A DNA stretch of 64,000 bases from Chryseobacterium sp. GTDB lineage: Bacteria > Bacteroidota > Bacteroidia > Flavobacteriales > Weeksellaceae. Location of the stretch: positions 1 to 64,000 of the forward strand of contig JAPUEB010000023.1 in NCBI GenBank assembly GCA_027492795.1, in the 5' to 3' direction. The notes beneath the pieces were generated by a model. That model saw only the letters and a list, made by a program, of their open reading frames with translations, searched no databases and was not told the origin of the DNA. This document shows positions 1-64,000 of this stretch, piece by piece; within the stretch, counting starts at the first letter, position 1; the number at the start of each line of letters is the position of its first letter. The position numbers were made by a program, and so were the translations under genes.

Positions 1-324
1 GTATAAAGAACAACTCAATATTTAATTTGAGATAAAATTTTAATGCGTTTGACCTGTTAGTAACTTTTATTCATTAAAAAATGCTCAACCTTATTCCATT
101 ATATTATTTAAAAATTGTCTTTGAATAATAAGGGAAGAAGATTTTTATGCTTCGTTATTGGGAGTTTTGCTAATGGAATAAGGTTTTTAGCGGATTAATA
201 TTTCAATGTGTAAAAAGTACATTAAAATTGATGTGAAATTCCAATGTATCGTAAATGATTATAAGAAGCTTAAAAATTCACAATTGCACAGGATTTTCTA
301 TATTTGGACAACAATAAGTTTTGA
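1..324. other. intergenic region, no gene seen
   Basis: This AT-rich stretch precedes the NlpC/P60 gene. I see no convincing reading frame and no RNA gene. A TATATTTG element at 299-306 could be the -7 box of a promoter for the gene starting at 325, but no TTTG box lies at the usual 17-23 bp distance, so this is weak. The region may hold the tail of a spacer whose upstream gene lies outside the window. Confidence 0.5.
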
Positions 325-864
325 ATGAAGAAGATTGTAGCAATAATTTTTGCTTTGTTAATAGTGATTTCCTGTGGAAGCTCGAAACCAGCTGTGGTAA
401 AGAGAACTCCATATAAAAAAACCGTAGAAAAAGAAGCCGGACTGCGAAACTTGGAATCAGGATTTTCGGGGAAAGTTTCGGATGATGTGAAAGAATTGCT
501 GAAAGATGCCGAAAAATACTTGGGAGCGCCTTATAAATATGCAGGAAACACTTCTGCAGGCTTCGACTGTTCCGGTTTGGTATGCAAAGTTTTTGATGAA
601 AATGATAAAAAATTGCCAAGAAGATCTTCCGATCAAGCTTTGGAAGGAAAAGAAATCACCATCAAAGAAGTAAAACCCGGCGATTTGGTGTTTTTTGCAA
701 CATCAGGTGCAAACAGGGTCTCTCATGTAGGAATTGTTCATACCATTAATCCAAACGGCGAAGTTACGTTTATCCATTCTTCCACATCAAAAGGGGTAAT
801 CATCTCTTCTTTGAACGAAAAATATTGGAATTCCGCTTATCTTTTTGCGAGAAGGGTTTTTTGA
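325..864 (+). CDS. NlpC/P60 family lipoprotein, probable peptidoglycan endopeptidase
   Basis: This is a 179-aa C40-family cysteine peptidase expected to cut peptide cross-links of peptidoglycan. Residues 1-16 form a lipoprotein signal ending in a lipobox with Cys17 as the lipidation site, so the protein should be anchored facing the periplasm. The NlpC/P60 domain covers about residues 55-179. The catalytic Cys82 lies in the motif FDCSGLV, His134 in SHVGIVH is the likely second catalytic residue, and His151 follows in FIHSS. The length fits small Spr/NlpC-type enzymes. It stands alone; dapD follows 331 bp downstream after a repeat element. The family is clear, but its in vivo substrate and role (growth or turnover) are inferred. 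Confidence 0.9.
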   Translation: MKKIVAIIFALLIVISCGSSKPAVVKRTPYKKTVEKEAGLRNLESGFSGKVSDDVKELLKDAEKYLGAPYKYAGNTSAGFDCSGLVCKVFDENDKKLPRRSSDQALEGKEITIKEVKPGDLVFFATSGANRVSHVGIVHTINPNGEVTFIHSSTSKGVIISSLNEKYWNSAYLFARRVF

Positions 865-945
865 TATGCTGATTATTTGATGAGATGATGTGTTGATTTA
901 ATTAGTAATTCTTATGTGTTTCATTTTTTAAACTAAATTTTTTAG

Positions 946-1122
946 TACATGACAAAAAATTAAATTTTAACCACAAAAGTCACAAAAGTACGTGTTTATC
1001 AAAGGAATAATATTTTTTTTAAGTTAAAATAAGTCTGCTCGCAAATGTTATTTCACTTTAACAATTTGATTTATAAACTTTAAAACTTTTGTGACTTTTG
1101 TGGTTTTGAAAATTGTCATGTA
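946..1122. repeat. 177-bp dispersed element with terminal inverted repeats (copy 1)
   Basis: The element begins with TACATGACAA and ends with the inverted copy TTGTCATGTA. Just inside each end lie longer inverted arms: CCACAAAAGTCACAAAAGT near 970 and its complement near 1087-1105. The interior is AT-rich and has no reading frame. A second copy of about the same length (178 bp) and with similar interior lies at 32779-32956. The form is that of a small non-autonomous (MITE-like) or REP-like element. No transposase that could move it is in the window. Confidence 0.8.
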
Positions 1123-1160
1123 TTGAACCTAAATTTATAAAATCAATCAGTATTTTTGCC

Positions 1161-1192
1161 AAACTTTAAACCTCAAACTTTAAACTTCAAAC
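1161..1192. repeat. 7-bp tandem array before dapD
   Basis: Four and a half units of a heptamer (AAACTTT, AAACCTC, AAACTTT, AAACTTC, AAAC) end three bases before the dapD start codon. A TATTTTTG element, matching the Bacteroidota -7 box, sits at 1151-1158, so the array would form the 5' leader of dapD mRNA. Similar period-7 arrays with other unit sequences occur before several other genes in this window. Confidence 0.75.
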
Positions 1193-1195
1193 AAA

Positions 1196-2008
1196 ATGAG
1201 CTTACAACAAACCATCGAAAATATTTGGGAAAACCGTGAACTTTTACAAAATGAAGACAGCAAAAAAGCAATTCGGGAAGTCGTTTCCCTGCTCGATTTG
1301 GGTGAACTTCGCGTTGCGGAACCTACAGCAGACGGTTGGAAATTAAATGAATGGGTAAAAAAAGCCGTCGTAATGTATTTCCCCATCCAAAAAATGGAAA
1401 CCGTAGAAGTGGGCCCGTTTGAGTTTCACGATAAAATTCCTTTGAAAAAAGGTTATGCTGAAAAAGGGGTTCGTGTAGTTCCTCACGCGATTGCAAGACA
1501 CGGAAGTTTCGTGGCAAATGGCGTTATCATGATGCCTTCTTACGTAAATATTGGAGCTTATGTAGATTCCGGAACGATGGTGGATACTTGGGCGACCGTT
1601 GGAAGTTGTGCACAAATCGGCAAAAACGTTCACTTGAGCGGTGGAGTAGGAATTGGTGGTGTTTTGGAGCCGCTTCAAGCTGCACCGGTAATTATTGAAG
1701 ACGATGTTTTTGTAGGTTCCAGATGTATTGTTGTAGAAGGCGTTCACGTAGAAAAGGAGGCAGTTTTGGGTGCAAACGTAGTTCTTACAGCTTCTACAAA
1801 AATTATTGATGTTACGGGTGAAACTCCTGTTGAAGTGAAAGGAAAAGTTCCGGCTCGTTCTGTGGTAATTCCGGGAAGTTATACCAAAAAATTTCCTGCG
1901 GGAGAATATCAGGTTCCTTGTGCATTGATTATTGGACAAAGAAAAGAATCAACCGATAAAAAAACCTCTTTGAATGATGCTTTGAGGGAGAATAATGTTG
2001 CGGTATAA
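1196..2008 (+). CDS. dapD: 2,3,4,5-tetrahydropyridine-2,6-dicarboxylate N-succinyltransferase
   Basis: DapD transfers a succinyl group from succinyl-CoA to tetrahydrodipicolinate in the succinylase branch of lysine and diaminopimelate synthesis in the cytoplasm. The 270-aa protein has the family's usual length. Its N-terminal helical part is followed by a left-handed beta-helix built from hexapeptide repeats (about residues 95-225). Conserved segments include GVRVVPHAIARHGSF, MMPSYVNIGAYVD and GGVGIGGVLEPLQA. The start ATG directly follows a heptamer array, with no clear Shine-Dalgarno site, as is usual in this phylum. It is flanked by a glycosyltransferase gene 48 bp downstream. The product feeds peptidoglycan synthesis, like several cell-envelope genes nearby. 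Confidence 0.96.
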   Translation: MSLQQTIENIWENRELLQNEDSKKAIREVVSLLDLGELRVAEPTADGWKLNEWVKKAVVMYFPIQKMETVEVGPFEFHDKIPLKKGYAEKGVRVVPHAIARHGSFVANGVIMMPSYVNIGAYVDSGTMVDTWATVGSCAQIGKNVHLSGGVGIGGVLEPLQAAPVIIEDDVFVGSRCIVVEGVHVEKEAVLGANVVLTASTKIIDVTGETPVEVKGKVPARSVVIPGSYTKKFPAGEYQVPCALIIGQRKESTDKKTSLNDALRENNVAV

Positions 2009-2056
2009 TTTCGTGTCTCAAATATCGTAATTCTAACTTCTTAATTTGTATTTCAC

Positions 2057-2725
2057 TTGATTCCTAAAAATATTTTTCAAACTTTCAAAACCTCGGATTT
2101 GCCTTGGATAACAAGGTTTTATGTCTATAGGATGAAGAAAAAAAATCCAAATTGGAACTATTATTTTTATGATGATGCACAAATTTTGAAGTTTTTTGAA
2201 GAAGAGTTTCCGCCTGAATATCTGAAAGCCTATAAAAGTTTGACGATTGGAGCTGCAAAAGCCGATTTCTTCCGTTATGCAATCCTCTATAAAAAGGGTG
2301 GACTTTATCTTGATATCGACAGCTACGGTAAAACGCCGCTCGATAACTTTATAAAGCCAAACGATGAATTTATTGTAACCAACGAGGGAAATCCCGGTCT
2401 ATATTGTCAGTGGGGACTTATTTCCAATAAAAATCATCCTTTTTTGAAGCGTACTTTAGAAAAAGTTTTGGATAATATTCAAACGCATCGTTTTCCTAAT
2501 GATGTTCACCGTACAACAGGGCCAACTGTTTATACTGATGCTGTAAACGAAGTAATTGCAGAAAACCCTGAAGTGAAATACCGTTTTCTAGGGACTGATT
2601 TCGAAGGGCATTTGAAATTCAAATATAAATTGGGAAGGATTTTCCTTTACGGTAAAAAGTCTGAACATTGGAAAAAAAAGCAGCTTTCACAGCCAATTAT
2701 ACGTACTCAAGATGATTCAGAATAA
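2057..2725 (+). CDS. GT32-type sugar glycosyltransferase
   Basis: This 222-aa protein resembles glycosyltransferases with the DXD-containing sugar-binding region (GT32, Gly_transf_sug family). The N-terminus IPKNIFQTFKT and the segment AAKADFFRYAILYKKGG, followed by the metal- and nucleotide-sugar-binding DID at about residues 93-95, are diagnostic. It probably adds a sugar to a surface polysaccharide or glycan; the donor and acceptor cannot be read. The start is TTG at 2057, because no ATG lies upstream in frame and the family's conserved IPKxIxQ motif begins at residue 2. The next glycosyltransferase starts 6 bp after the stop, so the two are almost certainly cotranscribed. Confidence 0.85.
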   Translation: MIPKNIFQTFKTSDLPWITRFYVYRMKKKNPNWNYYFYDDAQILKFFEEEFPPEYLKAYKSLTIGAAKADFFRYAILYKKGGLYLDIDSYGKTPLDNFIKPNDEFIVTNEGNPGLYCQWGLISNKNHPFLKRTLEKVLDNIQTHRFPNDVHRTTGPTVYTDAVNEVIAENPEVKYRFLGTDFEGHLKFKYKLGRIFLYGKKSEHWKKKQLSQPIIRTQDDSE

Positions 2726-2731
2726 TTTGAA

Positions 2732-3838
2732 ATGAAAATCGCTTACGACACCAAACGTTTTTTCCACAACACATCAGGTTTAGGTAACTATTCCCGAGAT
2801 TTGGTGCGTATTTTAGCCCATTTTTATCCTGAAAATCATTATTTTCTTTTAAATAAAAATAAATCAGATAGAGGCAAGGAAATTTTAGATTTGAATAATG
2901 TTTCTTTTCATAAAACTTCTTCCGGAAAACTGTCTAGACAGTTGAAAATGGGGAAAGATGCACAGAATTTAGGTGCCGATATTTTTCACGGACTTTCCGG
3001 CGAACTTCCTTTGAAATGGGGAAAGAATCCTATCAAAAAAATAGTGACTATTCACGATTTAATTTTTGAAAGGTATCCGCAATATTATTCGTGGTTCGAT
3101 AGGAAAATTCATTTTTGGAAATTTAAAAAAGCGGCAGAAAATGCAGATTTGGTGATTGCAATTTCTGAACAAACAAAAAAAGATATTGTTGGATATTTAA
3201 AAATTCCTGAAAACAAAATTAGGGTCGTCTATCAAGGTTGTCATCATTCTTTCAAAGAATTTATTTTTCCAGATTATTTACAAAAAGTAAAAGAAAAATA
3301 CCAACTTCCCGAACGTTTCGTGCTGAATGTAGGAACTATAGAAGAACGCAAAAACCTTTTGAATATTCTGAAATCGCTTACTGATACTGACATTCCTTTG
3401 ATAGTTATTGGGAAAAAACAGAAAAAATATTTTCAAAAACTTCAAAAATATTTAGGTAAAAATAAAGTTGATGTAAAGTTTTTAGAAAATGTCAACATGC
3501 AGGAACTTGCAGCGATTTATAGACTTGCAGATGTTTTTGTTTATCCAAGTTTTTTCGAAGGTTTTGGGATTCCAGTGATTGAAGCACTTTTTTCTGGAAC
3601 AGCCGTGATTACAAGCAATACAAGTTGTTTGCCTGAAGCCGGAGGTGAAAATTCATTGTATATCAATCCTGAAAATCCTGATGATATTCGCGCCAAGATT
3701 CTTCATCTTTGGCAAAACGAATCTGAGCGGAAACGTAGGGTAGAAAAGGGTTTCAAATTTGTTCAAAAATTTCGCGACGAAGAAATTGCAAAAAATTTGA
3801 TGAACGTTTACGAAGAAGTTATCAATAAAAAATCCTGA
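2732..3838 (+). CDS. GT4-type glycosyltransferase (group 1)
   Basis: This is a 368-aa retaining glycosyltransferase of the GT-B fold. The N-terminal half includes LGNYSRDLVR and the acceptor side. The C-terminal donor domain carries FVLNVGTIEERKN (about residue 200) and the EGFGIPVIEAL motif (about residue 285), whose glutamates bind the nucleotide-sugar in the glycosyl transferases group 1 family. It follows the GT32-like gene by 6 bp, so both probably act in one glycan pathway. A palindrome over the stop codon forms a terminator and closes the operon. The sugar specificity is unknown. Confidence 0.9.
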   Translation: MKIAYDTKRFFHNTSGLGNYSRDLVRILAHFYPENHYFLLNKNKSDRGKEILDLNNVSFHKTSSGKLSRQLKMGKDAQNLGADIFHGLSGELPLKWGKNPIKKIVTIHDLIFERYPQYYSWFDRKIHFWKFKKAAENADLVIAISEQTKKDIVGYLKIPENKIRVVYQGCHHSFKEFIFPDYLQKVKEKYQLPERFVLNVGTIEERKNLLNILKSLTDTDIPLIVIGKKQKKYFQKLQKYLGKNKVDVKFLENVNMQELAAIYRLADVFVYPSFFEGFGIPVIEALFSGTAVITSNTSCLPEAGGENSLYINPENPDDIRAKILHLWQNESERKRRVEKGFKFVQKFRDEEIAKNLMNVYEEVINKKS

Positions 3839-3856
3839 AAATTTTCAGGATTTTGC
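3830..3856 (+). terminator. rho-independent terminator after glycosyltransferase operon
   Basis: A perfect AT-rich palindrome (AAAATCCTGAAAA and its complement) overlaps the stop codon of the GT4 gene and ends in TTTT. It would terminate the two-gene glycosyltransferase transcript. Confidence 0.7.
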
Positions 3857-3873
3857 TTAATATATTTTTAGCT

Positions 3874-3930
3874 GCCCTCCAGCGACAAGTCGCAAGAGGT
3901 TAACAGTTGTGTCGCGCTCTGCGCGAATCG
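3874..3930. repeat. dispersed repeat related to 11484-11536 (copy A)
   Basis: The segment starting CCTCCAGCGACAAGTCG and running through GTCGCGCTCTGCGCGAA matches a segment at 11484-11536 at most positions. Both copies are intergenic and lie just beyond the 3' end of a T9SS-cargo gene on the minus strand. The GCGCTCTGCGC part can pair with itself. No coding capacity is seen. Confidence 0.7.
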
Positions 3931-3966
3931 AAATCACTTCAATTCAAAAAAAAAACGAAGATTTTT

Positions 3967-5136
3967 TTATTCAACAATTAACTTCTTGTTAACCGTCTGC
4001 CCATCGAAGGAAACCCTCACAATATAATTCCCCGAGCTAAAATTTGACACATCAATTTTGTTGCTGTCTTTCTCTTTGGAAACCAATTTTCCCGACATAT
4101 CATAAATTTCTACCGAAAATTTATTTTCCCTGCTGTTTTTCAATTCAATATTCACAAAATCTTTTGCAGGATTTGGCGAAATAACCACAGATTTTTCTAA
4201 ATTTTCTAGATAAATATCGTTGGTAGAAAGCACTGTACTTGCAACCGCAAAATGTTGTAACGCACCCATCGCAGCTTTTGCGACATTGTAAACATACGGA
4301 AAGTCTAAGTTTGCATAAGTATCATTTGCAGTATGTCGATATGGACTTTCGTTATACTCGAATAAACCTGTAATTACTTCATTATTAGACTGAAACGGCA
4401 TATAATCTGAAGCATAAGCGTAAGAAAGATTGGTTTGAAGTGGAGAATAAAGTGTTACGCAATTCATCAGTTCCTGAGTTACCGTATTGCTCGCAGCATT
4501 GTTCGTAGAAGGAAAGTTGTTGGTATCTCTCTCGCAAGTGATTATATTGTTGATTTGACCTGATACTCCGCCAACTTCGTCTATATTGAAAACCACTTTA
4601 ATGTCCATTTTCGGATTCGTAGCGTTTACAACGTTGGAAACGTAATGCTGACTTCCAATCAATCCCTGTTCTTCACCCGAAAAATGGATAAATTTTATAG
4701 AATAATCTGTAGGAACATCTTTCAGAATTCTCGCCATTTCCAAAAGCATCGCAGTTGCAGTTCCGTTATCGTTGGCTCCAACTCCGTTGATGGTGTCGTA
4801 ATGACCGCAAATTATCACGTATTTATTTGGATAAAGCGTTCCTGTTTTTGTAACAATTAAATTTTTTGAGGTAGTTGCGCCAAAAGTAAAAGGGTCTTCC
4901 ACAATTTGACTCGCTGTATATCCGAAAGAAGAATATTTCGCTTTTAACCAATTTAAAGCGTTCACATTATTTGCAGAACCTGTAGTTTTCACCCCGAAAC
5001 CAATAAAGTCCTGCAAATTTGCTTCGAGCGTGGTTTGAGAAATTGCGTTGGCTCTGGCTGCATAAGCCGCGATATAGCTTTGCGCAGACAGGGCAAAAGA
5101 ACACACAATTCCTGAAAGTATCAATAATTTTTTCAT
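3967..5136 (-). CDS. secreted M28-family zinc aminopeptidase with T9SS sorting domain
   Basis: This 389-aa protein is an exported M28 peptidase. I chose the ATG at 5136, which gives a clean signal peptide (MKKLLILSGIVCSFALSAQ); a longer frame would add 23 hydrophobic residues read through the rplT terminator. The catalytic domain shows the two-zinc ligand pattern CGHYDT, GANDNGTATA (bridging Asp), SGEEQGL (catalytic Glu pair), a later Asp in FNIDEVGG and a final His in YRHTANDTY. About 75 C-terminal residues form a T9SS type A sorting domain (ISPNPAKDFVNIE, IYDMSGKLV, YIVRVSFDG). It should be released or attached at the cell surface to digest peptides. It is a single gene, convergent with the glycosyltransferase operon. 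Confidence 0.92.
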   Translation of the reverse strand: MKKLLILSGIVCSFALSAQSYIAAYAARANAISQTTLEANLQDFIGFGVKTTGSANNVNALNWLKAKYSSFGYTASQIVEDPFTFGATTSKNLIVTKTGTLYPNKYVIICGHYDTINGVGANDNGTATAMLLEMARILKDVPTDYSIKFIHFSGEEQGLIGSQHYVSNVVNATNPKMDIKVVFNIDEVGGVSGQINNIITCERDTNNFPSTNNAASNTVTQELMNCVTLYSPLQTNLSYAYASDYMPFQSNNEVITGLFEYNESPYRHTANDTYANLDFPYVYNVAKAAMGALQHFAVASTVLSTNDIYLENLEKSVVISPNPAKDFVNIELKNSRENKFSVEIYDMSGKLVSKEKDSNKIDVSNFSSGNYIVRVSFDGQTVNKKLIVE

Positions 5137-5158
5137 TGTAAAAATCTGTGCGCCAAAA

Positions 5159-5190
5159 ATAAAAAAAAATCCCGAACCAAAGCTCGGGAT
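5159..5190 (-). terminator. terminator of the rpmI-rplT operon
   Basis: On the minus strand the stem AATCCCGAGC / GCTCGGGATT type hairpin (5167-5190) is followed by a run of eight T residues. It lies 27 bases after the rplT stop codon and just upstream of the M28 peptidase start, so it insulates the two. Confidence 0.85.
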
Positions 5191-5216
5191 TATCATTGAT
5201 AACAAAAAATTCTACA

Positions 5217-5561
5217 TTATTTTACTTGATCTACAACTGCTTTGAACGCTTCAGGATGATTCATCGCTAAATCAGCTAAAACTTTTCTGTTCAATTCGAT
5301 GTTGTTCTTTTTAAGAGCGCCCATAAATTGGCTGTAAGACATTCCGTGTTCTCTTGCACCGGCGTTGATACGCGTAATCCAAAGAGATCTGAAATTTCTT
5401 TTCTTCTCTTTTCTTCCGCGGTAAGCATATTGCATTGCTTTTTCCACGGCGTTTTTAGCTACGGTCCAAACATTTTTTCTTCTACCGAAAAAACCTTTAG
5501 CCTGCTTCATTACTTTTTTTCTGCGAGCTCTAGAAGCTACTGCATTTACTGATCTTGGCAT
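5217..5561 (-). CDS. rplT: 50S ribosomal protein L20
   Basis: L20 is a primary-binding protein of the large ribosomal subunit needed early in its assembly. The 114-aa product matches the usual length and the family signature: [20 protein letters not shown] at the basic N-terminus, [17 protein letters not shown] in the middle and a globular C-terminal half ([19 protein letters not shown]). It lies downstream of rpmI in the classic infC-rpmI-rplT order. The 176-bp spacer to rpmI is long and contains a 7-bp-period array. In other bacteria L20 represses this operon by binding its mRNA; whether that holds here cannot be read. Confidence 0.98.
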
Positions 5562-5599
5562 AATTTAAATTGTTTTTTTGAAAAGGGCGGAACTTTTAT

Positions 5600-5660
5600 A
5601 ATTAATAATTAACAAGGAAAAATTAATAATTGTTCATTATTCATTTTTAATTATTCATTC
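5600..5660. repeat. 7-bp-period AT array in the rpmI-rplT spacer
   Basis: Units such as TAATTAA, TTCATTA, TTCATTT and TTCATTC follow each other with a 7-bp period. The array occupies the long spacer between rpmI and rplT and so would be in the shared transcript. Confidence 0.55.
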
Positions 5661-5737
5661 ACTTTTGGGCTCCGTTTCAGGGTTAAAATTTCTGAATTTT
5701 TTTGAATTCTTATAAACCGATTATAGATTTATAAAAA

Positions 5738-5935
5738 CTACTTTAACGCTAATTGACGCAAAACGCTTTTCTCGTCCACTTTTGCAACGTAAGAAGTCTG
5801 CGTAAGATTTCTCTTTTGCTTCGTTTCTTTTTTCGTCAAGATGTGGCTTTTGTAAGCATTTTTTCTTTTAATTTTACCGGTTCCGGTAAGCTTAAAACGC
5901 TTTTTAGCACCTGATTTCGTTTTTAATTTTGGCAT
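5738..5935 (-). CDS. rpmI: 50S ribosomal protein L35
   Basis: L35 is a small basic protein of the large ribosomal subunit. Starting at the ATG at 5935 the product is 65 aa, the standard length, and begins [20 protein letters not shown], the family signature. A longer frame with 15 extra residues is open upstream but lacks conservation, so I rejected that start. It sits between infC and rplT. A hairpin between infC and rpmI and a possible promoter at 5978-6011 suggest that rpmI-rplT may also be transcribed separately. Confidence 0.97.
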
Positions 5936-5977
5936 TGTTCTGCTTTTTATTGTTTTGTTATCAATATTTTGAGTTTG

Positions 5978-6011
5978 CAAAAATACAAATTATTTTGCAA
6001 TATTCTACAAA
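5978..6011 (-). promoter_or_regulatory. possible promoter for rpmI-rplT
   Basis: On the minus strand TTTG (6008-6011) is followed after 22 bp by TATTTTTG (5978-5985), which fits the Bacteroidota consensus TTTG-N17-23-TAnnTTTG. It lies 43 bp before the L35 start codon. The AT-rich context makes chance matches likely, so this is tentative. Confidence 0.35.
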
Positions 6012-6042
6012 AAAGAGATTTCGAAAGAAACCTCCTCTTTTA
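6009..6042 (-). terminator. possible hairpin terminator between infC and rpmI
   Basis: On the minus strand GAGGTTTC-TTTC-GAAATCTC is flanked by AAAGAG and a T-run, giving a hairpin followed by TTTTTTG. It lies about 50 bases after the infC stop. It could end or weaken transcription between infC and rpmI. A further weak inverted repeat lies at 6050-6076. Confidence 0.5.
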
Positions 6043-6093
6043 TTTAAAATTCACTATTGATTAGCAATAGCGAATTAACAATTCACTATAAAA

Positions 6094-6657
6094 TTATTTC
6101 GCCGCTTTCTTCGGGCTCATCATCATAATCATTCTTTTTCCTTCCAGTTTTGGCAATTGGTCAACTTTTCCAACGTGCTCCAAATCCTGTGCAAGACGAA
6201 GAAGAAGGATTTCTCCTTGATCTTTGAAGATGATGGAACGACCTTTAAAGAAAACGTAGGTTTTCAGTTTTGAGCCTTCTTCTAAAAATTTTTCGGCGTG
6301 TTTTTTCTTAAATTCGTAGTCGTGGTCATCGGTTTGTGGCCCGAAACGAATTTCTTTTACCACTACTTTTACTTGCTTGGCTTTCAGTTCTTTTTGCTTC
6401 TTTTTTTGTTCGTAAAGAAACTTTTTGTAATCCAAAATCCTACAGATATAAGGTTCAGATTTATCGGAAATTACCACCAAATCCAGTTCCTGATCTTTGG
6501 CAATTTCCTGCGCTTTTGCAAGTGGATAAACGCCTGGTTCCACATTATCGCCCACTAATCGCACTTCTCTAGCGCGAATTTTCTCGTTGATTTGGTGCAA
6601 ATCTTCCTGCACTCTTCTCTGTGGACCTCTACCTCGGTAATTAAATTTCTGTGCTAT
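6094..6657 (-). CDS. infC: translation initiation factor IF-3, probable ATA start codon
   Basis: IF-3 binds the 30S subunit, prevents premature 50S joining and checks start-codon fidelity. The N- and C-domains are complete ([52 protein letters not shown]). No ATG starts this frame. GTG at 6612 would leave only seven residues before the INE motif. The frame stays open upstream for a basic, family-like N-terminus ([15 protein letters not shown]) back to ATA at 6655-6657, with an in-frame stop just beyond it. I therefore place the start at ATA, giving 187 aa. Rare start codons on infC (AUU in E. coli) serve autoregulation, since IF-3 itself discriminates against them. GTG remains the alternative. 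Confidence 0.9.
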
Positions 6658-6726
6658 TGTATTAAAATTTTAAGTTAATTTCTTTTTGCTATCCGCTTTC
6701 CGCAATTTGCTTTCGGCTTTAAACTT

Positions 6727-7014
6727 CACAAAGTTCGCAAAGATTTTTCACGAAGTTCACAAAGTTTTCGCTCTCAAAGACGCAATGCTTTTTAAAGACT
6801 TAAGTATTATATTTTTTTAAACTTAGTGTTCTTTGTGCTTTTCTCCGTGCTCTTTGTGTTCCAAAAACCTCACAAAGTTCTCTAAGATTTTTTTCACGAA
6901 GTTCACAAAGTTTTCGTTCTCAAAAACGCAATGCTTTTTAAAGACTTAAGTTTTAATAATTTAAAAAAAAACTTAGTGTTCTTTGTGCTTTTCTCCGTGT
7001 TCTTTCTGTTCCAA
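6727..7014. repeat. two tandem copies of a 144-bp repeat between thrS and infC
   Basis: Two copies (6727-6870 and 6871-7014) share most bases, including CACAAAGTTC at the left, CGCAATGCTTTTTAAAGACT in the middle and CTTTGTGCTTTTCTCCGTG at the right. Each copy is itself an imperfect inverted repeat of CACAAAG-rich arms, so each can fold. The pair fills most of the 357-bp gap between the thrS stop and the infC start and would be transcribed with the operon. No coding frame is seen. A short period-7 stretch (GCCGAAA, GCAAATT, GCGGAAA on the minus strand) lies beside it at 6686-6715. Confidence 0.85.
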
Positions 7015-8952
7015 CTACTCGCCGAATTTGGCTTCAAATGCAGCCGCTTTCTTAAAATAATTTGCGAAATCCTCCACACTCATCGCTCCTAAATCGCCTT
7101 CGCCACGTCTTCTTACGGAAACGGTTCCGGCTGCTTCTTCATTTTCACCCACAATCAGCATAAACGGATATTTGTTGATTTCCGCATCACGGATTTTCTT
7201 TCCGGTTTTTTCGTTTCGGTCGTCAATCAGTCCGCTAATATCGTGATTTTCTAATAATTGTGAAACTTTTTTCGCATAATCGACATATTTTTCCGAAATC
7301 GGAAGGATGATGAACTGTTCCGGAGCCAACCAAAGCGGAAAATCTCCGGCTGTGTTTTCCAATAAAATCGCGATAAAACGTTCCATAGAACCGAAAGGCG
7401 CTCTGTGAATCATCACCGGTCTGTGTTTCTCGCCATCGCTTCCAATATAATGTAAATCAAAACGTTCCGGTAAATTGTAATCTACCTGAATAGTTCCCAA
7501 TTGCCATTTTCTGCCTAAAGCATCTTTCACCATAAAATCCAATTTCGGACCGTAGAAAGCGGCTTCTCCGTATTCAACAACCGTTTTTAAACCTTTATTG
7601 GCGGCGGCTTGAATAATAGCGTTTTCGGCTTTTTCCCAATTTTCATCGGAACCGATGTATTTTTCTCTGTTTTCTGGATCGCGAAGTGAAACCTGCGTTA
7701 CAAAATCTTCAAATCCTAAATTTTTGAAAACATACATCACCAAATCAATCACGCCTTCAAATTCAGTTAATAATTGGTCTGGAGTACAGAATAAATGCGC
7801 ATCGTCCTGCGTAAATCCACGAACTCTTGTCAGTCCGTGTAATTCTCCCGATTGTTCGTAACGGTAAACCGTTCCAAATTCTGCGAAACGTTTTGGCAAA
7901 TCGCGGTAAGACCATTGTCCAACCTTATAAATCTCGCAATGGTGCGGACAATTCATAGGTTTTAGGAAAAATTCTTCGCCTTCGTTTGGTGTTTTTATCG
8001 ATTGGAAAGAATCTTCTCCATATTTTTCGTAATGTCCTGAAGTTTTGTATAGTTCAATATTTCCGATGTGCGGCGTCATCACAAACTCGTAACCTGCCTT
8101 TTTCTGTGCTTCGGAAAGGAAATTTTCTAATTTTTTGCGCAATGCTGCTCCTTTTGGCAACCAAAGTGGAAGTCCGGCTCCAACTTTTTCAGAAAAAGCA
8201 AAAATTCCTAATTCTTTACCCAATTTTCTGTGGTCGCGGCGTTTTGCTTCTTCTAAACGCTCCAAATATTCAGTTAAATCTTTTTGTTTTGGGAAAGAAA
8301 TTCCATAAACTCTGGTTAATTGAGGATTTTTTTCATCGCCTCTCCAATATGCTCCCGCTGCGTTCAGAATTTTCACGGCTTTTACAATTCCGGTTGATGG
8401 AATGTGACCGCCACGACATAAATCTGTGAAATCGTCATGTTTGCAGAAAGTAATTTCGCCGTCATTCAAATTGGTAATCAATTCTGTTTTGAAAGGATTA
8501 TCGGCATATTCCTTCAAAGCATCGGCTTTTGAAACTGCGTAAAGATGGAAAGTAGAATCTTTTTTAGCATTTTCGAGCATTTTCTTTTCGATTTTTTCAA
8601 AATCTTTTTCGCTCAAAGTTTCGCCACCGAAATCTACGTCGTAATAAAATCCGTTTTCAATAGCGGGACCAATCGTCAGTTTGGCATTCGGATAAAAATC
8701 CAAAATTGCCTGCGCCAAAAGGTGCGCCGAAGAATGCCAAAATGCTTTTTTGCCCAAATCATCGTTCCACGTTAGCAACTGAACCGTCGAGTCTTCCGTA
8801 ATCGGTGTGGTAATTTCTACCTGTTTTCCGTTTACGATTGCCGAAATCGTGTTTCTTGCCAAACCTTCAGAAATAGATTTAGCCACGTCCAATGCATTTA
8901 CTGCGCCGTCAAATTCTTTGATGCTTCCGTCGGGAAGAGTGATTTTTAACAT
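7015..8952 (-). CDS. thrS: threonyl-tRNA synthetase
   Basis: ThrRS attaches threonine to tRNA-Thr and edits serine mistakes. The 645-aa product has the full bacterial domain set: N-terminal TGS domain (residues 1-60), the editing domain with [11 protein letters not shown] (about residue 74) and the class II catalytic core. Motif 2 is in [14 protein letters not shown], motif 3 in [13 protein letters not shown], and zinc-binding cysteine/histidine residues in [12 protein letters not shown]-terminal anticodon-binding domain follows. It is the first gene of thrS-infC-rpmI-rplT on the minus strand, a widely conserved order. A TATTTTTG element lies about 25 bp upstream of the start on the minus strand. 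Confidence 0.98.
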
Positions 8953-9031
8953 TTTTTGCTTTAAAATTATTTAAGGTGCAAAAATAAGGAAAATTTTAGG
9001 TTTTTAATTAATAACAAATTCAAAAATGAAC

Positions 9032-9385
9032 TAGTCCAATTCTTTAACACATTAGTCACATTAGATTAGTTCATAATTTTGAAAATATTTTAGTTCACTT
9101 TAGGTGAAAATCTTTGATTTTCAATCTTATACCACACATAAATATAAAACAAGCCAATTTGTGTTTTATGTAATTCAAAAATGCCACGAATGCACGAATG
9201 AATTTATATTCGTGCATTCGTGGCATAAATTATTCTCCAATTTGCTGAAAAACAAATGTGTTTATTCAATATATAATTGGACTATATTGAATTTCATTTT
9301 GGTATTATGTGGACATTATACAGAATAGGATAATCTTACTAATGTGACTTATGTGTCAAATAATTCATAAATATTTTTTGGACTA
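9032..9385. repeat. 354-bp inverted-repeat element with a nested palindrome
   Basis: The ends are TAGTCCAA (9032-9039) and TTGGACTA (9378-9385). Inside them, TTTAACACATTAGTCACATTAG is mirrored by CTAATGTGACTTATGTGTCAAA on the right. In the middle lies the palindrome at 9181-9226. The element fills most of the 502-bp gap between thrS and the next gene, and I see no gene in it. The nested form suggests one repeat inserted into another. Confidence 0.75.
9181..9226. repeat. palindrome GCCACGAATGCACGAAT family (copy 1)
   Basis: A 19-base arm (TGCCACGAATGCACGAAT plus one base) and its complement are separated by a short AT loop. The same arms occur at 46535-46580 with a different loop. This looks like a REP-type hairpin; no terminator T-run is fixed at its end. 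Confidence 0.85.
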
Positions 9386-9429
9386 TATAAAATCCATAAA
9401 TGGTATAAATTACGGTTAATCAAACAAAA

Positions 9430-9456
9430 AATTCCGGAAATGTGTTCCAGAATTTC
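9430..9456 (-). terminator. hairpin terminator after the small 62-aa gene
   Basis: On the minus strand ATTCTGGAA and TTCCGGAAT form an imperfect stem followed by TTTTTTG. It touches the stop codon of the 62-aa frame and supports transcription on the minus strand here. Confidence 0.6.
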
Positions 9457-9643
9457 ATTGATTTTTTTCGGTATTGTGGGTTTTTCCGTCGTCGTGGAGT
9501 TTGGAGGTTTCTCGAATTTCCTTTTTTACCGTTTTTTCATGATGAATTTTTTCGGAAGAAGCGGGAATGTTCGGAAAATCTTGGTTTTGTTTTACTATTT
9601 CTGCTTTTTCTGTTTTCGTATCTTCTTTTTTGGTTGTTTCCAT
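9455..9643 (-). CDS. small hydrophilic protein, unknown function
   Basis: A 62-aa frame begins METTKKEDTKTEKAEIV and is rich in Lys, Glu, Thr and His, with no hydrophobic segment. I recognise no family. It is supported by an ATG start, an adjacent minus-strand hairpin terminator, and its position 73 bp downstream of the DUF4230 gene on the same strand. The opposite frames give Phe-rich translations that look like shadows. It may be an intrinsically disordered cytoplasmic protein. It could still be a chance frame, so confidence is moderate. Confidence 0.5.
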   Translation of the reverse strand: METTKKEDTKTEKAEIVKQNQDFPNIPASSEKIHHEKTVKKEIRETSKLHDDGKTHNTEKNQ

Positions 9644-9716
9644 AATTGAATTATTTTAAAATTCAAAAATCGAAAACAATACGAAATTTCACATTACAAA
9701 ATTGCTTCAAAAGCTT

Positions 9717-10331
9717 TTATAATTTAGATAAATCGGAAAGGTTGAGTGTTTTGGTGTCATCAACGATTTCGTAGTTTAGGGCTTTTGCGAGAACGAAAAT
9801 GCTATTGAGATTTTCTAACAATTGTTTTCTGCCTTCGTTGCGGAGTTTATTTTGGTCAACTCTTTTGTAGGCATCGTCTTTGGCGGATTTTGTTACTTTT
9901 TTGATTTGTTCATCATCAATTCTGTTGAAAAAAGAATCGTCCATCGACTGTATTTCTACATTGGGAGTAATGCGGATATCTGCTTTGGGAAGTTCACTAA
10001 TAATCAATTTTTTGTTTATGGAATCTACCTCAAGCTTCATTTGATTAAGGTCGTAAGAAACTTGCGCATTGGTTTTTGTGAAAGCCGTTATTTCGTTTTC
10101 AGAAACTTTATTGCCAAGAATTTCTTGCGACACTTTTGTTTTTTGCAAACTGCTGAAATCCTGCTCTATAACTACCATTTTATTCATTTTCGAAATTTGG
10201 TTGGTGAGAATGTAGTAGTCATTCGTCATTTTTTGCTCGGAAATTTTGCTGCACTTCCTGAAAACAAAAAACAGCAGCAACATTACTGCTGCTCCTGCTA
10301 TAAATGGTAGTATTTTGTTGTTAATTTTCAA
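9717..10331 (-). CDS. DUF4230 domain protein with N-terminal membrane anchor
   Basis: This 204-aa protein has one N-terminal transmembrane helix (about residues 9-25, FIAGAAVMLLLFFVF) followed by a soluble domain that resembles DUF4230. That domain has a mixed beta structure with the segment VSYDLNQMKLEVDSINKKL. The orientation is probably with the domain outside the cytoplasmic membrane. No enzymatic residues can be named and the family has no known function. It starts 2 bp after the stop of the thioredoxin-like lipoprotein gene, so it belongs to a three-gene operon with that gene and a MazG-like gene. Confidence 0.75.
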   Translation of the reverse strand: MKINNKILPFIAGAAVMLLLFFVFRKCSKISEQKMTNDYYILTNQISKMNKMVVIEQDFSSLQKTKVSQEILGNKVSENEITAFTKTNAQVSYDLNQMKLEVDSINKKLIISELPKADIRITPNVEIQSMDDSFFNRIDDEQIKKVTKSAKDDAYKRVDQNKLRNEGRKQLLENLNSIFVLAKALNYEIVDDTKTLNLSDLSKL

Positions 10332-10333
10332 TG

Positions 10334-10906
10334 TTAATCTTTCTTGAAAAGGTCTTTTACAGACGAGTCATGTTTTTTTACAATTTCCAAAAGATCTCTT
10401 TCGAGCCATCCGGATTTTGGAGATTCTATAATTCTGCCAATTTCTTTTCCATACTTAAAAACTATGATTGTAGGCACTTTTTGAATGTTATGTTGACCTT
10501 CTTCGCCGCCTGGAGATTCTTTCTTACGATTCACGCCTATCAATGTTAATCGGTCTTCAGAATAATTTAATTCTTCTAATATCTTCATCAAACGCGGAAA
10601 TTCACGATGGCTGTCGTCGCACCAAGTTCCTAAAAAAACGGTGATATTATAGGAATTTAGTTTTTCTTTTTTCAACTCTGCGATGGCATTTTTGTCCATT
10701 GCATATTCATCGTGTTCTTTTACATACCAATCGGAATAAGGAGCTTTTAAAAATTGTGCTTTGGTTTGTGTTCCCAAAAGCATTTTTCCGTCCTTTGTGG
10801 TATCAACTTCACGGTTTACCACCACTTTTTGGGCGCTGCAAGATTGTAATGTTAATAATAACGTGGAAGCAATTGCTAAAGATGAAATAATTTTTCTCAT
10901 AATCAT
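10334..10906 (-). CDS. thioredoxin-like lipoprotein with a CxxS site
   Basis: This 190-aa protein has a lipoprotein signal with Cys23 (LTLQSC) and a thioredoxin fold. The active-site segment is FLGTWCDDS, so Cys96 is kept but the resolving Cys is Ser99; the cis-proline loop is KVPTIIVF. A CxxS protein can form mixed disulfides or act as a reductase/isomerase but is unlikely to oxidise dithiols alone. It should sit in the periplasm, membrane-anchored. Its ATG overlaps the stop of the upstream MazG-like gene (ATGA), and the DUF4230 gene follows 2 bp later. A second ATG two codons in is an equally possible start. Confidence 0.8.
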   Translation of the reverse strand: MIMRKIISSLAIASTLLLTLQSCSAQKVVVNREVDTTKDGKMLLGTQTKAQFLKAPYSDWYVKEHDEYAMDKNAIAELKKEKLNSYNITVFLGTWCDDSHREFPRLMKILEELNYSEDRLTLIGVNRKKESPGGEEGQHNIQKVPTIIVFKYGKEIGRIIESPKSGWLERDLLEIVKKHDSSVKDLFKKD

Positions 10907-11370
10907 TGTTCTATAATTGTTTTTAAATCGGCAGGAGAGTAATATTTGTTTTTTAAAACTTTGTGGTCTTCTTTTCGATGAACATTATATTTTTCACCGG
11001 ATTTTTCATAAAAACTTTCCTGTCCTTTTCCTTGGTAATATGCTACCGTTTCTTTCGCCTGTTCCTCATTATCACACGCTTTCGACATATTGGAACGCTG
11101 CACTTCATTAAAAAGCGAAACAAATTTTTCGCCCAAACCGAATTCAAGAACTGCGCCACTTAATACATATTGTAAATCGCAAAGAGCATCGGCGATTTCT
11201 ACGATGTCGTCGTCGATAATTGCCTGTTGAAGCTCATTTAATTCTTCCTGAAGTAAAGAAACCCTCAGATCGCATCTTTGTTTGGAAGGAATTTGTGGTT
11301 TATCTAAAATTGGTGCGTTAAACGTTCTGTGAAATTCTGCAACTTGGTTCAGACTGTCTATTTTTTCCAT
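10903..11370 (-). CDS. MazG-like / phosphoribosyl-ATP pyrophosphohydrolase family protein
   Basis: This all-alpha NTP pyrophosphohydrolase-like protein is 155 aa from the ATG at 11370. A TTG eight codons upstream is possible but less likely. The metal-binding pattern of the all-alpha NTP-PPase superfamily is visible: EELNELQQA (an ExxE-type helix) and EIADALCDLQYV (ExxD-type) about 20 residues later. Such enzymes hydrolyse nucleoside triphosphates, often non-canonical ones, to monophosphate and pyrophosphate. The substrate here is unknown. It is the first gene of the operon with the thioredoxin-like lipoprotein and the DUF4230 protein, an association without an obvious functional theme. Confidence 0.8.
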   Translation of the reverse strand: MEKIDSLNQVAEFHRTFNAPILDKPQIPSKQRCDLRVSLLQEELNELQQAIIDDDIVEIADALCDLQYVLSGAVLEFGLGEKFVSLFNEVQRSNMSKACDNEEQAKETVAYYQGKGQESFYEKSGEKYNVHRKEDHKVLKNKYYSPADLKTIIEQ

Positions 11371-11483
11371 TAATTTTTCTAAAAATTTAAGCAAATATAA
11401 TCAAAATAGAAGAAGTATAATAAGGGTTTTATTTTGTGAGTTTAATGTATTTTAATTTTAAATTTTTTCGGATTATTATTTTT

Positions 11484-11536
11484 TTCCTCTAGCGACAAGT
11501 CGGAAGAGTTTAACTATGTTTCGCGCTCCGCGAAAA
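11484..11536. repeat. dispersed repeat related to 3874-3930 (copy B)
   Basis: CCTCTAGCGACAAGTCG followed by AAGAGTTTAACT and TCGCGCTCCGCGAAAA matches copy A at 3874-3930. It lies just beyond the terminator of the 1065-aa metalloprotease gene. The TCGCGCTCCGCGA part is self-complementary. Confidence 0.7.
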
Positions 11537-11549
11537 CCGTATGCAAATA

Positions 11550-11583
11550 ATAAAAAAAGCCGTCCGAAATTTCGGAGCGGCTT
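11550..11583 (-). terminator. terminator of the secreted metalloprotease gene
   Basis: On the minus strand the stem AAGCCGCTCCGAAA / TTTCGGACGGCTT is followed by seven T residues. It starts 28 bases after the stop codon. Confidence 0.9.
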
Positions 11584-11611
11584 CCCGTCATAGTTTATTA
11601 ATGTATGATTT

Positions 11612-14600
11612 TTAGTCTACTATAAATCTCTTTACATTTTTTCCATTTTGAAGCATATAAACTCCTTTTGGAAGTGCGTTAAGATTTATTAGTCCGTCTT
11701 TAATGTTTCCTGTTTGAACCATTTTTCCGCTCATATCAAAAATGTTGAAAGCAGCGGTTTCTGCGTTTGAAACATTCAAAATGTTCCCTTTTACAGGATT
11801 TGGATAAATCGTAAATTCAGGTTTTACAACTACATTTTCAACTTCTCTTGCAGCAGAAACGATGTTTACGGTGTAATCTTCCACTTGTCCGTAAGTGTAA
11901 TTTCCGCAAGGTGAAGTAGGAGCTGTACTGTATTTCATCATTACTCTCATTCTTGTTGCTCCTAAAGTTGCGGTAGTTGGAATAGTTATGCTTCCTGTAA
12001 CTGGTGTAGTTTGTGAACCTGTTTTAGTCCAAACTTTTTCCCCTGTATCTACGAAATCTCCATCACCGTTGTAATCAATATAAACTGAATAAGCTTCGTT
12101 GTATTTTGTAGCTGTCCAGAAAGGAGTGATAGAAATTGTATAAGCAGTTCCTCTTGTTACATTCGTAGAAATTGCGGTAAAGTTTTCGTAACCTGCAGTT
12201 CCTGTAGAAGAATTATTGATGGTTCCGAATTTCACATTTTGAATTCTTTCGTCATTCGTATTGGTTGCTGCAGCAGCGCAATAAGTAACTGAATTTGAAA
12301 GAGTAGTTACGGAAACAGTATTGCTGTTTAGTGAAACATTTCCTGCCGCATCTTTAGCTCTTACAAAGAATGAATAAGTTGTAGCAGCAGAAAGTCCTGT
12401 TACAGCATAAGTTGTAGAAGCTGTAGAGCCGATTAAAGCAGAGTTTTGATAAACATCATAACCTGTAACACCTACATTGTCTGTTGCGCCACTCCAAGAA
12501 AGGTTTGTGGAACTTGCCGTAGTTCCGGAAGCGGTTAAAGTTGGTGCAATTGGAGCTGTTGTATCAGAAACATTTGCCAAAGTGGTTACAGTAACAGTAT
12601 TGCTGTTTGCTGAAATATTTCCGGCTGCATCTTTTGCTTTTACATAAAAAGAGTAGGTTGTAGAAGGGGTAAGCCCTGTTACGGCATACGTTGTAGAAGC
12701 TGTTGAGCTTAATAAAACACCATTTCTATAAACGTCATAACCCGTAACTGCTACGTTATCTGTTGCGCCGCTCCAAGATAGATTGGTGGTAGTTTGTGTA
12801 GTTCCGGAAGCAGAAAGAGTAGGAGCTGACGGAGCAATTGTGTCCGAAGTTCCCGCTGTTACGGTAATGTTTGCATTATTGACATCAAAAAAGATGTGGT
12901 TGCTTCCTTTTATCATGATTCTTCCGGTAGTTGTTGCAGCATTTGGAATGGTTACGGCTTCAGTTCCATCATTTGGAGTAGCTGAAAGTAGAGTTGTCCA
13001 AGTATTTCCATTGTCTGTTGACCATAAAATATCAACGTTTGCTGCGTTTACACCGTTTGCAGTAGTTCCAGCAACAGCCCAAGTTACGGTCTGTGAAGTT
13101 CCACCTGTGTAAGAAACTGCCGTATTTTGTGAAGAAACACTGAATGGTCCTGCTGTTCCGTTTACGGTTACAATAGCATCATCAGAGTTATTTCCTGAAC
13201 CTCCTGCTCTGTTATCTCGAACGGTAAATCTGAAATTTAAAGTTCTTGCAACAGAAGGAATGGCTTCAACAGTAATTTCTGTTCCGGCTGTAGTTGTTGC
13301 TCCTGCTAAAACAGATTGCATTCTTGGGAAATATCTTACAGGCGTTACTGCAGGCGTCCAAGATCTGAAAGTTGGTCCAGAAGTTTTTGTAGCACTTGCA
13401 GCAGAACTTGTTCCTGTTTGCGAAGTGGAAGCTACGTCCATTTGTTCCCAAATGTAAGTAAGTGCGTCTCCGTTTGCATCTGTTGCGCTTCCGGTAAGCA
13501 TAAAAGGTGTTCCTTTTGGAATGGTATAATCTAAACCTGCATTTGCTGTAGGAATTGAGTTTCCGGTTGCTGTTAAAGTAGGGCACGTTTTCGCCTTAAT
13601 ATTGTTGGTAATTTGCTGAATGGAAATCGCGTGGAAAAATGCATCAGAGTGTGGCTGAACATCCTGTGAAGTAATTCCTGCGTAACCCATAATTGTAGAA
13701 CCCGAACCAGTCTCCATATTCGCACCACTGCTTTCATTGTTATGCGAAAAAGTGTGGTTACCACCAAACTGATGTCCCATTTCATGAGCAACATAATCGA
13801 TATCAAAATTATCTCCCGATGGAATTCCGTCTGCAGGAGAAGTGAAACCACTTCCTTTTCCTGAAGCACATATACAACCAATGCAACCTGCATTTCCTCC
13901 ACCTCCGGATGCTCCAAATAAATGTCCGATGTCATAATTTGCGTCACCAATTACTGAAGTTAATGTAGATTGTAATTGAGAATTCCAGCTTGACATGGAA
14001 GAAGCTGCTGAATAAGGATCGGTAGAAGCATTGGTATAAATTACGGCATCATTATTGGCAATAAGAACCATTCTTGCGGCAAAATCTTTTTCAAAAACTC
14101 CGTTTACGCGTGTCATCGTATTGTTCATTGCTGCGAGAGCTTGTGCCTTTGTTCCACCAAAATAAGTTGCATATTCTCCGGTGCAGGAAAGCGCAAGACG
14201 GAAAGTTCTCAATTTCGCATCATCCGCATTTGGACGTGCGAGCATTGTGGAGGAAGAACTAATTCCTTTTTGTGCGACATCCAAAACTGTACATTCAAAT
14301 TTGTTTAAATCATCCTTTTTATCAGATTTTCTGTAAACAACATAAGTAGAATTATCTTTGGTATATGGCTCAATAAAGGTTGCAGAACGGTCTCCAAAAA
14401 TTTCCATTGATGATAAACCGAGCGGTGAAACACTGAAATAAATGGTGTTGGAAGCGTCCTCAAGACTTTGTCCCACATAGGATTTTATATCAGGATATTT
14501 TGCTGCGAGTGCAGGATCGAAGTTGGAATATTCAGAAACTTTAAAATTTTCAAAAATTCCGTCCGCATTCGGGAAGGAGATTATGGTTTCGGATTTTTCT

Positions 14601-14809
14601 CCATAAGCCATTTTTGAAGGTGCTTTTTTTAAGGCAGCCTTCAAACCGTCGATGTTTAGTTCGAAAAGTTTAGGGTTTTTAATTGAGGCTTTATTTTCTA
14701 CTACAGCTTTGCCAAGATTTCTGGATGAGTGTGTCCACAAGTTGGAAGTTTGTGCAGAAACGAAACCTGTTATTGCAACTAATGCAACCGAGAGTAGTCT
14801 GTTTCTCAT
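11612..14809 (-). CDS. secreted reprolysin-like metalloprotease with FN3, GEVED and T9SS sorting domains
   Basis: This is a 1065-aa exported zinc protease. Residues 1-20 are a signal peptide ending SAQ. A propeptide region follows. The metzincin active site HEMGHQFGGNH (HExxHxxGxxH) lies near residue 343-353, with a probable Met-turn downstream in GSTIMGYAG. A beta-sandwich region leads into two fibronectin type III domains that are nearly identical (about 655-840), then a GEVED domain (about 880-985, ending NYTYGQVEDYTV). The T9SS sorting domain is at the C-terminus (FTIYPNPVKGN, FDMSGKMVQ, VKRFIVD). It should be secreted through T9SS and degrade extracellular protein. It is a single gene with its own terminator. 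Confidence 0.93.
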   Translation of the reverse strand: MRNRLLSVALVAITGFVSAQTSNLWTHSSRNLGKAVVENKASIKNPKLFELNIDGLKAALKKAPSKMAYGEKSETIISFPNADGIFENFKVSEYSNFDPALAAKYPDIKSYVGQSLEDASNTIYFSVSPLGLSSMEIFGDRSATFIEPYTKDNSTYVVYRKSDKKDDLNKFECTVLDVAQKGISSSSTMLARPNADDAKLRTFRLALSCTGEYATYFGGTKAQALAAMNNTMTRVNGVFEKDFAARMVLIANNDAVIYTNASTDPYSAASSMSSWNSQLQSTLTSVIGDANYDIGHLFGASGGGGNAGCIGCICASGKGSGFTSPADGIPSGDNFDIDYVAHEMGHQFGGNHTFSHNNESSGANMETGSGSTIMGYAGITSQDVQPHSDAFFHAISIQQITNNIKAKTCPTLTATGNSIPTANAGLDYTIPKGTPFMLTGSATDANGDALTYIWEQMDVASTSQTGTSSAASATKTSGPTFRSWTPAVTPVRYFPRMQSVLAGATTTAGTEITVEAIPSVARTLNFRFTVRDNRAGGSGNNSDDAIVTVNGTAGPFSVSSQNTAVSYTGGTSQTVTWAVAGTTANGVNAANVDILWSTDNGNTWTTLLSATPNDGTEAVTIPNAATTTGRIMIKGSNHIFFDVNNANITVTAGTSDTIAPSAPTLSASGTTQTTTNLSWSGATDNVAVTGYDVYRNGVLLSSTASTTYAVTGLTPSTTYSFYVKAKDAAGNISANSNTVTVTTLANVSDTTAPIAPTLTASGTTASSTNLSWSGATDNVGVTGYDVYQNSALIGSTASTTYAVTGLSAATTYSFFVRAKDAAGNVSLNSNTVSVTTLSNSVTYCAAAATNTNDERIQNVKFGTINNSSTGTAGYENFTAISTNVTRGTAYTISITPFWTATKYNEAYSVYIDYNGDGDFVDTGEKVWTKTGSQTTPVTGSITIPTTATLGATRMRVMMKYSTAPTSPCGNYTYGQVEDYTVNIVSAAREVENVVVKPEFTIYPNPVKGNILNVSNAETAAFNIFDMSGKMVQTGNIKDGLINLNALPKGVYMLQNGKNVKRFIVD
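12294..12851. repeat. tandem duplication of an FN3-encoding unit (period 279 bp)
   Basis: Two adjacent 279-bp units inside the metalloprotease gene encode FN3 domains that share most residues (for example LSWSGATDNV and STASTTYAVTGL in both). The high nucleotide similarity suggests a recent in-frame duplication or repeated gene conversion. Confidence 0.8.
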
Positions 14810-15018
14810 AAATACAAATGTTAGTGTTATTTTACGTTTTTAATAAAGAACAAACAAATGTATATAAAAAATATTAACAAAAGTTAATTTAATTTATGAA
14901 AAATTATACAAAAACTAAAAACTATTGCGTTTCGCATAATTGAATTAAGATTTGTTCTAATTTTCAATTCAAAAAATAGTTAAAAATTTTATCAGGAATT
15001 TCTTAAAAAAGTTTCTTT

Positions 15019-15052
15019 AAATAAAAAGGCATCCTTTTTTGGGGATGCTTTT
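15019..15052 (-). terminator. terminator of the acyl-CoA dehydrogenase gene
   Basis: On the minus strand AAGCATCCCC / GGGATGCCTT-type hairpin with an A-rich loop is followed by TTTTTATTT, 27 bases after the stop codon. Confidence 0.85.
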
Positions 15053-15078
15053 TGATAATTTGATAATTTATTTTAAAA

Positions 15079-16215
15079 TTATTTTGTGATATCTCTACCA
15101 ATAACCAGTCTTTGAATTTCCGATGTACCTTCGCCGATAGTACAAAGTTTAGAGTCGCGATAGAATTTTTCAGCAGGGAAGTCCTTTGTATAACCGTATC
15201 CGCCAAAAATCTGAACAGCGTTGTTCGAAATTCTTACACAAGCTTCCGAAGCGTATAATTTTGCCATTGCGCCTTCTCTTGTCATCTTTTCTTTGGCATT
15301 TTTCAAAGTTGCGGCTCTTCTGATCAATAATTCAGATGCGTCAATTTCTGTCGCCATATCTGCAAGCATAAAATTCACCGCTTGAAATTCTGAAATGGCT
15401 CTTCCAAACTGATGTCTTTCCTGAGCATATTTTAAAGCAGCTTTGTAGGCTCCACGTGCAATTCCTAAAGAAAGTGCAGCGATGGAAATTCTTCCGCCGT
15501 CCAAAATTTTCATCGCTTGTTTGAAGCCTTCGCCAACTTCGCCCAATCTGTTTGAATCGGAAACTCGAACATTATCAAAAATAAGTTCCGCCGTTTCAGA
15601 AGCTCTCATTCCCAATTTATTTTCTTTTTTTCCTGATGAAAAACCAGCCATTCCTTTTTCCAAAACGAAAGCCGTGGAATTATTTTTTGCTCCTTTTTCG
15701 CCGGTTCTTGTCATTACAACGGCAATATCTCCGGAAATTGCGTGTGTGATGAAGTTTTTTGCACCATTAATAATCCATTCATCGCCATCTTTTACGGCAG
15801 TTGTGGACATTCCTCCAGAATCTGAACCGGTGTTGTGTTCCGTTAATCCCCAAGCTCCGATTACTTTTCCGGAAGCAAGCTGTGGAAGCCATTTCATACG
15901 CTGTTCTTCGTTCCCGAATTCATAAATATGGTTGGTGCAAAGTGAATTGTGCGCCGCCAAAGAAAGCCCGATAGAAGGATCTACTTGAGAAATTTCGTCC
16001 AAAATCGTTACATATTCTTGATAACCAAGTCCGGAACCGCCGTATTTTTCTGGAATTACAATTCCCATAAAGCCCATTTCGCCCAATTGGTGAAAAAGTT
16101 CCACGGGAAAAGTTTGGCTTTCGTCCCAATCCATAATGTGTGGACGGATGTTGGTTTCGGCAAAGTCTTTTGCGGTTTCCGCAATCATTTTTATTTCAGA
16201 ATTCTCGAAGTGCAT
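15079..16215 (-). CDS. acyl-CoA dehydrogenase
   Basis: This 378-aa flavoprotein oxidises an acyl-CoA to its trans-2-enoyl-CoA, as in fatty-acid or branched-chain amino-acid breakdown. The family signatures are present: AWGLTEHNTGSDSGG for the FAD/substrate loop near residue 125, and ERHQFGRAISEFQAVNFMLADMA in the C-terminal helical domain. QIFGGYGYTKDFPAEKFYRDSKLCTIGEGTSEIQRLVIGR holds the catalytic region. The catalytic base is probably the Glu of IGEGTSE, as in short/medium-chain enzymes. The chain-length preference cannot be read. It is transcribed alone. Confidence 0.93.
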   Translation of the reverse strand: MHFENSEIKMIAETAKDFAETNIRPHIMDWDESQTFPVELFHQLGEMGFMGIVIPEKYGGSGLGYQEYVTILDEISQVDPSIGLSLAAHNSLCTNHIYEFGNEEQRMKWLPQLASGKVIGAWGLTEHNTGSDSGGMSTTAVKDGDEWIINGAKNFITHAISGDIAVVMTRTGEKGAKNNSTAFVLEKGMAGFSSGKKENKLGMRASETAELIFDNVRVSDSNRLGEVGEGFKQAMKILDGGRISIAALSLGIARGAYKAALKYAQERHQFGRAISEFQAVNFMLADMATEIDASELLIRRAATLKNAKEKMTREGAMAKLYASEACVRISNNAVQIFGGYGYTKDFPAEKFYRDSKLCTIGEGTSEIQRLVIGRDITK

Positions 16216-16426
16216 ATATCATTATTTGAGCCTCAAAGATAGGTAAATTGCAAGGATTATCGAAAATTTATTTTTTGCGGATAAGGTGCAATCTTTGTTT
16301 TTTGCTTAATCTATTGAAAAACAAAAAATTATAGGGGGTAAAATTTAAAGTAAATTAACATTCTCTTTTCAAAACGCAAGTAAATTTTGATTAATTTAGC
16401 CGACTGAAAAATAGAAAGACATTTCA

Positions 16427-18337
16427 ATGAAAAAATTTTTACTCGCGATTTTTTTTCTGCCTTTTTTAGGCTTTTCGCAAGGAGGTTATTACGATGGAAC
16501 GGCGGGACTTACAGGCTACGCGTTAAAATCCAAAGTTCACGATATTATTTCCGCCAAAAACATCAATTGGCACTATGGAGATTTGCAAAACTATTATAAA
16601 CAGACGGATTTGGATGTTTATTATGATCATACTCCGGCAAATAATCCTTTTTTTAATACTGCTACCAATACTACCGATTATATTTTACTCGATATCTATT
16701 CTGAAATTCCGGGAGGTCCGGATTCTTACGAATATAATTCTACACAATTAATCGGAACAGGAAGCGCTGAAGGAAACGGCTGGAACAGGGAACATATGAT
16801 TCCGCAAAGCACCTTTAGCACAGGAAGCATCAGCGATTATCCAATGTACTCCGATTTATTTCATGTGATTCCTGTAGATGCGAGAATTAATCAGTTAAGA
16901 AGCAATTATCCTTACGGAATGGTAGGTTCTACCATTTATTACACTTTTTCCAACGGATCAAGAATTGGTAATAGTGCGATTCCCGGTTCTGCGTATACAG
17001 GAAGAGTTTATGAGCCTATCGACGAATTTAAAGGAGATGTTGCTAGAACTTTGCTGTATTTTGCTGTAAGATATGAAGGGAAATTAGGAGGTTTTAATCA
17101 TTTTGCGGGAACAACACCTGCAAATGATGTTTCGCAGTTCGACGGTACTGAAGAAAGAGCTTTTGATCCTGCTTACATTTCTATGCTGAAGCAATGGAAT
17201 ACTCTAGATCCTGTTTCTCAAAAAGAAATTGATCGCAATAATATGGTTTATAGTATTCAAAAAAACAGAAATCCTTTTATTGATAATCCTTCTTGGGTAA
17301 ATTTAATTTGGTCTGAAACTCTGGATAATATTGCACCTTTGGCTCCCACAAACCTTGCCGTAACGCAGCAAAATGCAAATTTTGTGAATTTAAGCTGGAC
17401 TCCGAGTTCTGATACAGATATTTTAGGATATAGAATTTATATGAACGGTGCAGCAACGCCGATTGTTACTACAAAAAGTACATCAATTTCTATTGACCAT
17501 CTTACACCTTCCACAACCTATAATTTTGTGGTAAAATCTTTCGACAAAGGTTATTTGGAATCACCAGCAAGTAACACGATTTCTGCAGCTACCATTGCTT
17601 CGGATAATTTTGCAAAAGATTTGATGATTACAAAATATTTGGAAGGTTCAGGTAATAATAAGGCCATTGAAATCACCAATAAAACGGGACACGAGGTTGA
17701 TTTGAACAATTACCGTTTGAACATTCAGTTTTTTAATGGAACAAGTTACTATTTTTCGGACACTTTTGAACTTGAAGGAACTGTAGCAGATGGTGAAACT
17801 TTTGTAATTTTAAATCCTAATTCTGCATTTACTTGCTATACCAATGCACAAGCGAGATTTGTAACAGCTTCTACACCAATGACTTTCACTGGGTCACAAT
17901 ATTTAGAGCTTGCGTATAACAAAAATGTACCTGTGGATGTGATTGGGACAAAAGATGCTACCAATTCCAACGGAAATGTTTCTTTGTACCGTTTATCTTC
18001 TGTTAATCAGCCAACAGCGACTTTCAATTTGAATGAATGGCAAAGTTATACAAGTAATTACTGTTTGAATTTAGGAACTTTAGGAACTTCAAATATTTTG
18101 TTCGTTGAAAACGATGATCTTACACTTTATCCAAATCCTGTTCAGGAAAAACTTTTCGTATCTGGAAAAGATGCTGAAAAAATTCAATCTGCAGAAATTT
18201 ACGATATGAATGGAAGACAGATTTTAAATGTGAAAGTTCCATTCAGAAACGGCAATTCTATTAATGTAGAAAATTTATCTTCGGGAGTTTATATACTGAA
18301 AACGGATAAGAAAGTGTTTAGGTTTATTAAAAAATAA
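16427..18337 (+). CDS. secreted endonuclease I family nuclease with FN3, lamin-tail and T9SS domains
   Basis: This 636-aa exported nuclease begins with a signal peptide (residues 1-18, ending GFSQ). The endonuclease I domain (about 25-290) shows the family's active-site stretch NGWNREHMIPQS and the following DLFHVIPVDARIN. A fibronectin type III domain follows (about 300-388), then a lamin-tail-like beta-sandwich (about 395-545, with GSGNNKAIEITNKTG). A T9SS sorting domain closes the protein (LYPNPVQEKLFV, IYDMNGRQI, VFRFIKK). It should degrade extracellular DNA or RNA for phosphate, nucleotides or biofilm remodelling. It is a single gene with ATG start. The modular design parallels the secreted metalloprotease nearby. 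Confidence 0.92.
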   Translation: MKKFLLAIFFLPFLGFSQGGYYDGTAGLTGYALKSKVHDIISAKNINWHYGDLQNYYKQTDLDVYYDHTPANNPFFNTATNTTDYILLDIYSEIPGGPDSYEYNSTQLIGTGSAEGNGWNREHMIPQSTFSTGSISDYPMYSDLFHVIPVDARINQLRSNYPYGMVGSTIYYTFSNGSRIGNSAIPGSAYTGRVYEPIDEFKGDVARTLLYFAVRYEGKLGGFNHFAGTTPANDVSQFDGTEERAFDPAYISMLKQWNTLDPVSQKEIDRNNMVYSIQKNRNPFIDNPSWVNLIWSETLDNIAPLAPTNLAVTQQNANFVNLSWTPSSDTDILGYRIYMNGAATPIVTTKSTSISIDHLTPSTTYNFVVKSFDKGYLESPASNTISAATIASDNFAKDLMITKYLEGSGNNKAIEITNKTGHEVDLNNYRLNIQFFNGTSYYFSDTFELEGTVADGETFVILNPNSAFTCYTNAQARFVTASTPMTFTGSQYLELAYNKNVPVDVIGTKDATNSNGNVSLYRLSSVNQPTATFNLNEWQSYTSNYCLNLGTLGTSNILFVENDDLTLYPNPVQEKLFVSGKDAEKIQSAEIYDMNGRQILNVKVPFRNGNSINVENLSSGVYILKTDKKVFRFIKK

Positions 18338-18432
18338 AATATTACACAAAGTAATGACTATCATAATTTTAATGTACCGAAAATCAATTTCCGTTTAGAT
18401 AAAAAGATTTTTGAAATCATTAAAAATAATTA

Positions 18433-18466
18433 CAAAATCCCTTCTAGAAATAGAGGGGATTTTTAG
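18433..18466 (-). terminator. terminator of the MATE gene, possibly bidirectional
   Basis: AATCCCTTCTA and TAGAGGGGATT form a stem; runs of T or A lie on both sides. It overlaps the MATE stop codon and could also stop transcription coming from the endonuclease gene. Confidence 0.75.
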
Positions 18467-19821
18467 TTGCTTACTATTTTCTTTTTTGAAAGTTTTAAAA
18501 ACCTCACAACCAATAAAACTGCAGAAATGGTAAGTCCCAATCCCAACGCAATCCACATTCCGAAAGCTCCCATTTTCATAGTGACACAAAGAAAATATCC
18601 TAAAGGAATGGTGATGATCCAATAGGCAACAAAGGTAAGATAACTTGGGATTTTTACATCCTGAATGCCACGCAAAACGCCTAAAGCTGTAACCTGAACT
18701 CCATCCGATAACTGAAAGAGAGCTGCAATAATCAATAATTTTGAGGCGAGCTGAATTACTTCTACATCTTCTTTTTTGGTGAAAAATGTAGGCAATATAT
18801 TTTTTCCAACAATGAAGAAAATTCCGCACAAAGTCATAAACAAAAATGCGATTTTCAGGTTGTTGATTCCTACTTTTCTTAATTCTACAAAATTTCTTTC
18901 GCCCAGTTTTCGTCCAATCATTACCGTAGAAGCCACGCTGAAACCAATGCACATATTGAAAGTGAAAGAAGCCATGCTCAACGCTATTTGATGCGATGCG
19001 ATATCATTGGAAGAAACCAATCCGCAAATAAATGCCGCTCCTGCAAAGGCTGTAACTTCAAAAAACATTTGCAAAGCAGTTGGAAGACCCAGTTTCAGCA
19101 TTTTTGCAAACATTTCCTTGCGAAGTTCACTTATTTTTAAAGAAAATTCTTTTAAATATCTCTTTGTAGTTTGATGATGAAGCAAAATATAATATAAGAA
19201 TACCAACATGAAAACTCTGGCAAACAAAGTAGCTAATGCAGAACCTTTCACGCCCATTGGTGGAAGCCCGAACATTCCTTTGATGAAAATATAATTTAAA
19301 GATACATTAATGACATTGGCAATAATTGTGGCTTTTGTAACGCCAATTGTATATCCCAATCCTTCGGAAACTTCTCGCAAAGTTTGAAATCCCATAAACG
19401 GAATGATGCTGAATGCCATAATCGTGATAAAATCCTGTGTATCGGGAATAATTTCATCAGGTTGTCCCAAATGATGGAGTAGTGGTACAAAACCGAGCAA
19501 GAGAATCATCAAGAGCAAACCAACCACCATGTTCAGCACAAAACCGTGCCGAAAAACAGAATTGATGCGCTGGTGTTTTTTCTGCGAATGCGCTTCTGAA
19601 ACCAAAGGCGGAATGGCAAACGAAATCCCCAACCCGAAAATAAAAACCGAGAAAAAAACGGCATTTCCCAGCGAAACTGCAGCCAAAGCTTTAGCTCCCA
19701 ACAAATTTCCTACAATAATATTATCAAAAAGCTGCACCGAAACTTGCCCAAGTTGCGTAAGCATCACAGGAACCGCCAGTTTCATGGCTTCTTTGGTATA
19801 GTTGGTGTTTAGGAAATTCAT
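18463..19821 (-). CDS. MATE family multidrug efflux transporter
   Basis: This 452-aa inner-membrane protein has the twelve hydrophobic segments of MATE transporters. It exports cationic drugs or metabolites in exchange for Na+ or H+. Typical segments are AVPVMLTQLGQVSVQLFDNIIVG at the N-terminus and LGLPTALQMFFEVTAFAGAAFICG at the start of the second half, reflecting the two pseudo-symmetric MatE repeats. The length is standard. Substrate and coupling ion are not evident. It lies alone, divergent from nothing, with the NtrC-like gene 69 bp upstream on the same strand. Confidence 0.93.
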   Translation of the reverse strand: MNFLNTNYTKEAMKLAVPVMLTQLGQVSVQLFDNIIVGNLLGAKALAAVSLGNAVFFSVFIFGLGISFAIPPLVSEAHSQKKHQRINSVFRHGFVLNMVVGLLLMILLLGFVPLLHHLGQPDEIIPDTQDFITIMAFSIIPFMGFQTLREVSEGLGYTIGVTKATIIANVINVSLNYIFIKGMFGLPPMGVKGSALATLFARVFMLVFLYYILLHHQTTKRYLKEFSLKISELRKEMFAKMLKLGLPTALQMFFEVTAFAGAAFICGLVSSNDIASHQIALSMASFTFNMCIGFSVASTVMIGRKLGERNFVELRKVGINNLKIAFLFMTLCGIFFIVGKNILPTFFTKKEDVEVIQLASKLLIIAALFQLSDGVQVTALGVLRGIQDVKIPSYLTFVAYWIITIPLGYFLCVTMKMGAFGMWIALGLGLTISAVLLVVRFLKLSKKKIVSN

Positions 19822-19890
19822 TTTTTACAAAAAAAAGTTTGCAGCAAAAATACTGCAAACTAATTTTAGATTTTTATTGTTTTGCTCGTT

Positions 19891-21075
19891 TTATTTTCTT
19901 ACAAAAGAAGCTACATCATCCGCTGTAACGGTTTTTCCGCCAAGAATAATCAATCTTTCAACAATGTTTCTCAGTTCTCGGATATTTCCTGTCCAGTTGA
20001 AATTTTCCAGACTTTTTATGGCGTCATCACCAAAAACTTTCTGTGCGGTTCCCTGTTCTTCGGAAATTATTTTCGCAAAATGATCCACCAAAAGTCTAAT
20101 GTCCTCTTTTCTTTCATCCAATGGTGGTACATAAATTTCGATAACGGAAAGTCTGTGGTACAAATCCTCACGAAAACGTCCTGCTTCTATTTCTTTCTGC
20201 ATGTTTTTGTTGGTAGCCGCCAAAACGCGAACATCCACTTTCACCTCTTTGTCGCTTCCTACAGGAGAAACTTTGCTTTCCTGCAACGCACGAAGAACTT
20301 TTGCCTGCGCAATAAGGCTCATATCGCCAATTTCGTCCAGAAAAATAGTTCCGTTGTGAGCCAATTCAAATTTTCCTTGTTTATCTTTAATGGCTCCTGT
20401 AAAAGAACCTTTTACGTGTCCAAAAAGCTCACTTTCAATAAGTTCAGAAGGAATTGCGGCGCAATTTACTTCTATCATTGGTCCTTTGCTGCGTTCACTT
20501 TGTGCGTGAATTGCGTGTGCTACTAATTCTTTTCCTGCTCCGTTTGGTCCAGTTATGAGAACACGAGCATCTGAAGCGGCAACTTTGTCAATCATATCCT
20601 GAATTTTTTTCAAGGCTGCGCTTTCGCCAATCATTTGGTATTTTTTATTGACTTTTTTCTTCAGAGTAGAATTTTCTTTTTGAAGATTTTTATTTTCCTT
20701 TGAAAGCTTTTCTTTATTTAATGCGTTTTTTACGCTGGTAATCAATCGGTTAATATCAATTGGTTTTGAGATAAAATCATAAGCTCCATCTTTTAGGCAA
20801 TCTACTGCGGTATCGATATCTGCATGTCCGGAAATCATTACAAACGTGGTTTCGGGTTTAAGTGCTAATGCCTGTTTCAGCAGTTCTGTGCCTGAAAGTT
20901 TTGGCATTTTTATGTCGGAAATAACCAGTGCAAAATCTTCTTTTTCTATGTTTTTATAACCGTCCAAACCGTCTTCTGCAACTACAAATTCATAATCTTT
21001 CAGTTCGTCTTCCAAAATATTTTGAAGCACTCCGGAAATTGCTTTTTCGTCTTCTACAATAAGGATTTTTTGCAT
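19891..21075 (-). CDS. NtrC-like response regulator lacking a C-terminal DNA-binding domain
   Basis: This 394-aa protein joins a receiver domain (residues 1-118; phosphoacceptor Asp54, Lys104) to a sigma-54 interaction AAA+ domain (about 145-378). The AAA+ part has Walker A GPNGAGKE (177-184) and the sigma-54 contact loop GSFTGA, a variant of GAFTGA. It also has Walker B TIFLDEIGD and a C-terminal helical bundle. The protein stops right after this bundle (VASFVRK), so the Fis-type helix-turn-helix found in most NtrC proteins is absent. It may activate sigma-54 promoters from solution or through a partner. No cognate kinase is adjacent. Confidence 0.9.
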   Translation of the reverse strand: MQKILIVEDEKAISGVLQNILEDELKDYEFVVAEDGLDGYKNIEKEDFALVISDIKMPKLSGTELLKQALALKPETTFVMISGHADIDTAVDCLKDGAYDFISKPIDINRLITSVKNALNKEKLSKENKNLQKENSTLKKKVNKKYQMIGESAALKKIQDMIDKVAASDARVLITGPNGAGKELVAHAIHAQSERSKGPMIEVNCAAIPSELIESELFGHVKGSFTGAIKDKQGKFELAHNGTIFLDEIGDMSLIAQAKVLRALQESKVSPVGSDKEVKVDVRVLAATNKNMQKEIEAGRFREDLYHRLSVIEIYVPPLDERKEDIRLLVDHFAKIISEEQGTAQKVFGDDAIKSLENFNWTGNIRELRNIVERLIILGGKTVTADDVASFVRK

Positions 21076-21186
21076 GATTTTTTATTAGGATTAATTTTTT
21101 GAAACTACTGTTTTGCAGCAAAAATTGTACCTGCAAAGGTAGTGTATAATTTAAAATTTCTTAGAAAATTTATAGAATTACTGTTT

Positions 21187-21834
21187 TTATGTATAATTTC
21201 GGTCACCAAAAATTGCGGATCCCACTCTTATAGAATTAGCTCCGGAAGCGATGGCAATTTCATAATCGCCACTCATACCCATGGAAAGAGTTTCTAATTT
21301 TTTTTGAAGGGAAAGTTGGTCAAAAAGGTTTTTTAAAAAAGAAAATTCTCTGCGAATTTGGTCTTTATCATCTGTAAATGTCGCCATTCCCATCAATCCT
21401 TTTACTTCAACATTTGGAAATTCTCCATTCAAATACTTTAAAAAAAGCTCCTTGGTTTCCGAAACTTCCAACCCAAATTTGGTATCTTCTTCTGCAATTT
21501 TTACCTGAAGTAAAACTTTAATCATTCTATGGTAACGTTCAGCCTGTTTGTTGATTTCCTTTAATATTTTTCCGGAATCTACACTTTGAATGGTATCTAC
21601 AAATTCTGCAATATATTTTACTTTATTGGTTTGAAGATGACCGATGAGGTGCCATTTTATGTCTTTGGGAAGAAGTGTATATTTTTCCATCATTTCCTGC
21701 ACTTTATTTTCTCCGAAAATTTTTTGGCCTAAATTGTAAACCTCTAAAATTTTTTCTGATGAGTGTGTTTTGGATACCGCTACAAGTTGGATATTATTGG
21801 GAATTTGGCTTCGGAAACTAAGATAATTGTTCAT
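21187..21834 (-). CDS. YggS/PROSC family PLP-binding protein
   Basis: This 215-aa protein folds as the N-terminal barrel of alanine racemase and carries pyridoxal phosphate. Family members keep PLP homeostasis rather than acting as racemases. The PLP lysine is Lys22 in LVAVSKTH. GENKVQEMMEK, WHLIGHLQTNKVK, LMGMATFTDD and SMGMSGDYEIAIASGANSIRVGSAIFG are all conserved family segments. The gene is on the minus strand, divergent from the signalling operon that starts at 21935, and the 100-bp gap holds that operon's promoter. Confidence 0.93.
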   Translation of the reverse strand: MNNYLSFRSQIPNNIQLVAVSKTHSSEKILEVYNLGQKIFGENKVQEMMEKYTLLPKDIKWHLIGHLQTNKVKYIAEFVDTIQSVDSGKILKEINKQAERYHRMIKVLLQVKIAEEDTKFGLEVSETKELFLKYLNGEFPNVEVKGLMGMATFTDDKDQIRREFSFLKNLFDQLSLQKKLETLSMGMSGDYEIAIASGANSIRVGSAIFGDRNYT

Positions 21835-21859
21835 TGCACTTGCGAAAATAAAGCATTAA

Positions 21860-21904
21860 GGGGTTTTTTCCTAAAAAATTTTATCCAAATATAGTATATA
21901 TTTG
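21860..21904 (+). promoter_or_regulatory. promoter P1 of the signalling operon with a 15-bp GGGGTTTTTTCCTAA box
   Basis: The box GGGGTTTTTTCCTAA (21860-21874) lies exactly 22 bp upstream of TATATTTG (21897-21904), a perfect Bacteroidota -7 box. The usual TTTG -33 box is missing, and the 15-bp box, whose AGG...CCT ends form a partial dyad, covers that position. The same arrangement, with the same 22-bp gap and 14 of 15 matching bases, occurs at 24434-24478. It is probably an activator-dependent promoter controlled by the LuxR-type regulator of this operon. Confidence 0.7.
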
Positions 21905-21934
21905 TTCATTACAAACAATAAAAGCCTTTATACC

Positions 21935-22339
21935 ATGGGAGATTTAAACCGACATTTAATTGGAACTGCAAGACAAGAAGAGCTTCGCAACGAGTATTTG
22001 GAAACCAACTATGCTTTTATAAACGCAAATAGACCGATGGAAGAACCAGACTCACTTGATTATTCATTTGATTTGGACGTGCTTCAAGACTATCTGAATT
22101 ATGTAAAAGAAAAAGCTGGTGAACTGGGAATAACCAACATAAAAATAAAAGTTGAAATGGGTAAATATCCGAATAATAGTACGGATTCTAAACTGAACCC
22201 AGCTTATAAAGGTTATCAAACAATATATTTTGTGGCAGCAGACGGAAACAGTTCTCCTTATCCAGGAGAGTGTGAAAACATATCACAAATTGAAGGTTTA
22301 AATTTTAGCAGTATCTGTCCGCCTTATGGTGTTGTGTAA
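21935..22339 (+). CDS. uncharacterised 134-aa protein, first gene of a two-component operon
   Basis: I recognise no family. The protein has no signal peptide or membrane segment and looks cytoplasmic. Its N-terminus is MGDLNRHLIGTARQEELR. Next come a long helical segment (DLDVLQDYLNYVKEKAGELG) and a beta-rich part with KVEMGKYPNNSTD and GYQTIYFVAADGN. The tail is short and carries two cysteines (GECE and SSICPPYGVV). I chose ATG at 21935; an upstream TTG at 21902 overlaps the promoter. The 7-TM, kinase and regulator genes follow with gaps of 6 and 4 bp and a 4-bp overlap, so it is cotranscribed with a sensory system. It may be the system's output or its modulator. Confidence 0.7.
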   Translation: MGDLNRHLIGTARQEELRNEYLETNYAFINANRPMEEPDSLDYSFDLDVLQDYLNYVKEKAGELGITNIKIKVEMGKYPNNSTDSKLNPAYKGYQTIYFVAADGNSSPYPGECENISQIEGLNFSSICPPYGVV

Positions 22340-22345
22340 TTCTTT

Positions 22346-22999
22346 ATGGAAGTATTTGAGTATGTCTTAAAAGGAGTTTACGTCTTAATTCTACTGTTTT
22401 TAATTCTCAGAAGAAAAAAACTGGGAAAAAACATCCATATTATTATCTTGGCAATTCTGATAACCATTATTGCTGAATTTTTGTCTGGTTTTTTACTAAA
22501 TTCAGACCCAAATACAAATACGACACCGTATTATGCTATTTTGGTTCTTGGGATAGTATATACTCTTTTCTTTGTATATTTCTACAGTCTTACGCAGGGT
22601 AAAGTCCTGAAAAAAATACAGCTTTTATTATTAGCAGCTTATGTGATGAATTATGGAGCATCTATTTTGCTAAATAAAGATTTTTTTAACATTTTTCCTC
22701 AAATTACCAATTTTATCGGCATCATATTGTTGTTATTCAGTATAGTTGTATTTTTTCGGGATATTTTTGATTCGGACAGAATTTTGGTTATTAAAAATTA
22801 TTATCCTTTTTGGGTTGGTGTTTCCCTTATAGTCATTTATGTGGGAATTCTTCCTATACTTATTTTTGGCGCTCGTGTAGATACGCCAATTAATATCATT
22901 ATTTTTAAAACAGTTATTCTCTCTGTAAATATGTTGGGATACCTACTTATGTTATTAACAATATTTAGTGCTAAGGATATTGAAAATAAACTAAATTAA
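22346..22999 (+). CDS. seven-transmembrane protein, unknown function
   Basis: This 217-aa protein is almost entirely membrane-embedded, with hydrophobic segments at about residues 8-21, 30-51, 63-85, 90-110, 118-138, 153-175 and 187-207. It has a short hydrophilic N-terminus and the tail AKDIENKLN. I recognise no named family. The gene lies 6 bp after the 134-aa gene and 4 bp before the histidine kinase. A seven-TM protein next to a kinase that has only one membrane helix and no sensor domain suggests this could be the sensing subunit; that is inference. Confidence 0.75.
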   Translation: MEVFEYVLKGVYVLILLFLILRRKKLGKNIHIIILAILITIIAEFLSGFLLNSDPNTNTTPYYAILVLGIVYTLFFVYFYSLTQGKVLKKIQLLLLAAYVMNYGASILLNKDFFNIFPQITNFIGIILLLFSIVVFFRDIFDSDRILVIKNYYPFWVGVSLIVIYVGILPILIFGARVDTPINIIIFKTVILSVNMLGYLLMLLTIFSAKDIENKLN

Positions 23000-23003
23000 T
23001 AAC

Positions 23004-23777
23004 GTGGAAGAGCTCAATATTGATCTGTTAATCGTAATTTCTACCATTATTATTTTGTTGGTGGTTCTTATGATGGTATTGATTTATGTGGGTTTTCTTA
23101 AGAAGAAATCTGAACTACTTCTAAAACAAAAGGCAGAACAGGCAAATTTTGAAAAAGAACTCGCACTAACACAAATTGAGATGAAGGAGCAAACTCTAAC
23201 TTATGTGGGACAAGAACTTCATGACGACCTTGGGCAGAAATTATCAGTAGCCAAACTCTTAAACAATAAGTTATTGGCAGGAAAACCAGAAACAGATTAC
23301 GAAACCCTTGAGGAAATAAACTCAATATTGGGCGAATGTATAAGGGATATAAGAGGTATGGCGAAAACCTTCATTACGGACAATGTAGAGCATTTCGGCA
23401 TTATTGATTCCACCCAAAGAGAAGTTGATAGGTTAAAAAGACTTGATTTTGTGAAGATTAATTTCTTTTTCAACAATCATGATGTAGATATCAATTCAAA
23501 ACACTCACTGATCTTGTTCAGAATTATTCAGGAATGTATCAATAACTCGCTGAAACATTCTAAAGCAAGAATAATAGACATCCATGTAGATGACTCTGCG
23601 TCAATGTTAAACATACAGATTAAAGACAATGGGATAGGAATAGAGAAAAAAAATGAAACTTACGGAAGCGGGCTTAAGAATATGAGAAATAGAGCGAAAA
23701 TGATAAATGCTAACTTCTCCATCGTGTCTGAAAGTGGACAGGGTACAGAAATATTGATTAAATATCCAAAATTATGA
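23004..23777 (+). CDS. NarL-class sensor histidine kinase (HisKA_3-like)
   Basis: This 257-aa kinase has one N-terminal membrane helix (residues 8-30), a coiled coil and a dimerisation helix with the phosphoacceptor His73 in QELHDDLGQKLS. The catalytic domain has an N-box (IIQECINNSLKHS), DNGIGI and GSGLKNM. It lacks any extracellular or PAS sensor domain, so it probably takes its signal from another protein, possibly the 7-TM partner. The start is GTG at 23004, 4 bp after the preceding stop, with no better codon. It overlaps the regulator gene by 4 bp (ATGA). It should phosphorylate the LuxR-type regulator encoded next. Confidence 0.92.
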   Translation: MEELNIDLLIVISTIIILLVVLMMVLIYVGFLKKKSELLLKQKAEQANFEKELALTQIEMKEQTLTYVGQELHDDLGQKLSVAKLLNNKLLAGKPETDYETLEEINSILGECIRDIRGMAKTFITDNVEHFGIIDSTQREVDRLKRLDFVKINFFFNNHDVDINSKHSLILFRIIQECINNSLKHSKARIIDIHVDDSASMLNIQIKDNGIGIEKKNETYGSGLKNMRNRAKMINANFSIVSESGQGTEILIKYPKL

Positions 23778-24418
23778 ACACCACAAAAATAGCGATTGTA
23801 GACGACCACAAATTGGTATCAAAGGCAATTGAAGACATGATTTCGGTAAATCCCAAATATCACGTGCTTTACAACTGTGCAAATGGTGAAGAATTTATTG
23901 AAACACTAAATAAAAATAAAGAAGAACCACATATAGTTCTTATGGACATCAATATGCCTTTTAAAAACGGTATAGAAACAACAGAATATCTTACCAAAAA
24001 ACATCCAAATATAAAAGTGATTGCCCTCACAATGGAAGATAATGAAAATACAATTATTAAAATGATGAGGGCAGGTGCGACAGGCTATTTACTGAAAGAT
24101 ATGACAGCTTTAACGCTATTCGAGGCCATAGATACTGTACGTCGCTATGGAGTTTTCTATACAGATTTCATCAACCAAAAAATAATGAAAATTAAAAGTG
24201 ATGAAAACAAAGTAAAAATATTGCTAGACAACCTTAATGATAATGAACTCGAATTCATGAAGCTTTCCTGCACAGAATTAACCTATAAAGAAATTGCCGA
24301 TGTAATGACGGTAAGCCCAAAAACAGTAGATAATTACAGAAATAATTTATTCGCAAAATTTGATGTGAAAAGTAGAGTTGGATTAGTGCTTTTTGTCATC
24401 AAAAATAATTTACTTTAA
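23774..24418 (+). CDS. LuxR/NarL-family response regulator
   Basis: This 214-aa regulator has a receiver domain (residues 1-125) with acidic pocket Asp10/Asp11, phosphoacceptor Asp58 in VLMDINMP, and the conserved Thr and Lys in ALTMED and LLKDM. A short linker leads to a C-terminal LuxR-type helix-turn-helix (about 150-210: ELTYKEIADVMTVSPKTVDNYRNN). It is the fourth gene of the operon and overlaps the kinase gene by 4 bp. Its likely DNA target is the 15-bp box that precedes both the operon and the orphan promoter 16 bp downstream of its own stop codon. Confidence 0.94.
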   Translation: MNTTKIAIVDDHKLVSKAIEDMISVNPKYHVLYNCANGEEFIETLNKNKEEPHIVLMDINMPFKNGIETTEYLTKKHPNIKVIALTMEDNENTIIKMMRAGATGYLLKDMTALTLFEAIDTVRRYGVFYTDFINQKIMKIKSDENKVKILLDNLNDNELEFMKLSCTELTYKEIADVMTVSPKTVDNYRNNLFAKFDVKSRVGLVLFVIKNNLL

Positions 24419-24433
24419 TTTTTAAAGCAAATA

Positions 24434-24478
24434 GGGGATTTTTCCTAATATATCGCATTGATATAGCACGTATATTTG
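24434..24478 (+). promoter_or_regulatory. orphan promoter P2 with a GGGGATTTTTCCTAA box
   Basis: The box at 24434-24448 differs from the P1 box by one base, and TATATTTG at 24471-24478 is identical to that of P1, again after exactly 22 bp. It sits 16 bp beyond the response-regulator stop codon. A hairpin terminator follows at 24519-24548, so transcription from P2 would give an RNA of only about 65 bases. No gene of convincing length lies between them. Confidence 0.65.
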
Positions 24479-24518
24479 AATATACTTTCTATTTTTTATA
24501 TAAAACACAAATGATGGA

Positions 24519-24548
24519 GATGCCGACGAAAAGTCGGCATCTTTTTTT
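24519..24548 (+). terminator. strong rho-independent terminator
   Basis: GATGCCGAC-GAAAA-GTCGGCATC, a perfect 9-bp GC-rich stem, is followed by seven T residues. It would terminate both the four-gene operon and any transcript from promoter P2. Confidence 0.92.
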
Positions 24549-24584
24549 ACAATTTCTCTTTAAAAAAAATTTTTTGCAAAAAAA

Positions 24585-24604
24585 ATATCGTAATATTGCA
24601 ATAT
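24585..24604 (+). promoter_or_regulatory. probable ArsR operator
   Basis: ATATCGTAATATTGCAATAT contains the perfect dyad ATATTGCAATAT and an overlapping related half. It lies 95 bp before the arsR start, the place where ArsR repressors bind and from which arsenite releases them. A short ATG frame is not seen here. The assignment rests on symmetry and position. Confidence 0.5.
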
Positions 24605-24619
24605 GAAAATGAAACCATT

Positions 24620-24691
24620 TGAAATTTGAAGTTTGAGATTTGAAATTGTGTGAATCTCAAACCTCGAATTTCGAATTTCAAATCTCAAATC
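24620..24691. repeat. 7-bp-period array upstream of arsR
   Basis: GAAATTT, GAAGTTT, GAGATTT-type units are followed by complementary units (TCTCAAA, CCTCGAA, TTTCGAA, TTTCAAA), all in 7-bp steps. The two halves can pair. The array ends 8 bases before the arsR start codon. Nearly the same array precedes pdhC at 40462-40538. Confidence 0.7.
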
Positions 24692-24698
24692 AAAAAGT

Positions 24699-25028
24699 AT
24701 GGGCGTTTCCAAAACCGAACATTTTACCGACGAACAAAATGAAGTTGCAAAACTGATGAAAGCATTGGCGCATCCTGCAAGAATAGCCATTGTAGAATAT
24801 CTTTTGTCTGTTGATACCTGCATTTGCAACGACATTGTGGATGAAATTAAGTTGGCTCAACCTACAGTTTCTCAACATCTTAAAGAATTGAAAAATGCGG
24901 GAATCATTCAAGGCGAAATTGAAGGAAAATCAATTTGCTATTGCATTAATCCTGAAACTTTGAAAAAAATGGAACATTTTATTTCTGAAATCTTTAGAAA
25001 AATTGAGATACAAAAATCTTGTTGTTAA
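24699..25028 (+). CDS. arsR: ArsR/SmtB family metalloregulator
   Basis: This is a 109-aa winged-helix repressor. The helix-turn-helix is AQPTVSQHLKELKNAGII (about residues 55-72). The arsenite-sensing pair in the recognition region is CIC (Cys41 and Cys43) in VDTCICNDIV, and the protein ends with a further CC pair that could be a third ligand. It should repress the arsenic genes and release DNA when As(III) binds. It is the first gene of arsR-arsM-phosphatase-ACR3, all on the plus strand. Confidence 0.92.
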   Translation: MGVSKTEHFTDEQNEVAKLMKALAHPARIAIVEYLLSVDTCICNDIVDEIKLAQPTVSQHLKELKNAGIIQGEIEGKSICYCINPETLKKMEHFISEIFRKIEIQKSCC

Positions 25029-25044
25029 AAAGATGGAAGAAGGA

Positions 25045-25120
25045 AGTCCGAAGTCCGAAGATTGAAAGTTCTTTTTCATCAAACAAATTCAAACGATATC
25101 AAACAAATTCAAACATAATT
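25045..25120. repeat. heptamer repeats between arsR and arsM
   Basis: GTCCGAA occurs twice in tandem at 25047-25060, followed by further short repeats of TCAAACAAAT type to 25120. The GTCCGAA unit appears three times in tandem inside the pdhC coding sequence at 41243-41263. Confidence 0.6.
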
Positions 25121-25123
25121 CAA

Positions 25124-25963
25124 ATGAATACCCACGAAGAAATCAAAGAAATGGTAAAGCAAAAATACTCCGAAATTGCTTTGCAGGACAACGATACGAA
25201 CGCTTCGTCCTGCTGTGGAAGTGGCGGTTGCAGCACCGAAGTTTACAATATTATGACTGATGATTATGACCATTTGGAAGGTTACAATCCCGATGCTGAC
25301 TTGAAATTAGGTTGCGGTTTGCCAACGGAATTTGCAAAAATTAAAAAAGGCGATTATGTGGTAGATTTGGGAAGCGGAGCCGGAAACGACTGCTTCGTTG
25401 CTCGTGCAGAAACTGGCGAAACCGGAAAAGTGGTCGGAATTGATTTTACAAAACCAATGATTGAAAAAGCACGCAACAACACCGATAAATTGGGTTACAA
25501 TAACGTTGAATTTCGCTATGGTGACATTGAAAATATTCCTTTGATGAGCAATGTTGCGGATGTTGTAGTAAGCAATTGTGTGATGAATTTGGTTCCCGAT
25601 AAACCGAAAGCCTTCGCAGAAGTGCAAAGAATTTTGAAACCAACGGGACATTTTTCGATTTCGGATATTGTTTTGGTGGGAGAGTTGCCGGAAAAAATTA
25701 AAAATGCGGCGGAAATGTATGCAGGTTGTGTTGCATCGGCAATTCAGATGGATGATTATTTGGGAATTATACAAAATTCAGGGTTTAAAAATATTATGTT
25801 GCAGAAGAAAAAACCAATCATCGTTCCTGATGATATTTTGAAAAATTATTTGTCAGACGAGGAGATTGAGCAGTATAAAAATTCTTCAACGAGAATTTAT
25901 AGCATTACGGTTTATGCGGAAAAAGTGGAGGCTTGCTGTAATCCGAGTTCAGGTTGTTGTTAA
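25124..25963 (+). CDS. arsM: arsenite S-adenosylmethionine methyltransferase
   Basis: ArsM methylates As(III) to methylarsenicals using SAM. I chose ATG at 25124 (279 aa); the longer frame starts inside arsR and reads through repeats. The N-terminus has a cysteine cluster (Cys30, Cys31, Cys36 in SSCCGSGGC). The SAM-binding motif is VVDLGSGAGND, and the conserved catalytic cysteines fall in NCVMNLVPDKP and YAGCVAS. A Cys-rich tail (ACCNPSSGCC) ends the protein. The family's usual length is about 260-380 aa. It lies 95 bp after arsR and belongs to the same resistance operon. Confidence 0.93.
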   Translation: MNTHEEIKEMVKQKYSEIALQDNDTNASSCCGSGGCSTEVYNIMTDDYDHLEGYNPDADLKLGCGLPTEFAKIKKGDYVVDLGSGAGNDCFVARAETGETGKVVGIDFTKPMIEKARNNTDKLGYNNVEFRYGDIENIPLMSNVADVVVSNCVMNLVPDKPKAFAEVQRILKPTGHFSISDIVLVGELPEKIKNAAEMYAGCVASAIQMDDYLGIIQNSGFKNIMLQKKKPIIVPDDILKNYLSDEEIEQYKNSSTRIYSITVYAEKVEACCNPSSGCC

Positions 25964-26198
25964 AGATTTAAACCACAAAAGTCACAAAAGATTTTACGTG
26001 AAAATTTGAAGTTTAAATTTATGCTTCAAAATCAGTTCACAAAAGTCTGAAATCAAATAGATTTCATAAATAAATCTTCGATTTTTCTTTGGTGTGCTTA
26101 TAAGACATTATTAATTCCATCTTATTTATCATTACAAATAACTTTTGTGTCTTTTGACTACGTCGAATCTTCGATTTGTGGTTCAAAAAATTAAAAAT

Positions 26199-26810
26199 AT
26201 GTATCAAAATCTAAAAAATTCCATCAAAAAAATTGCGGAACTCAAAGTTTCGGACGAGCGAAAAGAAGTTCTAAAACCTTTGGCAGATTTTATTCAAACC
26301 AAATTAGACAACAATGAAAACATCAATCTGAATTTCATTTGCACGCATAATTCTCGGCGCAGTCATCTCTCGCAGATTTGGGCGCAAACTATGGCAGAAT
26401 ATTTTGGAATTCGAAATGTGTTTTGTTATTCCGGAGGAACGGAAGCAACTGCAATGTTCCCGAAAGTTGCTGAAACACTTCAAAATCAGGGCTTTGAAAT
26501 TTTAAAACTTTCAGAAACGGAGAATCCGGTTTATGCTGTTAAGTTTTCAGAAAATAATCATCCGATTATTTGTTTTTCAAAGAAATTTGATGATGATTTC
26601 AATCCAAAAAGAGGTTTTGCAGCAATAATGACCTGCGATTCTGCTGATGAAAATTGTCCAATCGTTTTTGGTGCTGAAAAGAGAATTCCCATAAAATTTG
26701 AAGACCCGAAAAAATCCGACGGTACTCCGGAAATGGATGAAACTTATTACAACAGAAGTTTTGAAATTGCCTCGGAAATGTATTTTGTCTTTTCAAAAAT
26801 CAGAAAATAG
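26199..26810 (+). CDS. low-molecular-weight phosphatase-type protein, probable arsenate reductase
   Basis: This 203-aa protein has the CX5R loop of low-molecular-weight tyrosine phosphatases and thioredoxin-linked ArsC enzymes: [10 protein letters not shown], with Cys48 and Arg54. It has a helical N-terminal extension of about 45 residues and a later [19 protein letters not shown] segment whose cysteines could act in resolution. Its place between arsM and the ACR3 pump suggests it reduces arsenate to arsenite. I chose ATG at 26199; the longer frame runs through a repeat. The enzyme class is clear, but arsenate as substrate is inferred from context. Confidence 0.82.
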
Positions 26811-26821
26811 TCGTTAAAATC

Positions 26822-26905
26822 GTCATTGCGCGAAGTGAGGAACGAACGACGAAGCAATCTTTCACTACAGATTGCCGCGCTCCGTTACACTTCGCTCGCA
26901 ATGAC
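26822..26905. repeat. GTCATTGCG inverted-repeat element
   Basis: The arm GTCATTGCGCGAAGTGAGG...GCAATCT is mirrored by AGATTGC...CACTTCGCTCGCAATGAC. It lies between the phosphatase and ACR3 genes. Partial copies (GTCATTGCGAGGAACGAAGC type) lie at 32126-32152 and 43023-43050, and one is in frame inside pdhC at 41465-41492. I know this type of repeat from many bacterial genomes. Confidence 0.85.
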
Positions 26906-26920
26906 ATAAAATCATCAAAA

Positions 26921-27979
26921 ATGTCAGCAAACAACTGCGCTCCACACGAAAGAAAAAAACTTTCATTTCTTGATAAAAACCTTACGCTTTGGATATTTTT
27001 AGCAATGTTCATCGGTGTTGGTATCGGTTATTTCTTTCCGAATTCTTCCAATTTTATCAACCAATTTTCGTACGGAACCACCAATATTCCTTTGGCGATT
27101 GGACTGATTCTGATGATGTATCCGCCCTTTACAAAAGTGCGTTACGAAGAACTTCCCGAAGTTTTTAAAAACACCAAAATTTTAGGAATTTCCTTGCTGA
27201 TGAACTGGATTATAGGTCCGATTTTGATGTTTGCTTTAGCCCTTATTTTTCTGCACGACAAAACGGAATATATGGTTGGTTTGATACTCATCGGTCTTGC
27301 AAGATGTATTGCAATGGTGATTGTTTGGAATGAATTGGCGGAAGGAAACCGAGAATACGCGGCAGGTTTGGTTGCAATGAATTCTATTTTTCAGGTCATT
27401 TTTTACAGTATTTATGCGTATGTTTTCATCACGGTTTTGCCACCGTTGTTTGGAATCAACGCAACTGAAGTGAATATCACGATTGCACAAATCGCTGAAA
27501 GTGTGGCGATTTACTTGGGAATTCCGTTTGTTTTAGGATTTCTTACCAGATATTTTTTAAGAAAAATGAAAGGCGACGATTGGTACAATAATTTTTTCGT
27601 TCCAAAAATTTCGCCACTGACTTTAATAGCGCTGCTTTTTACAATTGTGTTGATGTTCAGTTTGAAAGGCGAAAAGATTATTCAAATTCCTTTTGATGTG
27701 GTGCGAATTGCGATTCCGTTGGTTATTTATTTTGTCCTAATGTTTTTGATAAGTTTCTTTTTGGGCAAAAAAATGGGAGCTGATTATTCCAAAAACGCTG
27801 CGATTTCTTTCACTGCTGCGGGAAATAATTTTGAACTCGCGATTGCCGTGGCAATAGGTGTTTTCGGCATCAATTCAGGACAGGCTTTTGCAGGAGTTAT
27901 CGGACCTTTGGTAGAAGTTCCGGCGTTGATTGCTTTGGTAAATGTGGCGTTTTGGTTGAAGAGGAAGTGGTATTCTTAA
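26921..27979 (+). CDS. acr3: ACR3 family arsenite efflux transporter
   Basis: This 352-aa inner-membrane protein exports arsenite using the proton gradient. It has about ten transmembrane helices, and its length and conserved segments fit ACR3: [19 protein letters not shown], the essential cysteine in [28 protein letters not shown] and [10 protein letters not shown]. It is the last gene of the arsenic operon and is separated from the reductase-like gene by 110 bp that hold a palindromic repeat. It is convergent with the sirtuin gene, 8 bp away. Confidence 0.95.
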
Positions 27980-27987
27980 TGTTAAAT

Positions 27988-28668
27988 TTATTGATCCACA
28001 AATCGTTCACGCAGTTTTCTCATCCCTTCCGTTGCCGTCATTTTATAAGTATTCTCTCTTGAAGTATAGGAATAAGAAGCATTCGGATCAATCACAAAAA
28101 CCTCGCAATTTTCAGGAACATAACTGATTAATCCAGCCGCAGGATAAACCTGCATCGAAGTTCCAATAACTAAGAAAATATTGGCTTTTGAAGCGATTTC
28201 TACAGCATTATCCATTTCTGGAACCATTTCTCCGAACCAAACAATGTGTGGTCGCAATTGATTGCCATTTTCGTCTAAATCGCCTAAATTCAAATCATTT
28301 TCCCATGGAATTACTTTTGAATCGAAATTTACAGGTCTTGCTTTCATTAACTCGCCGTGAAGATGCAAAACTTTTGTGGAACCAGCTCTTTCGTGCAAAT
28401 CATCTACGTTTTGGGTAATGATTTCAACATCAAAATTGTTTTCCAATTCTGCCAAAATTTTATGGGCTTCGTTCGGTTGAACTTCTTTCAGCTGCTTTCT
28501 TCTCGCATTATAAAAATCCAAAACCAATTGCGGATTTTTTTCAAAACCTTCCGGACTCGCAACATCTTCCACACGATGATTTTCCCACAATCCATCGGAA
28601 TCGCGAAAAGTTTTGATTCCGCTCTCTGCCGAAATTCCTGCACCTGATAAAACGACTAATTTTTTCAT
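27988..28668 (-). CDS. cobB: Sir2 family NAD-dependent deacylase, zinc-cysteine-free, SIRT5-like
   Basis: This 226-aa sirtuin removes acyl groups from protein lysines using NAD+. The NAD-binding motif GAGISAESGIKTFR, QNVDDLHERAG and catalytic His104 (LHLHG) are intact, as is RPHIVWFGE. Tyr53 and Arg56 (FYNARRKQ) match the YxxR motif that in SIRT5 and class III bacterial sirtuins recognises succinyl or malonyl groups. The four cysteines of the structural zinc site, expected between the LHG motif and RPHIVWF, are all missing. It is followed 6 bp upstream by the gene of a small YciI-like protein on the same strand. Confidence 0.93.
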   Translation of the reverse strand: MKKLVVLSGAGISAESGIKTFRDSDGLWENHRVEDVASPEGFEKNPQLVLDFYNARRKQLKEVQPNEAHKILAELENNFDVEIITQNVDDLHERAGSTKVLHLHGELMKARPVNFDSKVIPWENDLNLGDLDENGNQLRPHIVWFGEMVPEMDNAVEIASKANIFLVIGTSMQVYPAAGLISYVPENCEVFVIDPNASYSYTSRENTYKMTATEGMRKLRERFVDQ

Positions 28669-28674
28669 AATTTT

Positions 28675-28944
28675 TTAAAACTGTTTCATCAGTTGAAGAT
28701 ATTCTACCGATTTCACAAATTGATATAGTGGGAGTTTTTCCATTAATTCTCTGGCTTTGGCTTCATCAATGTCTTTAAAGATGATCACCGCTCCATTTTT
28801 TGTTTGCCTTAAAAAGAGGTGTTCAACTAAACCTTCACTTTTCCATTGAGCAAGGACTTCTTGTTCGTGTTTTATTATTTCTTGAAAATTGCTTGGCAAA
28901 TTTTCGGTATCTATTGTAAGGATAGCTAAAATATTATTGTTCAT
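28675..28944 (-). CDS. small dimeric alpha/beta-barrel protein (YciI / muconolactone isomerase-like)
   Basis: This 89-aa protein has the beta-alpha-beta-beta-alpha-beta pattern of YciI-like or muconolactone-isomerase-like proteins: NILAILTIDTE, a helix with EIIKHEQEVLAQWKSEG, then AVIIFKDIDEAKARELMEKLPL and a final strand FVKSVEYLQL. No catalytic residues can be named. It precedes the sirtuin gene by 6 bp in the direction of transcription, so the two are probably cotranscribed. Confidence 0.7.
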   Translation of the reverse strand: MNNNILAILTIDTENLPSNFQEIIKHEQEVLAQWKSEGLVEHLFLRQTKNGAVIIFKDIDEAKARELMEKLPLYQFVKSVEYLQLMKQF

Positions 28945-29046
28945 TGTATTGTAAATTAATTTTTTAAAGATGGATTATAAATGTGGTTTTTATATTGTGC
29001 GTTTTTTTCGTATAAATTATTAAACCAAAATTAGCATAAAAGAAAT

Positions 29047-29373
29047 TTATGGGGAAATATTCTTTTTACTAAATTGTTCTCTAAATTTTAGTTTTTGAAG
29101 TTGTCTTTCCAAGATAAGTTTTGCGATAGTTTTACCCGAACTATCATTTTTATCTTCGTTTTTTAGTGCGGATTTCAGTTTTTCCTCATTGATATCAATT
29201 CTATAAAGCAAATTAACTAAACGATTAAAATCATTGTCAATCAATTCGTTAATGTAAACAGCGAGTTTGTTTTCCAAATCATTTTCAGAATAATTTTCAA
29301 AAACTTTTGCTAAATTATTTGAAGTAAGTTGATTTAAAATATCTTCGGTTGTAACGTTATTAATATCGCCCAT
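29047..29373 (-). CDS. uncharacterised helical protein downstream of the copper ATPase
   Basis: This is a 108-aa protein, predicted mostly helical, charged and without signal or membrane segments (MGDINNVTTEDILNQL at the start, KLILERQLQKLKFREQFSKK near the end). I recognise the general look of a Bacteroidota conserved hypothetical protein but no named domain. It starts 12 bp after the stop of the P-type ATPase gene and is probably cotranscribed with it. Confidence 0.7.
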   Translation of the reverse strand: MGDINNVTTEDILNQLTSNNLAKVFENYSENDLENKLAVYINELIDNDFNRLVNLLYRIDINEEKLKSALKNEDKNDSSGKTIAKLILERQLQKLKFREQFSKKNISP

Positions 29374-29385
29374 AATATTGAAAAT

Positions 29386-32094
29386 TTAAATGTCCAATTT
29401 TGCATTATTCAACCTCAACGAATTCAAAATTACCGAAACCGAACTGAAACTCATCGCAGCCGCAGCAATCATTGGCGAAAGTAAAATTCCGAAAATCGGG
29501 TAGAGCAAACCTGCCGCAACTGGAATTCCCAAAGTGTTGTAGATGAAGGCAAAAAATAGATTTTCTTTGATGTTTCTCAATAATTTTTCGCTTAAAATTT
29601 TGGCTTTGGCAACACCGAGAATATCGCCTTTCAAGAGCGTAATTCCCGCGCTTTCCATTGCAACCGCAGTTCCGGTTCCCATCGCAATTCCGACGTTGGA
29701 TTGTGCTAAAGCAGGAGCATCGTTAATTCCGTCGCCACACATTGCAACGATTTTTCCTTCGTTTTGAAGTTTTTTGATTTCCTGCATTTTATCTTCGGGA
29801 AGACAGTTGGCAAAATATTTTTTAATTCCAAGTTCGTTCGCGACGGCTTTTGCGGTGTGTTCGTTATCTCCGGTCATCATCACGACTTCAATTCCTTGGT
29901 TTTGTAAAAATTGAATGGCTTTTTTAGAAGTTTCTTTGATTTTATCCGAAAAACTTAGAAATCCTAAAACTTTTCCACCTTTTGCGAGGTAGGAAATCGT
30001 TCTGGCTTTATCTTGATTTTCTACAATTTTTCGTTTTAAATTTTCAGGAATTTCAATGTTGAATTGTTTTAAAAGTGCTTCATTTCCGAGTAGAACTTCT
30101 TCGCCATTAATCGTTCCTTTCACGCCTTTTCCGGAAATGTTTTCAAAATTTTCTACTTTATAGAACGAGTTTTGTACGCTGTCATTGGCTACGCCGAATC
30201 CTTCGGATTTCTGAGCGGAGGAACGTAGCGAAGAATCTTTATTTTGATTAATAGATTCTTCATTCCGCTTCTGAACTTCGTTCGCAGACTTTTCGTCTGT
30301 ATTCAGAATGACAGCGTGTTTGTCATCCTGAGCGAAGTCGAAGGACAAAACTGCTTTTGACAAAGGATGTTCCGAATTTTGATTTAGTGAAGCCGCCAAT
30401 TTTAGAAGTTCATTTGGAGCTTGCGAAGTCTCCTCTCCTTTGGAGAGGAGATTTAGAGGAGAGGATACTTGTATACTTTCTAAACTTGGTTTGCCTTCCG
30501 TTAAAGTTCCGGTTTTATCGGTAATCAGCACATTTACTTTGTGCATTTCTTCTAAGGCTTCTGCATTTTTTATCAGAACGCCATTTTTTGCGCCTTTTCC
30601 GATTCCCACCATCAAACTCATTGGTGTTGCCAAACCTAAAGCACACGGACAAGCGACGATTAGAACTGCAACTGCATTCACAAATGCATAAATCAAGGCA
30701 TTTTCGCCACCGAAAATTCTCCAGAGAATAAAAGTCAAAATAGAAATTGCAATCACCGTCGGAACGAAAATTTTTGAAATTTTATCCGCCAGTTTTTGAA
30801 TTGGGGCTTTGCTTCGGCTTGCATCATTCACCATTTTTATGATTTGTGAAAGCAAAGTTTCATCGCCTACTTTTTCGGCTTTCATCAGGAAAGTTCCGTT
30901 TCCGTTAATCGTTCCTGAAGTAACAATATCCCCGGATTTTTTCTCAACAGGAATAGGTTCACCTGTAATCATACTTTCATCCACTGTTGAATTTCCTTCG
31001 GAAATTTTTCCATCGACTGGAATTTTTTCGCCCGGTTTTACTCTTAAAATATTCCCGAGTTTCACTTCAGAAAGTGGAATTCTTTTTTCCGAATTTTCGG
31101 AAATTAAATTGGCTTCATCTGGCGAAAGATTCATCAATTCTTCAATGGCTTTTCCGGTTTTTTGATGGGCTCTTGCTTCTAACATTTGTCCCATAATTAC
31201 CAAAGTCAAAATCACACAAACCGATTCAAAATAAAGCGGTGCTTTTCCGTCGTGCGACATTTCGTGAGGCAAAATATTTGGAAAAAACAACGCGACTAAA
31301 CTGAAAATAAACGCTGCGGCAGAACCTAATGCAATCAGCGAAAACATATTGAGATTCCAAGTTTTAAAGGAAATCCAACCACGTTTCATTAGAAACCAAC
31401 CGGCATAAAAAATCACAGGAATGGAAAGCAAAAGTTCTAAAATTCCCTGAATTTTGTTGGAAAACGGAAAATTAATCCACATTCCGCCCATCGATAAAAT
31501 GAAAACAGGAATCGTGAAAGCCAGCGCAATCAGGAATTTATTTTTGAGAATTTTGTAAGTATCATCCTCAACTTTTTCGCCTTTTTCTGGAATTTTAACT
31601 AAATCCATTCCACAAACCGGACAACCAACATTGGAATCATACACTTTGTCGCCTTCGCAGAACATGGGGCAGTAAAATTTACCCGCATTATTATCAGTAA
31701 TAGGTGATGAGTGATGAGTAATATTTTTGGATTGCTGATTACTCATTACCGATTGCTCATCAATCATCTGCAGATGCATATGACAAACCGGACAACCGAT
31801 ATCGGAATCGTAGGTTTTATCGCCTTCGCAGAACATCGGACAATAATATTCGCCAATACGAGATTCGAGATTTGAGATTTGAGATTCGAGGGTTTTTTCG
31901 TTTTTTTTGAATCCAGCTTTTTCCTCTATCGGAACGCAATACATATTACAAACGGGGCAGCGTTTTCCCTGAACGAAATACACTTTTTCGCCCTCACATT
32001 CCATCGGACAATAATAGACGGAACTTGGAGATACACGGTCTTTTGGTGGCACTTCGACAGGCTCAGTGTATTTATTTGGATTCTGATTTTCCAT
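29386..32094 (-). CDS. copper-type P-type ATPase with three metal-binding modules and repeat-derived insertions
   Basis: This 902-aa pump of the P1B type moves a soft metal, probably Cu+, out of the cytoplasm. Three heavy-metal-binding modules with the pattern YYCPMxCEGxKxY...CPVCxM lie at about residues 27-57, 82-111 and 135-165. The membrane domain follows, with CPC at 482-484. Phosphorylation Asp526 is in [18 protein letters not shown] is the HP motif of the nucleotide domain, and [14 protein letters not shown] the hinge. No MxCxxC domain is seen. Five stretches (about residues 9-15, 68-78, 109-133, 541-556 and 582-639) are encoded by DNA resembling intergenic repeats and probably lengthen linkers and the nucleotide domain. 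The reading frame is intact throughout. Confidence 0.9.
30180..30350. repeat. in-frame dispersed repeat inside the P-type ATPase gene
   Basis: This stretch contains GTCATCCTGAGCGAAGTCGA, CAGAATGACA and AAGAATCTTT-like units typical of the GTCATTCTGAGCGAAG intergenic repeat (compare 32195-32228 and 35938-35985). It adds about 57 residues ([20 protein letters not shown] onwards) just after the HP motif of the nucleotide-binding domain. Confidence 0.75.
31697..31891. repeat. in-frame heptamer arrays between metal-binding modules of the ATPase
   Basis: At 31861-31891 units GAGATTC and GAGATTT follow in 7-bp steps, like the arrays before arsR and pdhC. At 31697-31765 TGATGAG and TGATTAC, TCATTAC-type units also follow in 7-bp steps. 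They encode the linkers that separate the three CPxC modules. Confidence 0.7.
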
Positions 32095-32125
32095 ATTTTT
32101 GAAACCACAAAAGGCACAAAAGTGT

Positions 32126-32228
32126 CATTGTGAGGAACGAAGCAATCTAGAGTTGGAACGAATTGCGTTTATAAAAAACACAAAAATGAAAATCTTGACT
32201 GTCATTCTGAGCGAAGTTGAAGAATTCT
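32126..32228. repeat. cluster of partial dispersed repeats upstream of the ATPase gene
   Basis: GTCATTGTGAGGAACGAAGC (32126 onwards) and GTCATTCTGAGCGAAGTTGA (32202 onwards) belong to the two common repeat families of this window. CCACAAAAGGCACAAAAG at 32104 and its mirror near 32280 resemble the ends of the 177-bp element. No gene is seen in 32095-32302. Confidence 0.65.
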
Positions 32229-32302
32229 AACTTTTTTGCCCTTTTGTATCGCTTGTTTTCAATTCTGTCTTTTGTTCCTTTTGTGGTTGAACTTTTTAAT
32301 AA

Positions 32303-32695
32303 TTATTTTTTATTTAATCGGTCGCTCACATATTCTATTTTTGTTTTACCGTGTTTGGTTGGTTTTCCGTTTTCATCAACGCCAACGAAAATGATTTTAT
32401 CAATAGTAATAATGGTTTGGCGTGTCATCATATTTCGGACTTCGCAACGTAACGTGATGGAAGTATTCCCAAATTCCGTGGCTTCAATTCCAATTTCGAT
32501 AATGTCGCCCTGTTTTGCAGAACTTACAAAATTGATTTCAGAAATGTATTTGGTAACACAACGCGGTGTTTCTAACTGAACAATAGCGTAAAGTGCTGCT
32601 TCTTCATCTATCCATTGCAACAATCTACCGCCGAAAAGTGTATGATTGGGGTTTAAATCTTCGGGTTTTATCCATTTTCTGGTGTGGTAATTCAT
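32303..32695 (-). CDS. acyl-CoA thioesterase, hotdog fold (YciA-like)
   Basis: This 130-aa single hotdog-domain enzyme should hydrolyse acyl-CoA to free acid and CoA. The family pattern is visible: NPNHTLFGGRLLQWIDEEAALYA, with the catalytic Asp in the WIDE motif on the central helix, and INFVSSAKQGDIIEIG in the sheet. The C-terminal tail is charged. It is a single gene on the minus strand. The chain-length preference is unknown. Confidence 0.88.
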   Translation of the reverse strand: MNYHTRKWIKPEDLNPNHTLFGGRLLQWIDEEAALYAIVQLETPRCVTKYISEINFVSSAKQGDIIEIGIEATEFGNTSITLRCEVRNMMTRQTIITIDKIIFVGVDENGKPTKHGKTKIEYVSDRLNKK

Positions 32696-32729
32696 AATTT
32701 TTAAATTTCCTTCAAAATTACCTAAAATA

Positions 32730-32760
32730 AACCTAACAGGTTTTGGAACCTGTTAGGTTT
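32730..32760. repeat. palindrome AACCTAACAGG
   Basis: AACCTAACAGG and CCTGTTAGGTT flank a short TTTTGGAA loop. It stands upstream of the thioesterase gene rather than after a gene end, so it is more likely a repeat-type hairpin than a terminator. Confidence 0.65.
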
Positions 32761-32778
32761 AGTAAGTTGTGATTTAGT

Positions 32779-32956
32779 ATATGACAAAAAATAAATTTTA
32801 ATCACAAAAGTCACAAAAGTAATTGATTATTAAAGAAATAATTAATTTTTTTCAAAGTTAAAATAAGTCGGCACGGAAATCTTATTTTCCCTTTAACAAA
32901 TTGATTTTTAAACTTTTAAACTTTTGTGGCTTTTGTGGTTTAAAAAATTGTCATAT
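32779..32956. repeat. 177-bp dispersed element with terminal inverted repeats (copy 2)
   Basis: The ends ATATGACAA and TTGTCATAT mirror each other. The inner arms CACAAAAGTCACAAAAGT and CTTTTGTGGCTTTTGTGG, and the interior AAGTTAAAATAAGTC followed by CTTTAACAA, match copy 1 at 946-1122 with scattered differences. The two copies have almost exactly the same length. It occupies the gap between the thioesterase and DUF6157 genes. Confidence 0.8.
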
Positions 32957-32989
32957 TCAGAAAAGTTGTGATTATAAAAATTTAAAATA

Positions 32990-33403
32990 TTAAGCGCGTT
33001 TCGTTCGCATCGCTTTCACTTTTTTTACCGAATCATCTTTCAAAAAGTTCTGATATTCTTCACTTTCCACTGGGAAAATTGCAATTTTTCCTTCCGAATT
33101 GCTGTGAACGCCGAAACCGTAACGTTTGGGAAGGGCAGAAGAACGAAAACACGCTTGTCCCTTTGAAAAAAACAAACTTTTGGCATTGTTTCTTTCGCTT
33201 TCGGAAATGTCATTTTTCTGTGCAAAACATTCAAATAAAACTTCGTCGGAAGTGTATTTGTAAGGATTTTTCAAAACCATTTCAAGTTGAATGTTGACCA
33301 AAGTTTTATTGCGTTTAACAGGAGGGATTTCGGCTTTGGAAACGGGACAATCTTCAGCGATTTCAATGAATGTGTCTGTATAATTGGTGGTGTGGATTTT
33401 CAT
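32990..33403 (-). CDS. DUF6157-like protein
   Basis: This is a 137-aa protein from ATG at 33403 (a TTG two codons earlier is less likely). The sequence KIHTTNYTDTFIEIAEDCP, followed by KNPYKYTSDEVLFECF and CFRSSALPKRYGFGVH, resembles the small conserved family DUF6157 found across bacteria. No function is known for it. It is a single gene close to the end of a repeat element, with no clear operon partner. Confidence 0.75.
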   Translation of the reverse strand: MKIHTTNYTDTFIEIAEDCPVSKAEIPPVKRNKTLVNIQLEMVLKNPYKYTSDEVLFECFAQKNDISESERNNAKSLFFSKGQACFRSSALPKRYGFGVHSNSEGKIAIFPVESEEYQNFLKDDSVKKVKAMRTKRA

Positions 33404-33449
33404 TAACAAAGAATTTTCTGTTATTTAATTAAAGGTAGTGGTTTTTACA

Positions 33450-34904
33450 TTATTTAACTAGAAATTTTACAGTTGATTTTTTTCCTGCAAAATGATAAAC
33501 CAAAAAGTAAGAACCGAGAATTGCCGAAATTAGGATTTCATTTTTTCCTTTCCTAATCAATTGGGAATGAATAAGTTTTCCCGACATATCCGAAATTGCA
33601 ATATTGCCGTTTTCTGGAGCTTCAAAAAAGAATTTACCATTATTTGGATTGGGATACAGTGCATTTTTTGGAAGTATGGCTTCGTTTGTTCCCATTACAG
33701 AACAGTTATAAGGCGAAAAAGTGACCAAACCTTTCGCTGCATCATCTACTTGATGAAAAATTACAGCTTCCACCATCGCGTCTGTAGACTGTTCGTTTTC
33801 GCGCCAACAATTGAATTTCGCCATTACTGAACTCGTAGAATTATTGTATAAAGCATACGTATTTCCACCGTTGCCGTTATTGTAAAAAATATTTTGCCCT
33901 ATATTGGTATTTCCAGGTGTATCGCTGCCTAAATTTGCGGTTCCTGATGTTGGAAAAGTAATTCCCCACAAATTTCCTCTGATTTGGTTTTGTGTGATAT
34001 AAAGCTGATCCGAAGTGGCATAAAGCGAAATTCCGCTTCCGCCTTGTGCAGGATTATTTTGAATATTGTTGTTCTGAATAATATTTCCTTTGATAATTCC
34101 TGCGGCTCCTGCTGCCTGAATATTGATTCCGTAACGGTTATTTTGAACAGTGTTTCCAGAAATTCTTACGCGAACGGTTCCACCTGCAAGCGCGGCAACA
34201 GAAATTCCCCCAACATTGGTATTTAAAGGATTTCCTAAAACCGTGTTATTAACAATTTTTAAACTATCTGTTCCGGTTGGTCCCATATTGATTTGTGGAC
34301 GGTTTCCGTTGGTCTTTGAATTTTGAAAAAGATAATTATTGCTAAAAATTGCCGAAACCGTCTGGTTGGCTCCCGAACTGAACGCTGCCAAATCGTTTTC
34401 TAAAAACTGTGAATTTTGTACAACGGGACTTCCTGTGGAAAAAGAGATCGCACTTGCCGTAACCAACCCCGATTTAAAATTCCTTACAATACAGTTATCC
34501 ATCAAAAAATTTCCAGTTGAAACTCGTATTCCGCCGCCATATTCTAGCGTGGTATTTTTCATTTGTACATTGGAACCCGCATCAAACTGAATTCCGTTGA
34601 ATACAGAAGCCGGATTTCCCGATGTAATCAGCAAATTAGTAGCTATAGTGTTGTAAGTTCCTGCTAAGGTGAGTTTTATACCCGGATTGATGATGAGTGT
34701 AGTATTTTCGTTCATCAGCAGCGTATCTCCGGCTGAAATCGTGATGTTTGCCGTCATCGAGTAAGAAGTTCCGTTATTCACCAAAACAGTGGGAGCCGCC
34801 GCAGAAAGAGAACTTAAAGTATAACTTACCCCGGTTCCCGGACTGGTAAACTGCGCATTGGCTACAAAACTAATCAGGGTAAAAATAAAGGAGAAAATTT
34901 TCAT
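33450..34904 (-). CDS. secreted parallel beta-helix protein with T9SS sorting domain
   Basis: This 484-aa exported protein has a signal peptide (residues 1-17, ending NAQ). A long right-handed parallel beta-helix follows (about 60-380), seen as repeated short turns with Asn and Gly (NNTVLGNPLN, ISGNTVQNNRYG, IIQNNNIQNN). Such helices are found in polysaccharide lyases and adhesins, but I see no catalytic motif. The C-terminal T9SS sorting domain has LYPNPNNGKFFFE, ISDMSGKLIHS and STVKFLVK. It is probably a cell-surface or extracellular binding or carbohydrate-active protein. It is transcribed alone. Confidence 0.85.
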   Translation of the reverse strand: MKIFSFIFTLISFVANAQFTSPGTGVSYTLSSLSAAAPTVLVNNGTSYSMTANITISAGDTLLMNENTTLIINPGIKLTLAGTYNTIATNLLITSGNPASVFNGIQFDAGSNVQMKNTTLEYGGGIRVSTGNFLMDNCIVRNFKSGLVTASAISFSTGSPVVQNSQFLENDLAAFSSGANQTVSAIFSNNYLFQNSKTNGNRPQINMGPTGTDSLKIVNNTVLGNPLNTNVGGISVAALAGGTVRVRISGNTVQNNRYGINIQAAGAAGIIKGNIIQNNNIQNNPAQGGSGISLYATSDQLYITQNQIRGNLWGITFPTSGTANLGSDTPGNTNIGQNIFYNNGNGGNTYALYNNSTSSVMAKFNCWRENEQSTDAMVEAVIFHQVDDAAKGLVTFSPYNCSVMGTNEAILPKNALYPNPNNGKFFFEAPENGNIAISDMSGKLIHSQLIRKGKNEILISAILGSYFLVYHFAGKKSTVKFLVK

Positions 34905-35003
34905 AATGTTGATTTACAAGGAACTAAAAGTAATCATTTTTTGAATATCATTCCTATTCAGCACTTAAAATTTTTGACCTAATTTTGCTTTAAATTATAC
35001 GAA

Positions 35004-35873
35004 ATGAATTATTCTGAAATCATCATTGGCGTGATGCGATGGGGAATTTGGGGAGCCAATCTTTCCGAAAAAGACGTGCAAAACCTTATACAAGAAGCTT
35101 TGATAAACGATTTTTATACTTTCGACCATGCTGATATTTATGGAGGTTACACTACGGAAGAACTTTTTGGAAATGTTTTTTCAGAAATGAAAATTCCGCG
35201 CGAAAAAATTCAATTAATTTCCAAATGCGGCATCGAATATCCCAATGGAACGAAGCCTTATGAAATAAAATCTTACAATTATTCCAAAGACTATATCCTG
35301 AAATGTGTGGATGAAAGTTTGAAAAATTTAAAAACTGATTATCTGGATTTGCTCTTGCTTCACCGTCCTTCACCCTTGATGAATCCTGAAGAAGTTGCGG
35401 TTGCTTTTGGAATTTTAAGGAGTTCGGGAAAGGTTGTGGATTTTGGGGTGAGTAATTTTTCCACTTCACAGTTTGATTTAATTTCAACGTATTTTCCGTT
35501 TCTCGTGACCAATCAGGTGGAAATTTCGGTGAACGAAACAAAAGCTTTTTACGATGGCAGTTTAGAACAAATGATGATGAAAAAACTGCGACCGATGGCT
35601 TATTCCGTGATGGGAAATTATTTCAGCGAACCCAATTCTGAACAAAATTTGAGAATTAAAGAGGTTTTGGAAAAACTTTGTGAAAAATACAATGCGGAAG
35701 AAAATCAGTTGCTTTTAGCGTATTTGCTGAAACATCCGGCGAGAATTATACCTGTTGTCGGCACTTCCCAAGTAGAAAATATCAAAAAATTCAAAGAAAG
35801 TTTGAAGATTAATTTGGAACGAGAAGATTGGTTTAAAATTCTGGAAGCGAGCGCGGGGAAAAGGGTTCCGTAA
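35004..35873 (+). CDS. aldo/keto reductase
   Basis: This 289-aa NADPH-dependent oxidoreductase has a TIM-barrel fold. The catalytic tetrad can be seen: Asp in FDHADIYGGY, Tyr in the same motif, Lys in LISKCGI and His in LLLHRPSP. The C-terminal cofactor-binding part has RIIPVVGTSQVENIKKF. The substrate is unknown. It starts 100 bp after the divergent beta-helix gene, at ATG 35004, and seems to be a single gene. Confidence 0.92.
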   Translation: MNYSEIIIGVMRWGIWGANLSEKDVQNLIQEALINDFYTFDHADIYGGYTTEELFGNVFSEMKIPREKIQLISKCGIEYPNGTKPYEIKSYNYSKDYILKCVDESLKNLKTDYLDLLLLHRPSPLMNPEEVAVAFGILRSSGKVVDFGVSNFSTSQFDLISTYFPFLVTNQVEISVNETKAFYDGSLEQMMMKKLRPMAYSVMGNYFSEPNSEQNLRIKEVLEKLCEKYNAEENQLLLAYLLKHPARIIPVVGTSQVENIKKFKESLKINLEREDWFKILEASAGKRVP

Positions 35874-35937
35874 ATTATATCATTAAGAACACTTTACCAA
35901 TAAAATATACAAACAGAGTGAACAATCTTTTATATAA

Positions 35938-35985
35938 AGAGATTCTTCACGTCATTCGTTGCACTCATTTTGTTCAGAATGACAA
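35938..35985. repeat. AGATTCTTCACGTCATT...CAGAATGAC dispersed repeat
   Basis: This stretch between the aldo/keto reductase and DUF4153 genes has the AGATTCTTC and CAGAATGAC ends of the repeat also found at 32202 and inside the ATPase gene at 30180-30350. Confidence 0.6.
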
Positions 35986-36007
35986 AAAACCCATATAAAT
36001 TGGATGT

Positions 36008-37783
36008 TTATTTTTCCCGAATCAACACAAAACCATCATTAAAATAAATATTTTCTTTTTCCGAATTCACTTTTTCGCGGACAAGGTTTTCAAAAATTAT
36101 TTTGAAATGATAATTTCCTAAATCTCCTTTTACAGCGATTTCGGGAACGTCGATTCTTCCGTTTCGGTTTTCGCCTAGAATTTTAAGAATTTGTGGGAAT
36201 AAATCAATGGTTTCTTTTGAATTCATCGATAGTTTGAATACTTTATTGTTGTCATACAATTGGTCATTCAGTGTAAAAGTATTTCCGTTTAAAACCAATT
36301 TTCCGGTTCGCAAATCCCGTAGTTTTGCAACATACTGATAATCTGAAACCGCTGAAAAATTGTTTTCTGCAACCAATTCCAATCGCTCAAATTCTTGATG
36401 TTTTAAAGTGTGGTCAATATTGGTAAACAGACTTCTTACATCACCATTAATCTCGTATTTGCGGTTGTAAATTTCATTTTTCGCAATCTTTCTTTGAGCT
36501 TTTTCATCCAAAAATTGATTCACAAATTCTTTCTCTTTCCTAATCGTGAGAAAGGCAATTTTATCGGAAACTTCATCTACTACTTTTGAAGAAACCCTTT
36601 TAGAAAAATCAATTTTTCCGTTTTGAAGGAGTTTGTTTTCATTTAAAACCTTTTCCAGCTCATTTTTCTGACTTCTTTTTGCCACCGAAAACGTATTGAA
36701 ATAAGGAAAAACCAATGAAAATAATCCAAATGCAAACAGCGACATTGGAATGAATTTGATGGTTGGGTTTTTAATAAAAACAAAGTAAAGAACCACCGTT
36801 GTAAGCCATAAAGCAATCAAGAGAACGAAGTATCTTGGTTCGGTGTAGCCATATTCTAAAATTCTGGTAAAAATGGCGACAAAAAGGAGCACAATCAGCG
36901 GAATAAGCGTGTAATAAAATATTTTGCTGAAAATTTTAACCCAAGATTTTGTGCCCTCCTCTTTTAACGGATGAACGAGCAACAAAGCCAAAATTCCAAC
37001 CACAGAATAGGCGAGAATAAGGTAGGAAACCCAACCTCGCGGAAGTTCCCAATTGATAAGGATTTTAAACGCATAAAAATACAGAATCACTGCATAAATA
37101 ATGAGCAGCGGAATGAGCACAAACTGAGTAAAAAACTTTAAAATTTGCGGATAATTTTTGTCTTTTTCCAATTGATGAAGCCCTTTTTCGTTGAAGAGAA
37201 GAAAAATAAAGCAGCTGCCCAAAATTGCCAAAAAGGAAATTGTTTTTGGATAAATTTTGTAATCGAAATTGATATCGAACAGTTTGTCTACCGCTAAAAT
37301 TGCAAGCGCAACACCTCCAACCAAAGCTCCGGTAAAAACGGCAGTGAGAAAAAGGTTGATGAAAAGATTTTTGTTGTATTGCCAAAAATTCAGCTCTCGT
37401 TTTTCACCGAAAAAAGCAATAAACGATACCAAAAGATGCGACAAAATAAAAGTGGGAATCAGCAAAAAAGCATAAACTTCGGTGAAATCTTTTTCTTTTT
37501 CGGGCAGTAAAAAGTAAAAACCTACAAGAAAAAGTGTTCCAAAAAATTCCATCAAAAAACCTTTTCCAATGCGTTGTGAAAGCATTTTTATGGCAAACAT
37601 CAGCGAAATACCCAAACATCCGGTGATGATTAGTTTTATTACCGAAAATTGGTTAGCTTCATTATCCATTTCTATGGAAACTACGGCAGAAATTGCAGCA
37701 ATGAGAGCCATCACCAAAATCATCGGGTAACGCAAAACGATGTCGTCGGTTTTTCTCCAGATTTCTTTTATTTTTTTTAGCAT
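36008..37783 (-). CDS. DUF4153 family multi-pass membrane protein
   Basis: This 591-aa protein has about ten to twelve hydrophobic segments in its first 385 residues (for example MILVMALIAAISAVVSIEM and FLAILGSCFIFLLF). A hydrophilic C-terminal domain of about 200 residues follows. The length and layout fit the DUF4153 family common in Bacteroidota, whose function is unknown. The C-terminal part contains beta-rich segments (GKLVLNGNTFTLND). The BlaI-like gene lies 125 bp upstream on the same strand, so cotranscription is possible. Transport or signalling are possible but unsupported. Confidence 0.75.
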   Translation of the reverse strand: MLKKIKEIWRKTDDIVLRYPMILVMALIAAISAVVSIEMDNEANQFSVIKLIITGCLGISLMFAIKMLSQRIGKGFLMEFFGTLFLVGFYFLLPEKEKDFTEVYAFLLIPTFILSHLLVSFIAFFGEKRELNFWQYNKNLFINLFLTAVFTGALVGGVALAILAVDKLFDINFDYKIYPKTISFLAILGSCFIFLLFNEKGLHQLEKDKNYPQILKFFTQFVLIPLLIIYAVILYFYAFKILINWELPRGWVSYLILAYSVVGILALLLVHPLKEEGTKSWVKIFSKIFYYTLIPLIVLLFVAIFTRILEYGYTEPRYFVLLIALWLTTVVLYFVFIKNPTIKFIPMSLFAFGLFSLVFPYFNTFSVAKRSQKNELEKVLNENKLLQNGKIDFSKRVSSKVVDEVSDKIAFLTIRKEKEFVNQFLDEKAQRKIAKNEIYNRKYEINGDVRSLFTNIDHTLKHQEFERLELVAENNFSAVSDYQYVAKLRDLRTGKLVLNGNTFTLNDQLYDNNKVFKLSMNSKETIDLFPQILKILGENRNGRIDVPEIAVKGDLGNYHFKIIFENLVREKVNSEKENIYFNDGFVLIREK

Positions 37784-37828
37784 CAGATTTCTTTTTTTGT
37801 TTATTGCTAAAACTACCCCGTCAAAATT

Positions 37829-37885
37829 TTCTCAAAAAATTTTGCCACCCCTTCAGAGAAGGGGAATTTTGCGAGGCAAAACTTC
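37829..37885. repeat. CCCCTTCAGAGAAGGGG hairpin repeat
   Basis: The palindrome CCCCTTCAGAGAAGGGG, flanked by AAAATTTTGCC and GGCAAAACT, lies between the DUF4153 and BlaI-like genes. It resembles the CTCCTTTGGAGAG repeat that occurs in frame at 30427-30472 in the ATPase gene. Confidence 0.6.
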
Positions 37886-37907
37886 CAACTCCCATCTTCC
37901 AGCCAAG

Positions 37908-38381
37908 CTATTTCTTCTTTTTCTTCTCCTTTTTTTTCTTCTTTTTGCCTTTTTTATGTTCTGTAAGTTCTGAAATGAATTCGGCAATAGGATTTTCCTG
38001 TTTTCTTTCTTCTATGACGGGAACTACGGTAGTTTTTACCTCAAAAAACTGCGTTATATCTGAACTGTTTACCATTTTTTCTTCAATCAACATTTTCAAA
38101 AATTCATTGGAATTTTCAAAATAGTTTTCGATAAGATTTTGTTGCAAAAATTTTCGGTATTCTTCCATCGGAATGGCTACAGAATATTTGAAAACGCGTC
38201 CTTCTTTCGCCGTGGAAAGGAATTCTTTCTCCACCAAAATTTTTAAATAAGTTGAAATGGTGTTTTGATGCGGTTTTGGTTCGGGATGTTGCTCCAAAAC
38301 GTCTTTCATATAAAAAGAATTCAGCTTCCAAAGCAGTTGCATCAAATGTTCTTCGGCGGGAGTGAGGGGAGATATTTGCAT
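37908..38381 (-). CDS. BlaI/MecI/CopY family repressor with a lysine-rich tail
   Basis: This 157-aa winged-helix repressor matches the BlaI/MecI family: LTPAEEHLMQLLWKLNSFYMKDVLEQ, then QNTISTYLKILVEKEFLSTAKEGRVFKY as the recognition helix and wing. The family is usually about 120-130 aa and paired with a BlaR1-like membrane protease. Here no such partner is nearby. The C-terminus ends in a long Lys-rich tail encoded by A-rich runs prone to slippage. It may regulate the DUF4153 gene downstream. The start ATG at 38381 fits the family; a heptamer array precedes it. Confidence 0.85.
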   Translation of the reverse strand: MQISPLTPAEEHLMQLLWKLNSFYMKDVLEQHPEPKPHQNTISTYLKILVEKEFLSTAKEGRVFKYSVAIPMEEYRKFLQQNLIENYFENSNEFLKMLIEEKMVNSSDITQFFEVKTTVVPVIEERKQENPIAEFISELTEHKKGKKKKKKEKKKKK

Positions 38382-38391
38382 AAAATCTTTT

Positions 38392-38491
38392 GTTTGAAGT
38401 TTGAAGTTTGAATTTGTTTGAAGTAGTTTGATTTAGTTTGAACTCATGTTCAACATTAATCACTAATCACTTATTATTTATCACTTATCAA
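38392..38491. repeat. two 7-bp-period arrays between PAP2 and BlaI-like genes
   Basis: GTTTGAA-type units (38392-38444) precede the BlaI-like start on the minus strand. A second array of AATCACT, TATTATT, TATCACT units lies at 38458-38491 and overlaps the last codons of the PAP2 gene. Confidence 0.65.
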
Positions 38492-39080
38492 AGAAAGCCA
38501 CGTAAAGATAAGCAAAAGAAACAATTGCAGCGATAAATCCGCCCATCAAAACTTCTTTCGGGGTGTGTCTTTTTAAAATAATTCTTGTAATTCCTACCAA
38601 AATTGCTATTCCAAGCCAAATAAAACCAAAAGTAGGATTCCAAACATAAAAAAATGCGGCAACCAATACATTAAACGCAGTATGCATCGAACTTTTAATG
38701 AAATAATTGCTGATGTGCATCAATATTAAAAGTACCAAAATAAACATCATCACCAAATCAAAATTTTTGTTGATGAAGAAATCGTAGGCTAAATAAAACG
38801 CCATCATCATTGCGATAAAATTATATAAACTTTTGCGTTGAACTCGATTAGAAACATCCATATTGCTGTATTTTCCGGTTTTTACGTTATAAATAATCCA
38901 TCCAGAAATTGGGATAATCATAATCAACAAAATCGGAAGAAATTTATGTAAAGCTTCTTTAAAAGTGTAATTCAGACTGCTGAAATAAATGAAAAAAAAC
39001 AGCAATGAAGTTAGCGGATTAAAAAAATCTGAAATTATTTTTGATACTTTCAGAATGATAGAGTTTTGGGTTTGGAGCAT
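38481..39080 (-). CDS. PAP2 superfamily membrane phosphatase
   Basis: This 199-aa membrane protein has about six hydrophobic segments. I chose ATG at 39080, since the 30 extra upstream residues are hydrophilic and unconserved. A reduced PAP2 signature is visible: the segment around KSSMHTAF, which corresponds to the usual PSGH region, and RIILKRHTPKEVLMGG, with the catalytic His and following acidic residue. The enzyme should dephosphorylate a lipid phosphate such as phosphatidylglycerol phosphate or undecaprenyl pyrophosphate. The exact substrate is not evident. It precedes the BlaI-like gene by 99 bp in the direction of transcription. Confidence 0.78.
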   Translation of the reverse strand: MLQTQNSIILKVSKIISDFFNPLTSLLFFFIYFSSLNYTFKEALHKFLPILLIMIIPISGWIIYNVKTGKYSNMDVSNRVQRKSLYNFIAMMMAFYLAYDFFINKNFDLVMMFILVLLILMHISNYFIKSSMHTAFNVLVAAFFYVWNPTFGFIWLGIAILVGITRIILKRHTPKEVLMGGFIAAIVSFAYLYVAFFDK

Positions 39081-39156
39081 AAATTGGGATGAATTTTCAA
39101 AAATAAACTTATTTTTTACAAAGTAATTCTGATTCTTTAAAAACTTAAGAATTAAT

Positions 39157-39342
39157 CGCAAAGTGCGCAAAAGTTTTTTTTAAAAAATTCAAAGTATTTC
39201 GTCCGCAAAGGCGCTTTGCTTAGCAAATACACCTCATAATATTTGTAGGTTTATTTTGAAGGAACAACTCTGCTAAACGAAGTGGCTTTGCGAACGAATT
39301 ATGCATCAAAGAAAATGAAAATCACTTTGCGCTCTTAGCAAT
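39157..39342. repeat. 186-bp inverted-repeat element upstream of pdhA
   Basis: The left arm (CGCAAAGTGCGCAAAAG and CGTCCGCAAAGGCGCTTTGC) is mirrored on the right (GGCTTTGCGAACGAATT and CACTTTGCGCTCTTAGCA). The arms are about 60 bp with mismatches. It occupies half of the 369-bp gap between the PAP2 and pdhA genes; the rest holds only the pdhA promoter region. Its CGCAAAG-rich arms recall the 144-bp tandem repeat near thrS. Confidence 0.75.
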
Positions 39343-39422
39343 AAAAATAAAAGTTTGTTGTTAGTTTAACTGTATTGAGCAGTTTTAGAAATTATGGTAA
39401 CAATAGAAACAAAGATTTTTCC

Positions 39423-39430
39423 TATTTTTG
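39423..39430 (+). promoter_or_regulatory. probable -7 element of the pdhA promoter
   Basis: TATTTTTG matches TAnnTTTG exactly and lies 19 bp before the pdhA ATG. No clear TTTG -33 element is present at 17-23 bp upstream. Confidence 0.4.
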
Positions 39431-39449
39431 CCTAATAATTTCAATCACA

Positions 39450-40451
39450 ATGAAGGAATTTTCCAAAGAAGTTTACCTAAAATGGTACGCCGATATGACG
39501 ATGTGGAGAAGGTTTGAAGACAAATGCCGTTCTCTTTACCTGAAACAAAAAATTAGAGGATTTTTACACTTATACAACGGTCAGGAAGCTATTCCTGCAG
39601 GTTTTACACATGCAATGGATCTTACCAAAGATTCGATGATTACGGCGTATCGTTGCCATATTCATCCAATGGCGATGGGAGTGGATCCGCGCAGAATTAT
39701 GGCGGAACTCTGCGGAAAAGCAACCGGAACTTCCGGTGGAATGGGTGGCTCTATGCATATTTTTTCCAAAGAACACCGTTTTTACGGCGGTCACGGAATT
39801 GTGGGCGGACAAATTCCTTTGGGAGCAGGTATCGCTTTTGCGGACAAATATTTCGATAGAAACGCGGTTTGCATCACGTTTTTTGGTGATGGTGCTGCAA
39901 GACAAGGCTCGCTTCACGAAACTTTCAATATGGCGATGAACTGGAAACTTCCCGTAGTTTTCGTGGTAGAAAATAACCAGTATGCGATGGGAACTTCGGT
40001 GACCAGAACAGCTAATCATGAAGATATTTATAAATTAGGTTTGGGTTACGAAATGCCTTGTATGCCTGTTGATGCGATGGATCCTGAAAAAGTGGCAGAA
40101 GTTGCTTACGAAGCCATCGAAAGGGCAAGAAGAGGAGACGGACCTACATTTATTGAGGCAAGAACTTACCGTTACAGAGGTCACTCAATGTCCGATGCAG
40201 AACCATATAGAACCAAAGAAGAGGTAGAAATGCACAAAAAAGACGACCCGATTCATTTGGTGAAAGAAAGAATTTTGCAAAACGGTTGGGCTACCGAAGC
40301 TGAACTGGAAGAAATCGACAACAAATCCCGAGAATTTGTAGAAGAATGTGTGGATTTTATGGAAAACTCACCATATCCGGACGCAGAAAAAATTTATGAA
40401 TACGTTTACGCACAGGAGGATTATCCTTTCTTGGACAAACTGGAAAACTAA
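39450..40451 (+). CDS. pdhA: pyruvate dehydrogenase E1 component, alpha subunit
   Basis: E1 alpha binds thiamine diphosphate with E1 beta and decarboxylates pyruvate. The 333-aa protein starts at ATG 39450. The longer frame upstream is unconserved and runs over the promoter. The ThDP and phosphorylation-loop region shows GHGIVGGQIPLGAGIAFA and the ThDP motif GDGAARQGSLHETFNMAMNWKLPVVFVVENN, and later YRYRGHSMSDAEPYR. pdhC follows 96 bp downstream. The E1 beta gene is not adjacent and must be elsewhere, as is common in Flavobacteriia. Confidence 0.96.
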   Translation: MKEFSKEVYLKWYADMTMWRRFEDKCRSLYLKQKIRGFLHLYNGQEAIPAGFTHAMDLTKDSMITAYRCHIHPMAMGVDPRRIMAELCGKATGTSGGMGGSMHIFSKEHRFYGGHGIVGGQIPLGAGIAFADKYFDRNAVCITFFGDGAARQGSLHETFNMAMNWKLPVVFVVENNQYAMGTSVTRTANHEDIYKLGLGYEMPCMPVDAMDPEKVAEVAYEAIERARRGDGPTFIEARTYRYRGHSMSDAEPYRTKEEVEMHKKDDPIHLVKERILQNGWATEAELEEIDNKSREFVEECVDFMENSPYPDAEKIYEYVYAQEDYPFLDKLEN

Positions 40452-40461
40452 AATAATTATT

Positions 40462-40538
40462 AATTTGAAATTTGAAATTTGAAATTTGAAATTCAACAGA
40501 ATCTCAAATCTCGAATCTCGAATCTCGAATCTCAAATC
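40462..40538. repeat. 7-bp-period array between pdhA and pdhC
   Basis: Four units of GAAATTT/GAAATTC are followed, after a short gap, by TCTCAAA, TCTCGAA (three times) and TCTCAAA, all in strict 7-bp steps. The two halves are roughly complementary and could pair in the mRNA just upstream of the pdhC start. It resembles the array before arsR at 24620-24691. Confidence 0.8.
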
Positions 40539-40547
40539 AATAAATTT

Positions 40548-42227
40548 ATGGCTGAAGTAATCACAATGCCCCGTCTTTCGGACACGATGACGGAAGGAAA
40601 AGTTGCCAAATGGCACAAAAAAGTAGGAGACGCCGTGAAAGAAGGCGATATTTTAGCAGAAATAGAAACCGATAAAGCCGTTCAGGATTTTGAATCTGAA
40701 GTGAACGGAACTCTTTTATATATAGGTGTTGAGGAAGGAAATGCAGCACCGGTTGATTCTGTTCTTGCCATTATTGGTGAACAGGGCGAAAATATCGATG
40801 CTTTGAAAGAAGGAGATGCTCCAAAAAATGAAAAGGAAGTTGCACAAAAAGAAGGTGTTCCCGAAGAATTTAAAACCGAGAACGAAAATACAGCGGTAGA
40901 AACTTCCGAACCCGTAGAAAAAGAAGACGGAAATACAACTATTGCAGCAGAAATTCCGGCAGGTGTGGAAATCATCAATATGCCACGACTTTCCGATACG
41001 ATGACGGAAGGTAAAGTTGCAAAATGGAACAAAAATGTTAGCGACGACGTAAAAGAAGGCGATATTATTGCAGAAATAGAAACCGATAAAGCCGTTCAGG
41101 ATTTTGAATCTGAAGTGAACGGAACTTTGCTTTATCAAGGAGTAAAAGAAGGTGAAGCAACACCGGTAGATAAAATTTTAGCAATTATCGGTCCTGCAGG
41201 AACGGATGTTTCCGCGATTGTTACAGGAGGAGGAGCGAAGAAGTCCGAAGTCCGAAGTCCGAAGAATGAAGAAACTGCAAAAGTTGCTGAAAAACCAATA
41301 GAAAAAGTTGAAAGCGGAGAGCAGAAATCCGAAAGCCGACTTGCAATTTCTCCTTTGGCTAAAAAAATGGCGGAGGAAAAAGGAATTGACGTTCATACCT
41401 TACAAGGTTCCGGTGAAAACGGCAGAATTGTAAAAAAAGATATTGAAAGCTATTCACCAAGTGCCGTCATTGCGAGTGAAACGAAGCAAACTGTTTCTGC
41501 TGCATCTGCTCAAACTTCATTACAGCCTCAAATGAATTTCATTCAAGGTCAAGATTCGGAAACTCCAAATTCACAGGTAAGAAACATTATTGCGAAAAGA
41601 CTTTCTGAAAGTAAATTTTCTGCGCCACATTATTATTTGATGGTGGAAATCAATATGGATAAAGCGATTGAGGCGAGAAACGAAATCAATTCACTTCCAG
41701 ATACCAAAATTTCCTTCAACGATATGATTATCAAAGCTACAGCAATGGCTTTGAGAAAACATCCACAAGTAAATTCTTCTTGGGCAGGAGATAAAATCAT
41801 TCACCACGGAAATATCAATGTTGGCGTTGCAGTAGCAATTCCGGACGGTTTGGTAGTTCCAGTTTTGAAAAATACCGACCAAATGAATTATCTGCAAATT
41901 TCTGCAGCGGTGAAAGATATGGCTTCCAGAGCAAAATCCAAAGGTTTAAAAGCCAACGAAATGGAAGGTTCTACTTTCTCGGTTTCCAATTTAGGAATGT
42001 TCGGAATTGAAACTTTTACATCCATCATCAATCAACCAAATTCTGCAATTTTATCAGTTGGTGCAATTATTGAAAAACCGATTGTAAAAGACGGACAAAT
42101 TGTAGTAGGAAACACCATGAAACTTTCCCTTGCGTGCGACCATAGAGTTGTGGATGGCGCAACCGGAGCACAGTTTTTACAAACTTTAAGAACGTATTTG
42201 GAGCAGCCACTGACGTTGTTGCTGTAA
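40548..42227 (+). CDS. pdhC: pyruvate dehydrogenase E2, dihydrolipoamide acetyltransferase with two lipoyl domains
   Basis: E2 transfers the acetyl group from lipoamide to CoA and forms the complex core. The 559-aa protein starts at ATG 40548. It has two near-identical lipoyl domains (residues 1-78 and about 139-216) with lipoylated Lys43 and Lys181 in ETDKAVQDF. An E3/E1-binding domain follows (about 265-300), then the catalytic domain (about 340-559) with His532 in CDHRVVDG. The linkers around the E3-binding domain contain peptides (KSEVRSPKNE, GEQKSESRL, VIASETKQ) encoded by sequences of intergenic-repeat type. A terminator follows 20 bp after the stop. Confidence 0.96.
   Translation: MAEVITMPRLSDTMTEGKVAKWHKKVGDAVKEGDILAEIETDKAVQDFESEVNGTLLYIGVEEGNAAPVDSVLAIIGEQGENIDALKEGDAPKNEKEVAQKEGVPEEFKTENENTAVETSEPVEKEDGNTTIAAEIPAGVEIINMPRLSDTMTEGKVAKWNKNVSDDVKEGDIIAEIETDKAVQDFESEVNGTLLYQGVKEGEATPVDKILAIIGPAGTDVSAIVTGGGAKKSEVRSPKNEETAKVAEKPIEKVESGEQKSESRLAISPLAKKMAEEKGIDVHTLQGSGENGRIVKKDIESYSPSAVIASETKQTVSAASAQTSLQPQMNFIQGQDSETPNSQVRNIIAKRLSESKFSAPHYYLMVEINMDKAIEARNEINSLPDTKISFNDMIIKATAMALRKHPQVNSSWAGDKIIHHGNINVGVAVAIPDGLVVPVLKNTDQMNYLQISAAVKDMASRAKSKGLKANEMEGSTFSVSNLGMFGIETFTSIINQPNSAILSVGAIIEKPIVKDGQIVVGNTMKLSLACDHRVVDGATGAQFLQTLRTYLEQPLTLLL
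41243..41492. repeat. repeat-derived segments inside pdhC linkers
   Basis: Three in-frame segments match intergenic repeat types. GTCCGAA occurs three times at 41243-41263, as between arsR and arsM. A GAAAGCG/GAAATCC/GAAAGCC heptad stretch lies at 41313-41345, like 6686-6715. GTCATTGCGAGTGAAACGAAGC lies at 41465-41492, like 26822-26905. Confidence 0.75.
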
Positions 42228-42247
42228 CAAAATTTGATGATATGAAC

Positions 42248-42286
42248 AACCCTTTCAGCGTTTCAAATCGCTGAAAGGGTTTTTTG
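42248..42286 (+). terminator. terminator of the pdhA-pdhC transcript
   Basis: CCCTTTCAGCG and CGCTGAAAGGG form a perfect stem with the loop TTTCAAAT, followed by TTTTTT, 22 bases beyond the pdhC stop. Confidence 0.92.
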
Positions 42287-42321
42287 TAAAAATTCCAAAA
42301 AATATAAGTATTTTTGAACCT

Positions 42322-42987
42322 ATGATTCGAGCGAAAAATATTCATAAATTCTACGGAGATTTAGAGGTTTTGAAAGGTGTGGATGTTCACATCAAAGAAG
42401 GAGAAGTGGTTTCCATCGTCGGTGAATCCGGAGCCGGAAAATCTACGCTTTTGCAAATTTTGGGAACCTTGGATTCTCCCACAAACCCTGAAAAATTCGG
42501 CACAGAAATCCTTTTGGACGGACAATCTTTCGTGAATATGAAAGACCGCGAACTCTCTAAATTCCGAAATCAAAATATTGGTTTTGTATTTCAGTTTCAC
42601 CAGCTTTTACCGGAGTTTACCGCTTTGGAAAACGTTCTTTTGCCCACAAGAATTTCTGGGAAAAATGAGAATTCTTCATTAGATAAAGCTTATGCTCTTT
42701 TTGAGGATTTGAAAATTGCAGACCGTCTTCATCACAAACCCAACGAACTTTCCGGCGGTGAAGCGCAAAGAGTTGCCGTTGCGAGAGCGCTCATCAATTC
42801 TCCCAAAATCATTTACGCTGATGAACCAACCGGAAATTTGGACTCCAAAAATGCCGACGATTTGCACCAACTTTTCTTCGATTTGCGCGATAAATACAAC
42901 CAAACTTTCGTCATCGTAACACACAACCCGAATTTGGCAGAAATTACCGACCGAAAATTGGTGATGAGGGATGGGATGATTATTTAG
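42322..42987 (+). CDS. lolD: ABC transporter ATP-binding protein, LolD-like
   Basis: This 221-aa ATPase belongs to the MacB/LolD type that powers lipoprotein release from the inner membrane or similar envelope export. Walker [11 protein letters not shown]-loop region, signature [15 protein letters not shown] and Walker B with DEPTGNLD are all present, with a switch His in [10 protein letters not shown]. The permease subunit (LolC/E-type) is not adjacent. Length and sequence fit LolD best, but other MacB-type exporters are possible. It lies between pdhC and an L,D-transpeptidase gene, 94 bp after the pdhC stop. Confidence 0.85.
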
Positions 42988-43050
42988 TGGGAGAGTTTGA
43001 GAGTTTGAGAGTGAAATTCCCCTGTCATTGCGAGGAACGAAGCAATCTAG
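42988..43050. repeat. GAGAGTTT tandem units and a partial GTCATTGCG repeat
   Basis: GAGAGTTT repeats at 42989-43010 are followed by GTCATTGCGAGGAACGAAGC at 43023-43042. The latter is a partial copy of the element at 26822-26905. Confidence 0.7.
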
Positions 43051-43105
43051 GTTTGATTCAAATATTTACTAAATTTTTGAAGACGGCGTGGTTTATATTT
43101 GCAAA

Positions 43106-43675
43106 ATGAAAAAAATCTATTTCTTATTTCTAATCATTCTACTTTCCTGCAACGCCAAAGCGCAGGAAAACAATTTTGGCTTAAGAAAAGACAAAATTTC
43201 AGAACTAAAAACTTTTTTGAAAGAAAAAAACTACAACCAAAATCTTGCAATTTTTATAGATTTCAAGATACCTTCCAACAAATTTAGATTCTTTATTTAC
43301 GATTTAAAAAATGATAAAGTTTTGGAAAAAGGTATTGTTTCGCACGGTTCCGGTTCCGAGCAGAATTCCGGAAATTTAAAATTCAGCAATATTGAAAATT
43401 CTTACCAAAGCTCTTTGGGAAAATATGTTATTTTGAACAGTTATTACGGTCAGTTTGGGAAATCCTACCGCTTGAAAGGTTTGGACAAAACCAATTCTAA
43501 CGCACAGAAACGTGCAATCGTGCTGCATTATTTGGCTTGTGTTCCAGATATTGAAACCGAAAAACCGGTCTGTTTAAGTTTGGGTTGTCCGATGCTTTCA
43601 CCCAAATTTTTTGCAAAAACCTCAAAATACATCGACAGTTCCCCAAAACCCATCATTCTCTACGCTTTTTACTAA
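43106..43675 (+). CDS. murein L,D-transpeptidase catalytic domain family protein (YkuD_2 type)
   Basis: This 189-aa protein begins at ATG 43106 with a signal peptide (MKKIYFLFLIILLSCNAKAQ). The Cys there could also be a lipidation site, but the SCNAKAQ context fits ordinary cleavage. The domain resembles the Bacteroidota YkuD_2 family: VSHGSGSEQNSG near residue 79-90 and SLGCPMLSP, with probable catalytic Cys161. It would act on peptidoglycan cross-links or lipoprotein attachment in the periplasm. A TATATTTG element lies about 12 bp upstream of the start. It precedes radC by 46 bp. Confidence 0.85.
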   Translation: MKKIYFLFLIILLSCNAKAQENNFGLRKDKISELKTFLKEKNYNQNLAIFIDFKIPSNKFRFFIYDLKNDKVLEKGIVSHGSGSEQNSGNLKFSNIENSYQSSLGKYVILNSYYGQFGKSYRLKGLDKTNSNAQKRAIVLHYLACVPDIETEKPVCLSLGCPMLSPKFFAKTSKYIDSSPKPIILYAFY

Positions 43676-43685
43676 ATTTGAATCC

Positions 43686-43717
43686 TATCATTTATCACCT
43701 ATCAATTATCATTTATA
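43686..43717. repeat. 7-bp-period array before radC
   Basis: TATCATT, TATCACC, TATCAAT, TATCATT, TATA follow in strict 7-bp steps and end 4 bases before the radC start codon. Confidence 0.75.
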
Positions 43718-43721
43718 AAAA

Positions 43722-44399
43722 ATGTCCATAAAACTCCTCGCAGAAGACGACCGACCGCGCGAAAAATTTGAAACCAAAGGCAAAAATTCGCTTTCGGATT
43801 CAGAATTATTGGCGATTATTTTGAAAATGGGACATCGCGAAATGTCTGCAGTGGAATTGGCGCGAGAAATTCTAAAATCGGTTGATAATAACTGGAACAA
43901 TCTTTCAAGATTGACGATAAAAGATTTAATGAAATTTAAGGGCATCGGAAAAGTAAAAGCCATTGAAATTTTGACAGCTTTGGAAATCGGGAGAAGAAGA
44001 GCAGCACAGGAAATCCCCGAAAGAAAGCAATTGAAAGCGAGTTCGCAGGTTTTTGAGTTTTTTAAACCTTATTTGGGCGACTTGCAGACGGAAGAATTTT
44101 GGGCTGCCTTTGTCAATAACGACAACCGCGTTTTGTATTTTTCACAGCTTACAACCGGCGGAATTAATTATTCTGTTGTTGATGTACGAATTCTTTTCAA
44201 AACCGCTTTGGAGCATTTTGCCACCGGAATTTTCATCGCTCACAATCATCCTTCCGGAAGTTTAAATCCGAGTGAAGACGACCGCCGAATTACCAAACAG
44301 GTTTTGGAAGCCGGAAAAATTCTGAATGTGAAACTTTTGGACCATTTAATTCTCAACCAAAATTCGTATTTCAGTTTTGCTGATGAAGGTTTGCTATGA
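43722..44399 (+). CDS. radC: RadC-like JAMM/MPN+ protein
   Basis: This 225-aa protein has an N-terminal UPF0758 helical region with a helix-hairpin-helix-like segment (LMKFKGIGKVKAIEILTALEIG, about residues 67-88). A C-terminal JAMM domain carries the zinc motif HNHPSGSLNPSEDD (about residues 173-186). RadC proteins were once thought to act in DNA repair; their biochemical role is unsettled. The start ATG directly follows a heptamer array. Its stop overlaps the next gene (ATGA), so it is cotranscribed with the GNAT-like gene. Confidence 0.93.
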   Translation: MSIKLLAEDDRPREKFETKGKNSLSDSELLAIILKMGHREMSAVELAREILKSVDNNWNNLSRLTIKDLMKFKGIGKVKAIEILTALEIGRRRAAQEIPERKQLKASSQVFEFFKPYLGDLQTEEFWAAFVNNDNRVLYFSQLTTGGINYSVVDVRILFKTALEHFATGIFIAHNHPSGSLNPSEDDRRITKQVLEAGKILNVKLLDHLILNQNSYFSFADEGLL

Positions 44400-45274
44400 T
44401 AAAAAGGCTGAAATATCACGAAATAGATTTTGAAAAATATGATAAATGCATTGAAAATTCGGTGCAGCGGAATTTTTATGCGCAGAAAATAGTTTTGGAT
44501 CATCTTTGTGAAAATTGGGAATTGCTGATATACAATGATTATGAGTTTGTAATGCCCATTCCAATTAAGAAAAAGATGGGCTTTTCATTTGTGGTAATGC
44601 CGCTTTTTTTGCAACAATTGGGTGTCTTTGGCAAACAAAATTCGCACAGCATTAATAACAAATTTTTTATTTTTTTTCAAAAAAAATATCGGACAATAAA
44701 TTATTATTACAATTTTCATAATGTTTTTGAACCTTCAGTTCGGTTAAAGAAAAATTACTTTATCAAAAGAAATGATTATGTTATTTTAAGAAAAAAATAT
44801 TTCAAAGGAAGGAAATCAACAGTAAAGTCTGCGCAAAAACTTGAATTGAGAAAAATATCTCTTAATAATGATGTATTAAGATATATTAGGCTAAATAACA
44901 AAGGATTAGAGAAAAATAAAGACCTGAAAAAATTTGAAAATTATCTTAAATTTCTTCATGAAAATAAATTTCTAAAACTTTTTGCCGCAGTGAAAGACGA
45001 GGAAATTGCAAGTTTGGCTGTAATTATCGACTGCAATAGCGAATTTTCTTCATTAGGCATCATCAACAATAAAGATTTAAAAGAAGAAAACGGAGCTTCT
45101 TTCGTGATTGATGCTATTTTGAAAGAAAATATTTATGAAAAATCTTTCAATTTTATGGGTGGAAACATTCGGGGACAAGAAGTTTTCTTCAAAAGTTTTG
45201 GCGCAGAACTTCAGCAATATCCCGTGATTGAAAACGGCATGAAAGAATTGCTAACAAAAATTTTCATAAGATAG
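44396..45274 (+). CDS. FemAB/GNAT-like acyltransferase, function unknown
   Basis: This 292-aa protein looks like a member of the FemAB or peptidoglycan-bridge acyltransferase type. It has an N-terminal half with VMPIPIKKKMGFSFVVMPLFLQQLGVFG and a C-terminal GNAT-like half (KLFAAVKDEEIASLAVIIDCNSEFSSLGIIN). I see no clear acetyl-CoA loop. It overlaps radC by 4 bp. The centre is Lys-, Tyr- and Phe-rich and of lower GC content than its neighbours, which could mean transfer or weak constraint. The family assignment is tentative. Confidence 0.6.
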   Translation: MIKRLKYHEIDFEKYDKCIENSVQRNFYAQKIVLDHLCENWELLIYNDYEFVMPIPIKKKMGFSFVVMPLFLQQLGVFGKQNSHSINNKFFIFFQKKYRTINYYYNFHNVFEPSVRLKKNYFIKRNDYVILRKKYFKGRKSTVKSAQKLELRKISLNNDVLRYIRLNNKGLEKNKDLKKFENYLKFLHENKFLKLFAAVKDEEIASLAVIIDCNSEFSSLGIINNKDLKEENGASFVIDAILKENIYEKSFNFMGGNIRGQEVFFKSFGAELQQYPVIENGMKELLTKIFIR

Positions 45275-45308
45275 CAATATAGCGTAAATTTGCACCCTCG
45301 AAACAAGT

Positions 45309-45836
45309 ATGTTCTCACTAGATTCCTACATCAACTCGCCTTGGTTTCCGTATTTTTTCGCGGTGGCGCTCGCAATTCCGTTTATCGTGCTGTTGCGCCA
45401 ATTCGTGTATGAGTATATTAAGATGAAAAATCAGGAGCTGAAAATGCTTACTGTAAAGGGAAATGCGGAAAATAAAAGCCAGTCTTACGAAAGAATGATG
45501 CTTTTTTTGGACAGAATAAAACCTTCCAATCTTGTCACCAAATTCGATAAAAATCTTGCTCCTCACGAATTTGTTTTTCTTACCGAAAAAACAATCAATG
45601 ATGAGTTTGAATACAATACCTCACAGCAACTTTACCTCACCAAAAATTCGTGGCAAGGTATCGTAGAAAGCAAAAATGCGGTGCTACAAATGCTTCGTGC
45701 AACCTACGAAAGCCTGAATGAAAATGCCACTTTGGAGGACTATAAAACGGTTTTCCTAATGAATTACATGAACGGCGATGATTTCATCGGCGAAACGATG
45801 GACGGTTTGAGAAGGGAAGTATTGCTGGTAACTTAA
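45309..45836 (+). CDS. uncharacterised protein with one N-terminal membrane helix
   Basis: This 175-aa protein has one predicted transmembrane helix (about residues 10-30, WFPYFFAVALAIPFIVLL) and a mostly helical cytoplasmic part (SYERMMLFLDRIKPSNLV, YNTSQQLYLTKNSWQGIV). It looks like a conserved Flavobacteriia protein, but I know no function. A TAAATTTG -7-like box lies about 20 bp upstream. It is followed 22 bp later by ppa and may be cotranscribed with it. Confidence 0.75.
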   Translation: MFSLDSYINSPWFPYFFAVALAIPFIVLLRQFVYEYIKMKNQELKMLTVKGNAENKSQSYERMMLFLDRIKPSNLVTKFDKNLAPHEFVFLTEKTINDEFEYNTSQQLYLTKNSWQGIVESKNAVLQMLRATYESLNENATLEDYKTVFLMNYMNGDDFIGETMDGLRREVLLVT

Positions 45837-45858
45837 ATTTAAAAAAAATCAAAAAAAA

Positions 45859-46470
45859 ATGATTCCAAATTTTAAAGCACATCCATGGCACGGAATTACT
45901 GCGGGAGAAGAATCGCCAAACGTGGTGAATGTTTTTGTAGAAATCGTTCCGAGCGATACCATAAAATACGAAGTGGACAAAGCAAGCGGTTATTTGAAAG
46001 TAGACCGTCCGCAACAGTTTTCCAACATTATTCCTGCATTGTACGGCTTTATCCCAAGAACGTATTGCCACGACGAAGTGATGCAACTTGCAGTAAATAG
46101 CGGCGCAGATGACGTTACAATGGGAGATCACGATCCTTTGGATATTTGTGTTTTGAGTTCGCACAATATTCATGCAGGTGGAATGTTGATGGAGGCAATT
46201 CCAATCGGAGGTTTCAAAATGATCGACAAAGGTGAAGCCGATGATAAAATTGTTGCAGTAATGAAAGGCGACCACGCTTTTGGGCATTTCCGCGATATCT
46301 CTGAACTTCCACAAGCTGAAGTGAAACGTTTGATGCACTACTTCTTAACCTATAAAAATCTTCCGGACGAGCCTGCAAAATGCCGTATTCAGGAAGTTTA
46401 TGGCGCAGAACATGCTAAAGAAGTTATTTCTGCTTCGCAAAGAGATTACGCTAATAAGTTTGGAGGATAA
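45859..46470 (+). CDS. ppa: soluble inorganic pyrophosphatase, family I
   Basis: This 203-aa cytoplasmic enzyme hydrolyses pyrophosphate to phosphate and so drives biosynthetic reactions. The metal-binding signature is GDHDPLDICVLS, with the Asp triad, and GEADDKIVAVM follows. The length is normal for family I. A membrane pyrophosphatase gene lies 254 bp downstream, so the cell keeps both a heat-releasing and an energy-conserving route for PPi. A hairpin terminator follows the stop. Confidence 0.95.
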   Translation: MIPNFKAHPWHGITAGEESPNVVNVFVEIVPSDTIKYEVDKASGYLKVDRPQQFSNIIPALYGFIPRTYCHDEVMQLAVNSGADDVTMGDHDPLDICVLSSHNIHAGGMLMEAIPIGGFKMIDKGEADDKIVAVMKGDHAFGHFRDISELPQAEVKRLMHYFLTYKNLPDEPAKCRIQEVYGAEHAKEVISASQRDYANKFGG

Positions 46471-46499
46471 ATTTCCAAAAAACTTGAATTGATAATTTT

Positions 46500-46535
46500 T
46501 AATCCCATTCAACTTGTTGTTTGGGATTTTTTTTT
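46500..46535 (+). terminator. terminator of ppa
   Basis: AATCCCA and TGGGATT form a stem with a loop of about 14 bases; a run of nine T residues follows. It is 30 bases beyond the ppa stop. Confidence 0.75.
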
Positions 46536-46580
46536 GCCACGAATGCACGAATATTTTTTTTATTCGTGCATTCGTGGCAT
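46535..46580. repeat. palindrome GCCACGAATGCACGAAT family (copy 2)
   Basis: TGCCACGAATGCACGAATA and its complement flank a T-run loop. The arms are the same as in copy 1 at 9181-9226. It abuts the ppa terminator and lies in the gap before hppA. Confidence 0.85.
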
Positions 46581-46660
46581 TTTATAATTTTGCTATCTTT
46601 ATTTTTACGTTAAGAACGCAGAAAAATTATCGTTTCCATATTGCTTTTTCGCCATTTTCC

Positions 46661-46690
46661 TTGTTGATTACTAGGTTTTTTATATCTTTA
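46661..46690 (+). promoter_or_regulatory. possible hppA promoter
   Basis: TTG (46661-46663) and TATCTTTA (46683-46690) are separated by 19 bp and resemble TTTG / TAnnTTTG with two mismatches. They lie 34 bp before the hppA start. Tentative. Confidence 0.35.
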
Positions 46691-46724
46691 ACACTTTATT
46701 AATTTCATTAAAAATTTATAAACT

Positions 46725-49547
46725 ATGGATTTGTTTTATTTAGTGCCTATTTTTGGCATTATTGCATTGATTTACACCTTTGTTCAAAGTTCGTGGGTGA
46801 GCAAACAACCCACCGGAAATGACAGAATGAGGGAAATCAGCGGTCACATTGCAGACGGCGCAATGGCTTTCTTGAAAGCAGAATACAAAATTATGGCGTA
46901 TTTTGTGGTAATTGTTGCTGTTTTATTGGCTTTAATGGGAGCTTCCAATGCCAATTCACACTGGACTATCGGAATTGCTTTCGTTATTGGAGCCATCCTT
47001 TCAGCGCTTGCAGGATTTATTGGGATGAAAATTGCCACCAAATCGAATGTAAGAACCGCTGAAGCCGCTAAAACTTCACTTTCTAAAGCACTTAAAGTTT
47101 CTTTTACAGGTGGTTCTGTAATGGGAATGGGAGTTGCCGGTCTTGCAGTTTTGGGACTTGGCGCACTTTATATTATTATTAAACAAATTTTTGCTCCGGG
47201 TGCAGGTGTAGATTCTCACGAAATGGAGCGAACCATCGAAATTCTTACAGGGTTCTCTCTTGGTGCAGAATCCATCGCGCTTTTTGCAAGAGTAGGTGGT
47301 GGTATTTATACAAAAGCAGCTGACGTAGGTGCAGATTTAGTAGGAAAAGTAGAAGCTGGAATTCCTGAAGATGATCCAAGAAACCCTGCAACTATTGCAG
47401 ATAACGTAGGAGATAACGTAGGAGACGTTGCCGGAATGGGAGCCGACCTTTTTGGTTCTTATGTGGCAACTGTTTTAGCAACAATGGTTTTGGGTAGAGA
47501 AACGTTCTCTCAAGACGCATTTGGAGGTTTCGCACCGATTCTTTTACCAATGTTGATCGCAGGAACGGGAATTATTTTTTCAATTTTGGGAACTTTCTTT
47601 GTGAAAATTAGTGAAAACACAGAATTGGATACTGCTCCAGTTCAAAATGCCTTGAACTTTGGAAACTGGGGAAGTATCGTTCTTACGGCAGTTTCTTCTT
47701 ATTTCTTGGTGAATTATTTGATGCCGGAAACCATGACTTTAAGAGGTCACGAATTTACAAAAATGGGCGTTTTCGGAGCGATTATGGTAGGTTTGGTAGT
47801 GGGAACTTTAATGTCCATTATTACGGAATATTACACTGCAATGGGAAAAAGACCAGTGAAAAGTATTGTTAAACAATCTTCAACTGGTCACGCAACCAAT
47901 ATTATCGGCGGACTTTCCGTTGGTATGGAATCTACCTTGCTTCCAATCTTGGTTTTAGCAGGTGGAATTTACGGCTCTTACCTTTGTGCAGGACTTTACG
48001 GTGTTGCAATCGCAGCAGCTGGAATGATGGCGACAACTGCGATGCAATTAGCAATCGACGCTTTTGGACCAATTGCAGATAATGCAGGAGGAATTGCAGA
48101 AATGAGCGAATTACCAAAAGAAGTTCGTGAAAAAACAGATATTTTGGATGCAGTTGGAAACACCACTGCAGCTACAGGAAAAGGTTTTGCAATCGCTTCT
48201 GCAGCTTTAACAGCTTTGGCTTTATTCGCAGCGTTCGTTGGTATCGCAGGAATTGATGGCATCGATATTTACAGAGCCGATGTTTTGGCTGGATTGTTTG
48301 TAGGAGCGATGATTCCATTCATTTTCTCATCTTTGGCAATTACCGCGGTAGGAAAAGCAGCGATGGCGATGGTGGAAGAAGTTCGTCGCCAGTTCCGCGA
48401 AATTCCTGGAATTTTGGAAGGAAAAGCAGAACCGGAATACGAAAAATGTGTGGCTATTTCTACAGATGCTTCCATCAAAAAAATGCTTTTACCAGGTGCA
48501 ATTGCGTTGGTTTCTCCGCTTTTGGTTGGATTTATTTTTGGCCCTGAAGTTTTAGGAGGTTTCCTTGCAGGAGCTACAGTTTCTGGAGTTTTGATGGGAA
48601 TGTTCCAAAATAATGCAGGTGGAGCTTGGGATAACGCTAAAAAATCTTTTGAAAAAGGAGTTGATATCAACGGAAAAACGTTCTACAAAGGTTCAGAACC
48701 ACATAAAGCTTCCGTAACTGGTGATACCGTGGGAGATCCTTTCAAAGATACTTCCGGTCCATCCATGAATATTTTGATTAAATTGATGTCGATTGTTTCA
48801 TTGGTAATTGCACCAACTTTGGCTGTTCTTCACGCCGATAAAATTCAGGAAAACAGAAAAGCGAAATTGGAAGCGCTACAATTGGCCTCTGTAGGAAAAG
48901 CAGCTCACGGAAAAGCAATAAGCTGTTCGCCGGAATGTATGGCAAAATGTGAAGCTGAAGGTAAAGACTGTGATGCATTAAACGGTGCATGTTGTGATGA
49001 AGACGTGCAGAAAACAATGGAAAATGACATTATGGTTCCTACAGGAACTGTAAATGGAGATGGTGATTTTGTTTACACTTTAGGAAACAATACGCAAGTA
49101 AAACTTCCGAATGGAGAAACGATGACCATTGGCGAAAACAGCCAATTAATTCACCTTGCAGAAGGTCTTAAAATGAAAGATCAAACACTTTTGGAAAAAG
49201 ATAAATGGTTCACCATCGAAAATTTATTTTTCGCAAGTGCAAAAAGTGATTTGAAGCCTGAATCTGCAGCGCAATTAGACAATCTTGCCAAATTGATGAA
49301 TGCTTATCCAAATTTGAAGGTAAAATTGGGTGGTTATACTGATAACACCGGAAATCCTGATAGCAACTTAAAACTTTCCAATCTTCGCGCACAAACTGCA
49401 AAACTGAAATTAATTGAAAAAGGAATTGCAGCAGATAGAGTAGAAGCCGAAGGTTACGGACAGGAACACCCTGTTTGCGCAGCCAACGATACCGACGAAT
49501 GCAAAGCGCAAAACAGAAGAATTGATGTAAGAGTTATAGGAATGTAA
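46725..49547 (+). CDS. hppA: membrane ion-translocating pyrophosphatase fused to an OmpA-like domain
   Basis: This 940-aa protein couples PPi hydrolysis to H+ or Na+ pumping. The pyrophosphatase core (about 1-705) shows [44 protein letters not shown] as substrate site. It also has a [10 protein letters not shown] segment whose Ala, in place of Lys, marks the K+-dependent class. GAESIALF carries a Glu in the ion-gate region. After the last membrane helix comes a linker with seven cysteines (about 732-760), then a short beta region. An OmpA C-terminal domain (about 826-940; [24 protein letters not shown]) ends the protein. Plain family members end near 700-800 aa. The C-terminus of such pumps faces the periplasm, so the OmpA domain could grip peptidoglycan. 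Ion specificity is unresolved. Confidence 0.93.
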
Positions 49548-49581
49548 AAAGTAAAGGAATATACTCGTAAACCTATTATTG

Positions 49582-49613
49582 TCCCTTGAAGTTTACACTT
49601 CAAGGGATTTTTG
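49582..49613 (+). terminator. terminator of hppA
   Basis: TCCCTTGAAG and CTTCAAGGGA form a stem with the loop TTTACA, followed by TTTTTG, 35 bases after the stop. Confidence 0.85.
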
Positions 49614-49667
49614 TTGCAGAGCATCTTCCATGAAATCTCTTTTTTTAAATTTGTAAAGTATTAAACA

Positions 49668-49704
49668 CAAAAAAACCACCAGAATTACTTCCAGTGGTTT
49701 TTCT
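49668..49704 (-). terminator. terminator of rplS
   Basis: On the minus strand AAACCACTGG and CTGGTGGTTT form a stem followed by a T-run, 28 bases beyond the rplS stop codon. Confidence 0.85.
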
Positions 49705-49731
49705 ATTGTTGTTGTCTGAATTTTGCAGTCT

Positions 49732-50082
49732 TTATTTGTAAGAAGCGTCTTTAATTCTTGCTTTCTTACCACGAAGATCTCTAAAATAGTAGATTCTTGC
49801 TCTTCTAACTTTACCTCTTCTGTCCACTTCAATTTTTTGCAAAGCAGGCATGTTGATTGGGAACACTCTTTCTACACCTACATCACCGCTCATTTTTCTG
49901 ATGGTGAAAGTTTTGGTAAGTCCTGTTCCTCTCAATTGAATTACAACTCCTTTAAAGAACTGTGTTCTGGTCTTGTTACCTTCTTTAATTTCGTAATACA
50001 CAGTGATGGTGTCACCGGCTTTGAATTCTGGGAATTCGTTTTTCGTAATGTACTTGTCCTGTACGTACTTTAATAAATCCAT
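49732..50082 (-). CDS. rplS: 50S ribosomal protein L19
   Basis: L19 sits at the interface of the ribosomal subunits. The 116-aa protein has the family's length and sequence (FKAGDTITVYYEIKEGNKTR, QFFKGVVIQLRGTG, TFTIRKMSGDVGVERVFPIN, RRGKVRRARIYYFRDLRGKKARI). It is a single gene on the minus strand between hppA and the CoA-transferase genes, with its own terminator and a plausible promoter at 50154-50184. Confidence 0.98.
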   Translation of the reverse strand: MDLLKYVQDKYITKNEFPEFKAGDTITVYYEIKEGNKTRTQFFKGVVIQLRGTGLTKTFTIRKMSGDVGVERVFPINMPALQKIEVDRRGKVRRARIYYFRDLRGKKARIKDASYK

Positions 50083-50153
50083 TTTTTTAATAAAAATTTT
50101 TTGCCAAGCTAAGCAACTTTCACGGCCTTCGTCAGAGGTTGGTTAACAGGCTG

Positions 50154-50184
50154 CAAAAATAAAACAATTTTTCCACACAGCCAA
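50154..50184 (-). promoter_or_regulatory. probable rplS promoter
   Basis: On the minus strand TTG (50182-50184) and TATTTTTG (50154-50161) are separated by 20 bp, in line with the Bacteroidota consensus. The -7 box lies 71 bp before the rplS start. Confidence 0.45.
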
Positions 50185-50366
50185 TAGGTTACCCAATTTT
50201 TATTAAAGATTGGATAAGGTTCTACTGAAAGTTTTAATAGAAAGTTTTCTCCAACAATTTTTATAATCATACATCAACCATAATTCTTTTTCAAAAGGAA
50301 AATAGTGAATATACTTTTCAATTCATAAAAAATGAGTAATTTAATGCCTGAAAAAAATGTGTATCA

Positions 50367-51071
50367 ATGATAGATAAAAGAGTAAAAAATGCCGAAGAAG
50401 CCATCGTTGGCATTCAAAGCGGAATGACTGTGATGCTCGGTGGTTTCGGGCTTTGTGGAATTCCCGAAAACTGCATCAATGCGATGGCAGAAAGTAATTT
50501 AACCGACCTTACCTGCATATCAAACAACGCGGGAGTTGATGATTTTGGGTTGGGTTTATTACTTCAGAAAAGACAAATTAAGAAAATGATTGCCTCTTAT
50601 GTAGGTGAAAACGCCGAGTTTGAAAGACAGATGCTTTCCGGCGAACTCGATGTGGAATTAACTCCGCAAGGAACTTTGGCAGAAAGGTGTCGTGCTGCAC
50701 AGGCAGGAATTCCTGCTTTTTATACTCCTGCTGGTTACGGAACCGAAGTTGCGGAAGGAAAAGAGACGAAAGAATTTCATGGAAAAATGCACATTTTGGA
50801 ACACGCCTACGATGCAGATTTTTCCATTGTAAAGGCATGGAAAGGAGATTACACCGGAAATTTAATCTTTAAAGGAACCGCAAGAAATTTTAATTTGCCG
50901 ATGGCAGGAGCTGCAAAAATAACTATAGCAGAAGTAGAAGAGCTGGTGGAACCGGGAGAGCTGGATCCCAACGAAATCCACATTCCGGGGATTATGGTTC
51001 AAAGGATATTCCAGGGTGAGAAATATGAGAAAAGAATAGAACGTATAACCACAAGAAAAAAAGAATCGTAA
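50367..51071 (+). CDS. scoA: 3-oxoacid CoA-transferase, subunit A
   Basis: With subunit B this enzyme moves CoA from succinyl-CoA to acetoacetate and so feeds ketone bodies into acetyl-CoA metabolism. The 234-aa alpha subunit shows the glycine-rich CoA-binding loop [15 protein letters not shown] near residue 22 and the typical [41 protein letters not shown]. It overlaps subunit B by one base (TAATG), so the two are translationally coupled. The gap upstream (50083-50366) holds only the divergent rplS promoter. Confidence 0.95.
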
Positions 51072-51727
51072 TGCTTACCAAAGAACAAATTGCAAAAAGG
51101 ATATCAAAAGAAGTACAGGATGGTTACTACGTGAATCTGGGAATAGGAATTCCAACTTTAGTGGCCAATTATGTTCCCGAAAGCTTTTCTGTAGACTTTC
51201 AAAGTGAAAACGGATTATTGGGAATGGGACCTTTTCCTTATGAAGGTGAAGAAGATGCAGATTTAATCAACGCCGGAAAGCAAACCATCACCACGCTTCC
51301 CGGAGCTTCATTTTTTGATTCCGCATTTAGCTTCGGAATGATTAGAAGCCAAAAAGTGGATTTAACAATTTTGGGAGCCATGGAGGTTTCCGAAAATGGA
51401 GATATTGCAAGCTGGAAAATTCCTGGAAAAATGGTGAAGGGAATGGGCGGCGCTATGGATTTGGTGGCTTCTGCTAAAAATATAATTGTCGCAATGATGC
51501 ATACCAACAGAGACGGAGAAAGTAAAGTGTTGAAAAAATGTACGCTGCCTCTTACTGGAGTGAATTGCGTGAAGAAAATTGTTTCCGATCTTGCTGTGAT
51601 GGAAGTTACCGAAAACGGACTTCTACTTTTAGAAAGAGCTCCCGGTGTTTCTGTGGAAGAAATTAGGAAGGCGACCGAAGCTGCACTTATTGTTGAAGGC
51701 GACATCCCTGAGATGGAAATCGATTAA
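51071..51727 (+). CDS. scoB: 3-oxoacid CoA-transferase, subunit B
   Basis: This 218-aa beta subunit carries the catalytic glutamate that forms the CoA thioester, in SENGLLGMGPFP (about residue 46-50). Further family signatures are YVNLGIGIPTLVANY near the N-terminus, KMVKGMGGAMDLV, and LPLTGVNCVKKIVSDLAVMEV. The start overlaps the scoA stop by one base. The end of the transcript is not marked by a clear hairpin. Confidence 0.95.
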   Translation: MLTKEQIAKRISKEVQDGYYVNLGIGIPTLVANYVPESFSVDFQSENGLLGMGPFPYEGEEDADLINAGKQTITTLPGASFFDSAFSFGMIRSQKVDLTILGAMEVSENGDIASWKIPGKMVKGMGGAMDLVASAKNIIVAMMHTNRDGESKVLKKCTLPLTGVNCVKKIVSDLAVMEVTENGLLLLERAPGVSVEEIRKATEAALIVEGDIPEMEID

Positions 51728-51856
51728 TTTTTATGTTTCGTTTATGTTTCGCTTAAGTATATATTCCAAATCATGTAATTCATACTTTAGCAACACCAAA
51801 TAGGTAACATATAAAAACACAAATGATTAAAAAATTAGGGCCGCTGTTTCAGTGGC

Positions 51857-52657
51857 TCAAATTTTATCGGTAAGGTCCCAAACATTAGGATTATAATTGT
51901 CCCAAATTTTCCAGTTGCCGTTTTCTGTTTTCCTTAAAAAGTAGTTTTGGGCGTTCATGGTGTGATAGTGGTGCGTATTACCTTCTTCATCGATAAAGTT
52001 AAGATTCCAGAATTCACTTGTAGAAATTACGATACTCTGTTCGTCCTGGCTTTTCATTTCAATATTGAATATTTCATAATTTGAATTCCGATTCAGATTC
52101 AACAAATATTTCTGGTTTTCCAACTTTCGCATATAATTGCTTATCCGGTTGTAGTAAGGCGAATCGATTATCACAAATTTTTCCGTTTCGTGCATATTGA
52201 TTTTTGGTAGCCCGCTGATCAACTTAAATTCACATTCTGCACATCCACGAATGAGCTCTATATAGCTGTTTTGATCTTCAGTGTTGATGTCTTCCTTAAT
52301 ATCTTCAGAAAGGGTGAGACCTTCATTTTTATTTTTTTGTATAAAATCGTTAAAATTTTCGTACCCAATAAAAATGCAAATTTTGTCCAAAGTTTTTATA
52401 AATCTAAGGTCTGTGGAAGCAGAATCGGAAATCTGATCCTCGAAAAACCGTTTTAAGGTGATTGCCGAAATAGTATTTCCAATCTGAAATTTTTTTTCAC
52501 CTTTCAGTATTGGGTTTTTCATCAAACTTTCGTTGATGATGTTGGATAAGGTGTTGTAGTGGCTTGTCTTCCATACATCCGAATATCCAAGCAATGAATT
52601 TTTTACCAGCTCGTTCTCCTTAAGTTCGGTTTTTATTTTAGCGAATGTCTTATACAT
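51857..52657 (-). CDS. uncharacterised protein with an N-terminal HTH-like domain common in Bacteroidota
   Basis: This 266-aa protein starts at ATG 52657; a longer frame adds 16 aromatic-rich residues that I do not trust. The N-terminal region (about 1-115) resembles a putative DNA-binding or regulatory domain frequent in Bacteroidota, with ISAITLKRFFED and LDKICIFIGYENFNDFIQKN as its signature. The C-terminal half (about 135-260) looks like an NTF2-like fold (AECEFKLISGLP, NYFLRKTENGNWKIWDNYNP). The combination suggests a ligand-responsive regulator. Both assignments are by eye and tentative. Confidence 0.6.
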   Translation of the reverse strand: MYKTFAKIKTELKENELVKNSLLGYSDVWKTSHYNTLSNIINESLMKNPILKGEKKFQIGNTISAITLKRFFEDQISDSASTDLRFIKTLDKICIFIGYENFNDFIQKNKNEGLTLSEDIKEDINTEDQNSYIELIRGCAECEFKLISGLPKINMHETEKFVIIDSPYYNRISNYMRKLENQKYLLNLNRNSNYEIFNIEMKSQDEQSIVISTSEFWNLNFIDEEGNTHHYHTMNAQNYFLRKTENGNWKIWDNYNPNVWDLTDKI

Positions 52658-52732
52658 ATTTTCCCAAATCCGTGTAAAAGTAAAAAAATAAAACGATTTT
52701 GGCAAAGAAGATTTTTGCAGATTGCATATTCA

Positions 52733-53491
52733 TTATAATTCTACCATTACGGGACAATGATCGGAATGAAAAACCTCCTTTAAAATTACCGCTCGAGAAA
52801 GTTTTTCCTTCATTTCGTACGTTACAAAATTGTAATCCAAACGCCATCCTTTGTTTCTCGCCCGTGAATTTTGTCGGTAACTCCACCACGAATAATTGTC
52901 GGGTTGATCATTGAAAAACCGAAAAGTGTCGATAAGTTCACATTCGTCGATAAATTTCGTCATCCAATCTCTTTCAATCGGTAAAAATCCCGAAACATTT
53001 TTCAAGCCTTCAGGATTATGAATGTCAATCGGTTTATGGCATATATTAAAGTCGCCGGAAATCACCAGATTGGGAATTGTTTTCTTTAAGTTTTTAATGT
53101 AATCCAAAAAATCGTAGCAAAACTGCAGCTTAAACTCTAATCTTTCGATATTTGACGCGGATGGAACATACACCGAAATCACAGAAAAATCTTCATAATC
53201 TGCACGAATAATTCGCCCCTCGTTATCGTAACTTTCTATTCCGCAACCGTATTCTACGTGCTTTGGTGCTGTTTTCGAGGCAATTCCAACGCCGCTGTAA
53301 CCTTTTCGCTGTGCAGAATGCCAAAAACTGTGGTAGCCAATTTTTTCAAGACTTTCTATGTCGATTTGGTCGTTTCCCGCCTTACTTTCCTGAATGCAAA
53401 TTACATCTGGATCCGCAACTTTCAGCCAACCTAAAAAATCTTTTGTAAATGCCGCACGAATTCCGTTGACGTTGTAGGAGATAATTTTCAT
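52733..53491 (-). CDS. xth: exodeoxyribonuclease III / AP endonuclease
   Basis: This 252-aa enzyme of the exonuclease-endonuclease-phosphatase superfamily cuts DNA at abasic sites and trims 3' ends. All core motifs are present: NVNGIRAA (metal-binding Asn), CIQESKA (catalytic Glu), VISGDFNICHKPIDIHNPEG (Asp and Asn), YSWWSYRQNSRARNKGWRLDYNFV and HSDHCPVMVEL (catalytic Asp-His). Length is standard. It lies 75 bp before the regulator-like gene on the same strand. Confidence 0.96.
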   Translation of the reverse strand: MKIISYNVNGIRAAFTKDFLGWLKVADPDVICIQESKAGNDQIDIESLEKIGYHSFWHSAQRKGYSGVGIASKTAPKHVEYGCGIESYDNEGRIIRADYEDFSVISVYVPSASNIERLEFKLQFCYDFLDYIKNLKKTIPNLVISGDFNICHKPIDIHNPEGLKNVSGFLPIERDWMTKFIDECELIDTFRFFNDQPDNYSWWSYRQNSRARNKGWRLDYNFVTYEMKEKLSRAVILKEVFHSDHCPVMVEL

Positions 53492-53584
53492 ACCCCAAAA
53501 ATATTAAAAAAGTTGCTGGTTTTTGATTTATTATTGCTGGTTTTTCTACAAACGGAATAAAACAATCTCAAACTACATCAAACC

Positions 53585-53623
53585 AAAAAAAGGGCGGAAA
53601 AAAACCGAAATTTTTCTCCGCCC
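53585..53623 (-). terminator. terminator of porX
   Basis: On the minus strand GGGCGGAGAAAAA and TTTTTTTCCGCCC form a long stem followed by a T-run, 35 bases beyond the porX stop codon. Confidence 0.9.
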
Positions 53624-53657
53624 AGAACCCAAATATCAAATAAACTATGAAAAAAAA

Positions 53658-55199
53658 TTATTTGGGCTCTAAAATACTTATAGGTACGATGCATTCTTCC
53701 AAAGAAATGCCACCGTGCTGATACGTGTCTTTGTAATAATTAACGTAATGATTGTAGTTTTTAGGATACGCCAAGAAAATATTATTTTTTGCAAAAATAT
53801 ATTTGGAACTCAAATTTCCTTTTGGTAAGAACAGTTTTTCTGGGTGATTTATTGCCCAAACATCGCCGTCATCAAAGGTTAAGCTTCTTCCGGTTTTGTA
53901 GCGGATGTTTGTAGAGGTTTCTCTGTCGCCCACAACTTTGCTTGGTTTTTTCACATAAATTGTTCCGTGGTCGGTAGTAATTACCAATTTGAAACCATTT
54001 TCGGCAGCCATTTTTATGATTTTTACCAGCGATGAATTTTCAAACCAATTATAGGTTAAAGAACGGAAGGTTTTGTCGTCCCGAATTAACTGGTCTATAA
54101 TATGGTTGTCGGTTTTTGCGTGGCTCAAAATATCGATGAAATTATAAACAATTGTCAATAAATCGTTGTTTTTGTGCTGATTGAATTCGTCCAAAATTTT
54201 TCTCTCAAAATCTGCATTCAATATTTTTAGATATTTCATTGATTTTGATGACAATCCGAGGCGTTTCATCTGGTCTTCCAAAAACTCGCGTTCGTGTTCG
54301 TTTTTGTTGCCTTCCTCATTATCGTTAAACCATTTATCAGGAAAACGTTTTTCTATTTCCGACGGCAAAAGTCCGGCAAAAAAGGAATTTCTGGCGTACT
54401 GAGTTGCTGTCGGCAAAATGCTGTAATAATAATCTTCGGAAGTTTTGTTGTAGTACTTTGTAAAAAGCGGTTCTATTACTTTCCACTGGTCGTAGCGAAG
54501 GTTATCAATCATCAATAAAAGAACCTTGTCTTTTTCTAGAACCGGTTTTACTTTATCTTTAAATAAAGTATGGCTCATCATCGGTTTTTCGCTGGAGTTT
54601 AGCCAATCTTCGTAATTATTTTCAATAAATTTTGAAAACTGAATGTTGGCTTCCTCTTTCTGCGATTGCAGCAAATCCGAAAAATCATTATCAAAAACTT
54701 TGTCGAATTTTATTTCCCAGTTCAGGATTTTCTTGTAATATTCCGCCCATTCATCGTAGGATTTCAGGTAAGAAAGCTCCATCGAAAGATTTCGGAATTC
54801 CTGTTGGTAAGTTTGTATTGTACGTTGTTCCACCAAATCATCTTCCTGAAGATTTTTTTTCAGGGAAAGCAAAATTTGGTTGGGATTTACGGGTTTTAGG
54901 ATGTAATCGGCAATTTGTGAGCCGATTGCTTCTTCCATAATGTGTTCTTCCTCGCTTTTGGTTACCATAACAATCTTTACGGAACTGTCTTTTTCCTTAA
55001 TCATTGGGATGGCTTCCAACCCAGAAATTCCCGGCATATTTTCATCCAAGAAGGTTAAAGCAAATTTTTGAGATTCTATTAATTCTAAGGCTTCGTTCAC
55101 ATTGTTTACAGGAGTAACTTTATAGCCTTTATTTTCTAAAAATACGATATGTGGCCTAAGTAAATCTACCTCATCATCAATCCAAAGTATTTTCGACAT
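53658..55199 (-). CDS. porX: PorX, response regulator with PglZ domain controlling type IX secretion
   Basis: PorX works with the kinase PorY and sigma factor SigP to control expression of type IX secretion genes in Bacteroidota. The 513-aa protein has a receiver domain (1-120; phosphoacceptor Asp52 in LTFLDENMPG, Lys102 in YILKPVNP). A coiled helical linker follows, then a PglZ domain of the alkaline phosphatase superfamily (about 210-513) with metal-ligand motifs LLLMIDNLRYDQW, FFAGLLPSE, TTDHGT and QHGGISLEECIVP. The window also encodes four T9SS cargo proteins. The porY and sigP genes are not adjacent. The gene has its own promoter and terminator. Confidence 0.95.
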   Translation of the reverse strand: MSKILWIDDEVDLLRPHIVFLENKGYKVTPVNNVNEALELIESQKFALTFLDENMPGISGLEAIPMIKEKDSSVKIVMVTKSEEEHIMEEAIGSQIADYILKPVNPNQILLSLKKNLQEDDLVEQRTIQTYQQEFRNLSMELSYLKSYDEWAEYYKKILNWEIKFDKVFDNDFSDLLQSQKEEANIQFSKFIENNYEDWLNSSEKPMMSHTLFKDKVKPVLEKDKVLLLMIDNLRYDQWKVIEPLFTKYYNKTSEDYYYSILPTATQYARNSFFAGLLPSEIEKRFPDKWFNDNEEGNKNEHEREFLEDQMKRLGLSSKSMKYLKILNADFERKILDEFNQHKNNDLLTIVYNFIDILSHAKTDNHIIDQLIRDDKTFRSLTYNWFENSSLVKIIKMAAENGFKLVITTDHGTIYVKKPSKVVGDRETSTNIRYKTGRSLTFDDGDVWAINHPEKLFLPKGNLSSKYIFAKNNIFLAYPKNYNHYVNYYKDTYQHGGISLEECIVPISILEPK

Positions 55200-55260
55200 A
55201 AATTTTTTTGTTTAGGTTTTTGTGCAGCGCGGCGATAAAGCAACTACACATATAAAGCAC

Positions 55261-55295
55261 CAAAAATACGACCAAAACTTCTTAATTATACCAAA
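55261..55295 (-). promoter_or_regulatory. probable porX promoter
   Basis: On the minus strand TTTG (55292-55295) and TATTTTTG (55261-55268) are spaced by 23 bp and fit the Bacteroidota consensus. The -7 box is 61 bp upstream of the start. Confidence 0.4.
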
Positions 55296-55425
55296 AAAAA
55301 ACTTACAATAAGTTAAATTTCAGTTAATTTTTGTGTAATTGTGCTTATACCGCCACATAAAGGCTTCTGATTTACCGAAGCCAGTAAAAATTCTTTAATT
55401 TTGTTCATTATTCTAAAATCAGCTT

Positions 55426-56640
55426 GTGCAGAACAAACTAAAAATTATCAACGACCCTGTTCACGGATTTGTAAAGATTCCCTACGAAATTATTTTTGAC
55501 GTTATTGAGCATCCCTATTTTCAAAGGTTGCGCAGGATTTCACAAACGGGCCTTCTCAACTTAATATTTCCTGGAGCTACACATACAAGATTTCACCATG
55601 CAATTGGTGCAATGCACCTTATGTTCACTGCACTGGAAGGTTTGAAACTGAAAGGGATAAAAATTACTAAAGAAGAGGAACAAGCCGCTATGCTTGCTAT
55701 TTTGATGCACGATATGGGACACGGTCCCTTTTCTCACGCTTTGGAAAATATGCTGATGGACGATTGGCACCACGAAAAACTGTCGCTGCTACTGATGAAC
55801 GAAATTAATAAAGAATTTCAAGGCAAACTTTCTATGAGCATAGAAATGTTCCAGGGAAAATATCACCGAAAATTTTTCAATCAGTTGATATCCTCGCAAT
55901 TGGATGTGGATCGGTTGGATTATCTGAAGCGAGACAGCTTCTATACCGGTGTAACGGAAGGAAACATCAACACGCAGCGCATCATATCCATGATGAATGT
56001 GGCAAATGAGGAATTGGTAATAGACGATAAAGGAATTTACTCCATTGAAAATTTTCTTACAGCACGTATGTTTATGTACTGGCAAGTGTATTATCATAAA
56101 ACCGCTTCATTAGCCGAACATCTTTTGGTGAAAATTCTGCAAAGAGCAAAAACTCTAACTTTAGCTGGGGAAGATCTTCAGGCACCGCATAATCTAAAGT
56201 ATTTTTTAGAAAAAGAAAAATCTTTGAAGGCCACTGACGAGGATATTCTTAGATTCACAGAGCTGGATGATAATGATATTATACAGGCAATGAAACTTTG
56301 GACGAAAAATGATGACTTCGTATTATCTTACTTATGCAAATGCGTAACAGAAAGAAAATTGCCGAAAACCACCATTTCCAGTGTTCCGTTTTCTACTATG
56401 GAGATTGAAGAGAAAATCAGTAAAGCCAATAAGTATTTTGGTATTGATGAAGGGGCAGAGTTGGTAGATGAAATCAATAGAAACCTTTTGCCCTATAATT
56501 CTGAGCAGCAACCTATAATGCTATTGAGAAAAAATGGCGAAAAGGTTCATCTGCATAAGTTTGAAGGACAAATATTATCGTCGTTTATTACTGCGGATTC
56601 CACTCGATATATATTAGCTTTCCCAAGGGAAATTAGTTAA
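55426..56640 (+). CDS. HD-domain phosphohydrolase
   Basis: This 404-aa protein has the HD fold of dGTPase/SAMHD1-like enzymes: the first His in RFHHAIGAMHL, the HD pair in ILMHDMGHGPFSHALE and a distal Asp in QLDVDRLDYLKRDSFYTG. It may hydrolyse a nucleotide triphosphate, but the actual substrate in this family is often unknown. The start is GTG at 55426, which places the family's IINDPVHGF motif near residue 8. A TAATTTTG -7-like box lies 23 bp upstream. The lpxD gene follows 53 bp downstream but has its own promoter. Confidence 0.88.
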   Translation: MQNKLKIINDPVHGFVKIPYEIIFDVIEHPYFQRLRRISQTGLLNLIFPGATHTRFHHAIGAMHLMFTALEGLKLKGIKITKEEEQAAMLAILMHDMGHGPFSHALENMLMDDWHHEKLSLLLMNEINKEFQGKLSMSIEMFQGKYHRKFFNQLISSQLDVDRLDYLKRDSFYTGVTEGNINTQRIISMMNVANEELVIDDKGIYSIENFLTARMFMYWQVYYHKTASLAEHLLVKILQRAKTLTLAGEDLQAPHNLKYFLEKEKSLKATDEDILRFTELDDNDIIQAMKLWTKNDDFVLSYLCKCVTERKLPKTTISSVPFSTMEIEEKISKANKYFGIDEGAELVDEINRNLLPYNSEQQPIMLLRKNGEKVHLHKFEGQILSSFITADSTRYILAFPREIS

Positions 56641-56657
56641 TATTTTTCACATTGCAT

Positions 56658-56686
56658 TTTGTTTTTTAGGGAAATTGTTATCTTTG
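56658..56686 (+). promoter_or_regulatory. promoter of the lipid A operon with near-leaderless start
   Basis: TTTG (56658-56661) is followed after exactly 17 bp by TATCTTTG (56679-56686), a full match to the Bacteroidota consensus. The lpxD ATG is at 56693, only 7 bp after the -7 box, so the mRNA should start at or within a few bases of the start codon. The position also rules out the upstream TTG at 56675 as start. Confidence 0.75.
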
Positions 56687-56692
56687 CAGGAT

Positions 56693-57724
56693 ATGGAATT
56701 TACAGCTTCGCAGATTGCAGGTTTTATCAACGGAAAAATCATTGGTGATGGCAACACAGTTATCAAGGGCGTATCGCCAATTGAGAGAGGGGAGCCGGGT
56801 CATCTTTCTTTTGTAGCGCAGGAACGTTTTGCGCCTTATCTTGAAACCTCACAGTGCTCTGTACTTGTAGTTTCACGGAAGCTTTTAGAAGAAAAAACCT
56901 ATAAGCCTACCATTATCGCTGTAGATGACGCTTATCTTTCTTTTCAGGTGCTGATGAATCTTTACGAGCAAATGCGCGGAAAGAAAACCGGAATTGAAGA
57001 AGGTTCTAAAATACACGAAACTGCAGAAATTGGAATCGATACCTATGTTGGTTCATTTTCCTATATATCAGAAAAGGCAAAAATTGGCGACGGCACTCAA
57101 ATTCATCCACAGGTTTATATCGGCAAAAATGTAAAAATAGGGCAGAATTGTAGAATAGACAGTGGAGTTAGAATTTATGACTACACCATTATTGGCGATA
57201 ACTGCACCATCCATGCAAACAGCGTAATTGGCAGCGACGGTTTCGGATTTCAACCAACAAAAGAAGGTTATAATAAAATACCCCAACTTGGGAATGTAGT
57301 AGTTGAAGATAACGTTGAAATCGGCTCCAATTGCTGTATAGACAGAGGTACAATTGGTTCTACCATTATTGGTAAAGGCACAAAAATAGACAACCTCATT
57401 CAGATAGCGCATAATGTAAAAATTGGCCAGAACAACGTAATTGCAGCCCAGGCCGGAATTGCAGGTTCCACATCTATTGGAGATTGGAATATGATAGGCG
57501 GACAAGCCGGAATTGTAGGCCATATTTCTATAGGAAACCAAGTGAAGATTCAGGCTCAGAGCGGTGTAAACTCCAATACAAAAGACGGCGAAATACTCTA
57601 CGGGTCTCCTGCGATAAACGCTGGCGAATATAGAAGGAACTATGTACACTTTAGAAAATTTACAGAAATTGTAAAAAGAATTAATAACCTAGAAAATAAT
57701 TCAAAACAGAAACCCAATGAGTGA
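56693..57724 (+). CDS. lpxD: UDP-3-O-acylglucosamine N-acyltransferase
   Basis: LpxD adds the second 3-hydroxyacyl chain to the UDP-glucosamine lipid A precursor. The 343-aa protein starts at ATG 56693 as set by the promoter. It has an N-terminal uridine-binding domain (FTASQIAGFINGKIIGDGN) and a long left-handed beta-helix (about 105-320), with IHANSVIGSDGFGFQPTKEGYNKIPQLG holding the catalytic His. A C-terminal helix ends it. lpxC-fabZ starts 8 bp before its stop, so they are translationally coupled. A second LpxD-like gene lies at 60695. Confidence 0.95.
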   Translation: MEFTASQIAGFINGKIIGDGNTVIKGVSPIERGEPGHLSFVAQERFAPYLETSQCSVLVVSRKLLEEKTYKPTIIAVDDAYLSFQVLMNLYEQMRGKKTGIEEGSKIHETAEIGIDTYVGSFSYISEKAKIGDGTQIHPQVYIGKNVKIGQNCRIDSGVRIYDYTIIGDNCTIHANSVIGSDGFGFQPTKEGYNKIPQLGNVVVEDNVEIGSNCCIDRGTIGSTIIGKGTKIDNLIQIAHNVKIGQNNVIAAQAGIAGSTSIGDWNMIGGQAGIVGHISIGNQVKIQAQSGVNSNTKDGEILYGSPAINAGEYRRNYVHFRKFTEIVKRINNLENNSKQKPNE

Positions 57725-59123
57725 TATGCAAAAAACCCTGAAAGAAGAAGTTACGCTTTCAGGAATAGGGCTGCACACAGGTAAGGAAGTAACCCTCACC
57801 ATAAAGCCTGCCAAAGAAAATGCCGGCTTTGTTTTTGTACGTACCGATTTGGAGGGAAATCCCCAAGTTGAAGCCGATGTAAACCATGTTACCACCACCG
57901 AGAGAGGTACCACTTTGGAAAAGCTAGGTGTAAGAATTCATACATGTGAACATCTTTTGGCTGCATTGGTTGGTTGCGATGTAGATAATGCCGTTTTAGA
58001 AATGAACAGCGCCGAACCCCCGATTTTGGACGGTTCTTCAAAATATTTTGTAGAAGCTATAGAAAAGGCAGGAGTAGTAGAACAAGGTATAGCTAGAGAG
58101 TATCTTGTGATAAAAGAGGTGCTGAATTATGTTGATCCCAGTTCTGGTTCAGAAATTACCATCATTCCATCCGATAACTATGAAATTACGACGATGGTAG
58201 ATTTTGGGACCAAAGTTTTGGGAACTCAAAATGCAACCTTGAAGGATATTTCCGAATTTGGAACAGAGATTGCCTCCGCACGAACCTTCAGCTTCCTTCA
58301 TGAACTTGAAATGCTTTTGGATGCAGGTTTAATTAAAGGTGGAGATATTTCTAATGCAATTGTATATGTAGATAAAGAACTCACTGCAGAAACCGCAGAA
58401 AAACTAAAAAAGGCATTCGGAAAAGATAAAGTCTCCATACGTCCCAACGGAATATTAGACAACCTTACACTCAATTATCCTAATGAGGCTGCAAGACACA
58501 AACTTCTCGATGTAATAGGGGATTTAGCTTTGGTTGGGGTGAAAATTAAAGGAAAAGTTATTGCCAATAAGCCCGGGCATTTTGTAAATACACAGTTTGC
58601 AAAAAAACTTAACCGACAATGGAAACTTCAGAAAAAGAAAAATGTACCAGATTTCGATCTTTCAAAACCACCAGTTTTTGATATCAAAGGAATCATGAGA
58701 CTTATGCCTCATCGCTATCCATTCCTACTGATAGATAAAGTTTTGGAGCTTTCTGAAACACATGTTGTAGGATTAAAAAATGTTACCTTCAACGAGCCGT
58801 ATTTTGTGGGCCACTTTCCAAAAGAACCAGTAATGCCTGGAGTGTTGCAAGTTGAAGCTTTGGCACAAACAGGTGGAATACTTGTGCTTGCAAGCGTACC
58901 GGATCCCGAAAACTATTCCACCTATTTTATTAAGATAGATAAGGTGAAATTCAAGAAAAAAGTAGTTCCTGGTGACACTATTATTTTTAAAATTGAACTT
59001 ATTTCACCAATCAGAAGAGGAATAGTTCACATGCAGGGTTATGGATATGTAGGAGAAAACGTTGTGGTAGAAGCAGAATTAATGGCACAAGTTGCTAAAA
59101 ATAAAACCGAGGAACAACAATGA
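57717..59123 (+). CDS. lpxC/fabZ: bifunctional LpxC deacetylase / FabZ dehydratase
   Basis: This fusion joins two enzymes that compete for 3-hydroxyacyl-ACP. LpxC (about residues 1-310) is the zinc deacetylase that commits UDP-GlcNAc to lipid A; its metal histidines lie in HTCEHLLAALVG and LDVIGDLALVG (Asp), and ARTFSFLHELEML is also seen. FabZ (about 320-468) dehydrates 3-hydroxyacyl-ACP for fatty acid elongation; RYPFLLIDKV and GHFPKEPVMPGVLQVEALAQ hold its catalytic His and Glu. The fusion is typical of Bacteroidota. It overlaps lpxD by 8 bp and lpxA by 4 bp. A second ATG three codons in is a possible start. Confidence 0.97.
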   Translation: MSDMQKTLKEEVTLSGIGLHTGKEVTLTIKPAKENAGFVFVRTDLEGNPQVEADVNHVTTTERGTTLEKLGVRIHTCEHLLAALVGCDVDNAVLEMNSAEPPILDGSSKYFVEAIEKAGVVEQGIAREYLVIKEVLNYVDPSSGSEITIIPSDNYEITTMVDFGTKVLGTQNATLKDISEFGTEIASARTFSFLHELEMLLDAGLIKGGDISNAIVYVDKELTAETAEKLKKAFGKDKVSIRPNGILDNLTLNYPNEAARHKLLDVIGDLALVGVKIKGKVIANKPGHFVNTQFAKKLNRQWKLQKKKNVPDFDLSKPPVFDIKGIMRLMPHRYPFLLIDKVLELSETHVVGLKNVTFNEPYFVGHFPKEPVMPGVLQVEALAQTGGILVLASVPDPENYSTYFIKIDKVKFKKKVVPGDTIIFKIELISPIRRGIVHMQGYGYVGENVVVEAELMAQVAKNKTEEQQ

Positions 59124-59908
59124 TACACCAATTAGCAGCCGTTGACAAACGTGCAAAAATTGCAAAAAATGTAATTGTGGAACCATTCACTACTATCGCT
59201 GCTGATGTGGAAATAGATGAAGGAACTTGGATTGGCCCCAACGTAACCATTATGGATGGCGCAAGAATAGGTAAAAACTGCAGAATTTTTCCTGGAACGG
59301 TAATTTCTGCAATTCCACAAGACTTAAAATTCGATGGTGAGGATACACAGGTTATTATTGGGGACGGAACTACAATCCGAGAATGTGTTACCATCAACCG
59401 TGGTACAAAAGCCCTCGGATACACAAAACTTGGTAAAGATTGCTTGATTATGGCAACGTCTCACATTGCACACGACTGTGTTATCGGAAACAATGTGATT
59501 ATTGTAAACGGTTGCGGAATTGCAGGACACGTGGAAATTGGCGATTTTACAGTGATGGGAGGACTTTCTGCGGTTCATCAATTTGGAAAAATAGGAAAAC
59601 ACGTGATGATTTCCGGAGGAACTTTGGTTAGAAAAGACATTCCGCCTTATATAAAGGTAGCTAGAGAGCCGATGAGTTATGCGGGAATTAACTCTGTAGG
59701 TTTAAGGAGGAGGGGTTTCAGCAATGAGAAAATCTTTGAAATCCAAAAAATTTACCGCTATCTTTTTCAAATGAAGATGAATGTTTCGCAAGCAACAAGC
59801 ATCATCGAAAAAGAAATGCTTCCCACTGCAGAACGCGATGAAATTTTAGAATTTATCAAAAATTCTCCTCGCGGAATCGTGAAAGGTTACGGAACAGGGA
59901 AGGAGTAA
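59120..59908 (+). CDS. lpxA: acyl-ACP-UDP-N-acetylglucosamine O-acyltransferase
   Basis: LpxA makes the first step of lipid A, adding a 3-hydroxyacyl chain to UDP-GlcNAc. The 262-aa protein has a left-handed beta-helix of hexapeptide repeats (about 1-185) and a C-terminal helical domain. The family segment MATSHIAHDCVIGNNVIIVN carries the catalytic His, and GGLSAVHQFGKIGKHVMISGG and NSVGLRRRGFS follow. It overlaps lpxC-fabZ by 4 bp. efp follows after a 128-bp gap containing heptamer arrays. Confidence 0.97.
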   Translation: MIHQLAAVDKRAKIAKNVIVEPFTTIAADVEIDEGTWIGPNVTIMDGARIGKNCRIFPGTVISAIPQDLKFDGEDTQVIIGDGTTIRECVTINRGTKALGYTKLGKDCLIMATSHIAHDCVIGNNVIIVNGCGIAGHVEIGDFTVMGGLSAVHQFGKIGKHVMISGGTLVRKDIPPYIKVAREPMSYAGINSVGLRRRGFSNEKIFEIQKIYRYLFQMKMNVSQATSIIEKEMLPTAERDEILEFIKNSPRGIVKGYGTGKE

Positions 59909-59910
59909 TT

Positions 59911-60026
59911 GAGTTTGAGAGTGGGAGAGTTTGAGCGTAAAAACTGAAACTTAAGACTTGAAACTTTAAACAAAAAATTAATAATCAGTTCAAGACCTTA
60001 AACCTTGAACATCAAACTTTAAACAA
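59911..60026. repeat. short-repeat arrays between lpxA and efp
   Basis: GAGTTTGAGAGTGGGAGAGTTTGAG is followed by units such as GAAACTT, AAGACTT, GAAACTT, AAAC and later CTTAAAC, CTTGAAC, ATCAAAC, TTTAAAC. Most run in 7-bp steps. They fill the whole gap and end near the efp start. Confidence 0.65.
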
Positions 60027-60036
60027 AATTTTTTAA

Positions 60037-60600
60037 ATGGCAACAAGCAACGATATCAAAAAAGGATTATGTATTGAATACAGCAACGATATCTACAAAG
60101 TAATTGAGTTTCTACACGTAAAACCTGGGAAAGGTCCCGCTTTCGTGAGAACAAAATTAAAATCGGTAACCAATGGAAAAGTGATCGACAATACTTTTTC
60201 TGCAGGACACAAAATTGATGAGGTGAAAGTGATCACTAGAAAGTTTCAATATCTGTATGATGATGAAAATGGTTTTCATTTCATGAATAATGATGACTTT
60301 TCGCAATTGTATCTTAACAAAGAAATGATTGAAAATTCACAGTTTATGAAAGCTGGTGAAGAAGTGACCATCATTTTGAAGGAAGCAGATGAAACGCCAC
60401 TTTCTGCGGAAATTCCTCCAACAGTATATTTGGATGTTGTGGAAGCAGATCCCGGCGTAAAAGGAAATACTGCGACAAACGCTCTGAAAAACGCTATCGT
60501 GGAAACTGGAGCAAGAGTAATGGTTCCGCTTTTCATCGAGCCGGGCGACAGGATTAAGGTAAACACCGAAGACGGTTCTTACCTGGAAAGAGTAAAATAA
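60037..60600 (+). CDS. efp: translation elongation factor P
   Basis: EF-P relieves ribosome stalling at proline runs. The 187-aa protein has the three beta-barrel domains of the family: domain I with the loop HVKPGKGPAFVRTKLK, domain II (YLYDDENGFHFMNNDDFSQ) and domain III (DPGVKGNTATNALKNAIVETGARVMVPLFIEPGD). The tip lysine of the loop (about Lys34) is the site modified in many species; which modification occurs here is unknown. It follows lpxA after 128 bp of repeat arrays and is followed by a hairpin. Confidence 0.97.
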   Translation: MATSNDIKKGLCIEYSNDIYKVIEFLHVKPGKGPAFVRTKLKSVTNGKVIDNTFSAGHKIDEVKVITRKFQYLYDDENGFHFMNNDDFSQLYLNKEMIENSQFMKAGEEVTIILKEADETPLSAEIPPTVYLDVVEADPGVKGNTATNALKNAIVETGARVMVPLFIEPGDRIKVNTEDGSYLERVK

Positions 60601-60609
60601 CATCAGGAA

Positions 60610-60638
60610 GCAGGAAGTTGAAAAATTTCCTGTTTTTC
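60610..60638 (+). terminator. possible terminator of efp
   Basis: CAGGAA and TTTCCTG flank a loop of about 10 bases and are followed by TTTTTC, 10 bases after the efp stop. Confidence 0.6.
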
Positions 60639-60694
60639 GTTTTAAAATCATTCAAAAAACTTCGGTCTTCTCACTTCAAACTTCAAGCTTTAAA

Positions 60695-61597
60695 ATGACC
60701 TTCAAAGAACCGCAAACACTAAAAAATATTTCAGAAATCATCGGTGCAAAATTTGTTGGCGATGAAGATTTTCCTGTTTTGGGAACCAATGAAATCCATA
60801 TGGTTCAGCCGGGAGAAATCGTTTTTGTAAACCATCCTAAATATTACGAAAAGGCTCTCAATTCTGCTGCAACGATTATCTTAATTGATAAAGAAGTAGA
60901 TTGTCCCCAAGGAAAAGCGCTGCTTGTTTCTGATGATCCTTTTAGGGATTTTAATAAAATAAATACCCATTTTACAAGAATTTCAAATTTTACGGAAGAA
61001 CTTCACGGTTTGGAAATTGGTGAAGGAACAAAAATTCATTCTTCAGTGGTTTTAGGAAACGATGTGAAAATAGGCAAAAACTGTCTCGTTTATCCAAACG
61101 TTGTAATTGGAGACCGAACAGAAATTGGTGATAACGTTATCATTCAAGCTAATACGGTTTTGGGTGGCGATGCTTTTTATTATAGAAAACTGGATGGCAA
61201 TTTCGACCGACTAATTTCCGTAGGTAACGTAGTTATCGAAAACAATGTGGAAATCGGAAATGGTTGTACCATCGATAGGGGTGTAACAGCTTCAACGGTT
61301 ATCGGCGAAGGTTCTGTTTTAGATAATCAGATTCAAATTGGACATGATACGGTGATTGGTAAAAGATGTCTAATTGCTTCACAAACCGGTATTGCTGGTT
61401 GTTGCGTTTTGGAAGATGAAGTTACCGTTTGGGGACAGGTTGGAATGGCTTCCGGAGTGAAAGTGGCTTCTGGAACGGTTCTTTTGGCAAAATGTGGCGT
61501 AAACAGAGATTTGGAAAAGGGAACTTATTTTGGCTTTTTAGCAGAACCTTTTAAAGAATACTTAAGGAAGGAAGTAAAGCTTAAAAATTTAAAATAG
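60695..61597 (+). CDS. second LpxD-like hexapeptide acyltransferase
   Basis: This 300-aa protein is a shorter paralogue of LpxD. It has an N-terminal domain like the LpxD uridine-binding region (ISEIIGAKFVGDEDFPVLG, EIVFVNHPKYYEKAL) and a left-handed beta-helix (IHSSVVLGNDVKIGKNCLVYPNVVIGDRTEIGDN, IQANTVLGGDAFYYRK). The IGSDGFGF segment of true LpxD is replaced by LGGDAFYY, so the substrate may differ. Bacteroidota genomes often carry an extra gene of this kind. It lies between efp and sucD. A role in lipid A or in another N-acyl sugar is possible. Confidence 0.8.
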   Translation: MTFKEPQTLKNISEIIGAKFVGDEDFPVLGTNEIHMVQPGEIVFVNHPKYYEKALNSAATIILIDKEVDCPQGKALLVSDDPFRDFNKINTHFTRISNFTEELHGLEIGEGTKIHSSVVLGNDVKIGKNCLVYPNVVIGDRTEIGDNVIIQANTVLGGDAFYYRKLDGNFDRLISVGNVVIENNVEIGNGCTIDRGVTASTVIGEGSVLDNQIQIGHDTVIGKRCLIASQTGIAGCCVLEDEVTVWGQVGMASGVKVASGTVLLAKCGVNRDLEKGTYFGFLAEPFKEYLRKEVKLKNLK

Positions 61598-61682
61598 TCC
61601 TTGTTAAAGGCTAATAATTTCAATATTATTGAGTAAATTTGTCAATCTCAAATTTTAAGAAAATAAATTAAATAAAACAAAA

Positions 61683-62555
61683 ATGTCAGTATTAGTAAAC
61701 AAAGATTCTAAAGTAATCGTTCAGGGATTTACAGGTAACGAGGGAACTTTCCACGCAGGACAGATGATTGAATACGGAACCAACGTTGTAGGCGGCGTTA
61801 CTCCAGGAAAAGGAGGCACCGAACACCTTGGAAAACCTGTTTTCAACACCGTTGCAGATGCCGTAGAAAAAGCTGGAGCCAATGTTTCCATTATTTTCGT
61901 TCCGCCTGCGTTTGCTGCAGATGCCATTATGGAGGCAGCAGAAGCCGGAATTAAAGTAATCGTATGTATTACCGAAGGAATTCCAGTTGCAGATATGGTG
62001 AAAGTGAAATCTTATATTGCTGACAGAGATTGCAGATTGATTGGACCAAACTGTCCGGGAGTTATCACTTCAGATGAAGCAAAAATCGGAATTATGCCTG
62101 GTTTTGTCTTCAAAAAAGGAAGAGTAGGAATCGTTTCAAAATCCGGAACATTAACGTATGAAGCTGCAGACCAAGTGGTAAAAGCCGGTCACGGAGTTTC
62201 TACAGCAATCGGTATCGGAGGAGATCCAATTATCGGAACTACCACCAAAGAAGCTTTGGAACTTTTCATCAACGACCCAGAAACTGACGCCGTTGTAATG
62301 ATTGGAGAAATCGGAGGTTCATTAGAAGCTGAAGCTGCAAGATGGTATAAAGCAAGTGGTTCTAAAAAGCCCGTTGTAGGCTTCATCGCAGGACAAACTG
62401 CGCCAAAAGGAAGAACTATGGGACACGCTGGAGCAATTGTAGGTGGTGCGGAAGATACTGCACAGGCAAAAATGGAGATTATGCGTGAAAACGGAATTCA
62501 CGTAGTAGATTCTCCTGCTGATATTGGGGAAACTGTTTCTAAAGTTTTAGGATAA
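61683..62555 (+). CDS. sucD: succinate-CoA ligase, alpha subunit
   Basis: SucD with SucC converts succinyl-CoA to succinate with formation of ATP or GTP in the citric acid cycle. The 290-aa protein matches the family in length and sequence: [20 protein letters not shown] at the CoA-binding N-terminus, [11 protein letters not shown] and the active-site loop GHAGAIVGG with the phosphorylated His. The beta subunit gene is not adjacent. A TAAATTTG -7-like box lies about 50 bp upstream. The outer-membrane gene follows 17 bp after the stop. Confidence 0.97.
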
Positions 62556-62572
62556 AAATTAAAAAACACAAT

Positions 62573-63241
62573 ATGAAAAAATTCTTATTAAGTGCGTTGA
62601 TTTTACTTTCTGGAATGTCTTACGCACAAATAGATTTAAGCAATACAAGGTACGGTGTAACCGGTGGTTTTAATTATTCCAGGGTGAGATATGCGCACAA
62701 TCCTTCAGGTCCGCGATATACTTTTCAAGTTGGTGGACTCGCTTTAATCCCTCTTGGAAATGATGATCAGTTTTACTTGCAGCCTGAACTTACTTATTAT
62801 GGTGCGGGAGAAACAGGAAGAGACAGTGGAAGTAAAAATAGAGTTGGTTACAACGCGGTTTATGCCAATAACTATATAAGCTTGCCTATTTACTTTAAAG
62901 GCTATTTCACAAATGCCGAGTCAGAATTTTTTGCACTTGCAGGGCCAAGATTTAATTTTTTAGTGAATCAATCTGTAAAAAATGCCCCTCAAAGATATAC
63001 AATAGAAGGCGGAGATCCATTAGCTCCAGGTGTTAATGGAAAGGCGAAAGGCTTCAACTTTGCCTTGGGCGCAGGAATTGGTTTCAGCTATAAACGTACA
63101 TTGGAACTTTCTGTAAGATATGATGTTGGGTTGTCCAATACTTACCCTCAAATGATTGAAACTACGGTGAATGATCCAAATACAACGAAACGAAAATCAG
63201 AACAAGTTCTTAGTGCCGTGTTAAGCTACATTTTTGAATAA
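62573..63241 (+). CDS. outer-membrane beta-barrel protein (porin family)
   Basis: This 222-aa protein has a signal peptide (MKKFLLSALILLSGMSYAQ). A series of amphipathic beta strands follows, with the look of the Bacteroidota outer-membrane beta-barrel type (GVTGGFNYSRVRY, YLQPELTYYGAGE, YISLPIYFKGYF, LGAGIGFSYKRTLELSVRYDVGLSN). It ends with Phe-Glu after a terminal strand, as is usual for barrels recognised by BamA. It has no clear ligand or enzyme motif. It probably is transcribed from sucD. Confidence 0.85.
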   Translation: MKKFLLSALILLSGMSYAQIDLSNTRYGVTGGFNYSRVRYAHNPSGPRYTFQVGGLALIPLGNDDQFYLQPELTYYGAGETGRDSGSKNRVGYNAVYANNYISLPIYFKGYFTNAESEFFALAGPRFNFLVNQSVKNAPQRYTIEGGDPLAPGVNGKAKGFNFALGAGIGFSYKRTLELSVRYDVGLSNTYPQMIETTVNDPNTTKRKSEQVLSAVLSYIFE

Positions 63242-63242
63242 C

Positions 63243-63277
63243 AAAAAAGCTGTCAAAAAAAAATGACAGCTTTTTAT
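63243..63277. terminator. bidirectional terminator
   Basis: AAAAAGCTGTCA and TGACAGCTTTTT flank an A-run. It can serve the barrel-protein gene on the plus strand and the HxlR gene on the minus strand, which converge here. Confidence 0.9.
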
Positions 63278-63278
63278 T

Positions 63279-63647
63279 TTAATTGAAATTGATGGATTTT
63301 TTGAATTCTTGAAAGTCTTCTTTTTCAGATTCCTGATACAGATATTTTTCTGCCCAATTTAAAATGCTTTGTACTACGGGTATCAAATCTAATCCCTTTT
63401 CTGTAATTCTGTAATGAAAAACAAGTTTGTTTCTAGAGCTTTTGGTCTTCACCAACATTCCGAGTTTTACCAGCTTTTCTAGACGGTCCGATAAAGTGTT
63501 CGTGGCAATACCTTCCGGCATGTTCACTAAATCTTTGAAAGTTGATTTACCAAACATGGCAACATCTCGCAAAATTAGCAGGGTCCATTTATCTCCGAAA
63601 ATGTCTAAACTTCTAGCTAAAGGACAAAGAGAGCGGTAATCTTTCAT
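63279..63647 (-). CDS. HxlR family transcriptional regulator
   Basis: This 122-aa winged-helix protein belongs to the HxlR family: CPLARSLDIFGDKWTLLILRDV near the N-terminus, FKDLVNMPEGIATNTLSDRLEKLVKLGML for the recognition helix and wing, and FHYRITEKGLDLIPVV. The first Cys (residue 8) is the redox-sensing position in several members. It is divergent from nothing in the window; a perfect palindrome overlapping its -7 region at 63664-63683 is probably its own operator. Its target genes are unknown. Confidence 0.93.
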   Translation of the reverse strand: MKDYRSLCPLARSLDIFGDKWTLLILRDVAMFGKSTFKDLVNMPEGIATNTLSDRLEKLVKLGMLVKTKSSRNKLVFHYRITEKGLDLIPVVQSILNWAEKYLYQESEKEDFQEFKKSINFN

Positions 63648-63663
63648 TTTTATTATTTAGTTG

Positions 63664-63683
63664 CAAATGTAAATTAACATTTG
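63664..63683 (-). promoter_or_regulatory. near-perfect palindrome, probable HxlR operator over its own -7 box
   Basis: CAAATGTAAATTAACATTTG has perfect CAAATGT-type arms around an AT centre. On the minus strand it contains TACATTTG, a match to the -7 consensus, 17 bases upstream of the HxlR start. A repressor bound there would block its own transcription. Confidence 0.6.
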
Positions 63684-63765
63684 TATAAAAAACACATTTT
63701 TCCCCATCTAATTTCTACGCAATTTTACGTATTTTGAAAAAAAAACAAAATTTCAAGCAAAAAAA

Positions 63766-64000
63766 CTAAAGCGCTGCATTATTTTCCAGAATAATGGCAT
63801 AACCCTGTCCAACACCAATACACATCGTAGCCAGCGCATATTTTTTGCCGGTTTTTTGCAATTCCAAAGCTGCGGAATAGGTAATTCTGGTTCCGCTCAT
63901 TCCAAGAGGATGTCCAAGTGCGATGGCGCCTCCGTTTACATTTACTCGCGGATCATCATTTGCAATTCCCAATTCTTTCAAAACCGCAATACTTTGTGCA
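63766..64000 (-). CDS. acetyl-CoA acyltransferase (thiolase), C-terminal part, cut by window end
   Basis: Only the last 77 or so residues are in the window; the gene continues beyond 64000. [20 protein letters not shown] carries the catalytic His of the thiolase C-terminal domain, and [13 protein letters not shown] the final catalytic Cys in the CxG motif. These mark a thiolase, probably for fatty-acid beta-oxidation (acetyl-CoA C-acyltransferase). It is on the minus strand. Whether an HadA/FadB-type partner lies upstream cannot be seen. Confidence 0.9.

Follow-up and report, generated by a model that had tools for sequence, protein, structure and literature searches.

The question raised by this locus is how repeats of kinds that lie between genes came to be read in frame within a metal pump. 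In the window, by which we mean the whole stretch of 64,000 nucleotides analysed, the reverse strand at 29386..32094 carries a gene of 902 aa for a copper P1B-type ATPase whose N-terminus bears three HMBD-like CPM..C motifs, and a first-pass annotation made from the sequence alone had proposed that this gene absorbed at least five such repeats. Two of the segments in question are clean insertions, most of the five are dispersed repeats, the same families sit in other genes and genera, and the catalytic motifs of the pump are intact. We consider it probable that the pump is a working-type ATPase whose linkers and two nucleotide-domain loops hold in-frame repeat families, and for one of the segments (segment 4 below) we propose an endonuclease of the DUF559 family as the driver.

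The pump gene and its integrity

The Pfam matches of the pump ORF (E1-E2_ATPase 3.6e-60, HAD hydrolase 6.7e-25, HMBD 3.5e-12), together with CPC in the membrane part, the DKTGT, SEHPL and GDGIND motifs and the HAD fold, identify it as a copper P1B-type ATPase. Its core motifs and domain order are those of the CopA/CopB type, from which it differs by the enlargement of two loops of its nucleotide-binding domain and by linkers that derive from repeats. A match to the pump was found in 38 of the 40 genomes searched, and among the best 80 of the 229 stretches found related to it in named genomes, the nearest is that of Kaistella antarctica (75%). The pump alignment used below comprises 42 sequences, hand-selected from 110 loci. 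By eye, a phosphatase/arsenate-reductase-like ORF and an ACR3-type transporter ORF were noticed near the pump (window 26145-27979).

A pump with this many foreign-looking segments might be a decaying pseudogene that tolerates junk, a reading to which the 33 private amino-acid changes of the window lineage, against 12 in K. antarctica, lend some colour, and this excess may reflect branch length or relaxed constraint. Against such decay, the frame is open through all five segments and the motifs are kept; the window pump deviates at 3 of the 333 columns that are invariant in 37 relatives, two of these three lying in a repeat-replaced linker; dN relative to K. antarctica (0.14) is far below dS (1.7, saturated; NG86 method); and repeats are found in frame in LeuRS and ClpB of the same genome too. 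Decay therefore seems to us very unlikely, and judging from its catalytic motifs the gene probably encodes an intact-looking, working-type copper ATPase. The open frame in itself is no sign of function, since copies that break the frame are lost and frame keeping is to be expected among those that remain. An assembly or binning artefact might be suspected in a 2.96-Mb draft genome of 46 contigs, judged here from its assembly and as the one member of its genus in the comparison, but errors would not preserve the frames of many genes, and the same loops are filled in other genomes; we give this suspicion hardly any credence.

Five segments of repeat type

All five segments are given by their positions on the reverse strand, and their patterns were counted in the window against shuffles and in the genome against the reversed pattern. 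Five of the six segment patterns exceed the genome control, the exception being GTAATGAGTAATSAGCAAT of segment 3. Segment 1 (32050..32068; CACTGAGCCTGTCGAAGTG, read as TEPVEV) lies in the N-terminus, which varies freely among relatives, and is therefore not assignable as an insertion; its only exact match in the window is its own site (32050-32068; none in shuffles), and with up to 3 mismatches the genome holds 4 matches against 1 for the control, a slight excess, so that its identity as a repeat is weakly supported. Segment 2 (31860..31893) consists of tandem AATCTCR 7-mers read as 11 residues, and in the pump alignment it substitutes for the first HMBD linker SKTNLPESFKDK with nearly unchanged length. 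These 7-mers have 15 overlapping matches in the window (0.03 in shuffles), and in the genome, counted with the pattern AATCTCRAATCTCRAATCTC, 24 overlapping matches (control 0); a further tract of AATCTCR/AATTTCR 7-mers is found on the forward strand at 40467..40540, where it coincides with or immediately precedes the start of an ORF that by eye resembles dihydrolipoamide acyltransferase. Segment 3 (31697..31765), a 7-mer tract with inverted arms read as 22 residues, replaces the second HMBD linker. By eye, the K. antarctica pump carries a tract that matches it, and segment 3 thus probably predates the window species.

Segment 4 (30424..30466) is a palindrome of the type we call class B (ATCCTCTCCTCTAAATCTCCTCTCCAAAGGAGAGGAGA.., with 10-bp arms), read as 12 residues, and is a clean insertion of 11 or 12 aa between the DKTGT and SEHP motifs. 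Its pattern CTCCTCTCCAAAGGAGAGGA has 33 matches in the genome and none for the control, the pump site being counted on both strands. Segment 5 (30180-30342) is a clean insertion of 51 aa made of two units: 5a (30321..30342; TTCGACTTCGCTCAGGATGACA, translated as FDFAQDD), situated in the loop that follows the SEHPL motif, and the adjoining 5b (30180..30313), an imperfect palindrome TGTCATTCTGAA...AATGACA. In the genome the 5a pattern has 23 matches (control 0) and GATTCTTCGCTACGTTC, the core of 5b, has 7 (control 1), and an intergenic copy of the 5a repeat with 2 mismatches lies just upstream of the pump gene (32200..32221, reverse strand). Folded as single strands and compared with shuffles, segments 3, 4 and 5b gave z values of -2.7, -3.5 and -3.9, respectively, so that segments 4 and 5b fold more stably than their shuffled counterparts.

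The loop between DKTGT and SEHP measures 42 aa in the window pump and 29-32 aa at 96 of 98 relatives' loci (42 aa at the other two), and the loop between SEHP and the GKG motif measures 81 aa against 28-49 aa at the 96 relatives' loci that gave a value; the 98 loci contain at least one genome twice (L009 and L096), and a further 10 loci gave no motif match and one (L105) no ORF. The first-pass annotation was thus right that the pump is longer than usual, that its nucleotide domain has a large insert, here absent from the relatives measured, and that repeats of intergenic kinds, matched elsewhere in the genome, are read through an open frame. Its estimate of about 57 residues after the HP motif stands as a clean insertion, measured at 51 aa. 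Five absorbed repeats, as originally counted, hold as insertions for segments 4 and 5, which relatives lack in the alignment of orthologues that had been suggested as a check; segments 2 and 3 are 7-mer tracts that replace linkers, one of them common to K. antarctica, and segment 1 is an exact 19-mer in a variable N-terminus.

One could ascribe the segments to ordinary linker drift and slippage, their likeness to intergenic repeats being loose. This would suit segments 2 and 3, where the replaced linkers are variable among relatives and of similar length, and it would suit the pattern GTAATGAGTAATSAGCAAT of segment 3, whose repeat character holds against window shuffles (2 matches, both within segment 3, against 0.02) and fails against the genome control (8 matches against 9). 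Segments 4, 5a and 5b, however, match dispersed repeats above control, are clean insertions, and have counterparts in unrelated genes, so that drift is an unlikely account of segments 4 and 5 and an improbable one of the whole.

The AlphaFold model of the pump is poor overall (mean pLDDT 60). Residues 547-558 and 587-642, which correspond to the two clean inserts, have pLDDT below 50, as do other stretches, and the parts of the P- and N-domains beside the inserts are modelled better than the pump average; as expected, the low values would fit disordered loops. In comparison with the solved CopA structure there are gaps at both inserts, with query residues 583-644 facing chain residues 471-481. 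Repeat-derived inserts of this kind mislead alignments as well as structure models.

The pump loop that holds 5a in the window is filled by CTTCGACAAGCTCAGnnTGACA in one of the genomes compared (G003, locus L004) and in Epilithonimonas caeni (L035), and decayed forms of the loop-filling repeat, related by eye to TTCGACTTCGCTCAG, are present in the pumps of L005, L036 and L040. In two further genera, therefore, this loop apparently holds a relative of the TTCGACTTCGCTCAG repeat, the kinship being judged by eye, and the differing flanks suggest that the TTCGACTTCGCTCAG-related repeats may have arrived in pump loops separately. At the site of segment 4, the pumps of L005 and L040 have an 11-aa insert NESSEAYLDQREK, for which no repeat match was found.

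The same families in other genes of the genome

The TTCGACTTCGCTCAG repeat occurs at 23 places in the source genome, 13 of them intergenic or near ORF ends and 10 within the long ORFs of nine genes: ClpB, PurL (two copies, the second of which, L135, has 3 mismatches), LuxE-like, ABC-F-like, FtsK-like, E2, glycosyltransferase, alpha-2-macroglobulin and the pump, several of these families being assigned below curated cut-offs. The segment-4 pattern also picks out palindromes within LeuRS and within two ORFs of the alpha-2-macroglobulin type; a relative of class A (see below) lies in an M3-peptidase-like ORF. Comparison with solved structures revealed 10 extra residues at the repeat in ClpB, 4 in MnmE, and in LeuRS about 200 at an endonuclease insert and 8 at a second copy; CysRS (L195) has 9 extra residues relative to 6UJD, at a copy found with a pattern that is not above its control. 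The idea that repeats become coding sequence in an essential-type fold, put forward for the pump, is better supported by LeuRS and ClpB of the same genome. Such in-frame repeats should be translated, as far as can be told from their reading frames. In MnmE (L175) we noticed repeats of two types next to each other, close to the position of the NKxD motif, which seems altered.

DUF559 endonuclease genes and their palindromic ends

The LeuRS gene of the source genome (L214, at about 76.4-80 kb of contig C35 of G000) contains an in-frame DUF559 domain (E 4e-35) between inverted palindromes and, besides this element, a second, plain palindrome insert VPPPSPLERVGERI. A second DUF559 gene of the same genome (L215), which is intergenic, is bracketed by palindromes as well. 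DUF559 matches are present in 47 of 100 Weeksellaceae genomes, and we examined the 43 strongest of 57 matches (E up to 4.2e-12), setting aside 14 weaker ones; the 43 include the two of the source genome that prompted the idea, and exclude from the counts L216, a weak and partial third match of that genome, and L288. C-first palindromes (arms of at least 6, within 300 bp) lie on both sides of 32 of the 43 domains, on one side of 3 and on neither side of 8; with arms of at least 7 these numbers become 26, 7 and 10. Near DUF559 we counted 75 palindromes in 27.5 kb against 9 in the 85 kb further off at the same loci, and the ratio of near to far density is 26-fold for arms of at least 6 and 29-fold for arms of at least 7. 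As a control, G-first palindromes near DUF559 at the same loci numbered 0. Across the pump loci of relatives (1.11 Mb), C-first palindromes with arms of at least 7 likewise numbered 0; this background is one conserved neighbourhood, mostly from Chryseobacterium, and the within-locus control is therefore the fairer one.

In-frame DUF559 domains were found in LeuRS, MetH, HsdS, a Type ISP enzyme and two HsdR proteins, the MetH case having no palindrome by the counting rule used. Six of the eight loci without C-first palindromes (L217, L218, L219, L221, L223 and L226) have, by eye, another flanking repeat around CCCTAAAGGG or CCCTGAAGGG, their DUF559 genes sitting within arrays of CCCTAAAGGG-type repeats that amount to a third flank class. 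A Pfam scan (E up to 1e-6) detected no Hint splicing domain around DUF559 in MetH, HsdS, the Type ISP enzyme and the two HsdR proteins, and for LeuRS the scan was confined to NCBIfam. Among solved structures the DUF559 domain matches 3HRL (5e-20) and then, weakly, the 'Mobile intron protein' 3R3P (7e-4), which we take to be I-Bth0305I; it is through this weak match, second after 3HRL, that the elements show homology to the EDxHD family.

The ends of the DUF559 elements fall into two main classes, A and B, defined by patterns that were written after the ends were seen. The tree of DUF559 domains, which includes 38 of 42 (L215, L224, L285 and L286 were dropped by the filter), splits with 100/100 support into clade I of 13 members, among them MetH and the six LeuRS rows retained by the filter, and clade II of 25 members, with the restriction-enzyme cases. 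Over 41 loci, with L224 assigned to clade I, and L215 and L285 to clade II, independently of the tree, none of the 15 ends of clade I is of class A, 7 are of class B and 8 of neither, and of the 58 ends of clade II 51 are of class A and none of class B. The end class follows the nuclease clade. By eye, the seven class-B ends belong to L220, L222, L224 and L227, all of them LeuRS elements of other genomes.

Segment 4, the pump copy, belongs to class B. So do 24 of the 30 distinct solo palindromes read at the 30 loci listed for the 33 segment-4-pattern matches; the class-B pattern has a single match in the window, namely the pump, and none in the 1.11 Mb of relatives' pump loci. The elements of the source genome itself lack class-B ends, those of L214 being of the CCCCTTT type (neither class) and those of L215 of class A, and a nuclease with class-B ends is therefore known from other genomes only. 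In its sequence, the segment-4 palindrome apparently corresponds in type to the ends that certain DUF559 elements have in related genomes. The link between DUF559 and the palindromes is an association, and movement by the nuclease is what we infer from it.

Three states of one LeuRS loop

A LeuRS match could be read in 98 of 99 genomes, and the loop was resolved in 96 of these and left unresolved in 2. Seven of the 96 loops contain whole DUF559 elements, 14 have other long forms (more than 34 aa) and 75 are short or empty. By eye, two of the 14 long loops without an element hold solo inserts of the palindrome type (L254 and L274) and at least six hold 7-mer tracts (L252, L255, L258, L268, L272 and L306). 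Whole elements occupy one site of this conserved gene in several genera, and nothing else links the solo forms to the nuclease-bearing ones as well as the states of this loop do. With its empty, solo and whole-element forms, the site offers a natural series in which to study how DNA parasites may turn into protein sequence.

The LeuRS loop before VFTTRPDT also stands out as a hot spot where inserts of various kinds are found (L246-L275 and L289-L352), the tandem 7-mers there including, for example, GTTCCGA and CAACCAA.

A possible route into protein loops

We propose the following explanation. Repeats would insert frequently and at more or less random places, and only those copies that leave the frame open in exposed, disordered loops would survive selection. 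A DUF559 nuclease (EDxHD/Vsr-like), encoded between two palindromes, could cut target loops, and the element could be copied into the cut loop by break repair and then read through without splicing. Were the nuclease gene lost, or only one end copied, a translated palindrome such as that of the pump would remain. For Weeksellaceae in general, we give an even chance to the proposal that mobile DUF559 elements with palindromic ends enter genes in frame and without splicing, including at a fixed LeuRS loop, that they leave behind or seed palindromes that are translated, the pump insert among them, and that nuclease and ends have co-diversified. One class of short palindromes thereby gains a candidate mover, and DUF559, a family of which little is understood, a possible role. 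No mover was found that would account for the TTCGACTTCGCTCAG repeat or the 7-mer tracts; RAYT genes are present in the genome but, at the seven loci scanned, do not adjoin them.

Relation to known in-frame repeats and homing endonucleases

Rickettsia palindromic elements (RPE) are short palindromic repeats of several families that occur in frame in functionally unrelated genes, according to the part of PMC10969869 available to us, which cites Ogata et al. 2000 and 2002. The inserts described here resemble RPE as in-frame palindromic repeats with homology on both sides, which holds for segments 4 and 5, LeuRS and ClpB. They come from a different phylum and are likened to RPE by description rather than by RPE sequences, and for this reason we do not file them as RPE; they differ also in that one repeat family is tied to an endonuclease element, in comparison with RPE as described in the available part of PMC10969869. 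In-frame palindromes are thus already known from Rickettsia, and what is new is a palindrome type that matches the ends of DUF559 elements. In-frame selfish repeats have been described chiefly from Rickettsia, and here several families are found in conserved enzymes of Bacteroidota. Among the papers listed by our literature search, which reached a minority of subscription journals, none described these repeats, the pairing of DUF559 with palindromes, LeuRS inserts or, for Bacteroidota, in-frame palindromes of this sort.

DUF559 has been placed in the EDxHD family (PMC9403480) and the EDxHD homing family is described in a review (PMC3943268), while segments with a transposase and DUF559 are listed among the recombination hot spots of another bacterium (PMC12308824), in each case as far as the available parts of these papers go. 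The elements resemble EDxHD homing endonucleases such as I-Bth0305I in this family placement, in the 3R3P match and in the presence of whole elements at one conserved-gene site. They differ from them in that no intron or intein was seen around the DUF559 element, which looks read through, and in having palindromic ends.

RAYT genes as an alternative mover

The known system for short palindromes is REP/RAYT, in which palindromes flank a gene and are scattered singly through the genome as well, and the class of repeat follows the clade of the enzyme. The DUF559 elements share these features, as their bracketing palindromes are also found solo across the genome and the end class tracks the enzyme clade. 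They differ in the enzyme, a DUF559 endonuclease instead of a Y1 transposase, and in that copies lie in frame inside genes. The resemblance invites the alternative that mobilisation of the RAYT (Y1 transposase)/REP type spreads the repeats and DUF559 is a bystander, the more so as the genome has seven Y1_Tnp matches, six of them over the cut-off. A motif scan of about 1.5 kb on each side, however, detected pump repeat types at just one of these seven loci, and there the repeat lies at least 776 bp past the RAYT ORF, at the LuxE-like gene; at one flank that we read by eye the palindrome is a different one. The pump repeats adjoin none of the seven Y1_Tnp loci scanned, and we have rejected RAYT as their mover, regarding its involvement as a little less probable still than linker drift.

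At L207 (900-2500) the RAYT gene is bracketed by a different repeat, of the GCGGAGCGCC..GGCGCGACC type.
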